A stretch of DNA of 64,000 bases from Bacteroidota bacterium. Its GTDB lineage: Bacteria > Bacteroidota > Bacteroidia > Cytophagales > Cyclobacteriaceae. Where the stretch lies: assembly GCA_024280115.1 (NCBI GenBank), contig JAJRQT010000159.1:1-64000 (forward strand). Reading direction: 5' to 3'. The notes beneath the pieces are model-generated. The model was not told where the DNA came from and ran no database searches. It saw nothing but the letters and a program-made list of their open reading frames with translations. The translations under genes and the position numbers were made by a program. Of the stretch, positions 1 through 64,000 are shown one piece after another. The number at the start of each line of letters is the position of its first letter. The first letter of the stretch is position 1.

Positions 1-887
1 CTCAAAAAGCCGCATCTGCATTTATTCAATCCATTGAAAATTATGATCTTGATGGAATACTGATTGATTTCGACACCACCCACCTTGCGGCCGCAATAGG
101 CACACCTATTGACTATCCTGAGCACGAACCTGCAAGGGCAATTTCAGGCTTAATAACATCGTGGGATGTGATAGACGATTTGGAGGAAATTGACATTTCA
201 AAAGATGAGCTAATTCAAATATGGCTGGAAACCTGTATCCTGGTTAAAAAACATTTTGGCAATGAAAAGTATGTTCGAGGTAACTGCGATCAGGCGCCTT
301 TTTCATTGGCAAGCATGGCGAGGGGGGCACAGGAATGGATGCTCGATCTGATGATTCCGAGTGAGGAAGTTATTAAATTGCTTGAGTATTCCAGCAATAT
401 ATGCATTCAATTCATTGACCTGATGGCAACTACCGGCGTGGATATGATTTCTAACGGCGACAGCCCTGCCGGTCCTGAAATGATATCTCCGGAGATGTTC
501 CGCCAGTTTGCTCTTCCGTATGAGAAATTACTAGTCGATGCTGCCCACAAACACGGACTACCGTATGTTAATCATATCTGCGGAGATACTGAGTTGATTT
601 TAGAAGCTATGCTGGAGACAGGAACCGATGGATTAGAACTCGATTATAAAACTGATATCCGTAGAATATTCGAAGTGATGGGAAGCAAAAAACTTTTTAT
701 TGGCAATATCGATCCTTCGGGTGTATTGGCTTTGGGAGATAAAAAGGCGGTAAGAGAAAAAACACTTGAACTGCTGGAAATATATAAAGCATCACCAAGA
801 CTCGTCATAAATGCCGGTTGTGCATTACCACCTGACACTCCATCAGAAAACATAAAAGAAATGATCAGTACACTTAGGAATTTTTAA
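1..887 (+). CDS. UroD/MtaA-family methyltransferase-like protein, 5' end cut by window
   Basis: The reading frame is open from base 3, so the start lies outside the window; a GTG at 168 is in frame but the residues before it (DGILIDFDTTHLAAAIG, then DYPEHEPAR) are typical of the family and must be coding. The family comprises uroporphyrinogen decarboxylase folds and the related MtaA/CmuA corrinoid methyltransferases. The zinc-site signature of the methyltransferase branch is visible: H-I-C-G in NHICGDTELI, then a downstream Cys in INAGCALPPDTPSENI. I therefore favour a methyl-transfer role over haem synthesis. The gene ends 9 bases before an exported beta-helix gene on the same strand, suggesting co-transcription. 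A second family member sits at 53828-54982, also in a glycan gene run. The substrate is unknown. Confidence 0.85.
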   Translation, partial: QKAASAFIQSIENYDLDGILIDFDTTHLAAAIGTPIDYPEHEPARAISGLITSWDVIDDLEEIDISKDELIQIWLETCILVKKHFGNEKYVRGNCDQAPFSLASMARGAQEWMLDLMIPSEEVIKLLEYSSNICIQFIDLMATTGVDMISNGDSPAGPEMISPEMFRQFALPYEKLLVDAAHKHGLPYVNHICGDTELILEAMLETGTDGLELDYKTDIRRIFEVMGSKKLFIGNIDPSGVLALGDKKAVREKTLELLEIYKASPRLVINAGCALPPDTPSENIKEMISTLRNF

Positions 888-896
888 TTTTTCGCT

Positions 897-2993
897 ATGA
901 GAAATCTACAATTATTCTTCTTGATTTTTTTCTTAATTTATTCCGCGCATGCATTGAATGCCCAGTGCATAAGTCTATTTGTCTCTCCAACCGGTAATGA
1001 CGAATGGCCAGGCACCAATTCAGAACCGTTGAAAAGCCTCAACGGTGCAAGAGATAAAATCAGGCAACTCCGGGCCAATAGCATATGTGATGACACCATC
1101 AGGGTAATCGTAAAGGAAGGTCAATACCAATTAAAATCAACTTTCACATTAAAACCCGAAGATAGTGGCACAAAGTCAGCGCCCATTATATATGAGTCCC
1201 CACATGGAGAAAAAGCTGTTTTTAGTGGTGGTTTTCCTATAAAGGGCTTTAAAGAGATAGACAATGGTTTGTGGGTTGTAAATATCCCTGAAGTCGCCTA
1301 CTGGAACTGGACCTTTGACCAGCTATTTGTGAATGGTAAACGTGCTACTAGAGCTAAAAGTCCCAATACAGGCTATTTTCAAATGAAAGATGTTACGGAG
1401 CAGGTATGGGTGAAAGGGTCGGGCCGTGCTCCTGAAAAGGCTCGACAAATTGTGACCACTGAGGATGATGCAGCCCGGGAGTTGAATTCACTTAGTGTTG
1501 AAGATCGCGATGAGGTAGTAATGACGATTTTCCATAAATGGAATATAACCAAGAAATACATTGATCGATTTAGTACCTCTGACAATTCTATTTATACTTC
1601 CGGACTGGGAATGAAGCCCTGGAATCAGTGGCATTCCGGCACACGTTTTACATTAGAAAATTATTATAATGCGCTTGTTGCGCCTGGAGAATGGTTTCTC
1701 AATTCAAACGGTATGCTGTATTATAAGCCATTCCCTGGAGAAGAAATTGAAACTACAACCGTCTATGCCCCAGTCCTGGAAAAACTCATCAGTATTAAAG
1801 GAAATTCGGAAAAATCACAATTTGTGGAAAATGTAATATTTAAAAATCTTCATTTTCAACATGCTGCCTATTACCTACCCAAGGAAGGTTTTGAACCCTA
1901 TCAGGCAGCAATTATCGTTGATGCTGCCATTGAATTGAACGGCGCAAAAAATATCAGTTTTATCAACTGCGAACTAGAGCACACGGGAGGTTATGGTATT
2001 TGGATGAATCAGGGGGTTACAAAATGTGAAATTCGTCATTCGCACCTAACCGATCTCGGTGCAGGTGGAATTAAAATTGGTGAGACGGAAATCCATGAGG
2101 AAGCATCACTGCAAACACATTCCAACATCGTGGACAATAATATCATTTCCTCCGGGGGATTTGAATTCCCCCCTGCCGTCGGAGTTTGGATTGGTCAAAG
2201 CGCCAACAACAGGATTACACACAATGACATTGGAGATTTCAGATATACAGGAGTTTCGGTTGGCTGGCGCTGGGGTTATGATTACAGTCCGGCCAAAGGA
2301 AATAAAATCCTATACAACCATATCCACCATATCGGCTGGGGAATTCTCAGCGATATGTCGGGAGTATATACATTAGGTCCTTCCGAAGGCACAGAAGTCT
2401 CTAATAATCACATCCATCATATATATGCCTACGATTATGGCGGATGGGGATTGTACACCGATGAGGGCTCCAGCAACATTGTAATGGAAAATAACCTCGT
2501 TCACCATACAAAGACAGGTGGATTTCATCAGCATTACGGGAAGGAAAATATCCTCAGAAACAACATATTTGCATTCAGCAAAATGTATCAGTTACAGGCG
2601 ACACGGGTGGAGGACCATTTGTCATTTTCATTCAATAACAATATCGTACTTTATAACAGTGGCGTATTATTCCAGGGGCCATGGACAAAAATGCAGGTGG
2701 TAATTGATAATAATTTATACTGGAATATGAATGGTCCAGTTGAGTTTCCCGGAAAAAGTTTTAAAGGCTGGAAGAAAAAAGGATATGATAAACACTCCAT
2801 TATTGAAGATCCTCTATTCGCTGACCCACTCCATGGTGATTTCACTTTCGTAAAGAAAAGAATTGCCAAAAAAATTGATTTTAAACCATTTGATTATGAT
2901 ACCTATGGCGTCTATGGAAATGAGGACTGGAAAAATAAAGCAAAATTATCTGATGCGTTGCTCGAAAAATTTGATGCACTTTTCAAACAGTAA
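897..2993 (+). CDS. Exported right-handed parallel beta-helix protein (possible glycan-active enzyme)
   Basis: A 698-residue protein with a clear Sec signal peptide ending near ALNAQ (residue 23). Mature residues 28-60 read [14 protein letters not shown]..., the usual opening of secreted beta-helix polysaccharide-active proteins. The middle (about 300-640) is a run of short Asn- and Gly-rich turns ([27 protein letters not shown]) typical of a parallel beta-helix. The overall architecture resembles GH141-like and pectate-lyase-like proteins, but I cannot assign catalytic residues, so family membership is inference. The start is the ATG at 897, 9 bases after the UroD-like gene. It most likely acts in the periplasm or at the cell surface on a polysaccharide. 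Confidence 0.85.
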
Positions 2994-3029
2994 AAATTAA
3001 TAGCATTTTGTAGCTCAATAAAAACAGAA

Positions 3030-3389
3030 ATGAAACAACTTACCTATTTAATCATCATTATCTCCACAATAGCAACTATAATTATTGGTATAAAATCCAT
3101 GGATAACCATATATCAGCCGGAGTGTTGATCTTTATTATACTGGCTGTCAGTCCATATGCCTATCTGGCCATAATAACCAGAATAGTATCAAGGAAATAT
3201 TCAATAGTTACCGTTTTGGTATTGTCAATTTTGGTTGGAGTATTTGGCATTTGGGCCTTTGTTGATACTATGTTTATTCAAACTGATGCACAGGCGGGTA
3301 TGGCCTTCTTTGTAGTGCCCGTGTACCAATTGGGTTTTCTATTGGTAGCAACATTGCCAGTGTATTTTTTTAACAGGAAGAATGAATAA
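3030..3389 (+). CDS. Small hypothetical integral membrane protein
   Basis: A 119-residue protein that is almost entirely hydrophobic, with about four membrane segments (near residues 4-21, 29-50, 57-80 and 93-113) and a charged RKNE tail. I do not recognise a family. It lies 36 bases after the beta-helix gene on the same strand and is followed by a strand switch, so it is probably the last gene of that transcription unit. Hydrophobicity and clean start/stop support a real gene; there is no basis for a function. Confidence 0.6.
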   Translation: MKQLTYLIIIISTIATIIIGIKSMDNHISAGVLIFIILAVSPYAYLAIITRIVSRKYSIVTVLVLSILVGVFGIWAFVDTMFIQTDAQAGMAFFVVPVYQLGFLLVATLPVYFFNRKNE

Positions 3390-3510
3390 AATCATATTCT
3401 TCCATCTTCATAAACGCCAGAAGATGTCTCTGAGAATTTTCATCTTAGACTTTATGTAGCTCGGAATTCCTTATAGATGACTCGGAGCGCTTAGAACTTC
3501 ATCATACGCA

Positions 3511-6500
3511 TCAATGAAACAACACACTGGCAGGAATTTCCTCTTTTACGATTCCAGGTCCTTTCCATTTCACTTTCAACAAATTTGATCCGCCTTCCTG
3601 AAAATACTTCCCGACAATGGGATAAATTCCCGCTTTCAATCCAATGGTTTTGCTTCGCTCAACGGCAGGATGCAGGCCGTCATTGTCAATCAGGATCTGA
3701 TCTGCCAAATAGATTTTACTCCCATCATTTGAAGCTAAATAAAATGTATAAAGTCCGTCTTTTGGAATTTTAATATAGCCCTTATACTTAAAGCCAAAAA
3801 ACACTTCCTTTTCCTTTGGATCAATTGTAAAATTGTCTGATATCCCGGATTTTTCAGGTTCCATTCCTTCAAAATCCAACACCGATCTGAAGGTTCCGGC
3901 ATAATAATCATATTGCAGCCCGGGGTCTAATTTGCCGAGATTTATGGGCTGGCCCAGTCGGGTCTTTTTAAATATCGCTGTTGCCGGCAGACTTACCTTC
4001 GCTCCTTTATATGCCAGCATTTTCACCGATGTTGTTGAATTGATGGTAAATGGCGCTTTATATTGCTTTGAGTTTTTATCTGGTTCACTTCCATCGAGGG
4101 TATAGTATATTTCCGTCCCTTGTGTATCACAGGTCATAGATACAATCGCCTCATTTAGAAATATTTTTTCAGGAGTAGTAACATATGGTGAGGTTACGAT
4201 GGGTTCCATGTCATATTTATGTGGCAATCCTCCTTCAATACCCCATTGCATATTGGGCTCCGGCCCCATCACTAATACCAGCTCCCCTCCTTTTACCAGT
4301 TCCGAATGATAAAACCAAAACCTGTTTAATGGCTGTCCATTTAAAGTAGCCGATTGAATATACCTGTTTTTGGAAGATGTGTTTTTAGCCTCAATAACGA
4401 ACTGTTTCCCTTTATAATAATTATTATCCAATTGAATGGTAATTTTTGGGAATACCGGGCTTCCTATTTCATAAACCGGTTCTGTAGATGCGCCCCCGTC
4501 CATTTGAAATAAGCCTATAGAACTCATTACATACCAGCTACCCATCTGTCCCTAATCTTCATCACCCGGGTATCCATCTATCGGGCCGGTGCCATAGTAA
4601 TTATTAAGAATCTCCCGCACCCATTTTTGAGTAAGCCACGGTTTACCAGAATAATTAAAAAGCCAGGCTGCTTGCATATTGGGTTGGTTGCTGTGATTAA
4701 CGAACTGGCTTACAAAATTTGGTTTTGAATTTTCGAAGCCCTCGTTTAGCCTACTGTTAAATTCATCTAAGCCCATGAGTTCTATTAAGCCAGCCACATC
4801 ATGCGGAACAAACCATGAGTACTGCCAGGCATTCCCCTCTACATAGTCCTTACCACCGAAGTTGTCTTCTTTTCCTACAGCTTTCACCACGGGAACAAAC
4901 TCCTGGAACCATGGACCTCCGGTATGTTTTGGGCGTATATATCCGCTTTCCTTGTCAAACACGTTCCTGTAGGACTGAGATCGTTTCATGAAATATTCGT
5001 AATCTTCTGTTTTCCCGAGTGCTTTAGCCATTTGAGCAACACACCAATCATCATAGGCATATTCGAGCGTATTCGAAACCGGCCCTTCCTCAGCAGGTAC
5101 AAATCCCTTTTCCATATAGGATTTAAGATTTCTGTTCCCAACGTAACCCCCACATTCATGAGGTTGCGGCATGCTCATCTGAACCTCTTTCATTGCTTTA
5201 TAGGCCTTTTCTGTGTCAAAATCCCGGATACCTTTTTGATAAGCATTCACGATAAGTGGGATTTCATGCGAAGCAACCATGATGGAAGAATACTCAATTC
5301 CTCCCGGGCCTTTTGAAAGCCAACCGCCCCGGTCGTAAATCTCTAATTGTGAGTTGACCCATTTGTTTGCAATATCAGGATTGACCAGTGACCACAATTG
5401 ATTCAGATTCCAGAAAGTATTCCAAAATGCATCACTACCATAAACAGGGTTATCAGGATTCTCCAACTGAACCACATGCTCACACATATCCATGTATTTT
5501 CCATTCACATCGCTGAAAATTGTCCGCGCTGAATAAGATCGATAATAATTGGTATAAAACTTTATTCGTTCCTCTTCGGTTCCTCCCTCAATTTTGATTT
5601 TGCCAAGCAGGTCATTCCAGGTAGTTTTGGCATTCTGATGAACTTTATCAAAATCCCAGCCGTAGTCATGCATTTCCGTTTCCATATTGAGTTTGGCTTG
5701 CTCTTCACTTACATAAGAAATTCCCGTTTTCATCAATATCTCTTCACCTTCCTCTGTTGTAAAATTTATAAATGCCCCAATATCTAAATCTTTATTAATA
5801 GATAATTCTGATACATCTTCCCGGATATCAGTCCCTTTCCAACCTCCCATGGATTTGAGTGGCTTATTGAACCGAGCGAAGAAATGTAACTTATATTCAT
5901 TCCAACCCTGAACACGATGAATATATCCTGAAATCTCCGTATCGCTTTGCTTTTTTATAGATGCTGAAATTATCTCCGGTTGTCCTTCTTCTGGAACTTT
6001 GAGATCGAAGATCACATGAGCATTTTCTGATTTCGGGAAAGTATATCTCTGAAATCCGCCACGTGTGGTTGCTGTCAATTCTGCCTTTATATTATAATCC
6101 TCAAGATCAACCGCATAATAACCAGGAGAAGCGATTTGCTTATCGGGGGTTATTCTTGATCTGTATCCTGCATCCGGATCATCTTTGGTCCCCGGGATAA
6201 TTTTAATTTCTCCGGTTGTTGGCATGGTTAGAAAACTCCCCATCATCCAGGAATGCACATGACCAAAACCGGATATGCTTTTAATCTCATACTCATATCC
6301 AGCATCCATGGTCCATTCATCGGTATTGTCAGGACTCAGCTTTACCATACCAAAAGGCATTGTTGGCCCTGGAAAAAGCATCCACCTTGAGCTGTGCGTT
6401 CCCAAAAAGGGATCCACATAAACTACAGGATTTTCCGATAATTCTTGCTTGTCGCATCCTGAATTAATAAGGATCGACGACATTACAATCAAGAAGAGTA

Positions 6501-6522
6501 TTTTGCTAACTTTAAAATGCAT
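3511..6522 (-). pseudogene. GH92 exo-alpha-mannosidase lipoprotein gene interrupted by in-frame TAG
   Basis: One reading frame runs from the ATG at 6522 to the stop at 3511 and is broken only by a TAG at 4554-4552. The ATG at 6522 begins a lipoprotein signal (MHFKVSKILF, then LINSGC) and leaves 43 bases to the upstream gene. Before the stop the protein has GH92 hallmarks: DPFLGTHSSRWMLFPGPTMP near the N terminus, then TLEYAYDDW, then PIDGYPGDED. The stop falls exactly after GDED, and translation would resume as GQMGSWYVMSSIG, the normal continuation. In GH92 enzymes the Asp residues of this GDED segment are assigned to catalysis. The downstream part adds a chitobiase/hexosaminidase C-terminal-like module (EIYYTLDGSEPD) and a PA14 domain (YTFYLASNDGSKIYL). 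GH92 enzymes are Ca-dependent exo-alpha-mannosidases. A CAG-to-TAG substitution would explain the break; recoding or an assembly error are alternatives. Confidence 0.88.
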
Positions 6523-6565
6523 GTGTATAAAAATATTTAAATTATTGATCAGGTTTCGAAAATTA

Positions 6566-8095
6566 TCATTCGTTAGAAACTCTAAAAACTCTATGAGCCA
6601 GGTAGGTATTTCCAAACATATCTATGGTTCTAATAGTTACCAGGTGAGTGCCATTATTGAGTGAGTTTGTCAAATCCCCCTGCCAAAAATGATTTGATAA
6701 GCTTGGGTAATCCATCTTCCAGCCAAATACTTCCTCCATCGCTTTGCCTTCCAAGTCAGCTTCAAGATAAGGTCCCAATTTGTGCATGGCCAGGTTGGCA
6801 GGATCTCTCGCTATTACCTGTTCCAATGGCAACCATGCTCCCGAATGATCTATTTGCATTTCCATTGTTGATTTTTCAGATCCATTAAATACATTCACGA
6901 GCACTTTGGTTATGTCTAATTCATCTACAGAAATATCATTGGGAAGATAAATGTTCATCTGATAATCAGCAGGTCTTCTGGCGCCTTTGAACCGGATATT
7001 ATATTCACTTCCTTTGAAACTTATAATGGCATAACCATTTGGAGCACCATCGTTCATCGTTGCGTGAGGAATGCCCAATTCATCTTTCATTCCGCACCAC
7101 CAACTGCCACTAACCGTCCCATTGATAAAATGATGATGAGGATTTGTTCCTTTCCACCCGTTCGATTCATCCACAAAAATATTGGCCAGTGTATGTGTAT
7201 GCCCTGAAATGGACAGGGTGTGCGATCTATTCTCCAATAATCTGAACATTTCTTCCTTATTATCACATGCGACTATTGGAATATGCATCATTAAAACAAT
7301 CAATTTCTCGTTGGGTACATGTTTTAAATAATTGTCAACAAATTTTATCTGATCATCAGAGAAATGAGCTTTATAACCTCCTTCTTTCTTATAGTCCACA
7401 TTGTTTAATGAAATAAAAGCAACCTTGCCGAATTCGAATGCATAAGAGCTTGGACCAAAATTACGGACAAAAGTATCATCCGCTCCATCATTTCCGCTGG
7501 CATCTTTATCGTGATCGTGATTGCCAAAAACATAATACCAGGGAATTCCTATTTTACCTATGCTCGCTGAGATTTCATCAAACAATCCGGGATCATCTGC
7601 CACCATATCACCCAAAGCCACTCCAAAAGCTGCATCAGACCCTATGCATTCTTCCACAACATCATGTGAAACGTAATTGACTTCCTTTAATCCCCTTGCC
7701 TGAGTGTCTCCGAATAGTATTGCTTCAAAATGCTCTTTTTCTTTCCCTTCCCAAAGCGGAAAGTCTGTTGGTACCTTCTCAAAACCACTGCCTAAAAAAT
7801 GCTGAGGAATCATTGAAGTATTAACAGGAATATCAAAGCCTGAAGGTTTTATGACAAAAATAGATTCAGAGTTTTCAGCAGACAATTCCCATAAGCCAGT
7901 CTGATTAGTAGAAACTATTTCCCTTCCATTACTGACCAAGACATTAGCCAATCCTTTTTCATCCGCGTCTAAAATGAAATTTTCATTAATATCAAGATAC
8001 ACACGACCCTTATACTGATGTTGCGCATCTACCGGAATTGAGATAAACAAAGAACCGGCAAAAAATAAAATGGCATGGTAGATGTATTTATTCAT
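6566..8095 (-). CDS. Exported calcineurin-like metallophosphoesterase
   Basis: The protein has a Sec signal (NKYIYHAILFFAG, then IPVDAQ). An N-terminal beta domain (about 28-110) resembles the module found before this phosphatase type in Bacteroidota. The phosphoesterase core shows the metal-ligand motifs in order: GDTQ, GDMVADD, GNHDHD, MMHIP and SGHTHT. A C-terminal beta-rich domain follows from about residue 370. I chose the ATG at 8095; a TTG at 8104 overlaps the preceding gene's stop. It lies between a GH92 mannosidase gene and an acyltransferase gene, so it may remove phosphate from a phosphorylated glycan product, but the substrate is not evident. Confidence 0.85.
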   Translation of the reverse strand: MNKYIYHAILFFAGSLFISIPVDAQHQYKGRVYLDINENFILDADEKGLANVLVSNGREIVSTNQTGLWELSAENSESIFVIKPSGFDIPVNTSMIPQHFLGSGFEKVPTDFPLWEGKEKEHFEAILFGDTQARGLKEVNYVSHDVVEECIGSDAAFGVALGDMVADDPGLFDEISASIGKIGIPWYYVFGNHDHDKDASGNDGADDTFVRNFGPSSYAFEFGKVAFISLNNVDYKKEGGYKAHFSDDQIKFVDNYLKHVPNEKLIVLMMHIPIVACDNKEEMFRLLENRSHTLSISGHTHTLANIFVDESNGWKGTNPHHHFINGTVSGSWWCGMKDELGIPHATMNDGAPNGYAIISFKGSEYNIRFKGARRPADYQMNIYLPNDISVDELDITKVLVNVFNGSEKSTMEMQIDHSGAWLPLEQVIARDPANLAMHKLGPYLEADLEGKAMEEVFGWKMDYPSLSNHFWQGDLTNSLNNGTHLVTIRTIDMFGNTYLAHRVFRVSNE

Positions 8096-8100
8096 AACAT

Positions 8101-9069
8101 TCAAATTTTTACTATAAGATTATTCCTGTCCATATACCTGGCAACAAGGTAGCAAATTCCATAAATGATTATAAATCCGGTAATGGCCTGCCAAAGAGCG
8201 GCGGACTTTGGGAGGTAGTCTCCATAATATCCAATCAACAATTGTTGCAGTATATAAATAACCAATGGATTATATCCTAAAAGTTTTAGATGAGGAATAT
8301 TGATTTTCCATACATCTCCGACAAGATAGAAAATAGCGTAGGTGATGATACTCAATCCCGAGGCGAATACCGGATAGGCAACCGTCATACTGCGTTGTGA
8401 AAACTCCCATATTTCAGGTGGTTGCAAATAAGACAAAATCAAACCAATAACCATGAGTGGCAGACCCAGAATTAACGATTTTATAATAAATTTTTTCCCG
8501 GAATAATGGTGTAAATAGTCCATTTGAACTGTACCAAATACCATGATAGACGCCCAGCTTATGGGACCTAAAGGTCCACCATCGATGCTGTTTGACATCG
8601 TCCAGACGCCATATCCAGTATAAATAAATAGTATTTGATATACTGTCAATAAAACAAACGCCATGATAATTCTTGTGCGTTGACCTTTGACAATAAATGG
8701 CAAAGTGATCAGTCCTGTAAAACCAATATCAACCAGCGCATCCCACATATCCATCACCGGATCGGGGCCATACAAAACGATGCCAATAATGATTAAAATC
8801 CCGTAGCGTTTGATTGCATGAAAATAAGCAGCTTTAACCCCGACTTTCTCTATCCTCCTAGCCAGAGACATTTTTAACCCCATTCCCACAGCAAATAAAA
8901 AATATGGTGCTATTGCATTCGCAAAGGTCATCCCATAACGCGGATGCTTGAAGGTATCAGGGATCACATCAAAGTGTCCCAGATAGTTGACGAGGATCAT
9001 ACCAAAAATGGCAAATCCTCTAAACAAGTCCAGCGATAAGATGCGCGGTTTTGCAATTTTTTCTTCCAT
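8101..9069 (-). CDS. HGSNAT/NagX-like membrane acyltransferase (DUF5009/DUF1624 type), paralogue 1
   Basis: A polytopic protein opening with the family signature LSLDLFRGFAIFGMILVN, followed by about nine hydrophobic segments, AIAPYFLFAVGMGLKMSLARR at the second loop, and a basic C terminus. The family includes heparan-alpha-glucosaminide N-acetyltransferase and bacterial NagX-like proteins, thought to move acetyl groups across the membrane onto amino sugars. At about 322 residues it is slightly shorter than its paralogue at 9282-10379. The ATG at 9069 is preferred over a TTG at 9075. It is followed after a few bases by the metallophosphoesterase gene, indicating one operon. Specificity is inferred only from family. 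Confidence 0.8.
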   Translation of the reverse strand: MEEKIAKPRILSLDLFRGFAIFGMILVNYLGHFDVIPDTFKHPRYGMTFANAIAPYFLFAVGMGLKMSLARRIEKVGVKAAYFHAIKRYGILIIIGIVLYGPDPVMDMWDALVDIGFTGLITLPFIVKGQRTRIIMAFVLLTVYQILFIYTGYGVWTMSNSIDGGPLGPISWASIMVFGTVQMDYLHHYSGKKFIIKSLILGLPLMVIGLILSYLQPPEIWEFSQRSMTVAYPVFASGLSIITYAIFYLVGDVWKINIPHLKLLGYNPLVIYILQQLLIGYYGDYLPKSAALWQAITGFIIIYGICYLVARYMDRNNLIVKI

Positions 9070-9281
9070 AATCAAAAAATCAATTGAAGTATTATTATCA
9101 AAAAACTATCACGCCATTTTGAGCTTTATCACAATGGTATTCCTTTGGATGAAAGCTCATGAATATCTTGAAATCTTGAACATTTTTCGGTTTAGGAAAA
9201 TTCAATCAGATTCTGAAAATCCAATTAAAATTCAGTTCAGACAAGTTCAGGAAGACTGTTGATGCTCAGTATTGACCATTT

Positions 9282-10379
9282 TTACAACTTTATAAATATC
9301 TTCTTTTTGTACAAGATATAGGCTGGAATATAATTGATACATACATAAATCAATGCATACAGCATACTCACAAATTTAGCACCCAAACCAATCGATGTAA
9401 AGGCATCAAAGAAGTGCATGTTTAGGCCTTGTCCTCCTGGCTGCCAACCATAAAAAATCAGTGCGAGTATATCTCCAAGTACATAAACTGTTATTGCGTT
9501 AGCTCCGAAAATAATTCCCGGTTTTGTGCCCCAGGTATATCCTTTCATATCAACTAAAAAGTAAAAAGCGCCCAAAGACATAAAACCAATTCCAGAAGTA
9601 ACCAATACAAAGGAGCTGGTCCAGATATTTTCATTTACAGGAAATGTCAACCCCCAAAGGTATCCGGCGAATGCCATAAAAAAACCAATGACCATAAGTA
9701 GAATTACTTTCATTTCTCCATTGCGTTTACTTACCATAATAGCGCCGGCCAGCAATCCGGTAATACCAGAAACTATTGATGGAAATGTACTCAAAATACC
9801 TTCAGGATCCCAGGTGCCCTGGTATAGAGTTCCTGGCATATAATTAGTATCGATCCATGCTGCCAGATTTATTCCACGCTCCAGCATTACCTTGCCAACG
9901 CCAGGAGTTGGTATCAATGTCATTACCAGCCAGTAAGCCACCAATACACCGGCTCCAATCCAGGCCTGAGTTTTCCAGTTTGTATTAAGGAATATAAAAG
10001 CGCAGGCAAAAAATACGATTGCAATTCTTGGTAATGTTCCTGTCCATCGCAAATCAGCAAAATTGAAATCAGGTAATAAATTTAGAAATATCCCAACAGC
10101 GAATATCTTAAATGACCTGATAACGATCTTTTTATACATATCACCTTTTGGCGTCCCCTTTTCAAGGCGTTTAGTATAGGCCAGCGCAATAGAAACACCT
10201 ACGATAAATAAAAAGAAAGGTGCAATTACATCTGTAATAGTGAGGCCATTCCAGCTAGAATGGTTCAGCGTTGCAAATACATGATCCCCATTCCCCGGGA
10301 AATTCACCATTATCATAGCAGCAATGGTGAATCCACGCATTGCATCCAATGAGATCAATCTGTTTACCTGTGTTGTCAT
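9282..10379 (-). CDS. HGSNAT/NagX-like membrane acyltransferase, paralogue 2
   Basis: The protein starts MTTQVNRLISLDAMRG, and the motif SLDAMRGFTIAAMIMVN is the hallmark of this family. About ten membrane segments follow; VIAPFFLFIVGVSIALAY matches the second conserved segment. The end is basic (YKKKIFIKL). The ATG at 10379 is chosen because upstream in-frame residues show no family similarity. The likely role is transmembrane acetylation of a glycan-derived amino sugar. The 212-base gap to the next paralogue contains no gene I can support. Confidence 0.82.
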   Translation of the reverse strand: MTTQVNRLISLDAMRGFTIAAMIMVNFPGNGDHVFATLNHSSWNGLTITDVIAPFFLFIVGVSIALAYTKRLEKGTPKGDMYKKIVIRSFKIFAVGIFLNLLPDFNFADLRWTGTLPRIAIVFFACAFIFLNTNWKTQAWIGAGVLVAYWLVMTLIPTPGVGKVMLERGINLAAWIDTNYMPGTLYQGTWDPEGILSTFPSIVSGITGLLAGAIMVSKRNGEMKVILLMVIGFFMAFAGYLWGLTFPVNENIWTSSFVLVTSGIGFMSLGAFYFLVDMKGYTWGTKPGIIFGANAITVYVLGDILALIFYGWQPGGQGLNMHFFDAFTSIGLGAKFVSMLYALIYVCINYIPAYILYKKKIFIKL

Positions 10380-10442
10380 ATTAAAAAGTTTTTGAATTGA
10401 ATTTAATCTCAAATGAAAATGCCTGCCCACAAAATCAATATC

Positions 10443-10576
10443 AATAAGTTAAGGAATTTTCTTCGTCATAGCGTCTCGGTCTGTGTCCTCACAGACCGAA
10501 ATATATGGTTTGTGAGGACCTGCCTACCGCAGACAGGCACAAACCATGGCGAACAGGTCATTACTCTTAACTTATT
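10443..10576. repeat. 134-bp palindromic intergenic element A
   Basis: The ends are a perfect 11-bp inverted repeat, AATAAGTTAAG at 10443-10453 and CTTAACTTATT at 10566-10576. Inside are two hairpins: CGGTCTGTG/CACAGACCG (10477-10498, loop TCCT) and ATGGTTTGTG/CACAAACCAT (10505-10547). A sister copy lies at 35081-35225 and shares the order of both hairpins and the string GGCGAACAGGTCATT. It looks like a miniature inverted-repeat element; no protein is encoded. Confidence 0.8.
10519..10537. repeat. 19-nt hairpin mini-insert (copy 1)
   Basis: The sequence is CCTGCCTACCGCAGACAGG. It sits in the loop of the second hairpin of element A. The sister element at 35081-35225 reads straight through GAGGACACAAACC with these 19 bases absent, so this is a clean insertion or deletion. 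A stem CTGC/GCAG can form, followed by ACAGG. Confidence 0.65.
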
Positions 10577-10684
10577 AGGCATACAGGACAGGCAGGCACT
10601 TTTATCCCATGCTCCTTAATTTATATACTTTATCAATCCGGAAAAGTACTATGTTTATTCATGTCATGTCAAATATATCGTGAA

Positions 10685-10795
10685 GGGTATTTATTAAGTT
10701 AAGATTTTTTTTCCTCCCTCTGTATCTCCCCCGAATCAAGTTCGGGACAGGCTCTCCAAAGGGAGAGATCAGCGGTATTAACTTAATAAATGCCC
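10685..10795. repeat. 111-bp palindromic intergenic element B
   Basis: Terminal inverted repeats of 18 bp with one mismatch: GGGTATTTATTAAGTTAA (10685-10702) and TTAACTTAATAAATGCCC (10778-10795). Inside is CTCCCTCT, then CTCTCCAAAGGGAGAG, and a nested hairpin insert at 10730-10751. The ends share AAGTTAA with element A although the interior differs. It lies between the acyltransferase and MFS genes, both on the minus strand, with no gene in 10380-10828. Confidence 0.7.
10730..10751. repeat. 22-nt hairpin mini-insert (copy 2)
   Basis: A 6-bp stem CCCGAA/TTCGGG with loop TCAAG is followed by ACAGG. It resembles the 19-nt insert at 10519 in ending with a hairpin plus ACAGG and in lying within a larger palindrome. 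Flanking sequence would join as TATCTCC and CTCTCCAAAGGG without it. There is no empty copy in this window, so insertion is inference here. Confidence 0.5.
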
Positions 10796-10828
10796 TCGAA
10801 GCCTCAATCTTGATTTGGCACAAGCTAA

Positions 10829-12310
10829 TTATCCTTCTTTCCATTTTCGTACTTTATAACCATTCAAGCCATAAAAAGCGAGATAGATATAACTCAGCAT
10901 AGGAATGAAAAAAGAATAGTGATACCCTCCAAGTAAATCTGCCGCATATGCCTGTGCAAAAGGAATGATTGCGCCTCCCAGAATTGACATAACCAACAAC
11001 GAGGACCCCTGTGGTGTATATTCTCCCAGATCTTTGATTGCAAGTGTAAATATGTTGGACCACATGATGGAGTTAAACAATCCAATGCTGAGTATAGTCC
11101 ACATGGCAACATGACCACCGCTGAGCATGGTAACGGCGAGCAGGCCAATGATCATTAATGAAAAAACGAGCAGTGTTCTGGCTGCATTTGATTTTCCTAT
11201 TCTGAAGGCGACCAGGTTTAGAGCAATAAAAATGAGGAATGGCAATGCTCTTTTTATTGGGAAACTGAAATCTTGCTCAACGAATATTGCTCCAAAAATT
11301 ATCAGAAATGAGACTAAAGAAATTCCTATCATAATGAATATCGCTTTGCTTTCCTTTCCTGCGTTCCCAAGGGAATAGGCTCCGAGAAACCGTCCGATCA
11401 TCAGCCCCCCCCAATAAAATGCCAGAAAAGACTTGGCTTCCATTTCAGGATAGGCAAGCAGCTCTGCAAGGTAATTTATAATTAAACTCCCGATGGCTAC
11501 CTCTGCGCCTACATACATGAAAATAGCAACCATTCCCAATGACAAATGCCTGTATTTTAAAGCACCTGCTCCTTTTGGGATGACTTCATCGCTGGTGAAC
11601 CTTGGGAGATGCGTGAACCGAATAAGGAATCCTAATAAAATAAATATTGCGGCAAACATGATATAAGGGTATTGAACCGCAGCACTGGTCATTGGATCCC
11701 CGGAATCAGTTAATATTTTTTCACCAAGGCTATTGAGTAAAGGATGACCCCAATGTGCAAAAAACTTAAATATCAGATAACCTCCAAAAATTGGAGCAAG
11801 CGTTGTACCAAGAGAGTTGACTCCCTGGGCTAAATTGAGTCTGCTGGAAGCAGTTTTTGGCGGGCCTAAAATAGCTACATATGGATTGGCAGCAATCTGC
11901 AGTACGGACATTCCTATTGCCATTACAAATAATGCAACGAGAAAAAGACCAAATACCTTCATTTCAGCGGCAGGGTAAAACAAAATACACCCAAAGGCAG
12001 AAATTGCCAAACCGATCAGTATGCCATTTTTATATCCTATTTTGTCGATCGGGTCTCCTTTGGTGGAAGAAATGATGAAATAGACCAGTGAGCCAATAAA
12101 ATAAGCGCTAAAAAATGACATCTGAACCAACATGGATTCTGCGCGACTCAGTTCGAATATTTTTTTCAGATAGGGAATTAGAATGTCGTTCATCACAGCA
12201 ATTACGCCCCACATGAAAAACAGACTTGTTAAAACTGCCATTGGTACCGTATAATTTTTTGAATCACCGGCGCCAGTTGCACTCACGTTTGTATTTATTC
12301 CTCCAGCCAT
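10829..12310 (-). CDS. FHS-family sugar:proton symporter (MFS)
   Basis: A 493-residue protein with about 12 membrane segments and a short polar N terminus. TVPMAVLTSLFFMWGVIAV, LIPYLKKIFELSRAES and LQIAANPYVAILGP are characteristic of the fucose/glucose-galactose permease (FHS) branch of MFS. The closing residues KVRKWKEG are basic. It imports a monosaccharide across the inner membrane; I cannot tell which sugar. It lies 20 bases after the exported oxidoreductase gene (start at 13673), so the two are probably co-transcribed. The gap to the downstream acyltransferase holds palindromic elements A and B, which may separate transcripts. Confidence 0.88.
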   Translation of the reverse strand: MAGGINTNVSATGAGDSKNYTVPMAVLTSLFFMWGVIAVMNDILIPYLKKIFELSRAESMLVQMSFFSAYFIGSLVYFIISSTKGDPIDKIGYKNGILIGLAISAFGCILFYPAAEMKVFGLFLVALFVMAIGMSVLQIAANPYVAILGPPKTASSRLNLAQGVNSLGTTLAPIFGGYLIFKFFAHWGHPLLNSLGEKILTDSGDPMTSAAVQYPYIMFAAIFILLGFLIRFTHLPRFTSDEVIPKGAGALKYRHLSLGMVAIFMYVGAEVAIGSLIINYLAELLAYPEMEAKSFLAFYWGGLMIGRFLGAYSLGNAGKESKAIFIMIGISLVSFLIIFGAIFVEQDFSFPIKRALPFLIFIALNLVAFRIGKSNAARTLLVFSLMIIGLLAVTMLSGGHVAMWTILSIGLFNSIMWSNIFTLAIKDLGEYTPQGSSLLVMSILGGAIIPFAQAYAADLLGGYHYSFFIPMLSYIYLAFYGLNGYKVRKWKEG

Positions 12311-12329
12311 TTATAAATGATATTAATGT

Positions 12330-13673
12330 TTATGAAAATTTGATTAAATCTGAAATTTTAACCGTTTTTTTACTTTCAATCGATTTTCTTGCAGCAATAC
12401 CGATCAAGCTAGACAACACTCCAGCCCTGCTTCCTGCCCGTTGACCTGTAGGGTCTGCTTGATTGGGTTTAAAAATCATATCCTTAACCCGCTCGTCTGC
12501 TCCACCATGACCACCATCACCCGGCTTCATTGTCCAGCGTTTGGTTGTCTTGCGGTCTTTGGTCAATCTGAATTCAAATGGCGCATCTGTTTCCCATGGT
12601 TGCCTGTAAAATAACCTCACATCCAGCTTTCCATGTTCTCCGGAAAATGTAATTTTCTGACCTTCGTAAGGGAGAAAAGCATTTAAAGTATAGGTCAGCT
12701 GAGTTCCTTTATCATAACTCACTTGAACAGTGCTTGTATCATAACTGTCTATTTCATTGTCCCATACACACCCATCACGGTAATAATGATCTACATCCTC
12801 ACACGCTCCATACATCTTCATTGCTCCCTCATCCTTTGTCATATCCCAATAAAACGGACATGAAGTCTTGTGATCACAACTCCTGCAATTCTTTCCTCTT
12901 ATTTTACCATTTGATCCGTAGTATGCAACTTTTCCCATCGCCTGAACCTCTACGGGATCAGCCTCCAGTAGCCAGTTGATCAGGTCAAAATGATGCGAAG
13001 ATTTATGAACAAGTAATGACCCAGAATTTTTAATTTTTCCATGCCAGCGCCGGAAATAGGACGCTCCGTGTGAAGTATCAAGGTATTCCTGGTAATCAAT
13101 TGATATTATTTTACCCAGCTCACCGGAAGAAAGTATGCGTTTCATCTCAGCCGATTCATTCATAAACCGCACATTGAAACCTACATACACTTTTTTGCCT
13201 GTTCTCTTCTCCGCATCAATGATATTTTGACATTGATCCGCTTCAGTTGCTATTGGTTTTTCAGAAATTACATCACAACCCAGCTCCATCGCCCTGACAA
13301 TATAATCTACATGATAGCAATCGGTAGTGGTAACAATTACCATGTCAGGTTTCTGTTCACGGATCATGAGGTCAAAGTCTCCGGAAACATATGTCTTGGC
13401 ATTTGTCCCGATTATCTCCTTTGCAACCTCTACACGCTTGCTGTTTGCATCGCACAAACCGACCATTTCCACATAATCCGAATATGGTCCAACTAAATTT
13501 TTTCCCCAGGTGTGGGATCCCCGGGAACCGGTTCCTACTAATACTACTTTTACCTTTTTTAAGGTCTTATTAATTCCGGAAAATGATAAACCGGGAAGAA
13601 GGGTTGCAGATGAAAGAATGACAGCACTTTTTGATACAAATTGCCTTCGATTGAGATTTAGGTTTCGGTACAT
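12330..13673 (-). CDS. Exported Gfo/Idh/MocA-family oxidoreductase with five-Cys cluster (1)
   Basis: A 447-residue protein with a Tat-like leader (NRRQFVSKS, Arg9-Arg10). It has a Rossmann NAD(P) site VGTGSRG (about 47-52), the family EKP motif (138-140), and a C-terminal alpha/beta domain. Residues 263-302 contain Cys at 263, 266, 272, 291 and 302, a spacing shared exactly with the paralogue at 28371-29735; this could be a metal site. The family oxidises or epimerises sugars and related polyols; with a Tat signal it would fold with its cofactor before export. It is transcribed ahead of a sugar permease and divergently from a ROK kinase. Confidence 0.85.
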   Translation of the reverse strand: MYRNLNLNRRQFVSKSAVILSSATLLPGLSFSGINKTLKKVKVVLVGTGSRGSHTWGKNLVGPYSDYVEMVGLCDANSKRVEVAKEIIGTNAKTYVSGDFDLMIREQKPDMVIVTTTDCYHVDYIVRAMELGCDVISEKPIATEADQCQNIIDAEKRTGKKVYVGFNVRFMNESAEMKRILSSGELGKIISIDYQEYLDTSHGASYFRRWHGKIKNSGSLLVHKSSHHFDLINWLLEADPVEVQAMGKVAYYGSNGKIRGKNCRSCDHKTSCPFYWDMTKDEGAMKMYGACEDVDHYYRDGCVWDNEIDSYDTSTVQVSYDKGTQLTYTLNAFLPYEGQKITFSGEHGKLDVRLFYRQPWETDAPFEFRLTKDRKTTKRWTMKPGDGGHGGADERVKDMIFKPNQADPTGQRAGSRAGVLSSLIGIAARKSIESKKTVKISDLIKFS

Positions 13674-13910
13674 TTTATTATTGAATTTCAGCGGGCTGAA
13701 AGTATGAATTATTCTACCAATTGAAAAAAATATACTGAATTTTATTCAACCTGTTGAAGCATTACTATAGGTTTATTAATAATATACTCAATCCATAATG
13801 AATCAGACTATTGCAAGCACAGATTATTTCAAAAATTCATAAACCATTATAAATCAAATACTTTTATCTATTTTCTTTTTATATTATTTTGCGCATATTG
13901 AGGGATTTGA

Positions 13911-13925
13911 TGCGCTTTAAACGCA
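13911..13925. promoter_or_regulatory. Candidate operator between divergent oxidoreductase and ROK kinase genes
   Basis: TGCGCTTTAAACGCA is a 15-bp palindrome with one mismatched pair, located 80 bases before the ROK start in the 332-base divergent intergenic region (13674-14005). It is a plausible site for the sugar-sensing regulator at 16276-17448, but only one copy is visible. Apart from it the region is AT-rich and I see no gene in it. Confidence 0.35.
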
Positions 13926-14005
13926 ATGACTCTTTCCGGAGATTAGTAATTTTGGATCGCTTAATCCTTGCCTGTAAAAGTTTTTTAATTCAAATCTTGA
14001 ATCAA

Positions 14006-14884
14006 ATGAAAATCGGAGTTGATCTCGGTGGAACCAATATACGCGTAGGCTTAATTGATAAAGGTTCCATTGTCAAAACAAAAGCCGAGTTGTTAATGAA
14101 CAAGGATAACCTTGAAGACACTTTAAACCAGTTAAAGTCACTTATTAATTCTATTTTTGATACTTGTATAGAAGGAATCGGCATCGGTGTACCTTCGGTG
14201 GTAGATGTTGAAAATGGAATTGTCTATGATGTTGTAAATATCCCCTCTTGGAAAAAAGTCCATCTCAAACAAATTCTTGAGGAAGAATTTAATGTCCCGG
14301 TTTTTGTCAACAACGATGTCAATTGCTTTGTGCTTGGTGAAAAGCATTTTGGCCATGGAAGAAATCATAAATCAATTGTGGGAGTTGCCATTGGCACAGG
14401 AATAGGAGCTGGAATTATTTTAGACAATAAATTGATGAGCGGAGAAAATTGTGGCGCTGGAGAAATTGGTTATTTGCCCTACAAAGAACATGATTTGGAA
14501 TTTTACTGCAGTTCCAATTATTTTATTGAAGAATACGATACAACTGGATATCAGATTTTTCTCGATGCAAAACAAAATGATCCAAAGGCTATTAGAGTTT
14601 GGTCAGAATATGGAATTCACATTGGAACAGCCCTCAAATCAATTGTTTATGCCTACGATCCTGAAGTAATCATTTTAGGTGGCTCTATATCAAAAGCCTA
14701 TTCCTTTTTCAGAGATCAAATGGAACTAACACTTCAGGATACTTATTTCCCAAAATCCATTGAGAAACTAAAAATATATGTATCTGATCTGGAAAATGTT
14801 TCAATGCTGGGAGCGGCAGTCCTTGTTGATCAACATAAAGAATTCGTGGAAAATTCTTCATTTATTGAAGTTGAAAAAGATTAA
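14006..14884 (+). CDS. ROK-family sugar kinase lacking the canonical zinc motif
   Basis: A 292-residue protein starting MKIGVDLGGTNIRVG, the ATP phosphate-binding motif of the ROK/hexokinase fold. The second nucleotide site is GVAIGTGIGAGII and the catalytic base region is VFVNNDVNCF (Asn-Asp). The usual CxCGxxGCxE zinc motif is absent; the corresponding stretch reads GAGEIGYLPYKEHDLEFY. The upstream extension of the open frame (13889-14005) has no kinase similarity, so the ATG at 14006 is taken as start. It probably phosphorylates a hexose or amino sugar in the cytoplasm, imported by the adjacent permease. Confidence 0.85.
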   Translation: MKIGVDLGGTNIRVGLIDKGSIVKTKAELLMNKDNLEDTLNQLKSLINSIFDTCIEGIGIGVPSVVDVENGIVYDVVNIPSWKKVHLKQILEEEFNVPVFVNNDVNCFVLGEKHFGHGRNHKSIVGVAIGTGIGAGIILDNKLMSGENCGAGEIGYLPYKEHDLEFYCSSNYFIEEYDTTGYQIFLDAKQNDPKAIRVWSEYGIHIGTALKSIVYAYDPEVIILGGSISKAYSFFRDQMELTLQDTYFPKSIEKLKIYVSDLENVSMLGAAVLVDQHKEFVENSSFIEVEKD

Positions 14885-14992
14885 TAAAAAGAACCATATA
14901 TTTAATTCATATTTTTAGGCATATTTGATTTTTGAATAAAATACTACTGAGCGAGATCAATACATCGCTTGTTGAATTCTAATTATAATAAA

Positions 14993-16255
14993 ATGAAAAG
15001 AACCACCCTTATTGTCGTCTTAATCCTCCTGATATTTTTTGTCATATCCTTTATGACAAATATTTTGGGTGCATTGAATCCTGTTGTTACTGAAAGTTTC
15101 AAATTGACGGAGACCATGGCAGGTTTCCTGCCATTTGCTTTCTTCATTGCCTATGGAGTTATGTCCATTCCCTCAGGTTTTTTGGTTGAAAAATGGGGTG
15201 AGAAAAAGATGATAATTCTCGCATTTGCCCTGGCTTTTTTAGGGGCATTGGTTTTTGCCATAAATCCACAGTTTAATGTTTTTGTAATATCGTTGTTTAC
15301 TATTGGAACAGGGATGGCCATGCTGCAAGTAGTGATCAATCCACTTATGCGTGTTTCAGGTGGCGAAGAACATTTTGCTTTTAATTCGGTGCTCGCACAG
15401 CTCATTTTTGGATTGGCGTCTTTTATCAGCCCGCAGATGTATTCTTACTTTGTCACTAACATTGACAAGGGGAATGTAGAAAAACCATTTATTGAAATGA
15501 TGGCCGGATTGGTACCACAATCCATGTCATGGGTTTCTGTGTATTGGGTATTTGCATTGCTGGGTATGGTCATGATTGTAGTGATTGTCTTCGTGAAATT
15601 CCCTCAGGTGGAATTGCAGGATGATGAAAAAGTGGGCTCAAAAGAAAGCTATTTAGAACTGTTTAAAAACAAATATGTAATCCTTTTTTTCCTGGGGATA
15701 TTTGCTTACGTGGGAACCGAGCAGGGAATTTCTTACTGGATGTCGAAATTTTTGAGTAATTATCACGGCATAGATCCCGACACAACAGGAGCTGATGCAG
15801 TATCTTATTTCTGGCTCTTGATGACTTTTGGAGGTATTTTAGGGCTCGTGTTATTGAAACTCTTAGATAGCAAGCTGGTGCTCAGGTGGTTTACTATTCT
15901 CGCCATGATAAGCGTAGCAATAGGATTGTTTGGAAATGGCCAAATGGCACTGTGGGCATTCCCAATCTCCGGATTCTTCTTGTCTGTAATGTATCCGGTG
16001 ATCGTTTCACTGGGGCTGAATTCAGTTTCCAAACATCATGGTTCTTTTGCGGGTATTCTGATGACAGGTATTGCCGGCGGAGCCATCGTACAAATATTAA
16101 TTGGAGCTATTAGCGATATAATATCATTGAAAGTTGGCATGATGTTCATTTTTGTTACCCTCGGATATATTCTAAGCATCAGTTTTTGGGCTAAGCCTAT
16201 TGTCACAAACGCAACTGTAAAGAGTATAAAAGACCTTTTTAAATCCGAAAGTTAG
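14993..16255 (+). CDS. FHS-like MFS sugar permease (second)
   Basis: About 420 residues with 12 membrane segments. SFMTNILGALNPVVTESFKL, IPSGFLVEKWGEKK and GTGMAMLQVVINPLMR match the FHS/GluP-like branch. The ATG at 14993 (MKRTTL) is preferred to a TTG at 14969. It stands 108 bases after the ROK kinase and 20 bases before the AraC/XylR-type regulator, giving a kinase-transporter-regulator unit typical of a single-sugar uptake operon. It is divergent in sequence from the permease at 10829-12310, so the substrates likely differ. The stop is TAG. Confidence 0.85.
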   Translation: MKRTTLIVVLILLIFFVISFMTNILGALNPVVTESFKLTETMAGFLPFAFFIAYGVMSIPSGFLVEKWGEKKMIILAFALAFLGALVFAINPQFNVFVISLFTIGTGMAMLQVVINPLMRVSGGEEHFAFNSVLAQLIFGLASFISPQMYSYFVTNIDKGNVEKPFIEMMAGLVPQSMSWVSVYWVFALLGMVMIVVIVFVKFPQVELQDDEKVGSKESYLELFKNKYVILFFLGIFAYVGTEQGISYWMSKFLSNYHGIDPDTTGADAVSYFWLLMTFGGILGLVLLKLLDSKLVLRWFTILAMISVAIGLFGNGQMALWAFPISGFFLSVMYPVIVSLGLNSVSKHHGSFAGILMTGIAGGAIVQILIGAISDIISLKVGMMFIFVTLGYILSISFWAKPIVTNATVKSIKDLFKSES

Positions 16256-16275
16256 TATTAATTTGACTGGTCATT

Positions 16276-17448
16276 ATGATCAAAATTATTTTGCTAACTG
16301 ATTTTGGAGAAGAATACGGCATGAGCCTGCTCAAAGGCGTCACCAGGTACGCCCAGGAACACGGCCCATGGGCTTTCTGCCGGATGCCTGCCTATTATCG
16401 AGAAACAAAGGGATTAAAGGGCATTTTGCAGTGGGCCTGGGAGTGGAAGGCAAATGGAATTCTAGGCCAGTTTTACAATAATTCAGAGCCTGAAAAACTA
16501 ATGGGTGCCGGCATCTCTGTTTTGGCACAGGACTTTAAGGAGAGGCATACCAAAATACCGAATATCACCGGAGATTATATTGAAACGGGAAAAATGGGCG
16601 CTGAATATTTCCTGAAAAAAGGCTTTGAAAATTTTGCCTTTTATGGTTTTAAAGATATCGTCTGGTCAAGAGAGCGTAGCCTTGGATTTGAAGAAAGGGT
16701 AAAAAAAGAAGGCTATTTCGTACATTACTTCGAACAAAAAACGAGAACAAAAACTAGGGAATTATGGTATTATAAGCCTTCTGCGCTTAGCAAGTGGTTG
16801 ATATCTCTTCCCAAGCCCATTGCCCTCATGACTTGCGATGACAACCAGGGGATTCATGTGACCGAAGCATGTCGCCTCGCCAGTATTAAAATTCCCGAAG
16901 AAGTTGCAGTATTAGGAGTTGATAACGATGAAATTCTTTGTAATCTGGCAGATCCCCCATTGTCAAGCATTGCATTAGATACAATAAAAGGAGGCTATGA
17001 ATCTGCCCGGTTATTGGAGGAAATGATTAAAAACCAAAACCGTGAATTCTACGATATCGTTGTAAAGCCCACGCAGGTGGTCACGAGAAATTCAACCGAT
17101 ATTTACGCAACAAAAGATGCGTATATAGGCACTGCACTTAAATATATCCATAATAATATGGATAAAAACCTAAAAGTTGATGAAGTGCTTAAGCAAGTGC
17201 CGCTGTCCAGGAGATCATTGGAAAAGCGATTTCACAAAGTAACGGGATATCCGGTATATGAATATATCCTCAATCTTCGTATTGAAAAATTTACCCATAA
17301 ACTGCTTGAAACAGATTTGAGTATTTTTGAAATAGCTGTAGATCTCGGTCTGAATGACAGTAAAAATATTGCTCGTCAGTTTAGACAAGTTAAGGGTTGC
17401 ACGCCCGTAGAATACCGAAAAAAATACATGATTGACAAACAGAAATAA
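16276..17448 (+). CDS. XylR-type transcriptional regulator (sugar-binding domain plus AraC HTH)
   Basis: A 390-residue regulator. Residues 1-275 form a LacI/periplasmic-binding-protein-like sensor (LLTDFGEEYGMSLLKGV, ALMTCDDNQGIHVTEACR, VAVLGVDNDEILC). Residues 285-385 carry the AraC-type double helix-turn-helix (VDEVLKQVPLSRRSLEKRF, then GLNDSKNIARQF and GCTPVEYRKKY). This is the domain order of XylR-like activators, which bind a sugar and switch on its uptake genes. Position directly after the kinase and permease suggests it controls them and possibly the divergent oxidoreductase/permease pair. Confidence 0.9.
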   Translation: MIKIILLTDFGEEYGMSLLKGVTRYAQEHGPWAFCRMPAYYRETKGLKGILQWAWEWKANGILGQFYNNSEPEKLMGAGISVLAQDFKERHTKIPNITGDYIETGKMGAEYFLKKGFENFAFYGFKDIVWSRERSLGFEERVKKEGYFVHYFEQKTRTKTRELWYYKPSALSKWLISLPKPIALMTCDDNQGIHVTEACRLASIKIPEEVAVLGVDNDEILCNLADPPLSSIALDTIKGGYESARLLEEMIKNQNREFYDIVVKPTQVVTRNSTDIYATKDAYIGTALKYIHNNMDKNLKVDEVLKQVPLSRRSLEKRFHKVTGYPVYEYILNLRIEKFTHKLLETDLSIFEIAVDLGLNDSKNIARQFRQVKGCTPVEYRKKYMIDKQK

Positions 17449-17470
17449 TCAAACTTTCCTCTGTAAAAAA

Positions 17471-17507
17471 GTGATTACTACTATCCAGTAGTTTACACTT
17501 ATCTTTG
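17471..17507 (+). promoter_or_regulatory. Candidate promoter with upstream imperfect palindrome
   Basis: An imperfect inverted repeat (GTGATTACTACT / AGTAGTTTACAC, 9 of 12 paired, 17471-17498) directly precedes TATCTTTG at 17500-17507, which fits the Bacteroidota -7 consensus TAnnTTTG. It lies between the XylR-type gene and the TetR operators. No clear -33 element is seen. Confidence 0.3.
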
Positions 17508-17595
17508 TCGATTGATTCATATAAAATGATTAATCAGTCATCATCTCAAATTAATACATCTCTAAAAGACAGAAAACCAAGAGATTACAGTTTTA

Positions 17596-17615
17596 TTTTA
17601 CCCAAATGGGTAAAA
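17596..17615. promoter_or_regulatory. TetR operator 1
   Basis: TTTTACCCAAATGGGTAAAA: 9-bp arms around a central AA. Its centre is 29 bp from that of operator 2. Such a palindrome upstream of a tetR gene is the expected autoregulatory site. Confidence 0.75.
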
Positions 17616-17626
17616 TAATTTATTAT

Positions 17627-17642
17627 TTACCCATTTGGGTAA
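17627..17642. promoter_or_regulatory. TetR operator 2
   Basis: TTACCCATTTGGGTAA repeats the ACCCA-NN-TGGGT core of operator 1 with central TT. It ends 10 bases before the -7 box at 17653, so a bound repressor would cover the promoter. Confidence 0.75.
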
Positions 17643-17652
17643 TTATTTTAAC

Positions 17653-17660
17653 TATATTTG
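17653..17660 (+). promoter_or_regulatory. Promoter -7 element for the efflux operon
   Basis: TATATTTG matches the Bacteroidota -7 consensus TAnnTTTG and lies 16 bases before the tetR ATG at 17677. A TTTG at the end of operator 2 (17634-17637) is a possible -33 partner, at slightly short spacing. Confidence 0.6.
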
Positions 17661-17676
17661 CCGCAGCTTAAAAAAT

Positions 17677-18255
17677 ATGAATACCAAAGATAAAATACTT
17701 GAAGCTGCTCGCTTACTCTTTATTAAACATGGATTAGATGGCGTAAAAATGCAAATGGTAGCCGATGAGGCAGGTGTTAATAAGGGACTTTTGCATTATT
17801 ACTACAAAACCAAGGAGAAAATATTTACTGAAGTATTTAACAGGGTAACTGGTGAATTGTTGCGAGACGTGGAATTGTTATTTTCTGATGAGGCCTTATC
17901 CTTAGATGATAAAATATCCAGGATCGTCGATGCCTATTTTAAGCTTTTAAGTAAAAACAGGTATTTACCGGTGTTCTTTATTTCAGAAATGAATCGAAAT
18001 CCGGAAATTCTAAAAAAGCTGGATTTCACTAAAAAAATTAAATCGTTAGTGAGCAGCGCTAAATTGGCACTGCCCAAAAATAAATCATCTGAATTCGCTA
18101 CTCAATTTATGCTGACACTTATTTCTTTAAGTGTATTTCCCTTTATGATCAGTCCATTGATCAATGAATTGACAGAAGGTAAAAAGCAAACGGAAGTTTT
18201 ATTAAATAATAGAAGAGAATTGGTGAAAAATACTTTAAAAAAAATGGTGAAATGA
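17677..18255 (+). CDS. TetR-family repressor of the efflux operon
   Basis: A 192-residue protein starting MNTKDKILEAARLLFIKHG, the standard TetR opening. The helix-turn-helix is MQMVADEAGVNKGLLHYYYK (about 27-46), with a variable ligand-binding C-terminal domain. The ATG at 17677 follows a -7 box and two palindromic operators, so an earlier GTG-type start at 17635 inside operator 2 is unlikely. It probably represses itself and the downstream TolC/HlyD/ABC genes and is released by an exported toxic compound. The inducer cannot be read from sequence. Confidence 0.9.
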   Translation: MNTKDKILEAARLLFIKHGLDGVKMQMVADEAGVNKGLLHYYYKTKEKIFTEVFNRVTGELLRDVELLFSDEALSLDDKISRIVDAYFKLLSKNRYLPVFFISEMNRNPEILKKLDFTKKIKSLVSSAKLALPKNKSSEFATQFMLTLISLSVFPFMISPLINELTEGKKQTEVLLNNRRELVKNTLKKMVK

Positions 18256-18295
18256 ACAGACTGGGCATGATAAATTTAAGTCACGCCATGGCATG

Positions 18296-18315
18296 CCTGA
18301 CTATCGGCAGACAGG
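18296..18315. repeat. 20-nt hairpin mini-insert (copy 3)
   Basis: CCTGACTATCGGCAGACAGG, in the 105-base gap between tetR and the TolC-like gene. It shares CCTG at one end and GCAGACAGG at the other with the insert at 10519. It is not visibly nested in a larger palindrome. Confidence 0.5.
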
Positions 18316-18360
18316 ATTAAATGCTCTGACAAATTGCAGATTTTAAAAATAAATAAACAA

Positions 18361-19620
18361 ATGAAATACTTATTGATCTTATTGTTGCAAATACCGTTTT
18401 ATGCGTGGTCGCAGAGCGAAGTCTCGCTCGATTCGTGTATCAGTTGGGCATACCAAAATTTTGAGTATGAGCAACAGGCCATTTCGTATCGAACATCTGC
18501 TGATTTGGCAGATGAGAATGCAGGGAAATCATGGTACCCCCAATTGATACTAGATGGGAACGTTACCTATCAAAATGAAAACTTATCAATCCCCATTGCT
18601 GTTCCCGGATTTGAAGTTCCAACGGTACCATTAAATTTTAACCGGATACTTGTCAATTTTAGCCAGACAATTTACGATGGCAGCGTCACTGCCAATAAAA
18701 GAAAACTCGAAAAATCAAAATACTCGATTTTAGAAAAGAAAATTGAAACAGAAAAAATTCAGGTAAGGTCAAAGGTTACGGGCATTTACATGTCAATACT
18801 ACTAACTTCTGATAATATTGCGCTGCTGAATTCGAAAAGAAAGGTAGTTGCCGAGCGATTAAAAGTCATTAAATCGGCCTTGGAGTTCGGATCTGCTTCA
18901 CCATCAACGATAAAATCACTACAAGCTGAAATTCTAAAGGTTGATCAACAAATCATAGAAACAGAACACACTAAAAAAGCCCTGTTTTTATCACTATCGG
19001 AGATAACCGGCAAAACCTTATCATCAAATTCTAATGACTTAGAAACGCCTACACTTCTAATCGATTATGATAATAATGTAGAAAACAGGCCTGAAATACA
19101 GTTATTGGATATGCAAATTGAGAATTATGAATTTCAAAAAGAGATGATAGGGACCAGTCGAAATGTAAGGATCAATGCTTTTGGTAATATTGGAGGTGGA
19201 TTGCCAGGGTACGATATTTTTAAAGATGAAGTAGCTTTTATGGCGAAGATCGGTATAGGTTTCAAATGGAATATACTGGATTACGGTAAAGCAAAAAACG
19301 AAAAACAAATTTTAACAATGAATCAGAACATTGCTTTAAACGAACAAAACAGGGCACGGACACAGTTTGTCACTGAACTTAAAACACATCAGCAAGAGGT
19401 TATTAAAATGCAGGATCTCCTATCTAAAGACGATGAAATGATTAACCTCCGTTCTGAAATTACAAAGATAAAGGCATCTGAACTCGAGAATGGAACCATT
19501 ACATCAACCGATTATATTACTGAATTAAACATGGAAGAAGAAGCAAGGTTGAATCAAACAATTCACGAATTGAAACTTGTGCTCGCCCAACTTAATTATT
19601 TAACAATACAAGGAAAATAA
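18361..19620 (+). CDS. TolC-family outer membrane efflux protein
   Basis: A 419-residue protein with a Sec signal (KYLLILLLQIPFYAWSQS). The rest is long alpha-helical coiled-coil segments and two short beta-hairpin stretches (for example LDGNVTYQNENLSIPIAVPG), as in TolC-type channels, with the internal duplication expected of the family. The ATG at 18361 gives the signal peptide directly. It would form the outer-membrane duct for the ABC exporter encoded just downstream. Three bases separate its stop from the adaptor start, so the genes are co-transcribed. Confidence 0.88.
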   Translation: MKYLLILLLQIPFYAWSQSEVSLDSCISWAYQNFEYEQQAISYRTSADLADENAGKSWYPQLILDGNVTYQNENLSIPIAVPGFEVPTVPLNFNRILVNFSQTIYDGSVTANKRKLEKSKYSILEKKIETEKIQVRSKVTGIYMSILLTSDNIALLNSKRKVVAERLKVIKSALEFGSASPSTIKSLQAEILKVDQQIIETEHTKKALFLSLSEITGKTLSSNSNDLETPTLLIDYDNNVENRPEIQLLDMQIENYEFQKEMIGTSRNVRINAFGNIGGGLPGYDIFKDEVAFMAKIGIGFKWNILDYGKAKNEKQILTMNQNIALNEQNRARTQFVTELKTHQQEVIKMQDLLSKDDEMINLRSEITKIKASELENGTITSTDYITELNMEEEARLNQTIHELKLVLAQLNYLTIQGK

Positions 19621-19623
19621 ATT

Positions 19624-20520
19624 ATGAAAACAGGATTAATAACAACATTTGTAGCCATACTGCTCGTTTCAGCAGGTTGCAATCGAAATGAAGATTTAGC
19701 TGACGCCTATGGAAATTTTGAGGTGGACGAAACTGTGGTTTCATCCCTAATGGCGGGTGAATTGATGCAATTTGATATTGAGGAAGGTTCCTCCTATCAA
19801 TTGGGTCAGATGGTAGGATTTACCGATACCACTGATTTGCATTTGCTGAAACCTGAATTATACGCCAACCGAAAAGCAACGGCCAGCAAAACGGAAACTA
19901 TTTCGACACAGATTGAAGTACTGAAAAACCAACTATCAAATATCGAAAGAGAACATAAAAGAATAATTAATCTCGTGAAGGCGGGGGCTGCGACAAATCA
20001 GCAGCTAGATGATATCGAAGGACAAATCGATGTGGTGCATAGCCAGATCCGTAGTGCAAAATCACAGTATGCCGGAGTTTTGGCACAATTGGATGTGATT
20101 GATGCCAAGGTACAACAGTTGGAGGAAAAGATTAGAAAAAGCCGTATTGTCAATCCTATAAACGGAATAGTTCTTACAAAACTGGCTGAAGCCCATGAAT
20201 TTACTGCTCCCGGTAAACCATTGTACAAAATCGCCAATATCGATCAAATGGATCTGAGGGCATATGTGAGTGGTTCACAGCTTTCCATGATAAAATTGGG
20301 AGATACATTCACTATAAAAATTGATGGTGTCAATGGTAAAATGATAGAATATCCCGGTAAGGTGATTTGGGTATCCTCAGAGGCCGAATTTACTCCCAAG
20401 ACCATACAAACCAAGGAAGAGCGGGTAGATTTGGTGTATGCAGTAAAGATCAGGGTAAAAAACGATGGGCGCATTAAGATCGGAATGCCTGGTGAATTGT
20501 GGTTAAATATTTCTGAATAA
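19624..20520 (+). CDS. HlyD/membrane-fusion efflux adaptor (lipoprotein)
   Basis: A 298-residue periplasmic adaptor. The leader MKTGLITTFVAILLVSAGC is a lipoprotein signal (Cys at 19). Central coiled coil (about 75-165; KNQLSNIEREHKRI) with a lipoyl-like beta domain after it (IVNPINGIVLTKLAEAHEFT) and a beta-barrel C terminus. It links the inner-membrane ABC transporter to the TolC-like channel. Its stop overlaps the next gene's start by one base (TAATG). Confidence 0.9.
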   Translation: MKTGLITTFVAILLVSAGCNRNEDLADAYGNFEVDETVVSSLMAGELMQFDIEEGSSYQLGQMVGFTDTTDLHLLKPELYANRKATASKTETISTQIEVLKNQLSNIEREHKRIINLVKAGAATNQQLDDIEGQIDVVHSQIRSAKSQYAGVLAQLDVIDAKVQQLEEKIRKSRIVNPINGIVLTKLAEAHEFTAPGKPLYKIANIDQMDLRAYVSGSQLSMIKLGDTFTIKIDGVNGKMIEYPGKVIWVSSEAEFTPKTIQTKEERVDLVYAVKIRVKNDGRIKIGMPGELWLNISE

Positions 20521-21440
20521 TGGTTCGTTTCGAACATATTAGTAAATCATACGAGGGAAACCCTGCTGTAAATGACATTAATTTCCGTGTCGAAAAGGGA
20601 GAATTATTCGGACTGATCGGCCCGGACGGCGCTGGGAAAAGTACCTTATTCAGAATCTTGACCACCGTATTATTGCCAGATGTCGGGCATGCTTATTTCA
20701 AAGACCGCGATGTGGTAGATGACTACCGATATGTGCGCAGAAATGTAGGGTATATGCCTGGCAAATTTTCATTATACCAGGATTTGAGCGTGAAAGAAAA
20801 CTTAAAGTTTTTTGCCACAATTTTCAATACTACCATAGCTGAAAATTATGATCTCATAAAAGATATCTACGAACAATTGGAACCTTTTGAATCCAGAAGA
20901 GCGGGGGCCTTAAGCGGCGGTATGAAGCAAAAGCTGGCCTTGAGCTGTGCTTTAATTCACAAGCCTGAAGTATTAGTGCTCGATGAACCAACATTCGGAG
21001 TAGATGCAGTATCACGTCGTGAATTCTGGGATATGCTGAAGTCTTTGAAGGCAAAGGGGGTGACCATCCTGGTTTCAACTCCTTATATGGATGAAGCGGC
21101 ATTATGCGACCGGGTAGCCCTTATTCAGGATGGAAACATCCTAAAGATCAATACGCCAGATGGGATTATTGATCAATTTGGAAAACAGCTATATAAAGTG
21201 GTTACTCAACATATATATCAGGCTCTGCAGGCATTAGAAAAAATTAGCGATGAATGGCATGCCTATTCATTCGGACAGGAAATACACATTTATTCAAGTA
21301 AATCGCTCAATATTGCGGACTTAAAGGGTCAATTGGTTTCTATGGGAATTGATGATGTACAAATAGAAATTGGAAAACCTCTGATTGAAGATTGTTTTAT
21401 GGATCTGATGGTCAGTGAAAAAACAGAAGATTATGTCTGA
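20520..21440 (+). CDS. ABC transporter ATPase subunit 1 (drug/efflux type)
   Basis: A 306-residue ATPase with Walker A GPDGAGKST, Q-loop region YMPGKFSLYQDL, signature LSGGMKQ, Walker B VLVLDEPTFGVD, and a switch region ILVSTPYMDEAALCD with Thr where His is usual. The C-terminal extension (about 215-306) is typical of DrrA/CcmA-type exporters. Start overlaps the adaptor stop by one base; end overlaps the next ATPase by eight bases (ATGTCTGA). Together with the second ATPase and two ABC-2 permeases it forms a YbhFSR/YhiI-like pump. Confidence 0.9.
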   Translation: MVRFEHISKSYEGNPAVNDINFRVEKGELFGLIGPDGAGKSTLFRILTTVLLPDVGHAYFKDRDVVDDYRYVRRNVGYMPGKFSLYQDLSVKENLKFFATIFNTTIAENYDLIKDIYEQLEPFESRRAGALSGGMKQKLALSCALIHKPEVLVLDEPTFGVDAVSRREFWDMLKSLKAKGVTILVSTPYMDEAALCDRVALIQDGNILKINTPDGIIDQFGKQLYKVVTQHIYQALQALEKISDEWHAYSFGQEIHIYSSKSLNIADLKGQLVSMGIDDVQIEIGKPLIEDCFMDLMVSEKTEDYV

Positions 21441-22179
21441 TAACCTGGCAATTATAGCAACAGATCTCACTAAAAAATTTGGTGATTTTGTGGCAGTTGA
21501 TGCCATTACCTTTGAAGTGAAAAAAGGCGAAATATTTGGTTTTCTCGGTGCCAACGGTGCGGGAAAAACAACCGCGATAAAAATGTTGTGCGGACTTTCA
21601 AGACCTACCTCCGGACAAGCCATAATCTCAGGTTTTGATATTTATTCTCAATCTGAGCTTATTAAAAAGAATATCGGGTATATGAGCCAGCATTTTTCAC
21701 TTTACCAGGATATGACCATTCGGGAAAATATTCGCTTTTACGGTGGTATTTATGGCTTGAAATCCAAAGATATCAAAACCAGAGGAAGCAAGTTGATCCA
21801 AGAACTGGAGCTCGAAGACTACGCTGATCGATTTGTTGGTGAATTGCCATTAGGATGGAAGCAAAAACTTGCTTTTTCTATCGCAATTATTCACAATCCC
21901 GGAATTGTTTTTCTTGATGAGCCTACAAGTGGCGTAGATCCAATAACACGAAGGCAGTTTTGGAACATGATTTATAAAGCAGCAGCTCGTGGAATAACCG
22001 TTTTTGTAACAACCCACTACCTCGAAGAAGCGGAATACTGTAATCGGGTCTCGATCATGGTAGATGGAGAAATGCGTGATTTTGATACACCGCGGGAGCT
22101 GATGAAAAAGTATAATAAACCAACGATGAACGATGTTTTTCTGCACATGGCTGTACGCAGCAAACGTAAAGGAGACTAG
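21433..22179 (+). CDS. ABC transporter ATPase subunit 2, degenerate signature motif
   Basis: A 248-residue ATPase with Walker A GANGAGKTT, Walker B IVFLDEPTSGVD and switch His in VTTHYLEEAEYC. The ABC signature is degenerate, reading LPLGWKQK in place of LSGGxKQ, a variant I recall from the second ATPase half of YbhF-like pumps. The ATG at 21433 (MSDNLAI) overlaps the preceding stop by eight bases; an in-frame ATG at 21415 is further upstream and less likely. It pairs with the ATPase encoded just before. The stop is TAG. Confidence 0.88.
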   Translation: MSDNLAIIATDLTKKFGDFVAVDAITFEVKKGEIFGFLGANGAGKTTAIKMLCGLSRPTSGQAIISGFDIYSQSELIKKNIGYMSQHFSLYQDMTIRENIRFYGGIYGLKSKDIKTRGSKLIQELELEDYADRFVGELPLGWKQKLAFSIAIIHNPGIVFLDEPTSGVDPITRRQFWNMIYKAAARGITVFVTTHYLEEAEYCNRVSIMVDGEMRDFDTPRELMKKYNKPTMNDVFLHMAVRSKRKGD

Positions 22180-22330
22180 AAAGGGTACAGTGGCAGTTGG
22201 CAATGGCAGGGAAAAGGAATTAACTAATTGAAAAATAATGATAAAGGCTAAAATGAAAGTTTGTTTAGTAAAAAGTAGCATCTCACCATACGGGCATATT
22301 ATCCGCCCTATGAAAATGTTCTGCTGGCAA

Positions 22331-22367
22331 TCATTATCGCATTATAGCATTACATCATTGTAGCATT
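22331..22367. repeat. Paired TCATTRTHGCATT repeats
   Basis: TCATTATCGCATT (22331) and TCATTGTAGCATT (22355), 13 bp each, lie in the 200-base gap between the ATPase and permease genes, just before the permease start. The same motif occurs twice at 43260-43288. No gene is seen in 22180-22379. Confidence 0.4.
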
Positions 22368-22379
22368 CAAGCATTGAAT

Positions 22380-23483
22380 ATGAAAGAATTTATTGCATTT
22401 ATAAAGAAGGAGTTTTATCACATTTTTCGAGACAGGCGAACATTGTTGGTGTTATTCGGCATGCCATTGGCACAGCTTTTATTATTTGGATATGCCATCA
22501 CTACTGAAGTGACCAATGCCGATCTGGCTGTATATAATCAATCTTCCGGACAATTTACAAACCAGCTGGTTGACAAACTGGTATCTTCAGATTTTTTCAA
22601 TCTGACTGAAAACGTTCATTCAAAAGATGAAATGATGGATGTTTTCAGGAAAAGTAAAGCAAAGATTATTGTTGTAATTCCTCCTGATTTCGAACAAAAG
22701 TTTAACAGACGCGAGGCGCAAATTCAATTGATTGCAGATGGTTCTGATCCTAACCTGGCAAGTATCTTAACAAACAGCGCTACCGGAATAATTATGACAT
22801 GGATGAAAGGGCATGCCGGCAATGCAATGCAGATTGAAACCATTAACAACGAGGTCAGGTGGCATTATAACCCTGAACTCAAAAGTGTTTCGATGTTTGT
22901 ACCCGGCGTAATCACGATTATTTTAATGTTGGTATCCGCCATGTTATCATCCATTTCTATCACCAGAGAAAAAGAACTGGGGACCATTGAAATATTATAT
23001 GTTTCTCCTTTGAAACCCGTCACGATCATCATTGGTAAATTGGTGCCGTTTATTATTCTATCCATATTCAACGCAGCTTTTATCCTTTTGATGGCTTACA
23101 TCATATTCAGTGTGCCCGTCAATGGGAGTATTATGCTATTATTATTAGAGAGTCTGCTGTTCATTATTACTGCCTTAAGTCTGGGTGTCTTGATTTCAAC
23201 GGTTTCTGAAACACAGCAAACTGCGCTGATGCTGTCATTGTTTGGATTAATGCTGCCTACAATTTTGTTGTCGGGCTTTATTTTCCCGATATCGAGTATG
23301 CCCCTACCCTTGCAGATCATAAGTAATGTAATACCCGCGAAATGGTTTCTGATCATTATCAAAGACATCATGCTTAAAGGTGTTGGGATTATGTATGTAT
23401 GGAAAGAAACCCTCGTTTTAGTTGGAATGACTATCGGGTTGATTGGCTTAAGTATCAAAAAATATAACATCCGTTTGCAATGA
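22380..23483 (+). CDS. ABC-2 type permease subunit 1
   Basis: About 367 residues: a cytoplasmic N terminus (MKEFIAFIKKEFYHIFRDRR, an ABC-2 hallmark), one membrane segment, a large extracytoplasmic domain (about 50-170), then five membrane segments with IIITREKELGTIE-like coupling region (SITREKELGTIEILYVSPL). The ATG at 22380 is preferred to a TTG at 22374. It forms the membrane part of the efflux pump with the next gene, overlapping its start by four bases (ATGA). Confidence 0.9.
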   Translation: MKEFIAFIKKEFYHIFRDRRTLLVLFGMPLAQLLLFGYAITTEVTNADLAVYNQSSGQFTNQLVDKLVSSDFFNLTENVHSKDEMMDVFRKSKAKIIVVIPPDFEQKFNRREAQIQLIADGSDPNLASILTNSATGIIMTWMKGHAGNAMQIETINNEVRWHYNPELKSVSMFVPGVITIILMLVSAMLSSISITREKELGTIEILYVSPLKPVTIIIGKLVPFIILSIFNAAFILLMAYIIFSVPVNGSIMLLLLESLLFIITALSLGVLISTVSETQQTALMLSLFGLMLPTILLSGFIFPISSMPLPLQIISNVIPAKWFLIIIKDIMLKGVGIMYVWKETLVLVGMTIGLIGLSIKKYNIRLQ

Positions 23484-24595
23484 GAATATTAAAATTTTTA
23501 CTACAAAAGGAGTTTTTGCAAATCTTCAGAAATAAGGCCATGCTGCCCATCATCTTTGTATTGCCGGTGATACAGCTGGTCGTACTGACCTACGCTGCGG
23601 ATTTTGAACTGGAAAATATTTCGTATGTATTTGTGGACAACGACCATTCGCAGGAATCAGAAAACCTGATGGCCCAATTCAATGCTTCCAAATACTTTCG
23701 TAACAAGGGAGCAAAGGTAGATTTCAATACTGGAATGGAGGCGCTCGATCACAACCAGGCCACCTTGCTGCTTCGGATTCCGCGGGGGTTTGCCGAAAAA
23801 TTACAAAAAGAAAAGAAAGCCTCGCTGATGTTGGATGTCAATAGTATTGATGGACAGGCAGCCACTTTATCGTACAGCTATGCATCCGAGATTATCAATG
23901 ATTTCAGCAATAATATAGTTCAAAAATGGAATGGGTTGCCCAATAAGGTTGTTTTACCGGTAAATGTAGTTTCGAGATACTGGTTTAATGAAGAGATGGA
24001 ATATAAAAATCTAATGGTTCCGGGAATATTGGCATTATTGGTCACCATGGTCGGAATGTTTTTGTCGGCCATGAACATTGTGCGCGAAAAAGAAATCGGC
24101 ACCATCGAGCAAATCAATGTTACTCCAATTAACAAAGTTTACTTTTTAATTGGCAAACTCACACCCTTCTGGGTGATTTCCATATTTGAGTTGAGCTTTG
24201 GTTTAATCATCGGAAAATTGATTTTTGATATCCCGATAAACGGCAGTTTGCCATTGCTATATGCTTATACCTCCATTTATCTTTTGGTCATTTTGGGTAT
24301 CGGTTTGTGGATTTCCACCTTAACCGATACACAGCAACAAGCTATGTTCCTCGCCTGGTTTTTTATCGTGATATTCATATTGATGAGCGGTTTGTTTACT
24401 CCGATAGAAAATATGCCCGGATGGGCCCAAAAGCTTACGTGGATTAATCCAATCGCATTTTATATTAAAGTAATAAGGGCTGTATTACTTAAAGGAAGTA
24501 CATTTGCTGATATACAAATGGATTTTGTAATTATGTCAGTATTCGCAGTTGTAGTCCTTACTTTGGCAACATTAAGTTACAAAAAGAGAGTTTAA
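23480..24595 (+). CDS. ABC-2 type permease subunit 2
   Basis: A 371-residue paralogue of the preceding permease with the same layout: MRILKFLLQKEFLQIFRNK, an extracytoplasmic domain, then five segments with NIVREKEIGTIEQINVTPI. The four-base ATGA overlap indicates coupled translation and a heterodimeric membrane channel. It is the last gene of the efflux operon; a 179-base gap with a small hairpin element follows. Confidence 0.9.
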   Translation: MRILKFLLQKEFLQIFRNKAMLPIIFVLPVIQLVVLTYAADFELENISYVFVDNDHSQESENLMAQFNASKYFRNKGAKVDFNTGMEALDHNQATLLLRIPRGFAEKLQKEKKASLMLDVNSIDGQAATLSYSYASEIINDFSNNIVQKWNGLPNKVVLPVNVVSRYWFNEEMEYKNLMVPGILALLVTMVGMFLSAMNIVREKEIGTIEQINVTPINKVYFLIGKLTPFWVISIFELSFGLIIGKLIFDIPINGSLPLLYAYTSIYLLVILGIGLWISTLTDTQQQAMFLAWFFIVIFILMSGLFTPIENMPGWAQKLTWINPIAFYIKVIRAVLLKGSTFADIQMDFVIMSVFAVVVLTLATLSYKKRV

Positions 24596-24693
24596 CGATC
24601 TGGACCCTGCATTAATTGTTGTCAATAAGTTCGTAAATATTTCATTAAATTTAATTCCATTAACTCAAAGATATTTGATTTTTCCCTTTCCAC

Positions 24694-24723
24694 ACACCTT
24701 CTCCAAAGAGGGGAAATAGGTGT
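24694..24723. repeat. Short hairpin with CTCCAAAG core (element C)
   Basis: ACACCT (24694-24699) pairs with AGGTGT (24718-24723) around CTTCTCCAAAGAGGGG. The core resembles CTCTCCAAAGGGAGAG in element B. It lies after the efflux operon and could act as a weak terminator; its outer limits are unclear. Confidence 0.4.
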
Positions 24724-24774
24724 TTTAATCTGTGATATTGCAGCATAAAAAGTTAATAATAAGATACTGATAAA

Positions 24775-25218
24775 ATGATTAGAATATTAACAATAATCTT
24801 CACTTTACTAATTCCTTCAGCTTCTGTGTTTAAAAAACCTAACGAGATGTATTCTATTACGGTAGAGGTACATGAATTAAGAAATTCGAAAGGTGAGATC
24901 CAATTTGCCCTGTATAATAAAGAAGGCTCTATTCCCGATAAAGACTATTCAAAAATTTTCAAAAAGTTAACCGGGGAAATAATCGAAAACTCATCGTCCG
25001 TAACTTTTGCAAATGTGCCGGAAGGAACGTACGCCGTGAATATTCTGCACGATGAAGATAAAAATGGGAAAATAGACAAAGGATTGATATTGCCAAAAGA
25101 AGGTATTGGCTTTTCAAACTACCAATCAATCGGTTTGACACATCGTCCAAATTTTTCAAAGGCAAGTTTTGTATTAAAGTCAGACACAACTATTTCGATA
25201 AAGGTTATTTATATGTGA
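24775..25218 (+). CDS. DUF2141 exported protein (1)
   Basis: A 147-residue protein with an N-terminal signal (IRILTIIFTLLIPSAS). The mature part shows the DUF2141 pattern: VHELRNSKGEIQFALYN, a central VPEGTYAVNILHDEDKNGKID turn and a beta-strand C terminus. Function of the family is not established; members are periplasmic or surface beta proteins. The DEDKNGKID loop looks capable of binding a divalent cation. A second copy lies at 43377-43796. Confidence 0.8.
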   Translation: MIRILTIIFTLLIPSASVFKKPNEMYSITVEVHELRNSKGEIQFALYNKEGSIPDKDYSKIFKKLTGEIIENSSSVTFANVPEGTYAVNILHDEDKNGKIDKGLILPKEGIGFSNYQSIGLTHRPNFSKASFVLKSDTTISIKVIYM

Positions 25219-25382
25219 AAACTAAATATTGTTTCAATGGAAACTTAACAATTTGTTTTAGAACTCACCTTGACTCATTACCTGTCGATGCATCAGAAAT
25301 TCAAATCCGCTTTATTTTCTCCTCAAAAAAAAGCATTTTGCATTCTGGATAGTAATTGAAGATTTATATAGATCATAGAATT

Positions 25383-26648
25383 GTGAATAAAACAGCCTCC
25401 CTCTTATTGTTTATAATATATGTAGCATTCGTTTCGTGCAATAAAAACAGTAAAAATAGTTTGACCTTATTGAAAGTCACAGAACTTGGCTCTGCAAAGA
25501 TATCGGATTCAGCTATTGTAAATGTTTTACGAAAACAGATAAATAAAAATATTGAAATTAAATATGATCTGTCTGAAGACATTGCACTCAAAAGCCTGAG
25601 CAATAAAACTGTTGACCTGGCCATTATTCCGAATAATACAAGTATTGATGATCCTGAACTTGAAGTCCGCACTATCGTCCCTTTATTACCTCGCATATTA
25701 GTATTAATGGGTCATAAAATCCCTGAGTATCAGGAAGGTGACTTAAAAGGATTGCTTGAAAATAACACCCTTATTTATGAAGATATGTCGCGCATAGACA
25801 GTATCTTTTTTAAGGATTTATTTACGAATTTCAATATCGATGCCCAGAAGATTTCTGGCTATACGGCTAAAAACATTGATATAAATAATTGGTCGGACTC
25901 TTGCTTTGTTTATGTTGGGTTAACCCATTTGCACAATCCCCTCATGATTAAGTTGATTGATCTGGGCGCCGATTTTATTTCTATTGATAAAGTCTCCAAC
26001 TTGGGTAAGGGATCATCTGCTGAAGGTTTTAAATTAACCTTTCCAAGTTCATATCCTTTCATACTTCCAAAATCATTCTACAAAGGGATACCGGATAGAC
26101 CAATTTTAACTATTGCCATTCGGGATATATTGGTTGGTCTCAGTGATTTAGATAAAACCGTTGTTTATGATATTGCGAAAACTATTATAGAAAATAAAGC
26201 TCAATTAATTCAATTTGATAATATTTACAACATGCTGGAAACTCAGTTTAGCGAGAATAATTATTCATTTCCGTTGCATCAGGGTACTGAGCAATATTTA
26301 ACTCGAAACAGACCATCTTTATGGACGCGATATGCAGCTATAATATGGCCATTTGTTTCAATGGTTGCAATTTTCGCCAGCGCTTTTGCCTCCTTCCAAA
26401 ATCGAATGCGGGTTCGTCGAAAGCTGAGAATAGAATCATTTTATAAGGTCTTATTGCGCATACGTAAAAGGGCGATCGAGGATAAGGAAAACAACAACAC
26501 TGAGGAATTATTGGCTGAAATGGAAAACCTCCGTTCAAAAGCATTTGATGCATTAATGGACAACAAACTTCTCGCAAGAGAATCTTTTAAAATATTTCTT
26601 GAGCTTTATAGTGAAATTAAAGTTGAGATAATGGAGACTGATCAATAA
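25383..26648 (+). CDS. TAXI-type solute-binding protein with C-terminal membrane anchor
   Basis: The GTG at 25383 gives a good lipoprotein signal (NKTASLLLFIIYVAFVSC); a TTG at 25356 would only add nine residues. The body (about 30-310) resembles TAXI/TRAP substrate-binding proteins (SLSNKTVDLAIIPNNTSIDD, FPSSYPFILPKSFYKG). After FPLHQGTEQYLTRNRPSLW comes one membrane segment (IIWPFVSMVAIFASAFASF) and an 80-residue charged cytoplasmic tail. No TRAP permease genes are adjacent, so a sensing role is possible. Family assignment is moderately sure. Confidence 0.7.
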   Translation: MNKTASLLLFIIYVAFVSCNKNSKNSLTLLKVTELGSAKISDSAIVNVLRKQINKNIEIKYDLSEDIALKSLSNKTVDLAIIPNNTSIDDPELEVRTIVPLLPRILVLMGHKIPEYQEGDLKGLLENNTLIYEDMSRIDSIFFKDLFTNFNIDAQKISGYTAKNIDINNWSDSCFVYVGLTHLHNPLMIKLIDLGADFISIDKVSNLGKGSSAEGFKLTFPSSYPFILPKSFYKGIPDRPILTIAIRDILVGLSDLDKTVVYDIAKTIIENKAQLIQFDNIYNMLETQFSENNYSFPLHQGTEQYLTRNRPSLWTRYAAIIWPFVSMVAIFASAFASFQNRMRVRRKLRIESFYKVLLRIRKRAIEDKENNNTEELLAEMENLRSKAFDALMDNKLLARESFKIFLELYSEIKVEIMETDQ

Positions 26649-26769
26649 GCTCTGGTAATCAGTGGTTTATGTATCCTAATATAAATCTGATTCTAAAGGA
26701 TCAAAGTCGATTTATTTCATAACTCACTTCCCGGACCTAAATGTAAATTAGCAGAAATTGTTTAAATAA

Positions 26770-28242
26770 TTACCTCATTGATGCCCGCACCATCGCCATG
26801 TGATCCAGGTAAACCAGCATCTCCAGAGTGACACTCTTATCCGACATTATTCTCTGTCTGTAAATATCGAGTACCAATTGCTGCACCTTCTGATTTTGCG
26901 GTTCACAATCATATGCCCAGTCAGCAAAATGCGAGGATAAGGCGAGGTCCTCTTTCAACAAGTCCCTACAAAATTCCACCAATTTATCTGTCCCTCCCGC
27001 AAGCTCCACAATTTTTTTGGCTTGCAATTCGAGGGTTGCGGGTGACCAATGTGATGGAATATCATCCCACCATCCGGTATATTGACGTATGATCATTTTA
27101 CTGATATCCTTTGCGGTCACATATCTTTCTTCAAGCAAAGGATGATCTTTTAAATGAGTAGGTAATTCCACGGATTGAAAAATTTGATCTTTCCGCAAAC
27201 CGGCATTCAGCCCTTCGATCGTCTGGGTAAAAATATACTCCAAGGCCTGATTCAAAACCAGTAAACTTTCCTGAATAATTCGCGGTTCGTCTATTACTCC
27301 ACCGTGAGAAGGTATCAGAATATCCGGTTTCAATTCTGCCATGGCCTTTATCGCACCAATCCACGATTCAACATCTCTTTGAACTCTTTTTCCGTTTCCT
27401 GCATTAGGTAAAAATCCCTGGTAATAGTCAGCAGAAATCATAATTTTCTTTTCTGGTAACCACACAAAAAGCTGATCATCGGTTTCTCCATTGTAATGCT
27501 TTAATTCAAATTTAATTCCTCCTATTTCAAATGTGAGTTCATCCTCAAAATAGACAGTTGGCCAAACCATATCCGTAGAATCATTTGGCAATTGAATAGC
27601 TGGCTGACTCATATATTTGGCAATAGATTCCCTAAGCATAATATATCTTCTGAATCTTTTTCCCAGGTTTTTATGCGCAATGATTTCAGGTTTTTCACCA
27701 GCTTCAATTAATGCCCAGGTTCCATAGCAGTGATCAACGTGGCCGTGGGTGTAAATAATGGTATGGATGGGTTTATTGCTAATACTCCGAATGGCACTCA
27801 GTAATGCTGGTCCTGCAGGCTTCATTCCTGTATCGACAAGTACTAATCCATCACTGGTCTCGATTAAAGTACAATTTACAATCGGCATCCTGATCATCCA
27901 TACATTTGAAGATACTTTATGGACTTCGGTTTTTTCCTTAATATCCTCTATTGCTGATTCATCTTTTGAAAACATATTTTGAGCCGCTGCAATTGAAAAA
28001 TTATCATTTCCAAAAGATCCTCCCTTCATAATTTGCCCTACTAATTCCGGGTTTTCCATCAATACCAGTTTCCTCCCGTCAATATGCATTGCATCTGAAA
28101 TGGTACCGGTGACACTTCGTTTTATCTTTTCAGAAAGGGCATCTATTTGATATGACCTGTTTGATTTACCGGTAAAAAAACCTGCCAGAAAAATAAATAT
28201 AATCACAAGTCCAAAGACCGGTACTTTAAAAATCAGCTTCAT
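26770..28242 (-). CDS. MBL-fold hydrolase, alkylsulfatase-like, membrane-anchored
   Basis: A 490-residue protein with an N-terminal hydrophobic anchor (VFGLVIIFIFLAGFF). The metallo-beta-lactamase motif HGHVDH lies at about 166-171, preceded by LVLVDTGMKPAG. Further ligands are suggested by SADYYQGF and PSHGGV. The C-terminal half has the helical alkylsulfatase-dimerisation character (WWDDIPSHWSPATLELQAKK). SdsA1-type sulfatases are about 650 residues and end in an SCP2-like domain, which is missing here, so I call it alkylsulfatase-like only. It follows the second oxidoreductase gene on the same strand after 128 bases. Confidence 0.78.
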   Translation of the reverse strand: MKLIFKVPVFGLVIIFIFLAGFFTGKSNRSYQIDALSEKIKRSVTGTISDAMHIDGRKLVLMENPELVGQIMKGGSFGNDNFSIAAAQNMFSKDESAIEDIKEKTEVHKVSSNVWMIRMPIVNCTLIETSDGLVLVDTGMKPAGPALLSAIRSISNKPIHTIIYTHGHVDHCYGTWALIEAGEKPEIIAHKNLGKRFRRYIMLRESIAKYMSQPAIQLPNDSTDMVWPTVYFEDELTFEIGGIKFELKHYNGETDDQLFVWLPEKKIMISADYYQGFLPNAGNGKRVQRDVESWIGAIKAMAELKPDILIPSHGGVIDEPRIIQESLLVLNQALEYIFTQTIEGLNAGLRKDQIFQSVELPTHLKDHPLLEERYVTAKDISKMIIRQYTGWWDDIPSHWSPATLELQAKKIVELAGGTDKLVEFCRDLLKEDLALSSHFADWAYDCEPQNQKVQQLVLDIYRQRIMSDKSVTLEMLVYLDHMAMVRASMR

Positions 28243-28370
28243 CGTAAATTCAATTTTAATATGCTAAAAAATTCACTATAGGCAGATAATATACCTATTT
28301 CCAATGGGTGACACCAATCGGCGTTTGATGAATAAGATGCAATAAACAAAAACGAGTTTCTTATGAAACT

Positions 28371-29735
28371 TTACCAACCCCACGTCAAGGGAAACTTAAC
28401 CAGGTCATCTATTTGTACGGGCTGGCCTTTTTCAATAGCTTGTCGGGCAGCTATTCCAATGAGGCTTGACATGACGCCTGCCCGGCTATCTGCCAATTGA
28501 CCCATTGGATCCGGTTTACCCTGAAGAAATATCAAATCTTTCAATTTCTCATCTGATCCTCCATGACCACCTTCTCCACGCTGAACAGTCCATGTTTTGG
28601 TCTTTTTGAAATTTTCAGTAAGCCTGAACTCAGCAGCGTAATCTACCTCCCATGGTTGTCTGAAATAATTACGAACATCGAGTCTTCCTCTCTCGCAATT
28701 AAATGCTATGCTTTGGCCTTCATAGGGCATGAAAGCGTTTAAAGAATAGTTTAGCAATATTCCACTTTTGTACTTCACCTCAACGGTCATAGAGTCATAG
28801 GTATCAATTTCATTGTCCCAGACACAACCATCCCTAAGATATCCATCTTCATTTTCGCACGAAACATACATATCCATCATATGTTTATCCTTAGTGATGT
28901 CCCAATAAAAATCACATTTGGAGGCAAAAGGACAACCTCTGCAATTTCTATTACGGAAAGCATTATTTTTTCCATAAAAAGCAACATTTCCATTGGCAAA
29001 TACGACATCGGGATCATCTTCGATCCACCAATTGATCTGATCAAAATGATGAGAGGCCTTATGTACGAGCAAGGACCCGGAATATCTCTTTTTTCCATGC
29101 CACCTTCTGAAATAGCTGGCGCCATGATCTACATCGAGATACTCCTGAAATTCAACCGAAATGATCTTTCCCAACACCCCGGAAGAAATTACTCTTTTTA
29201 TTTCCTCAGATGACGTTCCAAACCTGGCATTGAAGGTGGTTGTGATTTTCTTTCCTGATTTTTTCTCTGTATCCAGTATTTCTTGTGCTTGTTTAGCGTC
29301 TGTGACAAGTGGTTTTTCAGATATTACATTGCACCCAAGCTCTAACGCTTTTTTGGTATAAGGCGCATGGAAACAGTCAGTTGTTGTCACAATTACCGTG
29401 TCGGGTTTTTGCTCATTGATCATTTTGGTGAAATCCCGTGAATGATAAAGAGGAACATTTATATTCATTTTCTTTCTTACTACTTCTGCCCTTTTTATGT
29501 TGGCGTCACATAAAGCAACAAATTCAAGTTGCTTAGAATAATTGTCCACGAGAGGTTTTCCCCACATACCATACCCGCGAACACCTGTACCCACCATGGC
29601 AATTTTTTGTTTTCCTGCAGCTTTTGCAGAAGCGCTATTTACTTTTATTAGCGGCAGGGCCAATGGAGCTATTGATAATTTTGCTCCTTTTGCTATAAAG
29701 TCCCTTCTGTTCAGAGGTTTATTTTTCTTATCCAT
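28371..29735 (-). CDS. Exported Gfo/Idh/MocA-family oxidoreductase with five-Cys cluster (2)
   Basis: A 454-residue paralogue of the protein at 12330-13673. Tat-like leader LNRRDFIAKG (Arg10-Arg11), NAD(P) site VGTGVRG (about 49-54), and EKP motif (140-142). Cys residues at 265, 268, 274, 293 and 304 have the same spacing as in the paralogue (x2, x5, x18, x10). The HGASYFRRWHGK segment is shared too. Exported sugar or polyol oxidoreductase is the likely role. It sits downstream of a sulfatase gene with a 362-base gap between them. Confidence 0.85.
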   Translation of the reverse strand: MDKKNKPLNRRDFIAKGAKLSIAPLALPLIKVNSASAKAAGKQKIAMVGTGVRGYGMWGKPLVDNYSKQLEFVALCDANIKRAEVVRKKMNINVPLYHSRDFTKMINEQKPDTVIVTTTDCFHAPYTKKALELGCNVISEKPLVTDAKQAQEILDTEKKSGKKITTTFNARFGTSSEEIKRVISSGVLGKIISVEFQEYLDVDHGASYFRRWHGKKRYSGSLLVHKASHHFDQINWWIEDDPDVVFANGNVAFYGKNNAFRNRNCRGCPFASKCDFYWDITKDKHMMDMYVSCENEDGYLRDGCVWDNEIDTYDSMTVEVKYKSGILLNYSLNAFMPYEGQSIAFNCERGRLDVRNYFRQPWEVDYAAEFRLTENFKKTKTWTVQRGEGGHGGSDEKLKDLIFLQGKPDPMGQLADSRAGVMSSLIGIAARQAIEKGQPVQIDDLVKFPLTWGW

Positions 29736-30097
29736 TATAAAAATGTTAGATGATTATGTTTCGAAAAATTGATACTAATTTAAAAGTTAAAAATTCGAAT
29801 TAAAACCTATTCTCCTGGTAATTTTAAGTTACAACAAAAATGTAAATATTTTCAGATTGGTCGTAAAACGGAAATGAATTGATATACTGCATTTCACCAT
29901 ATTACAACACGGCTTTTATATGATCGAATTCAATAATAAGCTTACTCTATAACCTAAGAATAATCATTTTTTAGTTTAAGTAACGTTTAATTTTCGGCGT
30001 TCTTCTTCACTTAGAACGCGGTTTAAAACTGCTACACTTTTAACTGCAGAATATTCCAGGGATTACAATACTCTTTAACACCCACTCCCAATCCTGA
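29736..30097. other. AT-rich intergenic stretch with one hairpin
   Basis: No convincing gene. The one structure seen is GCGTTCT/AGAACGC with a 9-base spacer near 30000-30020; it is not followed by a T-run on the minus strand, so it is a weak terminator candidate for the sulfatase gene. Confidence 0.5.
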
Positions 30098-31618
30098 TTA
30101 TTGCACCTTTCCCAATAACCCAGATATCTGGTTTTGCTCCTCCTTATGTCTATCCAGTTCTTGATCCATGACTTTATTCAATTCTTGAAAGACCGAATTA
30201 TATTCCTGGTCCTCTGCCAAATTCCGTTCAGCAATTCTTCCTTTAGACAAATCATACAACTCGCTCGCAATCACACTATCAGGTTTTTCATAAAGCTGCC
30301 AACGTGTAAATCTGAATTGCCCGGATCTTATGCTATAGCCCATGATTTCGCTTTTCATGTCATAACCCAATGATTTCCCTCTTGGGTACTGTGAGAAGGC
30401 TACATTTTTTACTTCGGAATCCGGATCCTCGATTACCGGAACCAGGCTTTTCCCCTGCAAATGTTCGGGTGGAGGCAACCCTGCCAATTCGCATAATGTT
30501 GGGTAAACATCAATGAATTCAGCCAATGCTTCTGTTTTAATTCCCTTTTGTTGCATATCTGGAACTTTGATCATCAATGGAGCCCGGGTATCTATCTCAA
30601 AATTTGTGTGTTTGCACCAGGAACCATAATCGCCCAGCTTCCATCCGTGATCTCCCCACAAGACTACAATTGTATTATTCTCCAAACCATTTTCTTTCAA
30701 CGCATCGAGTATCCTGCCCAGTTGAGCATCAATGAAGCTGACACTTGCATAATACCCATGTATAAGGTTTCTGGATTTCACTTCATTTAATAAACCCCTG
30801 GCAGGGATGTCGTGATATTTGCGCAATTCACCAAATTCATGCAATGCAACTGAAGGCATCCCCTTCGGTGGTTTTGCAGGTGGTATTTCAATTTTATCCC
30901 GATCATACAATGCCCAATACTTTTCAGGTGCCACAAAGGGCAGGTGAGGCTTAATAAATCCTATCGCCATAAAAAAAGTACTGTCCTTTAGTGCTTTCAA
31001 ACGCTGGACCGCATGTGTTGCAATCATAGCGTCCGTCATATCCTCTTCTGCGGCTTTGCTGCGATACCACGGTAATTTTTTACCGAAAATCGTTGGAAAA
31101 TCCCGTTCCAGACCTACAGTATCACCCCTGGTAATTTTTTTCAAAATTGAAATTTCTTTTCCAGGCCTCCAATGTGGAATGCTCCAGGATAGAGTGTCAT
31201 TCTGATTACCATGCCCTGTATGGTAAATTTTTCCCATACCCTCACTGTGATAACCGTGATCCTTAAAGTGCTGTGGAAGAGTTATGACATTGGGGATCTT
31301 TTTACGGAAAAAAGTCCGAAGATCATAAATACCTATTGCATCAGGTCTTAAACCGGTCATCATGCTGTTTCTCGATGGCGCGCACACAGCCTGCATGCAA
31401 TATGCATTATTAAATATTATACCTTCCGAAGCTAATCTGTCAAAATTTGGGGAATGAATATTGGAAACTCCATAACAATTTAGTTCATTTCGTAAATCAT
31501 CAACTGCTATAAAAAGCACATTGAATTTCTGGTCTTTCTCCGGAGATTTTCCGGAAAAAATACTGTAAGAACTCAAAGCAATAATTGCAATCGCAAAATA
31601 GTAGAAATACTTTCTCAT
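30098..31618 (-). CDS. Exported S1-type sulfatase (iduronate-2-sulfatase-like)
   Basis: A 506-residue protein with an N-terminal signal (YYFAIAIIALSSYSIF). The metal-binding opening NVLFIAVDDLRNELNCYG and the sulfatase motif C79-A-P-S-R83 are intact; Cys79 would be converted to formylglycine. GKIYHTGHG and LWGDHGWKLGDYGSWCKHTN are typical of the iduronate-2-sulfatase branch (S1_7). It would remove sulfate from a glycan, in the periplasm or outside. Formylglycine maturation needs an anaerobic or FGE-type enzyme not present in this window. Confidence 0.9.
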   Translation of the reverse strand: MRKYFYYFAIAIIALSSYSIFSGKSPEKDQKFNVLFIAVDDLRNELNCYGVSNIHSPNFDRLASEGIIFNNAYCMQAVCAPSRNSMMTGLRPDAIGIYDLRTFFRKKIPNVITLPQHFKDHGYHSEGMGKIYHTGHGNQNDTLSWSIPHWRPGKEISILKKITRGDTVGLERDFPTIFGKKLPWYRSKAAEEDMTDAMIATHAVQRLKALKDSTFFMAIGFIKPHLPFVAPEKYWALYDRDKIEIPPAKPPKGMPSVALHEFGELRKYHDIPARGLLNEVKSRNLIHGYYASVSFIDAQLGRILDALKENGLENNTIVVLWGDHGWKLGDYGSWCKHTNFEIDTRAPLMIKVPDMQQKGIKTEALAEFIDVYPTLCELAGLPPPEHLQGKSLVPVIEDPDSEVKNVAFSQYPRGKSLGYDMKSEIMGYSIRSGQFRFTRWQLYEKPDSVIASELYDLSKGRIAERNLAEDQEYNSVFQELNKVMDQELDRHKEEQNQISGLLGKVQ

Positions 31619-31864
31619 GGTTTCATCCTATCCAAATTTTATTTTTGGGATCTAAACTTTACTCGCAGTTTATAACTACTAAAGAATTTCCTAACAACAA
31701 ATATTCGCTGATCTCCTCAACAAAAGGAAATCATGGAACTTAGCCAGAATAATAAAATGTAGAACAGGAGAAAATTTTATCTCTCCGTGTTAATTAAAAT
31801 ATTCCTGAGGAATAGTAAAAAAGATTATTGCGTATTTTTTTATTTTACCAGAATCCTATTCAGG

Positions 31865-33070
31865 TTAAACCATCTCCAGTGCTTCCTTTACCCTTTTTGC
31901 AACAATCCGCTCCTGTCCGGGCTGCATCATCCAGGTGGTAATACCCACATGATCAGCGCCTCCTATGGTTTCTATGGAAGGATGCCCATCCCGGAGTTTT
32001 TGCCTAAATTCATTAGGAGTCATTTTTATTTTTGCCTGATCCCAGGTAAGTTTCAATGACGGTACATGGTTGGCCACCTTGGGAACATGAATTTCAGGCG
32101 TAACATTAGGAACAGAGGCGGCAGCATCATGGATCATTTTAATCTGACCTTCCCATAAATCCCAGTCCTTTTTATGATCTCTGTTCAGATACGACTCTAC
32201 TGTAGCCAGCATTCCTAAAACTTCTTCCTTATTCACCTTCATTCCTCTTCCAACAGTGTTTCCACGTGGTGCCGCATGAAGACGGGCAGCTTGAATATAT
32301 TTCTTTTTACCGAGTAACAAACCTCCACTTTGCGGGCCTCTAAGTCCTTTCCCTCCTGAAAAGGCTACGAGATCAAAGCCCATATCCGTGTATTTCCACA
32401 GGTTTTCAACTGGAGGCACGTCAGCAGCGCAATCATTAAAAGTAGGTATCCCGTTTTTTTTGGCAATTTCAACCCACTCTGTATCTCTGATTTCTCCGAC
32501 AAAATTATTACCGTTAAAAAACCACATCATGGCGGTCTTTTCGTTGATAGCTTTTTCCAGTTCCTTTTTAGTTTCAACCTCAACTATTTTAACACCGCAA
32601 TTTCTAATGGCATGGGCATATCCAATTCGATGTGACTTCTGAAAAATCACTTCGCTTTTCATGCCAGTCAAATCAGGGATTTGTACCACTTTATCTGCAT
32701 CCATCCCCGATAATACCCCGGCTGTGCCTAAGGTAATAGCGGAAGCAGCCCCGGCAGTAATGGTAGCAGCTTCACAGTGCAACAAAGAAGCAATTCGTTC
32801 ACCTACTTTGTCCTGCAGATCATCGAGGATAACAAACTCATTGCTCGCGTAATTGTAGGCATCTAATACCTCCGGACGCATAAGGCATCCTGTCATGAAA
32901 GTATAAGTTCCCGCGGCATTTATAAAAGTCCGGACACCCAACTCTTTAAAATAATCACGGCGGAGTGGAGCCGCTTGTACCGGATTAGGTACAATTATTC
33001 CTGCACCAAATAAACCTCCAACCAGGGGCAATCCTGTCAATTTTTTTAATAAAACTCTTCGAGAAATCAT
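31865..33070 (-). CDS. Exported SelA/DgaE-like PLP-dependent lyase
   Basis: A 401-residue fold-type-I PLP enzyme with a Tat-like leader (ISRRVLLKKLTG, Arg4-Arg5, then ending near VQAAP). RTFINAAGTYTFMTGCLMRP and the PLP lysine motif AFSGGKGLRGPQSGG (Lys241) match the SelA/DgaE branch, which includes D-glucosaminate-6-phosphate ammonia lyase. It is not selenocysteine synthase: no selB, selD or selC is nearby and the family here is about 60 residues shorter. RidA and amidohydrolase genes lie directly upstream. An ammonia-lyase acting on an amino-sugar acid or D-amino acid is my inference; an exported PLP enzyme is unusual. Confidence 0.75.
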   Translation of the reverse strand: MISRRVLLKKLTGLPLVGGLFGAGIIVPNPVQAAPLRRDYFKELGVRTFINAAGTYTFMTGCLMRPEVLDAYNYASNEFVILDDLQDKVGERIASLLHCEAATITAGAASAITLGTAGVLSGMDADKVVQIPDLTGMKSEVIFQKSHRIGYAHAIRNCGVKIVEVETKKELEKAINEKTAMMWFFNGNNFVGEIRDTEWVEIAKKNGIPTFNDCAADVPPVENLWKYTDMGFDLVAFSGGKGLRGPQSGGLLLGKKKYIQAARLHAAPRGNTVGRGMKVNKEEVLGMLATVESYLNRDHKKDWDLWEGQIKMIHDAAASVPNVTPEIHVPKVANHVPSLKLTWDQAKIKMTPNEFRQKLRDGHPSIETIGGADHVGITTWMMQPGQERIVAKRVKEALEMV

Positions 33071-33183
33071 TTTGATAAATAGTTAAAAAGTGATAATACT
33101 AATGTATTAAATCATTTACACAATGTTTGTACAAACAATGGTAACGTAAAGAACCTATCCGGAAAAAATCACCTTTTAAGTGA

Positions 33184-33660
33184 CTAATCCAGCGCGGCTA
33201 TACAGTCTATCTCAACGAGTGAGGCGCCAGGGACTCCTCCATAAACCGCTACTGTTGTTCTGACCGGAGGATGCTCTCCAAATCTGCCACGAAAAACCTC
33301 ATTCATACCTTTGTAATCATTCAGATCGTGCAGATATACATTCACCTTCAGCACCTGCTCCATAGAAGACCCATTTTTCACAAGCTCTTTCTCCAACTCC
33401 TTGAGTACATGATCAGTATGTGACTTAATATCTCCTTCAAAATGTGCCCCTTTTCCTGAAATATAGAGGGTATTTCCATGTTTTACTCCTCCGGAAAACA
33501 AAGGAATTTCATTGGATTTTGTAATACTTGAAACAACTTTTTTAGTGGTTGTACTTTTCTTCTCTGCGGCGTTTACCTGGGTTACTCCCAATCCTACAGC
33601 AGCTGCGGCCAATACACTTTTTACTGCTTTTCTTCGGGAATTCTGACTTTTTTCTTTCAT
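33184..33660 (-). CDS. Exported RidA/YjgF-family imine deaminase
   Basis: A 158-residue protein: Tat-like leader (NSRRKAVKSVLAAAAVG, Arg9-Arg10) followed by a complete RidA domain. Landmarks are LYISGKGAHFEGDIKSHTD, VLKVNVYLHDLNDYKGMN, and the terminal PPVRTTVAVYG..LVEIDCIAAL containing the catalytic Arg. RidA hydrolyses reactive enamines/imines released by PLP-dependent dehydratases and lyases. It lies between the amidohydrolase and the PLP lyase genes, exactly where such protection would be needed, and all three carry export signals. Confidence 0.85.
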   Translation of the reverse strand: MKEKSQNSRRKAVKSVLAAAAVGLGVTQVNAAEKKSTTTKKVVSSITKSNEIPLFSGGVKHGNTLYISGKGAHFEGDIKSHTDHVLKELEKELVKNGSSMEQVLKVNVYLHDLNDYKGMNEVFRGRFGEHPPVRTTVAVYGGVPGASLVEIDCIAALD

Positions 33661-33742
33661 AATTATATGGTTTTATTTTAAAAATTATAAATGGTTATAC
33701 TAATAAGTTAATTATACCTAATTGAATCTATTTTCTCAACTA

Positions 33743-34999
33743 TTATTTATCTACACCTTTTTGCCATTCAGGCATTGAAATTCCGTTGAGGTCCCATACC
33801 ACATTCCCATCCCGGATTGTCAGCTCGCATTCCAGTTTTTGCGTTCCACTCATTTTCACGCCTTTGACATCGATAAATCCAAAATCTCCTTTTTTAAGAT
33901 TCAGAACCGTAATATCCGCTACGGCTCCAACACTCAAATGCCCAAGCTCTTCATGCTTTATATATGTAGCGGGCAGCCATGTCGAAGCTCTAATTACTTC
34001 ATTTAAGGGCATCCCCATATTGAGGAACTTTGACATAATATTCAGCATATCTTTCATTCCGCCGTTCATACTTCCAGTGTGTAAATCGGTACTTATGGAA
34101 TTCGGTTTGAATCCTTGCTCCATAGCAGGAATTGCCTGGTCAAACAAAAAACTTCCTCCTCCATGCCCTACATCAAATACGATTCCTTTTTTTTGAGCCT
34201 CCCAAACAAAAGGCCTGACTTTTCCATTGTCATCCACAACAGAAGTTCTACCATTCACATGGGCAAAGCAATGTGTGAAAATATCCCCAGGCCTGAATTC
34301 ATCCATAAATAATCTTTCAAGAGACAGTACTGGAGTGTGCCCACCAAAATCAACCATGACCGGTACATCCGCCAACACTCCCGCTTCCTCAGCTCGCTGC
34401 AAGGGATCCCATTCCGGGCCACTGTAGTGTGCAAGTTTTATCCCTACAATATTATCGGCATATTTTTTGGCTACCATTGCTGTCAGCTTTGCATCCATAT
34501 CAGTCAGGTTTTGCTCTATTGCACCACCCTTCATCCCTGATCCTACAATATTTAAAAAGGCAAATACCCTTGTTTTTGACTGATCGATGGTTTGTTCTTT
34601 AAAAAGTCTGAAATTTCTCCATCCTGCACTCCCGGCATCAACAACTGTGGTCACTCCGGCTCTGAATGTGAATCCATCGGGAGGCAGGCTCGTATAACTA
34701 TTGCTGATGTATGAATCCGGTTTTGTTCCCCAAAAAACATGCGTATGGATGTCGATAAGCCCGGGGGTAATAAATAAACCCTCAGCGTTGACGGTTGTCT
34801 TTGCACTGCTTTCTGAAATTCGAGCTGCTACATTGGCGATTTTACCATCCGTAATAGCAACATCCATTTTTTGATCGATACCATTTTTAGGATCGATCAG
34901 ATGGGCATTTTTAATTAAAATATCATATTCCTGGGCAAATGTTGAGTTTCCTAAGAATAAAATTATAATAGCGATGAGTAAATTTAAAAAGTTTTTCAT
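33743..34999 (-). CDS. Exported amidohydrolase/deacetylase-family metallohydrolase
   Basis: A 418-residue protein with a Sec signal (FLNLLIAIIILFLGNSTFAQ). TPGLIDIHTHVFWG provides the HxH metal ligands, GIKLAHYSG a candidate carbamylated lysine, DFGGHT and HCFAH further His ligands, and STDLHTGSM the late Asp. This matches the EF_0837/Atu3266 group, whose known members remove acyl groups. In bacteria that group is often encoded beside DgaE-like PLP lyases, as here. It likely deacylates an N-acyl compound before the lyase acts. Confidence 0.82.
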   Translation of the reverse strand: MKNFLNLLIAIIILFLGNSTFAQEYDILIKNAHLIDPKNGIDQKMDVAITDGKIANVAARISESSAKTTVNAEGLFITPGLIDIHTHVFWGTKPDSYISNSYTSLPPDGFTFRAGVTTVVDAGSAGWRNFRLFKEQTIDQSKTRVFAFLNIVGSGMKGGAIEQNLTDMDAKLTAMVAKKYADNIVGIKLAHYSGPEWDPLQRAEEAGVLADVPVMVDFGGHTPVLSLERLFMDEFRPGDIFTHCFAHVNGRTSVVDDNGKVRPFVWEAQKKGIVFDVGHGGGSFLFDQAIPAMEQGFKPNSISTDLHTGSMNGGMKDMLNIMSKFLNMGMPLNEVIRASTWLPATYIKHEELGHLSVGAVADITVLNLKKGDFGFIDVKGVKMSGTQKLECELTIRDGNVVWDLNGISMPEWQKGVDK

Positions 35000-35080
35000 G
35001 TGTTTATAAATTGAGGAAATCTATCATTTTGTCAGAGCCTTTACTAATATATTTTGTGTACTTGCTTGCCTGCGAAGCCG

Positions 35081-35225
35081 ATGTCAACAAGTTAAGGGAT
35101 TTTCCTTGTCATTGCACCTCGGTCTGTGTCTCCGCCTTCGGTGGACAGGCTCACAGACCGAAATATATGGTTTGTGAGGACACAAACCATGGCGAACAGG
35201 TCATTGACTCTTAACTTATTGACAT
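35081..35225. repeat. 145-bp palindromic intergenic element D (sister of A)
   Basis: Terminal inverted repeats of 16 bp with one mismatch: ATGTCAACAAGTTAAG (35081-35096) and CTTAACTTATTGACAT (35210-35225). Interior order matches element A at 10443: GGTCTGTG arm, insert, CACAGACCG, TATATGGTTTGTGAGGAC, ACAAACCATGGCGAACAGG. It fills most of the 285-base gap between the amidohydrolase and DUF362 genes. Confidence 0.8.
35131..35149. repeat. 19-nt hairpin mini-insert (copy 4)
   Basis: TCCGCCTTCGGTGGACAGG is present in the loop of the first hairpin of element D and absent at the same point in element A, which reads GTGTCCTCACAGACC. It is the same length as the insert in A (10519) but sits in a different hairpin. 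A CCGC/GTGG stem with ACAGG tail can form. Confidence 0.65.
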
Positions 35226-35284
35226 GGGTCAGCAAAACAGGCCAGCTTTATAGGAATAAAAATAAGAAAAAGAAAGTTTAAATG

Positions 35285-36832
35285 TTATGAAATATCATTT
35301 ATTGTACTCGTATGCAATTTGTCATCAACAGAAATATACCATATATAAACCTTATTTTTTACAGATATTTTATCATCATTCCGACGATCCCACTGTAGGG
35401 TGGCCATTGACGACCTAGTAGATAGTGATTTAAACGACCTTATAACGTTACCTCTCATGTCAACTATTTTTGATTCAATAGTATGATCTCGCTTAGACTT
35501 ATCAAGAAAAACTTGTACCTGATAACTGTCAGCACCCTTCCTGACTTCACTTATCATTGACTGACTTTTTTCAAAGGTAGGTAAGTCATATTGATCTGTG
35601 TTTGCGGATAAATCATAAGATTGCACATTATCTTGCGACATACTCCCCAACTCATACTTTTCAGAGGCAATACGCAGGAAGGATGCATTCGGATGTCCGT
35701 CCGGTGTTCTACCATCAATTGTTTCCATGAGAGCAAGCCCTTTTTCCTTCCGCACCACATTGATCATGTTTAGTAAATATGTATCTATCGCTACCGGATC
35801 TTTACTGACTGCTATTGTATTTGCATGAAATACTTTCCCCGACAGGGGCCCTCCCGTATAGACGCCGGTAAGTGCATCGAGAATATTGAGAATATAAGGT
35901 GCCTGTTGATTTACGTTTTTATAAAATACCGGTACACAAAGACGGGTACCTGCATAAGGACTATCCGGGTCATTCCATTGAGATCCGTGTGTACCCATTG
36001 GATTGTCAGTACAGCCATAATTATTCTTCATCGCACCAGTTATCCCCGCTGCCCTGTGGTCTTTGCCTATGGCATAGTTGATTAAAAAATCATTTTTATA
36101 AACCGCAGAATAAATCCTCTGTGGAGCACGGTATTCTTCAGGATAATCCGGAGCAGCAATAAAATTTGGGGCATCATCCGGTATTTCTATCGGGTTGGTA
36201 GCATATATCCAATGAATACGGTAGGCTCCTGGTTGGGTATCTTTGTATAAACCTTCACTATCTTCTTTGACAGGCCGAAACCCTTGAATTATTGGGTAAT
36301 ACTTACGCTTTCCTATAGAATACATCCTTTCGATTAATGTAATATTCTCAATAGGAAATGTTCCGTTGAGCATTTGGCTGAGGCCATTTACTATCGCATT
36401 TGTAACGGCGGCTTTTGGACCGAATGGACAATAAATTTTTGACCAATCATTCTCCAGGTCATTTCTATAATCTCCGTACGATAAATTTAGTTTAATCCCA
36501 ATTTTTGTATTTGCATTTGGATGACCGGCAGGGAAAAGTGATTCCCAGGCTAAACCCACGCTGGATTTATTGGTAATCTTCATAACAGCCGTATCGACCA
36601 TTTTTGCAACACGCACATTGCTAATATCGGTCGAAAGAATTTTATCAACGATGACTCCATCTGAATTGAGTACCTTACCTTCTTTATACTCAAGTTTGGT
36701 AGCCAGCTCATCGAGCACACTTACTATTGGAGAAGCATAATTGTCTGCATATAATTGAGAATGTCCGTTTAATATAAACGGTACAGTAAGAAAAGAACTA
36801 ACTCCATATTTAACAAAATCCCGGCGCTTCAT
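35285..36832 (-). CDS. DUF362-domain exported protein with C-terminal sorting-like domain
   Basis: A 515-residue protein with a Tat-like leader (MKRRDFVKYGVSS). The central part (KIGIKLNLSYGDYRND, then ITGAMKNNYGCTDNP, ISKDPVAIDTYLLNMI-like AVSKDPVAIDTYLL) fits the DUF362 family, whose function is poorly known. No ferredoxin CxxCxxC motif is seen, unlike some members. The last 80 residues (KSKRDHTIESKIVDMRG, VYIWYISVDDKLHTS) form a FlgD/T9SS-like beta domain, suggesting cell-surface attachment. It lies between the aminotransferase and amidohydrolase genes. Confidence 0.72.
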   Translation of the reverse strand: MKRRDFVKYGVSSFLTVPFILNGHSQLYADNYASPIVSVLDELATKLEYKEGKVLNSDGVIVDKILSTDISNVRVAKMVDTAVMKITNKSSVGLAWESLFPAGHPNANTKIGIKLNLSYGDYRNDLENDWSKIYCPFGPKAAVTNAIVNGLSQMLNGTFPIENITLIERMYSIGKRKYYPIIQGFRPVKEDSEGLYKDTQPGAYRIHWIYATNPIEIPDDAPNFIAAPDYPEEYRAPQRIYSAVYKNDFLINYAIGKDHRAAGITGAMKNNYGCTDNPMGTHGSQWNDPDSPYAGTRLCVPVFYKNVNQQAPYILNILDALTGVYTGGPLSGKVFHANTIAVSKDPVAIDTYLLNMINVVRKEKGLALMETIDGRTPDGHPNASFLRIASEKYELGSMSQDNVQSYDLSANTDQYDLPTFEKSQSMISEVRKGADSYQVQVFLDKSKRDHTIESKIVDMRGNVIRSFKSLSTRSSMATLQWDRRNDDKISVKNKVYIWYISVDDKLHTSTINDIS

Positions 36833-36978
36833 AGAAATGGTTTAATTCCCAATTTACTTATTTTTTAATTCTATACAAAGCGATTAAAATCAAAGGGATT
36901 AGGTATGTCAGCTTCAATACTATTATATATTCGAAGATAAATCGCCGAGAAAAGTGCCTTTATTCCATAATTTATTAT

Positions 36979-38334
36979 CTAAAGCAATTGTTTTCTGTTA
37001 TCATAAACCTTTTGGATAGCGTCTATGATGTCATCCATATCCTTACGCTCGCCGAGTAACATGTTCTGAAAAAACCATACAGCTTCCCTGGTCAACTGAT
37101 CATTATCAGGTAGATTTTTTAGTTCCTCACGGTACGTGTCCAGTCTTTGTTTGGAAAATAGTCTTTTATAGCCTTTAGAATTAAGCGCTTCCTCCATCAA
37201 TCCGTCATTGTATTGTGACCTGTAACCTCCTGAACAAAGAATGCCTTCAGCGGTCAGCGCTTTCAGAAATTTTTCCCTTGGCAGATCATCAAAATACTCT
37301 TTTTTATACCGGAATGGATAAAGGTGATAAGCTGAGCGATTTGCACCTTCTGTCAGTCTATATGGAATGATCCCCGGAATATCTTTCAATTTCGAATCCA
37401 GATACAAAGCATTTTCCAACCTTTTGTCGGCATCTTTTTTGATTCGTTTCATCTGCGACATGAGAATAACCGCCTGCATTTCCATCATTCTTTTGTTGCC
37501 TCCACGGTAAGGGTAACCGGTAAATTCATTTTTACTTTTTCCAAAAGCCCTGCCACAATTATGATATGATTTGCACAGGTCCATAATTTCATCATTATTC
37601 CCGACAACAGCGCCTCCTTCTCCTGAAGGAAGATGTTTTGAATTCTGAAAGCTAAAACATCCCAAATCACCCAGTGTACCACATTTTTTTCCATCGTACT
37701 CCGCAAGCCATGCCTGGCAGGCATCTTCAATTACAACGAGATCATGGTTTTTGGCTATCGCATTTATGCTGTTCATATCTGCGGGTAATCCGAGAATATG
37801 GACTGGTAATATAGCAGTCGTTCTGTCTGTTATTTTTTCTTCAATTTTCTTGGGATTAATCGTAAAAGTTTCCTGATCAGTATCCGCAAATACGGGAAGC
37901 GCTTTTTGATTAAAGACCACATTATATGTGGCAATAAATGTATATGGAGAAACGATGACTTCATCTCCGGCATCAACTCCCATTACATGAAGGGCTGTTT
38001 CTAAAGCAGTGGTTCCACTTGCCGTAGCGAGAGCCCGTTTGGCGCCAATCAGGTCAGCATATTGTTTTTCAAACTCGGTCACTTTTGTCCCCCATTCGCG
38101 GTACCATTTCCCACTCCGCAATACGGAAAGCATAGGATCTTCAGCATCGGAATCCCACATTGGCCATTCCAACCATCCAGTTTTCCGGACAGGATCTCCC
38201 CCTAAAAGTGCAAGTTTTCCCGAAACATCATTCAAATTACCATAGGAGAGCGCACCGGTAGTAACTACAGCCCCAATTGCACCTACTGATGTAGTTGCTA
38301 TAAATTGACGCCTTGACAGATTATTCTTTTCCAT
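36979..38334 (-). CDS. Exported DegT/DnrJ/EryC1-type PLP aminotransferase
   Basis: A 451-residue protein: Tat-like leader (LSRRQFIATTSVG, Arg8-Arg9), then a full sugar-aminotransferase fold. SGTTALETALHVMGV binds the PLP phosphate, VVIEDACQAW contains the pyridine-binding Asp, and QNSKHLPSGEGG contains the Schiff-base Lys233. DegT enzymes normally work in the cytoplasm on NDP-sugars; one with an export signal is unusual. With the PLP lyase at 31865 this is the second exported PLP enzyme in 7 kb. Substrate unknown. Confidence 0.8.
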   Translation of the reverse strand: MEKNNLSRRQFIATTSVGAIGAVVTTGALSYGNLNDVSGKLALLGGDPVRKTGWLEWPMWDSDAEDPMLSVLRSGKWYREWGTKVTEFEKQYADLIGAKRALATASGTTALETALHVMGVDAGDEVIVSPYTFIATYNVVFNQKALPVFADTDQETFTINPKKIEEKITDRTTAILPVHILGLPADMNSINAIAKNHDLVVIEDACQAWLAEYDGKKCGTLGDLGCFSFQNSKHLPSGEGGAVVGNNDEIMDLCKSYHNCGRAFGKSKNEFTGYPYRGGNKRMMEMQAVILMSQMKRIKKDADKRLENALYLDSKLKDIPGIIPYRLTEGANRSAYHLYPFRYKKEYFDDLPREKFLKALTAEGILCSGGYRSQYNDGLMEEALNSKGYKRLFSKQRLDTYREELKNLPDNDQLTREAVWFFQNMLLGERKDMDDIIDAIQKVYDNRKQLL

Positions 38335-38471
38335 TACGTTGATATATTATTGGTCATCAACAATATACTTCATTATAAAGAAAGAGGCAATACAAATTTG
38401 AGATGAATCTATTTTTATAAAGATTGATATAACCTTATCAGACTTCATTATCTGACGTTCAAGCTCACACT

Positions 38472-38494
38472 AGGTGTAGTTTGCGACTACACCT
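38472..38494. repeat. Hairpin with GGTGTAG stem (1)
   Basis: AGGTGTAG/CTACACCT (8-bp stem, loop TTTGCGA) followed by TTTAT. The 301-base gap 38335-38635 contains this, a second similar hairpin at 38560, and no gene. Confidence 0.5.
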
Positions 38495-38559
38495 TTATAT
38501 CAATGTAATTGCGTGGATTTAGGACATGATTTCCTGAATACAAATCCTATTTGATATTA

Positions 38560-38582
38560 GGGTGTAGAAAAATTCTACACCC
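38560..38582. terminator. Hairpin with GGTGTAG stem (2), possible terminator of the esterase gene
   Basis: GGGTGTAGAA/TTCTACACCC, a perfect 10-bp stem with loop AAA. On the minus strand it lies 54 bases after the esterase stop. Its stem repeats the GGTGTAG of the hairpin at 38472. Confidence 0.45.
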
Positions 38583-38635
38583 AGATGAGAAAAATCAATA
38601 AACCGCTGTCATCAACAACTCTCAATGAAGAAAAA

Positions 38636-40813
38636 TCATTTCAACCACTGAATAACTTGTTCTATTGTGGAGTGGTCATTCTCCGCGACGGAATGCTTAA
38701 AATTACCATCAACGCCTTTGTGGCTAAATACTATTTTAGGATACGTCAAATAGCATGATTTTTTATCCTCTTTAGCTGGAGCTCCATTACTACCCAGCGG
38801 ATTTATAATCAATAATTTTCGTGGACTAATAGCAGCCATTAGATCAGTAAGATCATACCTATCAATTGCTCCCGCAACAGTTGAGGGAATATAAGATGGC
38901 GTGTATTCGCTGGAAAGCGCAATATCAGCAAAACTCAAAAAAGGCTTTATTAAACATACTTTTTGAATGTTCTTTTCAAAAACAGCCGCATGGAGCAGTT
39001 CACTACTGGTCGCCCCGATGGCAAGCGCCGATATAGTCTCAAATTCCCCAATACTGGTTTCGATAAAATGAACTATTCTTACAATATCTTCAGCCCTCAT
39101 TCCTACAATGGATTTATTAGTCAAAATTCCGGCAAACCATTGATTGAAGGATGTATTGTCAATATAGGCATCGCCTCTAAGATATCCGGGACCCAAACTT
39201 CCTATACCCGGTACGTCAAATAGCAATACGGAATATCCCTGCTTCAGCATTGATTGTATCAACAGACTGTCTTTACTGACTGTATGTTCCATACCCCGCT
39301 CATCTAAATGAAGGATTACTTCGTTTTTTTTCTTTTCAACAGGTATGAATAGAGCAGCGGGAAGCATATAATCCCCCCCCCCGGGAATCAGGTATTTCTC
39401 AAGCAAATATTCTTTTTTTACATACCGACCTGAAAAAATAGCGTTCCCAAAACTCTTCCGATATTCAAATCCTGATAGTTGTTTAGCATTTTCACCTATA
39501 GAAATAATTCGATCGTCAAAATCTTCCCTGGCTCTCAATAGTTTTAATTTAGCCAACTGACTTCTGACAATTTTTTCATTTAACGTGAAGATTGTTTCAC
39601 TTTTTAGAGAGGTCGCCAATTGCCCGGTCTCTGTTGCCCATAATTCCTGTTCTTTGAAAATTTCCACATCGAGATCATCTGAACTTCCTGGGTTGTTTAG
39701 ATATTTTTGAAAAAATGCGTACATGGCTTCACGATTCTTCTTTGTTGACGTATGTATATCATCATCTTCAACCATATTTATTTGATCCTCTGCTCCCAAT
39801 GCCTGATAATAATTCTTCACTTCACTATAAGTTTCCCTGGCCCCCTGAATGCTGAAAAAATCACGTGTGGTTGTGACCATTAAGGTAGGTTTTGGCGCCC
39901 TGACTTCCAGGAGATCTGCATGATCAATTCCCTCACTGATCATATGAAATAGATTCTGTTCAGCATCCTGTGGGCCAATTGATTTAAGCACGTACTCCAT
40001 ACTTGTAATAAAGCATTCTGGAGCCGCAGCCAATATTCTGTCATCTATGGCAGCGGTGTAGGCAGTTTGTGTTCCTCCTCCAGATCTTCCTGTCATACCG
40101 ATTCGGTCAGGATCAACTTCCTTTCGTGTGAGTAAATAATCTACACTTCTTATGCCATCCCAGATAAAATATTTGGTCGGTGAATATCCTGAAATATAGC
40201 ATTGCGCTCCTGGGTAGGAATGCTCTGTGGTAGGACCAAAACGAGATTTCCCCTCCTTTTCATCAAAATATTGCAAACGTTCTCCCTGCCCTATCGGATC
40301 AAAAGCCAATACCACGAATCCTTTTTTCACCAGGTTGATGATGATGTGTTGGTATGTTTCACTGCGAAAACCTTCTATTGTATGCCCACTTACGTAAATT
40401 ACCGCCGGAGCTTTCCCTTTTCGCTTTTTGGGCAAAAACAAGGCAGCGGTTACGTAGTATCCCGGCATAGATTCATAAATCACTTTTTCTATCCTGTAAT
40501 CCTTCTTCTTTATCACACCGGTAACCTGGGCATTTAATGGTGTTTTTTCCGGTAAAGTTCCGATTATTCGCAATAGCTTTTCTTTCACTATTTTTTGCCT
40601 TTCCAGATAGTCATTTTTTGATTGCAATTGTAAGATTGCCTCCTTTCTATTATCGAGTTGATCAAATGCATGAGAACACGAGGTTTTATACATGGAATTC
40701 TCGGCATCTGAATAATATTTCCAGTAATCAAATAAATTGACGTCATCCTGGGACTGTGCTGGTATTTGTACAATTAAAAAGAATATCAGCGGAAGGAATA
40801 GCTTAGTTTTCAT
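38636..40813 (-). CDS. Exported esterase with two alpha/beta-hydrolase halves (acetylxylan-esterase-like)
   Basis: About 725 residues after the ATG at 40813, with a Sec signal (FLPLIFFLIVQIPAQSQ). The first half has the nucleophile elbow GMTGRSGGGTQTAYTAA, an oxyanion region VIYVSGHTIEGF, and a likely catalytic His in EDDDIHTSTKKN. The second half (about 470 on: LLFDVPGIGSLGPGY, ETISALAIGATSS) resembles another alpha/beta-hydrolase fold but lacks a clear GxSxG, so it is probably inactive or structural. Such proteins in Bacteroidota often deacetylate or de-esterify glycans. It is the first gene of the minus-strand run below 40.8 kb. Confidence 0.8.
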   Translation of the reverse strand: MKTKLFLPLIFFLIVQIPAQSQDDVNLFDYWKYYSDAENSMYKTSCSHAFDQLDNRKEAILQLQSKNDYLERQKIVKEKLLRIIGTLPEKTPLNAQVTGVIKKKDYRIEKVIYESMPGYYVTAALFLPKKRKGKAPAVIYVSGHTIEGFRSETYQHIIINLVKKGFVVLAFDPIGQGERLQYFDEKEGKSRFGPTTEHSYPGAQCYISGYSPTKYFIWDGIRSVDYLLTRKEVDPDRIGMTGRSGGGTQTAYTAAIDDRILAAAPECFITSMEYVLKSIGPQDAEQNLFHMISEGIDHADLLEVRAPKPTLMVTTTRDFFSIQGARETYSEVKNYYQALGAEDQINMVEDDDIHTSTKKNREAMYAFFQKYLNNPGSSDDLDVEIFKEQELWATETGQLATSLKSETIFTLNEKIVRSQLAKLKLLRAREDFDDRIISIGENAKQLSGFEYRKSFGNAIFSGRYVKKEYLLEKYLIPGGGDYMLPAALFIPVEKKKNEVILHLDERGMEHTVSKDSLLIQSMLKQGYSVLLFDVPGIGSLGPGYLRGDAYIDNTSFNQWFAGILTNKSIVGMRAEDIVRIVHFIETSIGEFETISALAIGATSSELLHAAVFEKNIQKVCLIKPFLSFADIALSSEYTPSYIPSTVAGAIDRYDLTDLMAAISPRKLLIINPLGSNGAPAKEDKKSCYLTYPKIVFSHKGVDGNFKHSVAENDHSTIEQVIQWLK

Positions 40814-40983
40814 ATGAATATTTTTAATTAAAAAGTGTTGCATTAAAATTAAGTAAAAAAACAGAAAAAATGACCCTTAATTTCCAGTCTCATTCCTCTG
40901 CTTATACAATTCATCTTTCTCAATCAACAGTTCATCTTTTTATTTTTTTATAATTAACCGAAGTTCCAATTCTTTGTGTTGTT

Positions 40984-43155
40984 ATGAAAAAAACGATACT
41001 GGTACTTACGATGCAATTATTAATAAGCTCTACGCTGATAGCGCAAACAGTGATTTCAGGAAAGGTTTCAGGCCAATCCAATGAAATACTTATTGGAGCA
41101 AATATATTTATAAAAGACGCTTACGATGGAGCAAGTACCGACATAAACGGTCACTATTCTTTTGAAACCACCTTGCGAGGGGAAGTGATACTGGTAGTGA
41201 GCTACATAGGCTTTGAAGAAAAAGAGCAAAAGATAACACTAAGTGGCAGGGATTTAGCGATAAATATTACGCTTAAAGAATCTATAAATAAAATGAAGGC
41301 CGTAGTTATCTCAGCCGGAACATTTGAGGGAGGTACCGGCACAAAAAGCGAAGTACTCAAACCCCTCGACATTGTCACAACAGCCGGAGCTACAGCAGAT
41401 ATTGCCGGCGCATTAAACACCTTACCCGGAACACAAACTGTTGGCGAAGAGGGGAGATTGTTTGTGCGGGGAGGAGCGGGATACGAAACCAAAACTTTCA
41501 TTGATGGTTTGCAGGTACTAAAACCTTATGCTACAAATATTGCGAACACGCCAACCCGGGGACGTTTTTCTCCTTTTATGTTCAGTGGCACCAGCTTTAG
41601 CACCGGAGGATATTCTGCCGAATATGGGCAGGCTCTTTCTTCTGCCTTAATACTAAACACTAAAGAAAAACCCACCCAAACCCGTACCGACTTGAGCCTG
41701 ATGACGGTAGGAACTGAGTTGAGCCATACACAGTCGTGGGCCAGATCTTCGGTAGCAGTTCAGGGAGCATACTATAACATGAAACCCTATTTCAGTGTGG
41801 TGAAGCAAAAAAATGACTGGATATATGAACCTGAAAGCGTCCAGGCAAGTATGGCTGCCAGAAGGCTAATCGGTAATAATGGAATGTTCAAATTGTACGG
41901 AAATTTTTCTGCCAGCCGATTTAGTTTTTACCAACATGATATCCTTGATCCTTCCGTTAAAAGTAAAGTTGAAGTTAAAAACAGTTATGGATATGTCAAT
42001 TCATCTATAAAAAACACGCTGGGTAAATCGTGGAGCTATAAGACCGGGCTATCCTATACCTACAATATAGATGAATACTATCTTGAAAATAGTACGGTAA
42101 AAGAAACAATCCAGGGAGCACATTTAAAGACAACTTTTAATGGGGATATTACGGATTGGCTATCATTAAATACAGGAACTGAGCTTTTGTACTCCGAAAG
42201 CCAACGGGATTATAAGCGCCAAAATGACGGCTTTCGAGATATTGCTCAATATCAAAATCCCTTAGTATCCGCTTTTGCAGAAACAGATATTTATTTCTCA
42301 AATAATTTATTGGCCAGAGTAGGAACCCGGGTGGAATATGCATCAATAAACAATAAACTATATGTGGCGCCAAGAGTGTCTTTGGCATACAAAACAGGTG
42401 AAAATGCCCAGGTTGCCCTGGCAGCAGGTAGTTTTCAGCAAGCAGCCACCGAAGATTTGCTTCGCATCAATAATTCACTTGACTTTGAAAAGGCCGATCA
42501 CTTGATCTTAAACTATCAATTGATAAATTCTAAGCAAACCTTTCGTATCGAGGGGTACATAAAACGCTACCGTGACCTTGTAAAGTTTGATCCTGATAAT
42601 AAGTTTAATCCCATAACATATACGAATAGCGGTGATGGATTTGCCCGGGGTATTGATGTGTTTTGGAGAGACAATAAAACAATTAAAAATGGCGACTACT
42701 GGATTTCCTATTCATACTTGGACACAGAACGAGATTACAGAGATTTCCCGACTAACGCTGTGCCAACCTTTGCGTCAAAGCATAATTTATCAGTGGTCTA
42801 TAAACAGTTTGTGCCGGACGCGAAAACACAATTTAGCGGTACGTTCTCTTATGCATCTCCAAGAACTTATAACAATCCGAATACTGATGAATACAATGGG
42901 GGGAAAACCCCTGCCTACCTGGATTTAAGTCTTAGCATAAGCTATCTGGCAACTCAAAGCGTAATTATCTATGGCAGTGTCACTAATGTGACGGGCAGAG
43001 AAAATATTTTCGGATATACCTATAGTAATCGTCCTGATGATAAGGGTAATTATTTGGGATTGGCTACTACACAGCCTGCGCCAAGATTTTTATTTGTCGG
43101 CTTATTTATCACATTCAGTAAAGACCCGACTCTAAATCAATTGAAATCTTTATAG
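40984..43155 (+). CDS. TonB-dependent outer membrane receptor
   Basis: A 723-residue protein with a Sec signal (ILVLTMQLLISSTLIAQ), a carboxypeptidase-regulatory-like domain (VISGKVSGQSNEILIGANIF), a plug (DIAGALNTLPGTQTVGEEG, LFVRGGAGYETKTFIDG) and a C-terminal beta-barrel ending in aromatic-rich strands. It is shorter than SusC proteins (about 1000) and has no SusD partner, so uptake of a siderophore-like or small ligand is more likely than glycan. It is divergent from the esterase gene across 170 bases. Downstream same-strand genes end in a two-component system. Confidence 0.88.
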   Translation: MKKTILVLTMQLLISSTLIAQTVISGKVSGQSNEILIGANIFIKDAYDGASTDINGHYSFETTLRGEVILVVSYIGFEEKEQKITLSGRDLAINITLKESINKMKAVVISAGTFEGGTGTKSEVLKPLDIVTTAGATADIAGALNTLPGTQTVGEEGRLFVRGGAGYETKTFIDGLQVLKPYATNIANTPTRGRFSPFMFSGTSFSTGGYSAEYGQALSSALILNTKEKPTQTRTDLSLMTVGTELSHTQSWARSSVAVQGAYYNMKPYFSVVKQKNDWIYEPESVQASMAARRLIGNNGMFKLYGNFSASRFSFYQHDILDPSVKSKVEVKNSYGYVNSSIKNTLGKSWSYKTGLSYTYNIDEYYLENSTVKETIQGAHLKTTFNGDITDWLSLNTGTELLYSESQRDYKRQNDGFRDIAQYQNPLVSAFAETDIYFSNNLLARVGTRVEYASINNKLYVAPRVSLAYKTGENAQVALAAGSFQQAATEDLLRINNSLDFEKADHLILNYQLINSKQTFRIEGYIKRYRDLVKFDPDNKFNPITYTNSGDGFARGIDVFWRDNKTIKNGDYWISYSYLDTERDYRDFPTNAVPTFASKHNLSVVYKQFVPDAKTQFSGTFSYASPRTYNNPNTDEYNGGKTPAYLDLSLSISYLATQSVIIYGSVTNVTGRENIFGYTYSNRPDDKGNYLGLATTQPAPRFLFVGLFITFSKDPTLNQLKSL

Positions 43156-43259
43156 TAACTAATGAGACAATGATCGAATGAGATAATAAAAAGTAAAAAT
43201 AGAGATATGGAAGAAAACGTACTAAGAAATTTTCTATGAATGCGATATGGTTTTACAAT

Positions 43260-43288
43260 TCATTGTTGCATTAAATCATTGTTGCATT
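43260..43288. repeat. Paired TCATTGTTGCATT direct repeats
   Basis: Two identical 13-bp copies at 43260 and 43276, 16 bp apart, in the 221-base gap before the DUF2141 gene. The same motif, with changes, is at 22331 and 22355. Confidence 0.5.
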
Positions 43289-43376
43289 CGCACATTTATA
43301 AAATAACGGCAGAACCAAATTTAATATAAGTTAAATAATTCCCTGGAGATCCAGAATAAATCTAAATCAAACTAAA

Positions 43377-43796
43377 ATGAAAAATTTAATTCTAATGATT
43401 GCCTTAATGGCAGTAGCTTACGGGCAAGGTCTGGCACAATCTAATGCCAAGCTAGTTGTGAAAGTAATAAATATCAACTCCTCTAAAGGCTCTATAAATG
43501 TAGCTGTTTTTAATTCTGAAGTAGATTTTCTAGAACAGGCATTTATGCAAAAAAAGAAAGATGCTAAGCCGGGCGAGTTGGTGTTTGAGTTCGCAGGTAT
43601 GCCTGATGGTGAATATACTGTAAGCGTTATTCATGATGAAAATGGAAATGGTGAGCTGGACAAAAATTTTATTGGTATTCCTTCCGAGCCTTACGGTATA
43701 TCAAAAGAAGGGAAAAGTAATTTTGGTCCCCCTAATTATGGCAAGGCCCTATTTACCGTTGGTAATTCCAATATCTCCCTTTCGATAAGTTTATAA
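43377..43796 (+). CDS. DUF2141 exported protein (2)
   Basis: A 139-residue protein with a Sec signal (LILMIALMAVAYGQGLAQ) and the same pattern as the copy at 24775: VININSSKGSINVAVFN, MPDGEYTVSVIHDENGNGELD, then PPNYGKALFTVG. The Asp/Asn-rich loop HDENGNGELD could bind a cation. Position between a TonB receptor and a helical-repeat protein, all before a kinase/regulator pair, suggests one functional unit. Confidence 0.82.
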   Translation: MKNLILMIALMAVAYGQGLAQSNAKLVVKVININSSKGSINVAVFNSEVDFLEQAFMQKKKDAKPGELVFEFAGMPDGEYTVSVIHDENGNGELDKNFIGIPSEPYGISKEGKSNFGPPNYGKALFTVGNSNISLSISL

Positions 43797-43808
43797 ATAT
43801 TCAATAAT

Positions 43809-44468
43809 ATGAAAAAGTCTATATTATATCCCCTGATTATTTCAGTTGTCTTCCTTTTTTCATTCAACAAAAATGGATACCATACAGCTATGAAAGATAC
43901 TATTGATGTTTTGTATCAAGCCAAAATCCAACAGGAATTGATGGATGTAGCCAATAAGTTTGAGCGAATCGGCATCGCAGAAAAAGATAAATGGCTGCCT
44001 TACTATTACTCTGCCTATTGTTTTGTATTGATGTCCACTATCGAGAAAGACATTTCAAAATTAGATGGTTATTTAGATATCGCAGATGGCAATATTGAAA
44101 AAGCGGAAAAGCTAAAAGGCGACATAGTAGAAATCCTCACCTTAAAAGGATTTTCAAGCATGATGCGTATTGGTGTAGATCCGGCAACGAGAGGACAAGA
44201 ATACTCTATGAAGTCTGTTGCTTTCCTGCAACAAGCCAATCAGCTTGACGGCCAAAATCCCAGAGTGGTGTTGATGCTGGCTCAAATGCAATATGGCACA
44301 GCGCAGTTTTTTGGATCAGGTACAGCCGAAGCGTGTGCACAGTTTTCCAATGCGAAGAAACTATTTGAGGAAGAAGAGAATGACAGTGAAAGTATTCTGC
44401 CATCCTGGGGCAAGCAGCAGGCACAGGTCATGCTGGAACAATGCAATAACATAACGGAAAATAGGTAA
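43809..44468 (+). CDS. Exported helical-repeat (TPR-like) protein of unknown function
   Basis: A 219-residue protein with an N-terminal signal (SILYPLIISVVFLFSF). The mature part is alpha-helical with TPR-like spacing (WLPYYYSAYCFVLMSTI; ADGNIEKAEKLKGDIVEIL; VAFLQQANQLDGQNPRVVLM). I recognise no specific family. It lies 12 bases after the DUF2141 gene, so it is co-transcribed, and 72 bases before the kinase gene. Confidence 0.7.
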   Translation: MKKSILYPLIISVVFLFSFNKNGYHTAMKDTIDVLYQAKIQQELMDVANKFERIGIAEKDKWLPYYYSAYCFVLMSTIEKDISKLDGYLDIADGNIEKAEKLKGDIVEILTLKGFSSMMRIGVDPATRGQEYSMKSVAFLQQANQLDGQNPRVVLMLAQMQYGTAQFFGSGTAEACAQFSNAKKLFEEEENDSESILPSWGKQQAQVMLEQCNNITENR

Positions 44469-44525
44469 ACTATAATCCGCGTTGCCGTGTATAATATATT
44501 TTTTTAGGCAGTTTAGAATAAATAG

Positions 44526-44533
44526 TAAATTTG
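44526..44533 (+). promoter_or_regulatory. Candidate -7 promoter element for the kinase gene
   Basis: TAAATTTG fits TAnnTTTG and lies 7 bases before the kinase ATG at 44541. If real, transcription would begin at or next to the start codon, giving a leaderless message. No clear -33 partner. Confidence 0.35.
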
Positions 44534-44540
44534 GGTTGTT

Positions 44541-45560
44541 ATGAGAAAACCTTCGAAAAGCAAATTATGGAAAGAACTGTTAGTAATATTCTTACTTTCC
44601 TCTATCATGGCCTATCTGATGTGCATTAACTGCAGCCAAAGTTGGGAGTATGTATGGAAGCGTTTCGGAATTACACTTATTATTTGGTTGGTCATGTGGT
44701 ATGGAAACACTTTTGTATCACATCTAATCGACCAGGTCTATTCATGGTTGAAAGACACGGTTAAACGATTCTTGTTAGGAATTGTTGGGGCGGCGGTATA
44801 TTCTGCTTTGGCCATGCTTGCGCTTATATGGTTTTTCAGGTTTTCCATGAATATTGACATTACAGACAACAACCCTAAAACCATTTATTTTACAATCGTT
44901 CTATCCATATTGGTATTAATGGTCATGCTCGCTAAGGAATTTTTGTTTTCCTGGAGAGCGTTGGCTTTGCAAGAAGAAAAAATGAAAAATGAGGTGCTTG
45001 CTTCAAAATTCGAATTGCTCAAAAGCCAGGTAAATCCTCATTTTATGTTTAACAGTCTAAACACTCTAACCTCTCTAATATACCAAAACCAAGATTTGGC
45101 AGCAAGATATGTGGGGCAACTATCCAGAGTATATCGCTCGGTGTTGTCATCTGGTAAAAATGAAATTGTTACTATTGAAGAAGAGTTAAAAGTACTTGAA
45201 TCTTATATTTACCTGCAATCCATTCGCTTCGAAGACCGGTTGAGGGTGGATATTAATATAAGTGAAGATATCCGGAAAAAACACATCCCACCAATGGTAC
45301 TTCAGATGCTTATAGAAAACTGTATTAAGCACAATGAAATTACTGAGGAAAACCCATTGATAATTGAGGTGTTTGGTGAAGGTGAAATGATTTGTGTGAA
45401 GAATAAAATTTCCGAAAAGCAGGTTTTACCGGGAGACAACTCATCTATTGGTCTATCCAATATTGAAGCGCGTTATGAGATGCTTTCTGATATTCCTATA
45501 GAAGTAATTAACAACGGGAAGCAGTTTATCGTTAAAATACCAATACTAATACTTGAATGA
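44541..45560 (+). CDS. LytS-type sensor histidine kinase
   Basis: A 339-residue protein: four N-terminal membrane segments (about 12-30, 38-60, 74-95, 107-130), a short coiled linker, then a His_kinase domain with the H-box LKSQVNPHFMFNSLNTL and a GHKL ATPase (VLQMLIENCIKHNEIT, SSIGLSNIEARYEML). It has no large external sensor loop, so it probably senses through its membrane part. Stop and next start overlap by four bases (ATGA), pairing it with the LytTR regulator. Confidence 0.92.
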   Translation: MRKPSKSKLWKELLVIFLLSSIMAYLMCINCSQSWEYVWKRFGITLIIWLVMWYGNTFVSHLIDQVYSWLKDTVKRFLLGIVGAAVYSALAMLALIWFFRFSMNIDITDNNPKTIYFTIVLSILVLMVMLAKEFLFSWRALALQEEKMKNEVLASKFELLKSQVNPHFMFNSLNTLTSLIYQNQDLAARYVGQLSRVYRSVLSSGKNEIVTIEEELKVLESYIYLQSIRFEDRLRVDINISEDIRKKHIPPMVLQMLIENCIKHNEITEENPLIIEVFGEGEMICVKNKISEKQVLPGDNSSIGLSNIEARYEMLSDIPIEVINNGKQFIVKIPILILE

Positions 45561-46321
45561 GTTTAATACAGAATGTCATCATTATAGAAGACGAAAAACC
45601 AGCAGCTATTCACCTTCAAAAATTGTTGGAAAAACGAGGTATTCAAGTGTTGGCTCATCTTGATTCAGTTAAAAACACCGCCAAATGGTTGGCAAATAAC
45701 TCTGCCCCTGATTTATTAATTATGGATATTCAACTGGGCGATGGATTAAGTTTTGAAGTTTTTGATATCATTAAGGTACAGTGCCCGGTGATTTTTATAA
45801 CTGCTTTTAACCAATATGCCATCGAGGCATTTAAAGTAAATAGTATAGCTTACCTACTCAAACCTATTGATGAAGAAGAGTTAAGTCAGGCCCTGGATAA
45901 ATATCAGCAAATGCATTCGGTTTTTAATTCTGAAAAAGCAACTACACAAATCCATGATGCACGAAAAATGATGCAATCCGAATATAAATCAAGGTTTGTG
46001 ATCAAAGTAGGTGCGCATCTCAAATCAATATCGGTTGTTGATGCACTTTATTTTTATAGCCAGGAAAAAGCCACATTTATGAAAACCAAAGATGCCCGAT
46101 CCTATGTGCTGGACTATACGATAGAGCAGATTCAAACCCTGATTGATCCCAACCAATTTTTTAGAATTTGCAGAAAATATCTAATTCATATAGATGCTAT
46201 CCAAGATATTGTTTCATATGCCAACAGCAGGCTACTATTAAAGTTGATTCACCTGAACGAACAAGATGCCATTGTGAGTCGCGAAAAAGTTAGTGAATTT
46301 AAAGAATGGTTGGATAGGTGA
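45557..46321 (+). CDS. LytTR-type response regulator
   Basis: A 254-residue protein: receiver domain (IIEDEKPAA acidic pocket, phospho-acceptor Asp57 in LLIMDIQLGDG, Lys in YLLKPIDEEEL) and a LytTR DNA-binding domain (about 145-250; FFRICRKYLIHIDAIQDI). It works with the kinase encoded just before. It probably controls the adjacent TonB/DUF2141 unit; no LytTR direct repeat was found to prove it. It ends about 65 bases before a palindromic element. Confidence 0.92.
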   Translation: MSLIQNVIIIEDEKPAAIHLQKLLEKRGIQVLAHLDSVKNTAKWLANNSAPDLLIMDIQLGDGLSFEVFDIIKVQCPVIFITAFNQYAIEAFKVNSIAYLLKPIDEEELSQALDKYQQMHSVFNSEKATTQIHDARKMMQSEYKSRFVIKVGAHLKSISVVDALYFYSQEKATFMKTKDARSYVLDYTIEQIQTLIDPNQFFRICRKYLIHIDAIQDIVSYANSRLLLKLIHLNEQDAIVSREKVSEFKEWLDR

Positions 46322-46385
46322 TTAGTTTGCATGAGAGGAAATTGTTATGGTATCTTAATGGCCGGACTTACAATTTATATATAAA

Positions 46386-46477
46386 TCAATGTCGTTTAGT
46401 TAAGCTCCTATTTTCTCTCTCTGGAGAGGGCGAAGGGAGAGGTAAGACAATTGTCTTCTTAACTAAACGACCATTGA
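46386..46477. repeat. 92-bp palindromic intergenic element E
   Basis: Terminal inverted repeats of 19-20 bp, with one extra base on one side: TCAATGTCGTTTAGTTAAG (46386-46404) and CTTAACTAAACGACCATTGA (46458-46477). Inside are GGAGAGGGCGAAGGGAGAGG and a perfect palindrome AAGACAATTGTCTT (46444-46457). It lies between two converging genes and may serve as a bidirectional terminator. Confidence 0.7.
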
Positions 46478-46560
46478 TATGTAAATAGTAATTATCAACC
46501 TATCGTATTTGACATGTATTCAATGATCAACTTTTTAGACTTTTTATTTGAAACTTATTT

Positions 46561-48306
46561 CTAAGTAACATTGCGCTTATCCATAAAATTTTTTGACCAA
46601 TTCAACTCTATACCATTTTTAACCAGCATTGACTGGAATTCTCTTAGCAACGTTCGATCATTACGCACTTTTCTCGGAAGTGTCCTTTTTGAAAGTGAAA
46701 AGGTACAAAAGTAACCAGCCGCTTCTCCAATGGACCACTCAACAGGATGTAGGCGATAACAGCCATTAGAGATGTGTGTCGTGCCTATATTTTTACACCC
46801 GGGAATTAAGTTCTCCATTCTTTTGGGAATAAGGGCGCCAAGCGGAATTTGAAAGGGTACACTTGCCGTATCAATATAATTGTCACCACCTGTACTCGGG
46901 TGTAGATCAAGATGGTAATACCCGATCCCCACGGAATCATCGAATTGTTTTGCTAAAATCCGTTCACCGGAGCTTCCCACCACTTTTTGTCGTTCTTCCA
47001 GGGTGATATCCTGTTCAAGGATTGTATATTCAGCCTGGATCCGGCGAGACTCCCGGATATATGGGAATTTGGCCAAACCGTCTTCCGTCCCGACAATATC
47101 TTTTCGCAACCTCAATCCTTTCCAACCTTCTTTTCCATCCGGTCGGGGCGCCTCTGTCTGCAACCAATAAAGTAATGAGAGGCGGAGCTGTTTTGCTTTG
47201 AAAAGGTTTTGATTTCGTTCCTCTTCTGCAACATCGGTAATATTTCCAAGCAAGAAATCATTCTGGGGCCAATTGATTACAGTAATGTCGCTATCATAAG
47301 TTCCTTTGAGAAAATTACTGCGATCTATCATTCTCCGGTAAAGCCAGAGATTTAAAGATTTTGTTTTTGGAGCAGGATTCAATTTCCCGCAAGGGACAAA
47401 AGACAAGGTTGTCGGTATTAAGGTATTCGGTTTAGAATATTCAAAAGAAAGAATTTTTCCAGGCCATGCAGGTTTTAATGGTGGAATATAATTTTTCCAG
47501 AACTCATACATGGCAGGACGCTCAATGGTATGATCTTCCCTTTCCAAATGATCGATGGCAAAGCAATGGGTTAATGCCTGAATATTTTCAGGATTTGCTT
47601 TCTCAGGGGCATGCGGTTCGCCAGTCTGCTTCTGGGACTCACTTCCGATTACATATTCAGTTCCGGACAATGCAAGCAAATCACCCTCCTCACTGGCGTC
47701 AATAAACATTTTCCCGTGCAGGACAACAGAGTTGTCTGTATTCCTATTCAGACAAGTCACCGCAATAATATGATCCTTGGTTGTAAAAGCTTCAACCGGA
47801 TCTGTGTTGAGTAAAATCTGTAATTGCCCACTATCAATTGCAGGAGCGAGCATTGACTGAAGAACCGCTACAGAAACAGCCGGTTCATGGCAGATTCTGG
47901 AAACAGAACCATTTCCGGGATTGAGGTATTTTGTTGCCCGGGCAGTATTATTTAGTGGGTAATTTTTCTTATAGTAATCCCGTATCAGAGTACGAAACTT
48001 TGCATAGCTTACAGTTCTTCCAAAAGTCTCAATCCATTGATGTTCATCAGGTGGCACTGCTTGTTGAGAAACCTGCCCCCCTATCCAATCGGTCGGTTCG
48101 GTCATAATAACTGATGCACCATGCCTACAAGCAGCAAAAGCAGCCGCACATCCCCCTAATCCTCCTCCTATTATAACAATATCGCTTGAAAGCTCATTAC
48201 CAGGTTTTGTACTGCAAGAAGTTAACAAAGTAGCATTTATAAGCGATGGTGTGATTGCGCCTGCGCTTATCAATCCACATTTTTCTATAAATTTTCTTCT
48301 CCTCAT
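46561..48306 (-). CDS. Exported FAD-dependent oxidoreductase (Tat lipoprotein)
   Basis: A 581-residue protein. Leader MRRRKFIEKC is Tat-like; LLTSC (Cys31) fits a lipobox, so it is probably a Tat-exported lipoprotein. The FAD Rossmann motif SDIVIIGGGLGGCAAAF (about 41-57) and GGQVSQQAVPPDEHQWIE place it in the FAD-dependent oxidoreductase family common in glycan loci (PF12831 type). The C-terminal part (HISNGCYRLHPVEWSIGEAAG) is also conserved. The substrate is unknown. It is the last gene of the six-gene minus-strand run from 54982. The stop is TAG. Confidence 0.85.
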   Translation of the reverse strand: MRRRKFIEKCGLISAGAITPSLINATLLTSCSTKPGNELSSDIVIIGGGLGGCAAAFAACRHGASVIMTEPTDWIGGQVSQQAVPPDEHQWIETFGRTVSYAKFRTLIRDYYKKNYPLNNTARATKYLNPGNGSVSRICHEPAVSVAVLQSMLAPAIDSGQLQILLNTDPVEAFTTKDHIIAVTCLNRNTDNSVVLHGKMFIDASEEGDLLALSGTEYVIGSESQKQTGEPHAPEKANPENIQALTHCFAIDHLEREDHTIERPAMYEFWKNYIPPLKPAWPGKILSFEYSKPNTLIPTTLSFVPCGKLNPAPKTKSLNLWLYRRMIDRSNFLKGTYDSDITVINWPQNDFLLGNITDVAEEERNQNLFKAKQLRLSLLYWLQTEAPRPDGKEGWKGLRLRKDIVGTEDGLAKFPYIRESRRIQAEYTILEQDITLEERQKVVGSSGERILAKQFDDSVGIGYYHLDLHPSTGGDNYIDTASVPFQIPLGALIPKRMENLIPGCKNIGTTHISNGCYRLHPVEWSIGEAAGYFCTFSLSKRTLPRKVRNDRTLLREFQSMLVKNGIELNWSKNFMDKRNVT

Positions 48307-48383
48307 AAAGATTATAATCTCCTGTATATCAATTCAATAAACCTGCCGACCTAAACTTATAAAAGAATAGTTTGAATTAATCT

Positions 48384-49781
48384 CTATTCAACCTCAATAT
48401 TCCCTACCGCATACCATCCATCATCCGTTATACCTTCAATTGCTATGGGAACAGTACGGTCAGGAGTACTATGAAATACGAGCCCAAGTTCTAACGTGTA
48501 GGATCCCGCATCCATCTCTTCAGGTATCTGATAATCAACTTCAATTGACTTCTTTCCCGGTAACCAGCCTCGAATTGATTGATCAGAAATATACATTGCA
48601 TGAATAACATCCATACTGTCTCGAAGACGTAAAGCCACCCGATGGTCACGATATGGGGGTGCAATACCGATATTTTCCCAATTCAATTTAATTGTATATA
48701 TCGCTCCGGGATCAACTTTTTGTTCATAAATTATTTTTCTCAGAACCAACCTGAAACCCAATTTCATTACGAGCCGTTCTATTTCAGATTTAAATTCTTC
48801 CGGAATATAATCTGATTTATTATGTGCGAGTGTAGCATGCCAGGATATAGCATCATCGACAATTGGAGTTATAGCATTTCCTTCAGAATACCAACTTTTC
48901 ATAGTACCACACGATTCGAGTGCAACCGGGCCGGTTTCCCAAGCATCCGGAATTAATTTATTTGCAGGCCAATAAGAGTTTGCGTGATGATTCCAACCGC
49001 TACCCTCAGGAAGGTAGTTGCCCCAGCAGTCACCCCGCCACGCACTTCGTCCTTTATTTGCAGCATATTCAATGCCATCTTTATCATCTACAAGGGCGAC
49101 GAGTGGAGTATTGGGGAAAGATTCATAATACAGATCTATGATGGCAGATCGCTCCTCGCGACTTGGCATGAGCTCCGGATGACAGTAAATATGCCATTCT
49201 CCCCACATGCCTACTGACCCAATATCCACCGAGCCAAGATCCGGGTGCCCATCATAGCGATCACCCAATGCCCTGATCAGCCTGGCATGGTGATCTTTGA
49301 TAATGGGGTCTTCAAGATCAGGACTGTAATAATCTTCCTCACAATTTGTCAACCGTAATTTTACGCCTTTATCTACCAACCATTGCGGAATACCAACATC
49401 ATACTCTCCGGGCCATTCCAGCATTATCCTGAATTCCAGAGTCTGACCGTTTTCTCTTGCCCTGGCAAGATGATGATCTATAAATTCCCAATTATACTCA
49501 CCCTCCTGTGGTTCAACCTGCTCCCACATCCAGCGAAAATAAGCAGATCCGGACTCGAAAGGCATTTGCTGCATATTGGGATCTTCATCTTCAAACCTGA
49601 AAAAAGTCTGGAAACCAACACCGGGAATTTTAAGGAAACCGGTATATTCTACCAACTCACCAGTTCCGGGTTCCTGCTTTTCATCCTTTGAACATCCTGA
49701 CTGAAAAAAAAGTAAAATGATTGCAAAAATAAAAACTCGTTGTTGAGCAACATAACAACTAAGTTTTTTCAAATGCTTCAT
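48384..49781 (-). CDS. DUF4832 lipoprotein with TIM-barrel-like glycosidase domain
   Basis: A 465-residue protein with a lipoprotein signal (VFIFAIILLFFQSGC). The N-terminal part looks like a TIM-barrel glycosidase (YFRWMWEQVEPQEGEYNWEF, GMWGEWHIYCHPEL), resembling GH42-like enzymes; the Glu in MWGEWH is a candidate acid. The C-terminal beta domain (VDPGAIYTIKLNWENIGIAP) is DUF4832. Activity is not established for this family. It overlaps the preceding acyltransferase stop by four bases (ATGA), so the two are translationally coupled. Confidence 0.75.
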   Translation of the reverse strand: MKHLKKLSCYVAQQRVFIFAIILLFFQSGCSKDEKQEPGTGELVEYTGFLKIPGVGFQTFFRFEDEDPNMQQMPFESGSAYFRWMWEQVEPQEGEYNWEFIDHHLARARENGQTLEFRIMLEWPGEYDVGIPQWLVDKGVKLRLTNCEEDYYSPDLEDPIIKDHHARLIRALGDRYDGHPDLGSVDIGSVGMWGEWHIYCHPELMPSREERSAIIDLYYESFPNTPLVALVDDKDGIEYAANKGRSAWRGDCWGNYLPEGSGWNHHANSYWPANKLIPDAWETGPVALESCGTMKSWYSEGNAITPIVDDAISWHATLAHNKSDYIPEEFKSEIERLVMKLGFRLVLRKIIYEQKVDPGAIYTIKLNWENIGIAPPYRDHRVALRLRDSMDVIHAMYISDQSIRGWLPGKKSIEVDYQIPEEMDAGSYTLELGLVFHSTPDRTVPIAIEGITDDGWYAVGNIEVE

Positions 49782-50884
49782 ATCCTGATAAAGATCTTCT
49801 TTTTATACAACCAATAACATATATACCATAAAAAGTACAGCACAATCATACCAGTCAGTATATTAGCTGTTGCTTCCCCTGTCCAACCAAATAGAGCCAT
49901 GGAAAAAGGGTGAATGATGTTCTCAATGAATCCTGATCCTCCCACATTGGCAAACAGATAAATGAACAACGGATTCATGCCAACAATGGCAAAGAAAACG
50001 GACCAGTTTTTCTGCTTCATTATGTCGATAAGCCAGTATGAAAATGCCAGAGCCAACAATGTCCATCCACCACTTGCAAGAATGAATGATGATGTGCATA
50101 TCCGTTTAATTATGGGTGTAACAGGACCGAGCGCATAACCAACTACAACTCCGATGAGACCTGCAATTACAAGTATTTTCAGCTTTTTCATTGCTGTCCT
50201 GTTACTCATTAATAACTGCCCGGCCAACACCCCCCAGATGGTGTGAGCTGTGGTAGGGATTGCATTAAACGATACCCAATGACCCGTAAGATTAGCGCCT
50301 CCATATTGCAAATCTAACCAGGTACCAAAATTTTCATTGGCAACAAAAGGCTGATTAAAACCTTCTACAGGGAAAAAACGATATATGAGTTCTGTTACAG
50401 CAATCAGAACTAAAGAGAAAATTATCTGAGTTCTGGCCGGCTTATTCATCACCAGAAATGCCAACAGGTAAGTGACTGACAGTTGAGCCAGCACATTTTG
50501 AAAACGGAATACTATTTCCCCTGAACCGATGCACGCCAGTGACCAACCCAGGAGCAAAAGTATAAAGGCCCTCTTGAATATATGTGTACGGATCTGAGCG
50601 TATGCGTGACCCTTTTTCGTCCGGTTAGCGAAGGAATATGGCATCGCCACACCAACGATAAACATAAAAAAGGGTTGTATCAAATCCCAGAATCGCAAAC
50701 CTATCCATGGTGCATGTTGAAATTGCGTCCCTATCGCATAGACAAAAGTACCTTCAAGTTCAGGTCTTGTCATTGATGAAAAGAGACTTGTAGAGCTGGC
50801 AACTAATAAAAACATCGTAAGCCCACGGAAAAAATCGAGAGAAAATAATCGTTCTCCTTTCAATTCAGAATTAAGTTCGTTCAT
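49778..50884 (-). CDS. HGSNAT/NagX-like membrane acyltransferase, paralogue 3
   Basis: A 368-residue polytopic protein with the family opening FSLDFFRGLTMFLLVASS, ten or so membrane segments, LIQPFFMFIVGVAMPYSFANR, and a basic end YKKKIFIRI. The last segment matches paralogue 2 (YKKKIFIKL), so these two are closer to each other than to paralogue 1. It sits between the GH109-like gene and the DUF4832 gene. Acetylation of an amino sugar is inferred from family. Confidence 0.82.
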   Translation of the reverse strand: MNELNSELKGERLFSLDFFRGLTMFLLVASSTSLFSSMTRPELEGTFVYAIGTQFQHAPWIGLRFWDLIQPFFMFIVGVAMPYSFANRTKKGHAYAQIRTHIFKRAFILLLLGWSLACIGSGEIVFRFQNVLAQLSVTYLLAFLVMNKPARTQIIFSLVLIAVTELIYRFFPVEGFNQPFVANENFGTWLDLQYGGANLTGHWVSFNAIPTTAHTIWGVLAGQLLMSNRTAMKKLKILVIAGLIGVVVGYALGPVTPIIKRICTSSFILASGGWTLLALAFSYWLIDIMKQKNWSVFFAIVGMNPLFIYLFANVGGSGFIENIIHPFSMALFGWTGEATANILTGMIVLYFLWYICYWLYKKKIFIRI

Positions 50885-50986
50885 AATTTTATTATTGTAA
50901 TGATAAACATGTATTACTATCAGAAAATTGAAATATGAAATTCAGCAATTAATAGTCAAACGGCTGGATTTTATTCTCTTTCATGA

Positions 50987-52345
50987 TCAACCTGAATTAG
51001 CATCTGTATTTCCAAAATCAATCGGTGGACTTTTCTCCCACTTACCCTTGGTAAAATCAGGGAATTGGACCGGTTGTCCTTTTTTTGCCACAGACGCTTC
51101 AGACAATGGAGAAACTACACTGCTGGTTACCGAGTCATAAACATCAAAATATGGTGTTTTCCCCGAGCGAAGTGCCTGTACCAGCAAATGCCAGGTTAAA
51201 GGTGTTTGCGTACCCTGACCACCATGACCTCGGATCGCTTTTTTTCTCGGTGGAGGATTGTAATTTTTGACCAACGGATGCTGGTATTCTTCAATCCATT
51301 TATCGGCTTTTTCCCATTGGTGCGATTCCGGACTTCTGCCTTCAATATAAATATTGCTACCAATTCCACTGCTACCCAGGTAAACTCCTTTGGTTCCCTG
51401 CACCTTGAATATACCACGGGGATGAGGCGTATTGGTATCAAAATTTAGGGTTATCATATTCTCCTTTACCGTACGAATCAGTGAAACATTCACATCTCCC
51501 TGAGACATTGGTATTTTGGCATAAGGGTGTCCTTCACCATATTGCTGTTTGGCATAATCATTCAACATGGTAGCGCCAGAACTCATAGAAACTATATAAT
51601 CCAGTCTATCACCGTGATTGATATTCATCATAGCCATTATTTTATTCATTGGATGATCCGGGTAAAGATTACCATTTCGATCAATTGAATGCTGCAAACG
51701 CCACGGCTCCTCTTCCGGATTAAATTTTACCATTCTAAGATCGTGAACATATCCTCCCACACAATGTAAAACATCTCCAAATACGCCCTGACGAATCATA
51801 TTCAACACAGCCATCCCGTAATTTGATTCAAGTAAAGCTTGCTCCAGAGCCAATGTAGCCCATTTTCCGGTTTTCTCCGATGTCTCTACTACCTCCCAGG
51901 CTTCATCAAGTGTAAGTATAATTGGCACCTCGCTGACCACATGTTTATCGTTTTTCATAGCTGCAATACAGACCTGAGCGTGCCATTTCCATGAGGTAGC
52001 ACATATAACGACATCCAATTCTTCCTGCTCACACATTCTGATAAAATCCGTATCAGATTTCCCGTAAAGATTTGGCGTTGGCTGACCTGCATCTTCGACC
52101 CATCTCTGTGCACGATATAGGCGTGTATCTTTGATTTCGCCAATTGCCGGCACCACAACACCCTCAATACCCAGGGCCGCATCAAGATGATAAGAACCCC
52201 GACCTCCCACACCGACAAAACCAATTCGCAGAGGTTTTTCGTCATTCGGCGATGCCTGGATTATGCCAGGGTTTGATAAAGCGATGCTTCCGGCAGTAAT
52301 TGTGGACATTTTTAAAAAATCACGACGTTTAAGGTTATTATTCAT
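50987..52345 (-). CDS. Exported GH109-like Gfo/Idh/MocA protein
   Basis: A 452-residue protein with a Tat-like leader (LKRRDFLKMSTITAGS). NAD site RIGFVGVGGRGSYH. The segments GGYVHDLR and NLYPDHPMNKIMAMMNINHG correspond to the GH109 pattern (YPTH followed by MNINRGDRFDYLVSMSS); here YPDH and NINHGDRLDYIVSMSS. GH109 enzymes are NAD-dependent alpha-N-acetylgalactosaminidases. The Thr-to-Asp change in YPTH leaves activity uncertain. The five-Cys cluster of the other two exported members is absent, so this is a different subfamily. Confidence 0.78.
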   Translation of the reverse strand: MNNNLKRRDFLKMSTITAGSIALSNPGIIQASPNDEKPLRIGFVGVGGRGSYHLDAALGIEGVVVPAIGEIKDTRLYRAQRWVEDAGQPTPNLYGKSDTDFIRMCEQEELDVVICATSWKWHAQVCIAAMKNDKHVVSEVPIILTLDEAWEVVETSEKTGKWATLALEQALLESNYGMAVLNMIRQGVFGDVLHCVGGYVHDLRMVKFNPEEEPWRLQHSIDRNGNLYPDHPMNKIMAMMNINHGDRLDYIVSMSSGATMLNDYAKQQYGEGHPYAKIPMSQGDVNVSLIRTVKENMITLNFDTNTPHPRGIFKVQGTKGVYLGSSGIGSNIYIEGRSPESHQWEKADKWIEEYQHPLVKNYNPPPRKKAIRGHGGQGTQTPLTWHLLVQALRSGKTPYFDVYDSVTSSVVSPLSEASVAKKGQPVQFPDFTKGKWEKSPPIDFGNTDANSG

Positions 52346-52614
52346 TTCATATTTAGTTAAGTGTTTAATCGAATTTGAATTGCTAAAAAATTCCTTTCTT
52401 AACGAATTATAGTTGCTTATAATTCCTTAACTATAAATATACATAAACTTTCGAGGATAGTATAATTACTTATTAATTGTATGTATATAAACTTACAGGA
52501 ATATAACCACGCTTATTAAAGTAAAACTCAAATCGATAGGCTTGATAAAATTATTTAGTGGCTTTCATGTTTGTTGAAAAAACTAAACCTATGATTCAAA
52601 AGACAGCAGATCTA

Positions 52615-53751
52615 TCATTTCAGGTCATTTGCCACAACCTCCAAAGCCTCCTCTGATATTTTGTGCTCCTTGTGACTGCTGTCAAGGTAAATATCATATT
52701 CACTATTGCCAATTTTTTTAATCCTATTCTTTAATATGTTTTCATAAGTACGGTATTTGATGCCTCCAAAACAGCACGCGTCATATTGATTAAGTATTTG
52801 AAATTGCTTCCTGCCGGGGCCATTCGAACCCATCATGTAAAGCTCTAAATAATTGGCGATGCGGTATAGTCCTAGCAAAGTTTGTTCATAGTCGCCCCAA
52901 TCCCGGGAACATTCTGACCTGAGAAACATTGGTAAGGACCCCGCAACAGGATAGCTGTGCACAATCCTCGTGTCGATGGCAGCACACAAGGTAGTTGTCC
53001 ATCCACCTCCGGATATACCAATCATATGAATTGCATCATAATCGAATTTTTCAACATAATTGATGCTATAAATTATCGGTTCGATAAAATATTTAATGCC
53101 GCCATCCGGAAGGAATTTCAATTGCTCGTGGGCTGTGAGCTTGATCTTTCCAAATTCCGGAAGATCGACAAGCGGTTGATTATTCATTCCGAGTAAAGGC
53201 ATTGAAAATGCCACAACACTAAATCCATTATTGAGAAAAAAACTGATGGTTTTCATACCCTTGTAAAAATCGCCCCTGTGACCCTGCTGGTAAATCATCA
53301 GTTTATTATTCTTCCTTTTAGGGATAAAGTGATATGCGATAGACTTTAAACCATAATCCATGGAAATCACAAGTTTGTCAATTCGCCCTAAATTTTGGTT
53401 GTATAGGGCATCATATCGCTGGTCTTGGATATTCTTTTCAATAGCAGGTAATCCGTCTTTAGGAAAACTTTCCTTTCCCCACATAAATTCTATAAGCTGC
53501 TTTCTCTTTGCGATAATATCATTTTCATTATTAATTTGAATGAACGCTTCGACATCAGTTTCATAATAGATGGGCCTGATTTTTTCAAAAAACGGCTCAT
53601 CCCTTGACCAATCGGGTAACGTATCCGTGGCAAGCTTTTCACTCTCCAATCGGGCTTCCTGAGTATAAACTTGCTCGGGATTTTCTTTTATCCTGTATGC
53701 AAATGCTACCAGTAAGATTGCAATGACTGTTAATACATTATATTTTTTCAT
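52615..53751 (-). CDS. Exported alpha/beta-hydrolase (esterase-like)
   Basis: A 378-residue protein with an N-terminal hydrophobic leader (VLTVIAILLVAFAYRI). The nucleophile elbow is IHMIGISGGGWTTTLC, with the catalytic His probably in SSHKEHKIS near the end. MIYQQGHRGDFYKG looks like the oxyanion region. It resembles the first half of the larger esterase at 38636-40813 in arrangement. It lies between the UroD-like and GH109-like genes, in the glycan run. The specific bond cleaved is unknown. Confidence 0.78.
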   Translation of the reverse strand: MKKYNVLTVIAILLVAFAYRIKENPEQVYTQEARLESEKLATDTLPDWSRDEPFFEKIRPIYYETDVEAFIQINNENDIIAKRKQLIEFMWGKESFPKDGLPAIEKNIQDQRYDALYNQNLGRIDKLVISMDYGLKSIAYHFIPKRKNNKLMIYQQGHRGDFYKGMKTISFFLNNGFSVVAFSMPLLGMNNQPLVDLPEFGKIKLTAHEQLKFLPDGGIKYFIEPIIYSINYVEKFDYDAIHMIGISGGGWTTTLCAAIDTRIVHSYPVAGSLPMFLRSECSRDWGDYEQTLLGLYRIANYLELYMMGSNGPGRKQFQILNQYDACCFGGIKYRTYENILKNRIKKIGNSEYDIYLDSSHKEHKISEEALEVVANDLK

Positions 53752-53827
53752 TGTCGATATTTTTAATTAGCAATTTATAAAAGCGATTTTGGGCTAAAAT
53801 TGAGCTTTAAATCTTGATTGATTCCTA

Positions 53828-54982
53828 TTATAAATCCCTGTATTCCAGCCAGGCATCACGGAAATATTTGAGTGTTTCCCATGGAGCATTGATAGCAGTA
53901 TTGCAACTTGCTGAGAAAATGAAACGATTGGCAAAGGGTTTTATTCGTTCAAACAAATATTTCACATATTTATAAACTTCCTCCCTGGTCTTCAGGTCTT
54001 TTGTCTCAAAGGCGCTGATCCCGCCGGTGATAATAAACCGGTCGTGGACCATACCAAATGCCTCATCCAATTCCAAATTTCCAAGCGGCGGATATGCAAC
54101 ACCTTCGAGCCCGTCAACACCAAGAGAAGAAATCAGTGGTAGATTGGCCTTTTGCTGACCGCAGGCATGTATAAAAAATTTACTGCCATACTGATGACAT
54201 AAGGCGCTTGCCTTCTCATAAAAAGAAGCGGAATAGGCTTCTACATGCTCCGGTGGGTGAAACATAGAGTCGAGATTATCCATTGACATCACGACCTCCA
54301 CCCCACCCTCAAGCATTTGCCTGAGCAAATCGAGCTGAGCGGCTTCATGGATTTTGATCAATTCTTTAGCCCTGTCTTCATGAAACACCAAGAAAAAGGT
54401 GGTATCCTCCAGTCCCAATGTAAAGTGAAGCATTTTTAGCGGACTACAAAATTCACCTGCGATCACAACACCTTTATCTCCTACCTGTTCTTTGATCTTC
54501 CGGAATGCTTCCGGTTTGAATTTCCAACTTCTGGATGCGACAAACTGCTCCAGCATGTCCAGTTGGCTTTCATAATCATCAATCAAGAACTTAGACTGTA
54601 CAAGCGTAGATTCTTTATGGATATATGTCAATTTCTCAGTCAGCGTACCTTTGGAGGTCTTGAAGTTTTTTTCAATCACCCGATCACTACCATCGAAATA
54701 GATCTTTTCATTTTTTTCTACTCCATCAAAGAGCTCTTCCGACAGACCTCCAAACCAGTATTCGTGTGGATCGGCGTAAACATTTCTGCTGAATACATCT
54801 AATCCCAGGTGATTGATCAGCTCCAGTTGGGTATTGCAATGTTTTATTTCTGCAGGCAGCTTGTTGTGTTCCTGATAATGTGTAAACCATTGCCAATAAT
54901 TGGGGGCATAAATAATCCGATCGGCCTTTCCTTCTTTCAAAAAATTATGGAGTGGATTTGTGGTTTTTTTTTCGGTTTTCAT
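53828..54982 (-). CDS. UroD/MtaA-family methyltransferase-like protein (2)
   Basis: About 384 residues with no signal peptide. The zinc-site pattern is visible as FIHACGQQK (H-x-C-G) with a distal Cys in FSASCNTAINAPWETL. ISSLGVDGLEGVAYPP and RFIITGGIS match the UroD fold. As with the partial gene at 1-887, these residues favour the corrinoid methyltransferase-like branch. The ATG at 54982 is chosen over a TTG at 54991. It is the first gene of the six-gene run ending with the FAD oxidoreductase. Confidence 0.82.
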   Translation of the reverse strand: MKTEKKTTNPLHNFLKEGKADRIIYAPNYWQWFTHYQEHNKLPAEIKHCNTQLELINHLGLDVFSRNVYADPHEYWFGGLSEELFDGVEKNEKIYFDGSDRVIEKNFKTSKGTLTEKLTYIHKESTLVQSKFLIDDYESQLDMLEQFVASRSWKFKPEAFRKIKEQVGDKGVVIAGEFCSPLKMLHFTLGLEDTTFFLVFHEDRAKELIKIHEAAQLDLLRQMLEGGVEVVMSMDNLDSMFHPPEHVEAYSASFYEKASALCHQYGSKFFIHACGQQKANLPLISSLGVDGLEGVAYPPLGNLELDEAFGMVHDRFIITGGISAFETKDLKTREEVYKYVKYLFERIKPFANRFIFSASCNTAINAPWETLKYFRDAWLEYRDL

Positions 54983-55134
54983 ATTTATCAAAGGTTTTAT
55001 TATGTGGCGTTTGGCTTTTCAACGCTCCAACCTTTCAATTTACTACTAAGTTTATTTATTGCTATCATCTTCATTTTATCCACTTATAAACCAATAATTT
55101 ATACACTTTATTGCGGTCGTTCTTTGTTTTCGGG

Positions 55135-55224
55135 AGCGTTGGCAAAGGCATACTCTTTGACAAGTTTTGGTCGTGCGGTGGGCTTTTCGAGCGACTTGGC
55201 AATGTGTATGACTTTAGCGTTGGC
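55135..55224. repeat. Noncoding segment bracketed by AGCGTTGGC repeats at the defence-operon edge
   Basis: AGCGTTGGC occurs at 55135-55143 and again at 55216-55224, the second directly abutting the ATPase stop codon. CAACGCT, a partial inverted copy, lies near 55019. The segment is G/T-rich on this strand and unlike the flanking glycan genes. The 242-base gap 54983-55224 contains no gene. Confidence 0.4.
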
Positions 55225-56730
55225 TTATACATTTAGTTCAGCTTTTAAAGTTGATATTGTTGTTAATGCTCCTTGAATTTCAGTCGTAATTTCGTGTTTG
55301 TTAATATCGTGATGACTTAATGGGTTCAACACTAAGTGCGTATAGTGGTCAATTTGGTCAATTGTTCCTTGCGTTAAATTACATCTCCCTGGTCTATCCG
55401 TTTTGTATTTCTTGATAGCATTCCAAAATGTATCTGTTTTCATTTTTGAAGTATCTGTATTGAAAAGTACAGGTACTTTGCCAAAGCAATATCTTTTCAG
55501 AATAAACTCAAATGCCGACCTTAAGTATACTCCAGCAGCTTTGTTGTCTCCTGCATCAAAGTATGTTTGTGCTTGATCTATGTAATTCTGAACGTGTGAG
55601 CTTGATTTGTTTTCTCTTATAATAGGAATTTCAAAACCCATTCGAGCTCTTCTTGCATAGAACTCATAGCTTTTCCAATCATTATTATTATCCAAATAGC
55701 TTGACTTAACAAATTCATACCAAGGCTTATCATAAGTTGTGATAAAAACTTGATAAGCAGAAAAATCAGAATCCAATATTTTCAATAAGGGCAGTCGATT
55801 GCCAATATCTAATCCAATAAAAATATCATCTAAGAATAAAATCTTTAGTGGGTTTCCTTGAATGTGTCTTTTTATCATTCCGAGATAAATCGAAATAGCA
55901 ATAGCCGATAATCGAGCTTCATTTAAAAAGAAATGGGGCTTGTCTATTTGTTTGCCTAAATATTCAATGCTTACTCTAACGTGATTGCGTTCGTATTCTT
56001 TGTAGTCTGTTGTTGGCTTTACTTGGGTGTAACGTAGTGATAGTTTTATATTATGTCCAAACTTATCTAAAATTGGTTGAGCATAGGTTAAAATATTTTC
56101 AACGCTCCCTTCTTGAAACAGCTTCTTGAACGCATTATTGAAATCTGCAATTGCCTTATCAACATCTATTTTCTTTTGAGTAATGTTGTACGTTCTTCCT
56201 ACAGTTGGTTTGCTAATGGAATCCACTACATCATTCTAAAGTTCTCCCAACTCTTTATTCCCAGTTACAGCAACACTTTTAAAATGCTTGAGAACTCCTT
56301 TTACCAATAAATCAAACAAGTCAATTTCCTTGTCTTTCTTTATATGATGAATGTCAAGTAAATGTTTGTACGTTAGAAAACTTTTTAACTTAATGGCATC
56401 TCGAATACTGGTGTCACCAGTTACGTAAGTGTCTTTGGAGTTCTTTTTTAAGAAATATTTTTTATCTGTTGCAGTTCCATCTTTATCAGGATTGAAAGTG
56501 ATTTCAATGTATCCTTTGCCTTTTTGAGCTTGAGTTAAGAAAATATTTTCCGTTTCGTCATAATTCAATGTTTCGGTAGAGGATTGAAAGAAGTCTTTTA
56601 AAGCATAGTAAAACGAGCTTTTACCGCTTCCATTTTCACCATATACAAACAGGTTCTTACCATCCGGTTCAATAGTGTGTTTACCGTAAAAGGCTTTGTA
56701 GTCTTTTATTTCAATCTTCTTTATCCTCAT
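55225..56730 (-). pseudogene. RecF/SMC-like AAA ATPase gene interrupted by in-frame TAG
   Basis: The first part (164 residues) has MRIKKIEIKDYKAFYGKHTI and Walker A GENGSGKSS (31-39), typical of RecF/OLD-like AAA ATPases. It ends at TAG (56238-56236). The same frame continues as NDVVDSISKPTVGR and contains the ABC-signature-like FLNEARLSAIAIS and Walker B KILFLDDIFIGLD. The two Walker halves are thus split over the stop, and neither alone can hydrolyse ATP. A GTG at 56226 could restart the second part. The gene start overlaps dinD by 20 bases. It could be a true pseudogene, a suppressed amber or an error. Confidence 0.82.
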
Positions 56731-57571
56731 TTGAGTTTAGTTTATCAGGATTTTTGAAGAATTTTTTATCTTCTGATTTTACTCTACGTTCTAATTTTTT
56801 AACATCTTCTTCAGCAGGAAGTTCTTCTGGTTTAATACCTCTGTCGAGTAATAGTTTTCTAACACCTTTATTGTTCCTAATATGTTCCCAAGATATTTGC
56901 TGTCCGCTTTTAATGTCTTTGTCTTTTACATTGAAAATGGTAATCTCAGAAGCAAAATCCTTTGCTTTTATGGTAATTACTGGAAGAAAATCAGCTAATG
57001 GGCGGTTCGATTTCACACCCAATTTGGTTTTCATTTGCTTGGTGGTGTAACCAAATAAAGCCTGGTCGCCTTTGCTGCGAATGATACCAAAGTCTCTGTC
57101 ATTGCCCGTGCGTTCATAAATGAGTTCGGAAAGTTCTTTTTCGGAGAGGGTTAATTTTTGACGGGCAATAAGCCGCTCCCAATCCTTTATGCGTTGTTCA
57201 ATTATTTCAAACTTACGGGTTTGAACAGCGAAGTAGTTTTGGGCAAAGGCAATAGCTTCTTTTTTCGGGTCTCCATTTTGCGCAATTAGGTAGCAAGCAA
57301 AACGAGTAAGCATCAAATCATCTATCTCACGTTCAGTGCCTGAACCAATTTGTACCATTTTGTTGATGCCAACAAAATGGTCTGAAATACTGTGACCGGC
57401 AGTTTCACAAGCTGTTTTGGCTTTGTTGATTACTTTGGTAAAGTTTCGCCATTCGCTATATTCCAACAGGTGTTGTAGATCACGAGCAAACCAAAATTCT
57501 ATGCCATCTTCTGCTTTGTTGGCATACGATTCAAAATCTTTGGTTAAATATTTTACGGTTTCTTTTTTCAT
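56711..57571 (-). CDS. dinD: DNA-damage-inducible protein D family
   Basis: About 286 residues from the ATG at 57571 (MKKETVKYLTKDFESYANKA). GIEFWFARDLQHLLEYSEWRNFTKVINKA and NGDPKKEAIAFAQNYFAVQTRK are DinD hallmarks; the N-terminal half is BRO-N-like and the tail is very charged. E. coli DinD is an SOS gene product that inhibits RecA filaments; in many genomes DinD genes travel with restriction systems, as here. A palindrome 25 bases upstream repeats a sequence inside this gene. The preceding methylase gene ends 77 bases upstream. Confidence 0.85.
   Translation of the reverse strand: MKKETVKYLTKDFESYANKAEDGIEFWFARDLQHLLEYSEWRNFTKVINKAKTACETAGHSISDHFVGINKMVQIGSGTEREIDDLMLTRFACYLIAQNGDPKKEAIAFAQNYFAVQTRKFEIIEQRIKDWERLIARQKLTLSEKELSELIYERTGNDRDFGIIRSKGDQALFGYTTKQMKTKLGVKSNRPLADFLPVITIKAKDFASEITIFNVKDKDIKSGQQISWEHIRNNKGVRKLLLDRGIKPEELPAEEDVKKLERRVKSEDKKFFKNPDKLNSNEDKED
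57354..57381. repeat. Palindrome within dinD matching its upstream operator candidate
   Basis: ACCATTTTGTTG / CAACAAAATGGT, perfect 12-bp arms with a 4-base centre. It codes for part of DHFVGINKMVQ. It matches the upstream site at 57596-57623 in 25 of 28 positions by eye. Confidence 0.6.
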
Positions 57572-57595
57572 ACTCAATCAGTTAATTTTCATTTA

Positions 57596-57623
57596 ACCAT
57601 TTTGTTAATGTCAACAAATTGGT
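57596..57623. promoter_or_regulatory. Candidate dinD operator
   Basis: ACCATTTTGTT / AACAAATTGGT, 11-bp arms with one mismatch around AATGTC. It lies 25 bases upstream of the dinD ATG, in the 77-base gap after the methylase gene, where an autoregulatory or SOS-type repressor would bind. Confidence 0.5.
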
Positions 57624-57648
57624 GGATGTTATTTCTTTTTATTCATAA

Positions 57649-60600
57649 TTACTTCAACGCCTCCTTAATTATCCTCACTTCCTCAATACTATCCAAGGTT
57701 TCTATGGCATTGCGTACGGGGTGATTGGGGTCGTACAAACGCTCAAACTCGCTTTGTATAATTGCTAACTTTTCTTCCTCACTCATCTCATCGGTTATGG
57801 GCTTTAAATCGCCTAAGTGTTTTAGGATTTCTTTGTTGGCGGATTTGAGTTGATTGTCAAAAAACACTTCATAAATAATACTGTTTAATAAATTGCTATA
57901 GAAATCATAAATAAGTTCTTGGTCTAAAGTTTTCAAATACAATAGAATGTCAACAATAACTTCAACTACTGATTGAGTTTTATTTTCGATTTTTTTGACG
58001 GGAAGTGGATAATAATGAAATATTTTTGCTTTTGTGAAAGCACCGGATGTTTTCGAAAAGGTTTGCAAATTCATTAAAAATTGATAAATCTCAGAATTTA
58101 ATAGAGCCAGAATATATTTAATTTTAAAGTTGTTATTTATTAGTATTCCATTGTACAGCGAAGACATTATGTAATAATTATTTTCATCAATCGTGGCAGT
58201 TATCCTATTACCAGCTTCTCTTAGAAGAATTTTTGGCTGTTCAAATATTCTCGGGTCTCTTGGGCAAGCAAGATGCTTACCATATTCAATGAATAAATGA
58301 GGGTCTTTAATTTGCCATTTTTGAATATGTTTTCCTCCAAGTATAGGTTTATACGATTGATTTATCTTTTCTTCAACAATATACTTTCCATCATTTCCTG
58401 ATTTAATAGCCTGCCGTAAATCAATTACATTTTCAAAAGGGATAGACTCAATATTCAGTTGTTCAAGTATATGCTTAAAATTATAATTTCTAACAGCAAA
58501 AGCTTTTTGTGGTTGAATCTCAAAAAATGATTTTGGGATTGTAATAAATGAATTTGCTAAAGTTTTTGATGAAGATGTTCTAATTGAATAATCTGTATTT
58601 GATGCGTTATTTTCAACTCCTAAAATCATTGAATGGACTGTTGCAGTGTCAAATACCTGATCACTTAACTCAACTAACAAATCTATTTTATACTTAGAGA
58701 GTAACTTGGCTCGAACATTTTCCTCAAAATAATTATCCATTAATGTGGATGGAATTATGTTTGATAAATATCCTGATTCTTTGAGGTCAAGCATTCCTCT
58801 CAGAATAAACAGGCTGTATGAATCAATCTTAAACTGAGACTCTGGATAAATATCTCGTAACAATTTCTTCTCCTCTTTGTTAAATTTCACACCATAAGGC
58901 GGATTTCCAATTACCACATCAAAGCCCCCTTTTTCGTGCCATACTTCAGAGAAATAGAGTTTAAAATCAAAATCAATTTTATAGCCTGCAAAAGTTTCGG
59001 CAGAGTCTAACAGTTCTCGTATTTTATTGTTTATTTGGGTGCGCAGGGCTTTCTTTTTACGCTCGTTGGTTTGGTTGTAGAATTGTTCTTTTAGGGCTTC
59101 CAGTTCTTTTTCAACATTCAAATCGTGCATTGCCGTTTCAGGCATTCCAATTAAAGAGTTGCCACACACAATTTTATAATCCAAATTAGGCAGGGTTTCA
59201 ATCGGGTCAAGGTCGTCTTCATCCACCACCAACGAGAGCCACAAACGCAAGCGGGCAATATCAATAGCAGAGGCGTCAATGTCCACCCTGTAAATGCTTT
59301 CTTGTATAATGTGTCGTTTTAAGCGATATACATATCGGCTTTCGTTGATGCTTTCGTGAAACTCAAAACCAAATCCATCTAATTTATTGTTTAAGTATTT
59401 ATTGCTTAAATGCGGTTTTAGTACCAATTGAGCATTTACCAGTTCGTGCAACAAACCCACAGGAAAAGCACCCGAACCAATGGCAGGGTCGCAAATTCGT
59501 ATATCTGTTAGTTTTTGGTCTATCAGGTCGGCATTTTGGCGTATGCTTCCGGGAATTTGGTATTTATAGGTTTTGGTTTCTCCCTTATTTGCCACACGTT
59601 GGTCGTTTTCTAAAGCAAAATGCCCTGCGCGTATGTAGGTCTCAATGTCGGCTTTTTTAACTTTCTCTTCCAAAGCGTTATCCAAATAATGTATCAAACT
59701 TTCCTGACACATATAATGCACAATCTCTCTTGGTGTGTAAAAAGCACCTTTGCTTTTACGCTCGGTAATTTCGAGCATATTTTCAAACACTTTACCCAAC
59801 ATTTCCGGGTCAACGGCCACTTCTTTATCAAGGGGTTCATCTTCTTTGATGGTAAAGTTGTAACGGTCAAAAACGTCTAAAACACCTGTGCCAATATCTC
59901 CTGCTTTGTTTTTTTCTGTATTTCTAAACAGGTTTTCAGGAATGGTAATGTTGGCATTTTGCCAATCGTATTCGGCTTCAAACAAACCACCGTTTAAGAA
60001 AGGAATACGGCAATTAAACTTTTTGTAGAAAGAGTTTTCGTTGTTTCGCTCTTTTGCCAAGGCTTCATAAAACAAGTATTGCAGATAGTCTCTAAAGTAG
60101 TTCTCTTTATCTCGTTTGCAATTGTCAAACAAATCCTGAATAAAACGTTTTTGTCCTTTGCCCCAGGTTTCGTTTTCCGGCACTCCGAGCCAACCTTTTT
60201 TCTGTAAGAAATACAAGAACACAATTTGCCCCAATAACTTTTTGGTAAATCGGGCATTGTCTATATTGGCTTTGTGTAGTTCGGTTTGTATGTGCGTATC
60301 ATTTTCAAAATGCTCAAAGAGTTTTACATACAAATCTTTGTATTGACCAAAGAATTCATCCGTTACCTTTTCAATACTAAAGGCATTTTCAATATCTTCT
60401 ATGGTTGGGTTATTGGCAATGTTTTGGAGTAGTGGAAGTATCTGTGTTTTGGCTGTATGTGCTTGTTCGTATTCGCCCACTAAAAATGAATAACGCTTGG
60501 CAGGTGTAAATTCTTTTCGGGTTTTTACCTTTTGTTTTTCTTCATCTAAGTAAGATTGGTGTTCTAATTTGATAAACGAGAAACGCCAGTCTGCTCCGTC

Positions 60601-60948
60601 ATCTTCTTTGGAGTAAAAGGCAACAAGAGCAAAGTCTTTATCAAATTTACTAAGGTGCTTAATTACAAAATTTCGCAACGAAGTTCTGGCACGTTCCAAT
60701 TTTGTAACGCTTTTAACCTCCACAATTAGCACGTCTAAAGCATCACCTTCAGGGTCAATATATTTTCCAATGCGTTTGTATGCATTGATATGCTCTTTAT
60801 GGTCGTCCCAAATATAATTGCCACTGTAATTATTGCTTTTAGGTTCAATATCATTCAAAAAGTTTTTGATGAACAGAGTAAACTGACTCTCATCAAACTT
60901 GGCGTTGAATGTATTTTCTATAAGCTGTTGTGCAGATTTCTTGTCCAT
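57649..60948 (-). CDS. Type IIG-like restriction nuclease/N6-adenine methylase
   Basis: A 1099-residue protein. Residues 60-130 look like a PD-(D/E)XK nuclease (Asp72, Glu77, Lys79 in DVLIVEVKS). A helical linker follows. The methylase core has CDPAIGSGAFPVG (AdoMet motif I, about 487-497), VDIDASAIDIARLRLWLS, and NPPYGVKF (motif IV, 682-689). The remainder (about 750-1050) is a target-recognition region (for example GNDGKYIVEEKINQSYKPIL). This is the Eco57I-like order: cleavage and modification in one polypeptide. Its ATG is two bases after the helicase stop, so the two are coupled. Confidence 0.88.
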   Translation of the reverse strand: MDKKSAQQLIENTFNAKFDESQFTLFIKNFLNDIEPKSNNYSGNYIWDDHKEHINAYKRIGKYIDPEGDALDVLIVEVKSVTKLERARTSLRNFVIKHLSKFDKDFALVAFYSKEDDGADWRFSFIKLEHQSYLDEEKQKVKTRKEFTPAKRYSFLVGEYEQAHTAKTQILPLLQNIANNPTIEDIENAFSIEKVTDEFFGQYKDLYVKLFEHFENDTHIQTELHKANIDNARFTKKLLGQIVFLYFLQKKGWLGVPENETWGKGQKRFIQDLFDNCKRDKENYFRDYLQYLFYEALAKERNNENSFYKKFNCRIPFLNGGLFEAEYDWQNANITIPENLFRNTEKNKAGDIGTGVLDVFDRYNFTIKEDEPLDKEVAVDPEMLGKVFENMLEITERKSKGAFYTPREIVHYMCQESLIHYLDNALEEKVKKADIETYIRAGHFALENDQRVANKGETKTYKYQIPGSIRQNADLIDQKLTDIRICDPAIGSGAFPVGLLHELVNAQLVLKPHLSNKYLNNKLDGFGFEFHESINESRYVYRLKRHIIQESIYRVDIDASAIDIARLRLWLSLVVDEDDLDPIETLPNLDYKIVCGNSLIGMPETAMHDLNVEKELEALKEQFYNQTNERKKKALRTQINNKIRELLDSAETFAGYKIDFDFKLYFSEVWHEKGGFDVVIGNPPYGVKFNKEEKKLLRDIYPESQFKIDSYSLFILRGMLDLKESGYLSNIIPSTLMDNYFEENVRAKLLSKYKIDLLVELSDQVFDTATVHSMILGVENNASNTDYSIRTSSSKTLANSFITIPKSFFEIQPQKAFAVRNYNFKHILEQLNIESIPFENVIDLRQAIKSGNDGKYIVEEKINQSYKPILGGKHIQKWQIKDPHLFIEYGKHLACPRDPRIFEQPKILLREAGNRITATIDENNYYIMSSLYNGILINNNFKIKYILALLNSEIYQFLMNLQTFSKTSGAFTKAKIFHYYPLPVKKIENKTQSVVEVIVDILLYLKTLDQELIYDFYSNLLNSIIYEVFFDNQLKSANKEILKHLGDLKPITDEMSEEEKLAIIQSEFERLYDPNHPVRNAIETLDSIEEVRIIKEALK

Positions 60949-60950
60949 AA

Positions 60951-63900
60951 TTATTTAATCAAGTATCCAGATAAAATGACTTCACGCTTTTGAAAGGCTT
61001 TTTTTGCAGTGCTATTTTCAATGGCAGTTGCTCTAATGTGCTTTCTTAGAATGTTAATTGTTTCTAAAGGGTCAATGGTACGTTCCAACTCTTTTTTAAT
61101 ATCCCGAGCCGTACGCTTTGCCATTGTTCCGAGTAACAAAATATTCTTAACACTTTCTAAAAATTCATCATCTGAATCGGTAAACCCTTTAAAATTTTTG
61201 AATGCTTTGTCTTTTAGTCGTTGCTCAATATATTTTACATTAGAACGACCACCGCGAGTTTTCTGTGGCTCATCTCCAATGGTAGTGTCCAATTCAAACC
61301 GTGCTCTGTTGGTTTGCAATAAATGATAGTAATCTTCCGGGATTTTGGCTCTTTTGGTTAAAGGGGTACATTCTAAATTATACACCGCATCAAAAAATGT
61401 AATCTCGTTTGATTTTCCACTTTCATTGATGTAGAATTTTTTAAGCTTTCCAATTCTAAAGAATGTAACCAGTTGATTGCTTTCAATCTCAGACTTCTTA
61501 AATCCTGAACGGGCTTTTTTAGGTAAATTTTTGATCTTTTGAAAGAGGTCAGGATTCTCATCCCTAATTTTCCGCATCATTTCCAGATACTTCAATTCAG
61601 AATCACCTTCTTCATCTTCACCGGTGTAAGCCTTTTTATTATTCAAGGTATTGAACAATTCCTGACTTCTAATTTCCTCACCATCTGTAAGGTATTTGGC
61701 ATCTTCACCCAAAATGTCGTGAAACATCTGAATTTTGTTGGTGATGTTCGTTTCTAAACCAAGATGTTCGTCAGATTGTGTAGTAGGGAAAAAGTTGAAA
61801 ATATGGACTTTATCGAATTTACTTCCCAATCTGTTTACACGTCCTGCTCTTTGCAATACTCTTGTTGGATTCCAAGGCAAATCATAATTGACAATAACAT
61901 TGGAGCGGTGTAAGTTTATACCTTCCGCTAATACATCCGTAGCAATCAGTATTTTTAAATCATCAACTTGTTCTTTTGGTTTTCTGTTTGGGTCGTAATT
62001 GGATTGGATAATATCCCGAGAAACATTGTGATTTGAAGTGAGCAGCTTATCTGTATGTCTTCCACCTTTACTTGAATAAAACATTACTTGATTTGGGTAT
62101 TCATCAAGCAGAGCTTCATAAATGTAATCTCCTGTTTCTTTCGATTCAGTAAAGATTACCAGTTTACTTTTCTTTAATGCTTTTGTTTTTTTGAGTTCAA
62201 TGATGAATTTTTCAAGCTTAGGGTCGGAATCTACTTTCTGCCAAAGTTTTTTAATGTTGTGTAAAATCTGTAAGTCAAATTCGAGTTTGCTCACAAAGTC
62301 TTTTTTAAAATCCTTTGAATCATATTTATGAGCTTTGTCTTCATCAACAAGTTCTTCAAGTTTATCAATGTCATCATTATCTAATAGGTCATATACATTT
62401 ACCTTTTTACTTATGTAAACCGTTCCTGATTCATACATACTAATGAAATTCTCGTAGGAGAGAATAAAACGGTCAATACTTTGGCGGAATGCGTGGAAAC
62501 TACTTTCCAGTCTTTTTACCAAAATACCTTTCATAAAACCACCAACATTTCTTTGTTGCTGTTTCTCAAATTCACTTAACTGTTTGTTGCCGATATAAAA
62601 TAATAAAGGAGTGTATCGAGCATAAGTAAATGTGTGAAGCATTTTAATTGTTTCATTAAAAGTAACTTCTAATTCACCTTCATATTCGTAAACAATTTTC
62701 GAAGGATTATCCAATTCAGGAAATACTAATCCTTGTTTTACAATATCGCCTTTAAAGTAGGTAACAACATCTTTTCGAGTTCTACGAACCATTACATACC
62801 TAAGAATACTGTTTCTTATATCTGATGAAATTTCTTTTATAACATTTTTATATTCAGGGTCGTTTTTGTCAAATTTCTTTAATTTTGTTTTTAGGGAAGT
62901 AAAGAATTTTTCAAGGTTCGGAACTCCCGGAATTGTTGATTGTTTAGGTGCTTGAAACAGTTTTAATTGAGCAAAAATATCATCAACGGTGTTGTTCAAT
63001 GGTGTGGCTGTAACAAGAATTACTTTCTTACCTCTACATATATCCAAAAGGTTAGCATAGGATTGAGTGTTTTCATTTCTAAAACGGTGCGCCTCATCAA
63101 TAACTACATAATCATACCTGTCTAAACCTTTTTTTATGATGTATTCTAACTTACCAAGTGATTCAACTTCAAAACTTCTAATACCAAACTCGAATAACGA
63201 ATCTTTCCAGTAATCCTTCAAAACTGGTGGGCAAACCACTAATGTTTTTCCTTGTATTTGTTGAAGTAGCAAAGCAGTAATAAAGGTTTTTCCAAGCCCA
63301 ACCACATCAGCCAGAAAAACACCGTTGTAAGTATCCAAAATTTTCTTTGCTTGAATTGCCGCCTGACTTTGGTATTTTAGTTTCATAAAACCATCAGGTA
63401 GAAAAGGGTCAAACTGGTCTTCTAAGTTTATATCTTCTTCTAAGTATTCATAAATCAATTTGAGATACAATTCGTGCGGTGTAATTTGGTCGTTTAGCCA
63501 AGTTTTAGTGGTAATTGTATCAATAAAGTCTTCTGAAATGTCAACAGATTCAGCCCATAGCTTGTTAAACTGATTTTCGGCAAATTTTACATCACCAGTT
63601 TTTCTCAATTCTACGTTAAACTCTCTATTTGCTATAAAACCAGACTCTGAAAAATTACTCGAACCCGTAATTACAAAACCATAATCTCTATCCTCTGGAT
63701 GAAACTTCCCGATATAAACTTTAGCATGAATGTTTTTTGAAGGGTAGGCTCTGATTTCTAATTTTCTTCCATTACCACCATTGGCTTTATCATCTTCTGA
63801 ATTGTTGCATTCTTGCTGTAAGAATTCAATGAATTTTCTTATTCCTATTTCAAGTTTATTATCATTTTCGTCACTCGTTTCAATCTCTGTTTTTAGGTTC

Positions 63901-64000
63901 TCCTGAAATTGTTTTTTTGTTCTTTGGTGCGATTCAAAATCAATCATTCCCAGTTGTTCGTGATATTGCAAAATGTCGTAGGAATCCCTGTCAACACTCA
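60951..64000 (-). CDS. PLD-domain helicase (SF2), 5' end cut by window
   Basis: The frame stays open to the window edge (residues SVDRDSYDILQYHE before the in-frame TTG at 63971), so the start is outside. The N-terminal part has a phospholipase-D active site: HAKVYIG, then GSSNFSESG. The SF2 helicase follows: VVGLGKTFITALL (Walker A), VIDEAHRFRN (Walker B), LVTATPLNNT (motif III), then VLQRAGRVNRLGSKFD (motif VI). A long C-terminal region contains a coiled segment. Nuclease plus helicase in one chain is typical of phage-defence systems. Translation couples to the methylase gene. Confidence 0.88.
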   Translation of the reverse strand, partial: SVDRDSYDILQYHEQLGMIDFESHQRTKKQFQENLKTEIETSDENDNKLEIGIRKFIEFLQQECNNSEDDKANGGNGRKLEIRAYPSKNIHAKVYIGKFHPEDRDYGFVITGSSNFSESGFIANREFNVELRKTGDVKFAENQFNKLWAESVDISEDFIDTITTKTWLNDQITPHELYLKLIYEYLEEDINLEDQFDPFLPDGFMKLKYQSQAAIQAKKILDTYNGVFLADVVGLGKTFITALLLQQIQGKTLVVCPPVLKDYWKDSLFEFGIRSFEVESLGKLEYIIKKGLDRYDYVVIDEAHRFRNENTQSYANLLDICRGKKVILVTATPLNNTVDDIFAQLKLFQAPKQSTIPGVPNLEKFFTSLKTKLKKFDKNDPEYKNVIKEISSDIRNSILRYVMVRRTRKDVVTYFKGDIVKQGLVFPELDNPSKIVYEYEGELEVTFNETIKMLHTFTYARYTPLLFYIGNKQLSEFEKQQQRNVGGFMKGILVKRLESSFHAFRQSIDRFILSYENFISMYESGTVYISKKVNVYDLLDNDDIDKLEELVDEDKAHKYDSKDFKKDFVSKLEFDLQILHNIKKLWQKVDSDPKLEKFIIELKKTKALKKSKLVIFTESKETGDYIYEALLDEYPNQVMFYSSKGGRHTDKLLTSNHNVSRDIIQSNYDPNRKPKEQVDDLKILIATDVLAEGINLHRSNVIVNYDLPWNPTRVLQRAGRVNRLGSKFDKVHIFNFFPTTQSDEHLGLETNITNKIQMFHDILGEDAKYLTDGEEIRSQELFNTLNNKKAYTGEDEEGDSELKYLEMMRKIRDENPDLFQKIKNLPKKARSGFKKSEIESNQLVTFFRIGKLKKFYINESGKSNEITFFDAVYNLECTPLTKRAKIPEDYYHLLQTNRARFELDTTIGDEPQKTRGGRSNVKYIEQRLKDKAFKNFKGFTDSDDEFLESVKNILLLGTMAKRTARDIKKELERTIDPLETINILRKHIRATAIENSTAKKAFQKREVILSGYLIK

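Follow-up and report, generated by a model that had tools for sequence, protein, structure and literature searches.

What is a 19-nt hairpin doing in the loop of a larger hairpin, when a sister repeat in the same stretch of DNA is empty at that place and carries a 19-nt insert of its own in a neighboring hairpin? The window (the whole analyzed stretch of 64,000 nt on contig JAJRQT010000159.1 of a Cyclobacteriaceae bacterium) contains both repeats, and the initial annotation had taken their inserts for a mobile or copied unit.

Reciprocal inserts in two sister elements

Element A (about 10440..10580, plus strand) is a palindromic repeat with two inner hairpins and the ends CAATAAGTTAAG and CTTAACTTATT; it has relatives at 35 places in its own genome and is missing from the orthologous spacer of the same-genus genomes G299, G298 and G297, as found by reading that spacer. 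Its hairpin 1 (10478..10497, GGTCTGTGTCCTCACAGACC; all hairpins here are taken as unstranded) is empty, and its hairpin 2 (10507..10545) is occupied, reading GGTTTGTGAGGA[unit]CACAAACC, with the unit CCTGCCTACCGCAGACAGG at 10519..10537 on the plus strand. The corresponding empty site is GTGAGGA|CAC, and for hairpin 2 there were 14 empty-site matches in a 1.4-Mb sample of the genome. Comparison with A identified element D (about 35080..35222, plus strand) as its sister. Here, the 19-nt insert lies in hairpin 1, at 35131..35149 on the minus strand (TCCGCCTTCGGTGGACAGG on the plus and CCTGTCCACCGAAGGCGGA on the minus strand), with hairpin 1 of A as its empty counterpart, and hairpin 2 (35169..35188) is the empty site GGTTTGTGAGGA|CACAAACC. 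The initial annotation was therefore right that A and D are sisters, each occupied where the other is empty, and that both inserts sit in a hairpin loop: each lies within a GGTYTGTG..CACARACC hairpin, and these hairpin pairs fold far better than their shuffles (z about -6).

On the strand compared originally, the D insert agrees with the unit at 12 of 19 positions; read on the minus strand, it matches the consensus unit at 14 of 19 (shuffle P about 3.5e-4). With the hairpin loop oriented as AGGA, the inserts denoted X enter at AG|GA and those denoted Y at AGGA|, in identical orientation, and both recur at fixed positions throughout the A/D family. The proposed covariation of stem positions between A and D did not hold up, as the pair C5/A15 in the stem of the A unit is broken, the D insert pairs in another register, and only one double-sided change was found among 24 distinct units versus 0.93 expected by shuffling. 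Probably, the A and D inserts are related units that arrived in separate insertions and differ in their pairing registers.

The relatives reported at 10730 and 18296 exist as well. Element B (10684..10796, plus strand), a repeat with 19-nt terminal inverted repeats and a further insert host, harbors a 24-nt hairpin at 10730..10753 on the minus strand (CCCGAATCAAGTTCGGGACAGGCT on the plus strand), which is absent from four sisters of B in the alignment. A free-standing 20-nt variant, CCTGACTATCGGCAGACAGG, lies between two ORFs (18296..18315, plus strand); a search for its empty site found none. The general form of the unit is an imperfect hairpin, CCTGCCT-ACCGC-AGGCAGG, with a length of 17 to 22 nt.

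Layered palindromes were observed at 10420-10600 of the window and at two further places of the same genome (C46:7387-7820, L108; C213:55020-55199, L081). From the outside in, the layers are CCTGCC..GGCAGG shells, GTCAATAAGTTAAG ends, CGTC-type repeats and GGTYTGTG hairpins, and identical outer ends surround differing cores. Separately, a perfect 17-bp inverted repeat, TTACCCAAATGGGTAAA, at 17598-17642 of the window, at the start of a TetR-type gene, is an operator candidate.

Empty sites and target preference

For an insertion test, the flanks of each unit were joined and a gapless paralog across the joint was sought in the 1.4-Mb sample of the 7.2-Mb genome. When exactly the unit was excised, 28 of 62 strict units had a gapless paralog that is empty, compared with 0-5 when the excised length was changed by 1-6 nt, 9 of 3000 for random 19-nt deletions and 11 of 496 for deletions shifted by 30-60 nt. 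The host contexts of these empty sites number about ten and are unrelated, although some occupied copies share ancestry and several in the A/D family may descend from one insertion. Besides the A/D hairpins, present both occupied and empty, they comprise a MITE, AGAGTCTGTCCATAA, with the joints GCGTTACG|CTTG and AAAAACG|GAGTTTACG; a REP-like repeat with the joints GAACGAAG|CGATCTC and CACTGCGAG|TGTAGCG; TTGTTGGTCACAA|GACCAACAA, in both orientations; TTTCTTTGGA|CAAGAAAAG; TCCGGA|TTTATTCCGG; and TTGCGAT|GACGACG, plus one further context.

Occupied and empty sites were found in other genomes, too. A betaproteobacterial hairpin repeat, GTTTGTCGGA|CTTGGCCCCGACAAAC (joint TCGGA|CTTGGC or CTTAGC), has dozens of matching copies, one of which is occupied in each of two genomes; plasmid relatives of this host repeat were sought and none was found. 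In the Pedobacter-like genome G080, several copies of the joint CCTCG|CAATGACG are occupied and several are empty. The Galbibacter locus L135 has three tRNA-Leu starts in tandem, which hardly differ over about 350 bp: one has no unit, another a 20-nt unit, and the third that same unit together with a 19-nt one. A high-copy betaproteobacterial hairpin repeat, TAGGAGTTTGTCGGACTTGGCCCCGACAAACTCCTA, was also observed in the genomes G302 and G303 (L195, L132, L391-L410).

A check for target duplication, which had been recommended, was negative: the occupied and empty sites compared differ by exactly 19 nt, and no duplicated flanking dinucleotide (AG, as in the yeast GC clusters) was found beside the unit. 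Conservation is confined to unit positions 1-19, where it is partly set by the search pattern; the informative part is the drop outside, where information is near zero except at +1. This base is C or T in 116 of 138 cases (84%; C 79, T 37), and weaker signals were seen at -1, where T is rare, and at -4 (n=138). None of the 31 own-genome units lies inside an ORF of 100 aa or more, though such ORFs make up 84% of the bases.

The idea that the unit inserts into hairpins was borne out for the copies in the window and for several families, but overall such sites are only enriched. Folding of the empty sites placed 14 of 138 joints in apical loops whose stem has at least 6 bp, where 4.4 (swapped flanks) or 7.1 (shifted joints) would be expected; a simpler second test agreed. 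The apical-loop preference is thus real but modest, two- to threefold and no rule, and about 80-90% of insertions lie outside a strong apical loop. At one locus (L311 in G191), two units are located in attC-like sites, CCTAGACTCGCCGC[unit]TTAAACGCCGGGTCGTTAGG, perhaps of an integron array.

Copy number, spread and known kinds of repeats

Further copies, the absence of which would have spoken against a mobile unit, are present: at up to two mismatches, the genome holds 21 copies of the unit versus 0 for a reversed-pattern control, and 7 copies of the D unit, again versus 0. Throughout the phylum Bacteroidota, 31 of 296 genomes contain the unit at up to one mismatch, with 114 copies versus 3 reversed-control matches. 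Its copy number is patchy at this threshold, with 17 in its own genome, 24 in G080 and none in most genomes. The exact 19-mer occurs in at least 118 stretches of GTDB genomes, a few of which are chance matches in 257 Gb, and among the matches listed the taxa include Bacteroidota, Patescibacteria, Deltaproteobacteria, Acidobacteria, Betaproteobacteria, Omnitrophota, WOR-3 and others. Together with the base-exact empty sites in many unrelated contexts, this occurrence across phyla supports the proposal of a mobile or copied unit. An assembly artefact was rejected, because mutated variants of the unit occur and isolate and single-contig genomes (G191, G294, G226, G029, Galbibacter) contain it. 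Phages were likewise discarded as a vector, with only 6 exact matches in 2.9 million viral contigs. Six forms of the unit sequence were sought in a library of papers, and no paper in that library carries them.

The initial annotation had also called for a comparison with known repeat families and Rfam. At gathering score, the window has no Rfam match and four occupied loci match intact tRNAs only. The SDR elements of Nostoc and its relatives, reportedly described by Elhai et al. in 2008, are said to be hairpin repeats of about 20 nt that are nested in other repeats and inferred to be mobile. Our unit resembles them in its size of about 20 nt, its dispersal, its hairpin form, its occupied and empty sites and its nesting in other repeats. 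It differs in being 19 nt long, in occurring as one near-identical sequence across phyla (Bacteroidota, Patescibacteria, Proteobacteria and others), in its +1 pyrimidine preference and in that no compensatory stem changes were found.

REPs and REPINs are intergenic palindromes of 20-40 nt tagged with GTAG or CGTC (PMC3733652, PMC3116915), and REP dimers inserted in palindromes have been described in H. neapolitanus, T. roseum and A. variabilis (PMC3733652). The unit, too, is a palindrome in intergenic DNA that is inserted in palindromes, but it is smaller, single rather than paired and without RAYT association, and the tag is absent beside it (within 6 nt, n=138: GTAG 2 and CGTC 0 on one side, GTAG 2 and CGTC 1 on the other); Bacteroidota repeats starting with CGTC are among its hosts. 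From MITEs it is set apart by the lack of a target-site duplication; it is itself one inverted repeat. The GC clusters of yeast mitochondria, which insert, merge and shuffle, are likewise tiny palindromes rich in GC, but they are mitochondrial and have a putative 2-nt target duplication, AG (PMC4478555), which the unit lacks. IS1397 and other IS, according to work cited in PMC3116915, insert into REP palindromes and thus share the kind of target, but they are full IS elements with a transposase. Rickettsia palindromic elements insert in frame into coding genes, in contrast to the unit. Of the known kinds, the SDR elements of cyanobacteria and the REPs that are inserted in palindromes come nearest. 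Few mobile-looking DNA units described so far are as small as this 19-base hairpin.

What may insert the unit

The insertions are exact, occupy many independent sites, are restricted to intergenic DNA, recur across phyla and vary patchily in copy number. From these sequence comparisons we infer mobility, and with a probability of about 0.6 we read the unit as a very small non-autonomous mini-hairpin that was cleanly inserted, probably as single-stranded DNA, by a trans-acting enzyme. It would have been added repeatedly to intergenic DNA, with target bases neither lost nor duplicated, and its insertions would be most visible inside other repeats, often at or next to a hairpin tip. Entry may occur as single-stranded DNA exposed in loops or cruciforms, for instance on the lagging strand. 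The near-identical sequence in distant phyla would reflect recognition by the trans enzyme combined with horizontal transfer, and the stem would decay without selection once inserted.

As to the enzyme, a small GIY-YIG nuclease is a tentative candidate: it would cut single-stranded loops, and the hairpin grafted into the cut would shield the site from recutting. Ssn-type GIY-YIG enzymes are reportedly single-strand nucleases. A small GIY-YIG ORF lies 0-54 bp from the unit at 5 of 80 exact-match loci and at L420, a rate far beyond our estimate from gene density of roughly 0.1-0.3% per unit; with one exception (L185, with no tRNA by ARAGORN), the adjacent units are in copies of tRNA fragments. 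Hairpins, some of other sequence, are also found in the tRNA arms of four GIY-YIG/tRNA arrays (L426, L427, L449, L477), which were chosen by their GIY-YIG genes and not by the unit. GIY-YIG genes are more numerous in unit-bearing genomes (P 3e-5; 0.005 within class; kinship ignored). However, all 61 genomes tested have such genes, most units are distant from them, and relaxed selection in tRNA fragments could account for the proximity.

Fragments of tRNA genes beside intact tRNAs were seen at 13 loci (L135, L155, L182, L194, L204, L420, L426, L427, L449, L472, L473, L475, L477), mostly with small GIY-YIG genes (none by profile at L204). Some of these arrays are exactly tandem, with 450-bp steps in G236 and 315-bp steps in G294, and the copies carry hairpins in the D, anticodon or T arms. 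At L472 and L477, 18-nt T-loop inserts resemble two 9-nt mini-hairpins, e.g., TCCGAAGGA+TCCAGTGGA and TGCAAAGCA+TCCTTCGGA.

Somewhat less likely still, the unit could be a REP moved by a Y1 transposase (RAYT or IS200-IS605), single-stranded, with a preferred base and without duplication. The clean insertion, hairpin form, loop preference and +1 pyrimidine would fit HUH single-strand chemistry, and 27 of 31 unit-bearing genomes possess Y1 genes; yet so do 21 of 30 unit-free genomes (Fisher P 0.13), and four unit-bearing genomes lack a Y1 match. The suggested association with Y1/REP-associated transposases was not found in position either, as no unit lies within 1.5 kb of the eight Y1 genes of the own genome. 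At L174, the unit occurs near a RAYT-type gene (L174:1325-2085) that has a different REP of its own, with GGAAAGC..GCTTTCC hairpins on both sides of the gene; the 19-nt unit is inserted in the loop of one of these hairpins. At L067, another hairpin, TGTCAGGTNGGAACACCTGACA, occurs in several copies near a Y1 gene.

Reverse transcription of an RNA copy of the hairpin into the target, as proposed for the cyanobacterial SDRs, is improbable. Insertion into loops of tRNA-derived sequences and the hairpin form would suit it, but unit-bearing genomes are not enriched in RVT_1 matches relative to unit-free ones, and many of the unit-bearing genomes have none at all. Slightly more improbable are convergent functional structures, terminators or mRNA stabilizers that arose by replication errors at palindromes; the strictly intergenic location and GC-rich stems are compatible with this, but the recurrence of the same 19 bases in phyla far apart, their placement at exact insertion points of many repeats and the absence of stem covariation speak against it. 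Least probable of all is that the inserts were inherited as components of larger mobile repeats, each family having one old insertion that spread only as the larger element moved: the fixed positions of X and Y mean that few events are needed within the A/D family, but shared ancestry fails in the face of exact empty sites in about ten unrelated hosts of the same genome, and hosts elsewhere are tRNA fragments, the betaproteobacterial repeat and Pedobacter REPs.

Returning to a mini-hairpin inserted in trans, we consider it possible, though doubtful, that it represents a new minimal class of mobile DNA, in which a single-stranded 19-nt hairpin is put into hairpin loops of repeats and tRNA arms across phyla by an enzyme that cuts loops, and in which palindromes grow by nesting; this enzyme might be a small GIY-YIG nuclease, which would drive the tandem tRNA-fragment cassettes as well. 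If the reading of a mobile mini-hairpin is right, dispersing DNA units would be known down to a size of about 19 bases, the building of layered palindromic repeats would be explained, and the exact occupied and empty sites could be used in the search for the enzyme. The near-identical 19-mer in several phyla raises the question of what maintains such a short sequence and how it is passed on.
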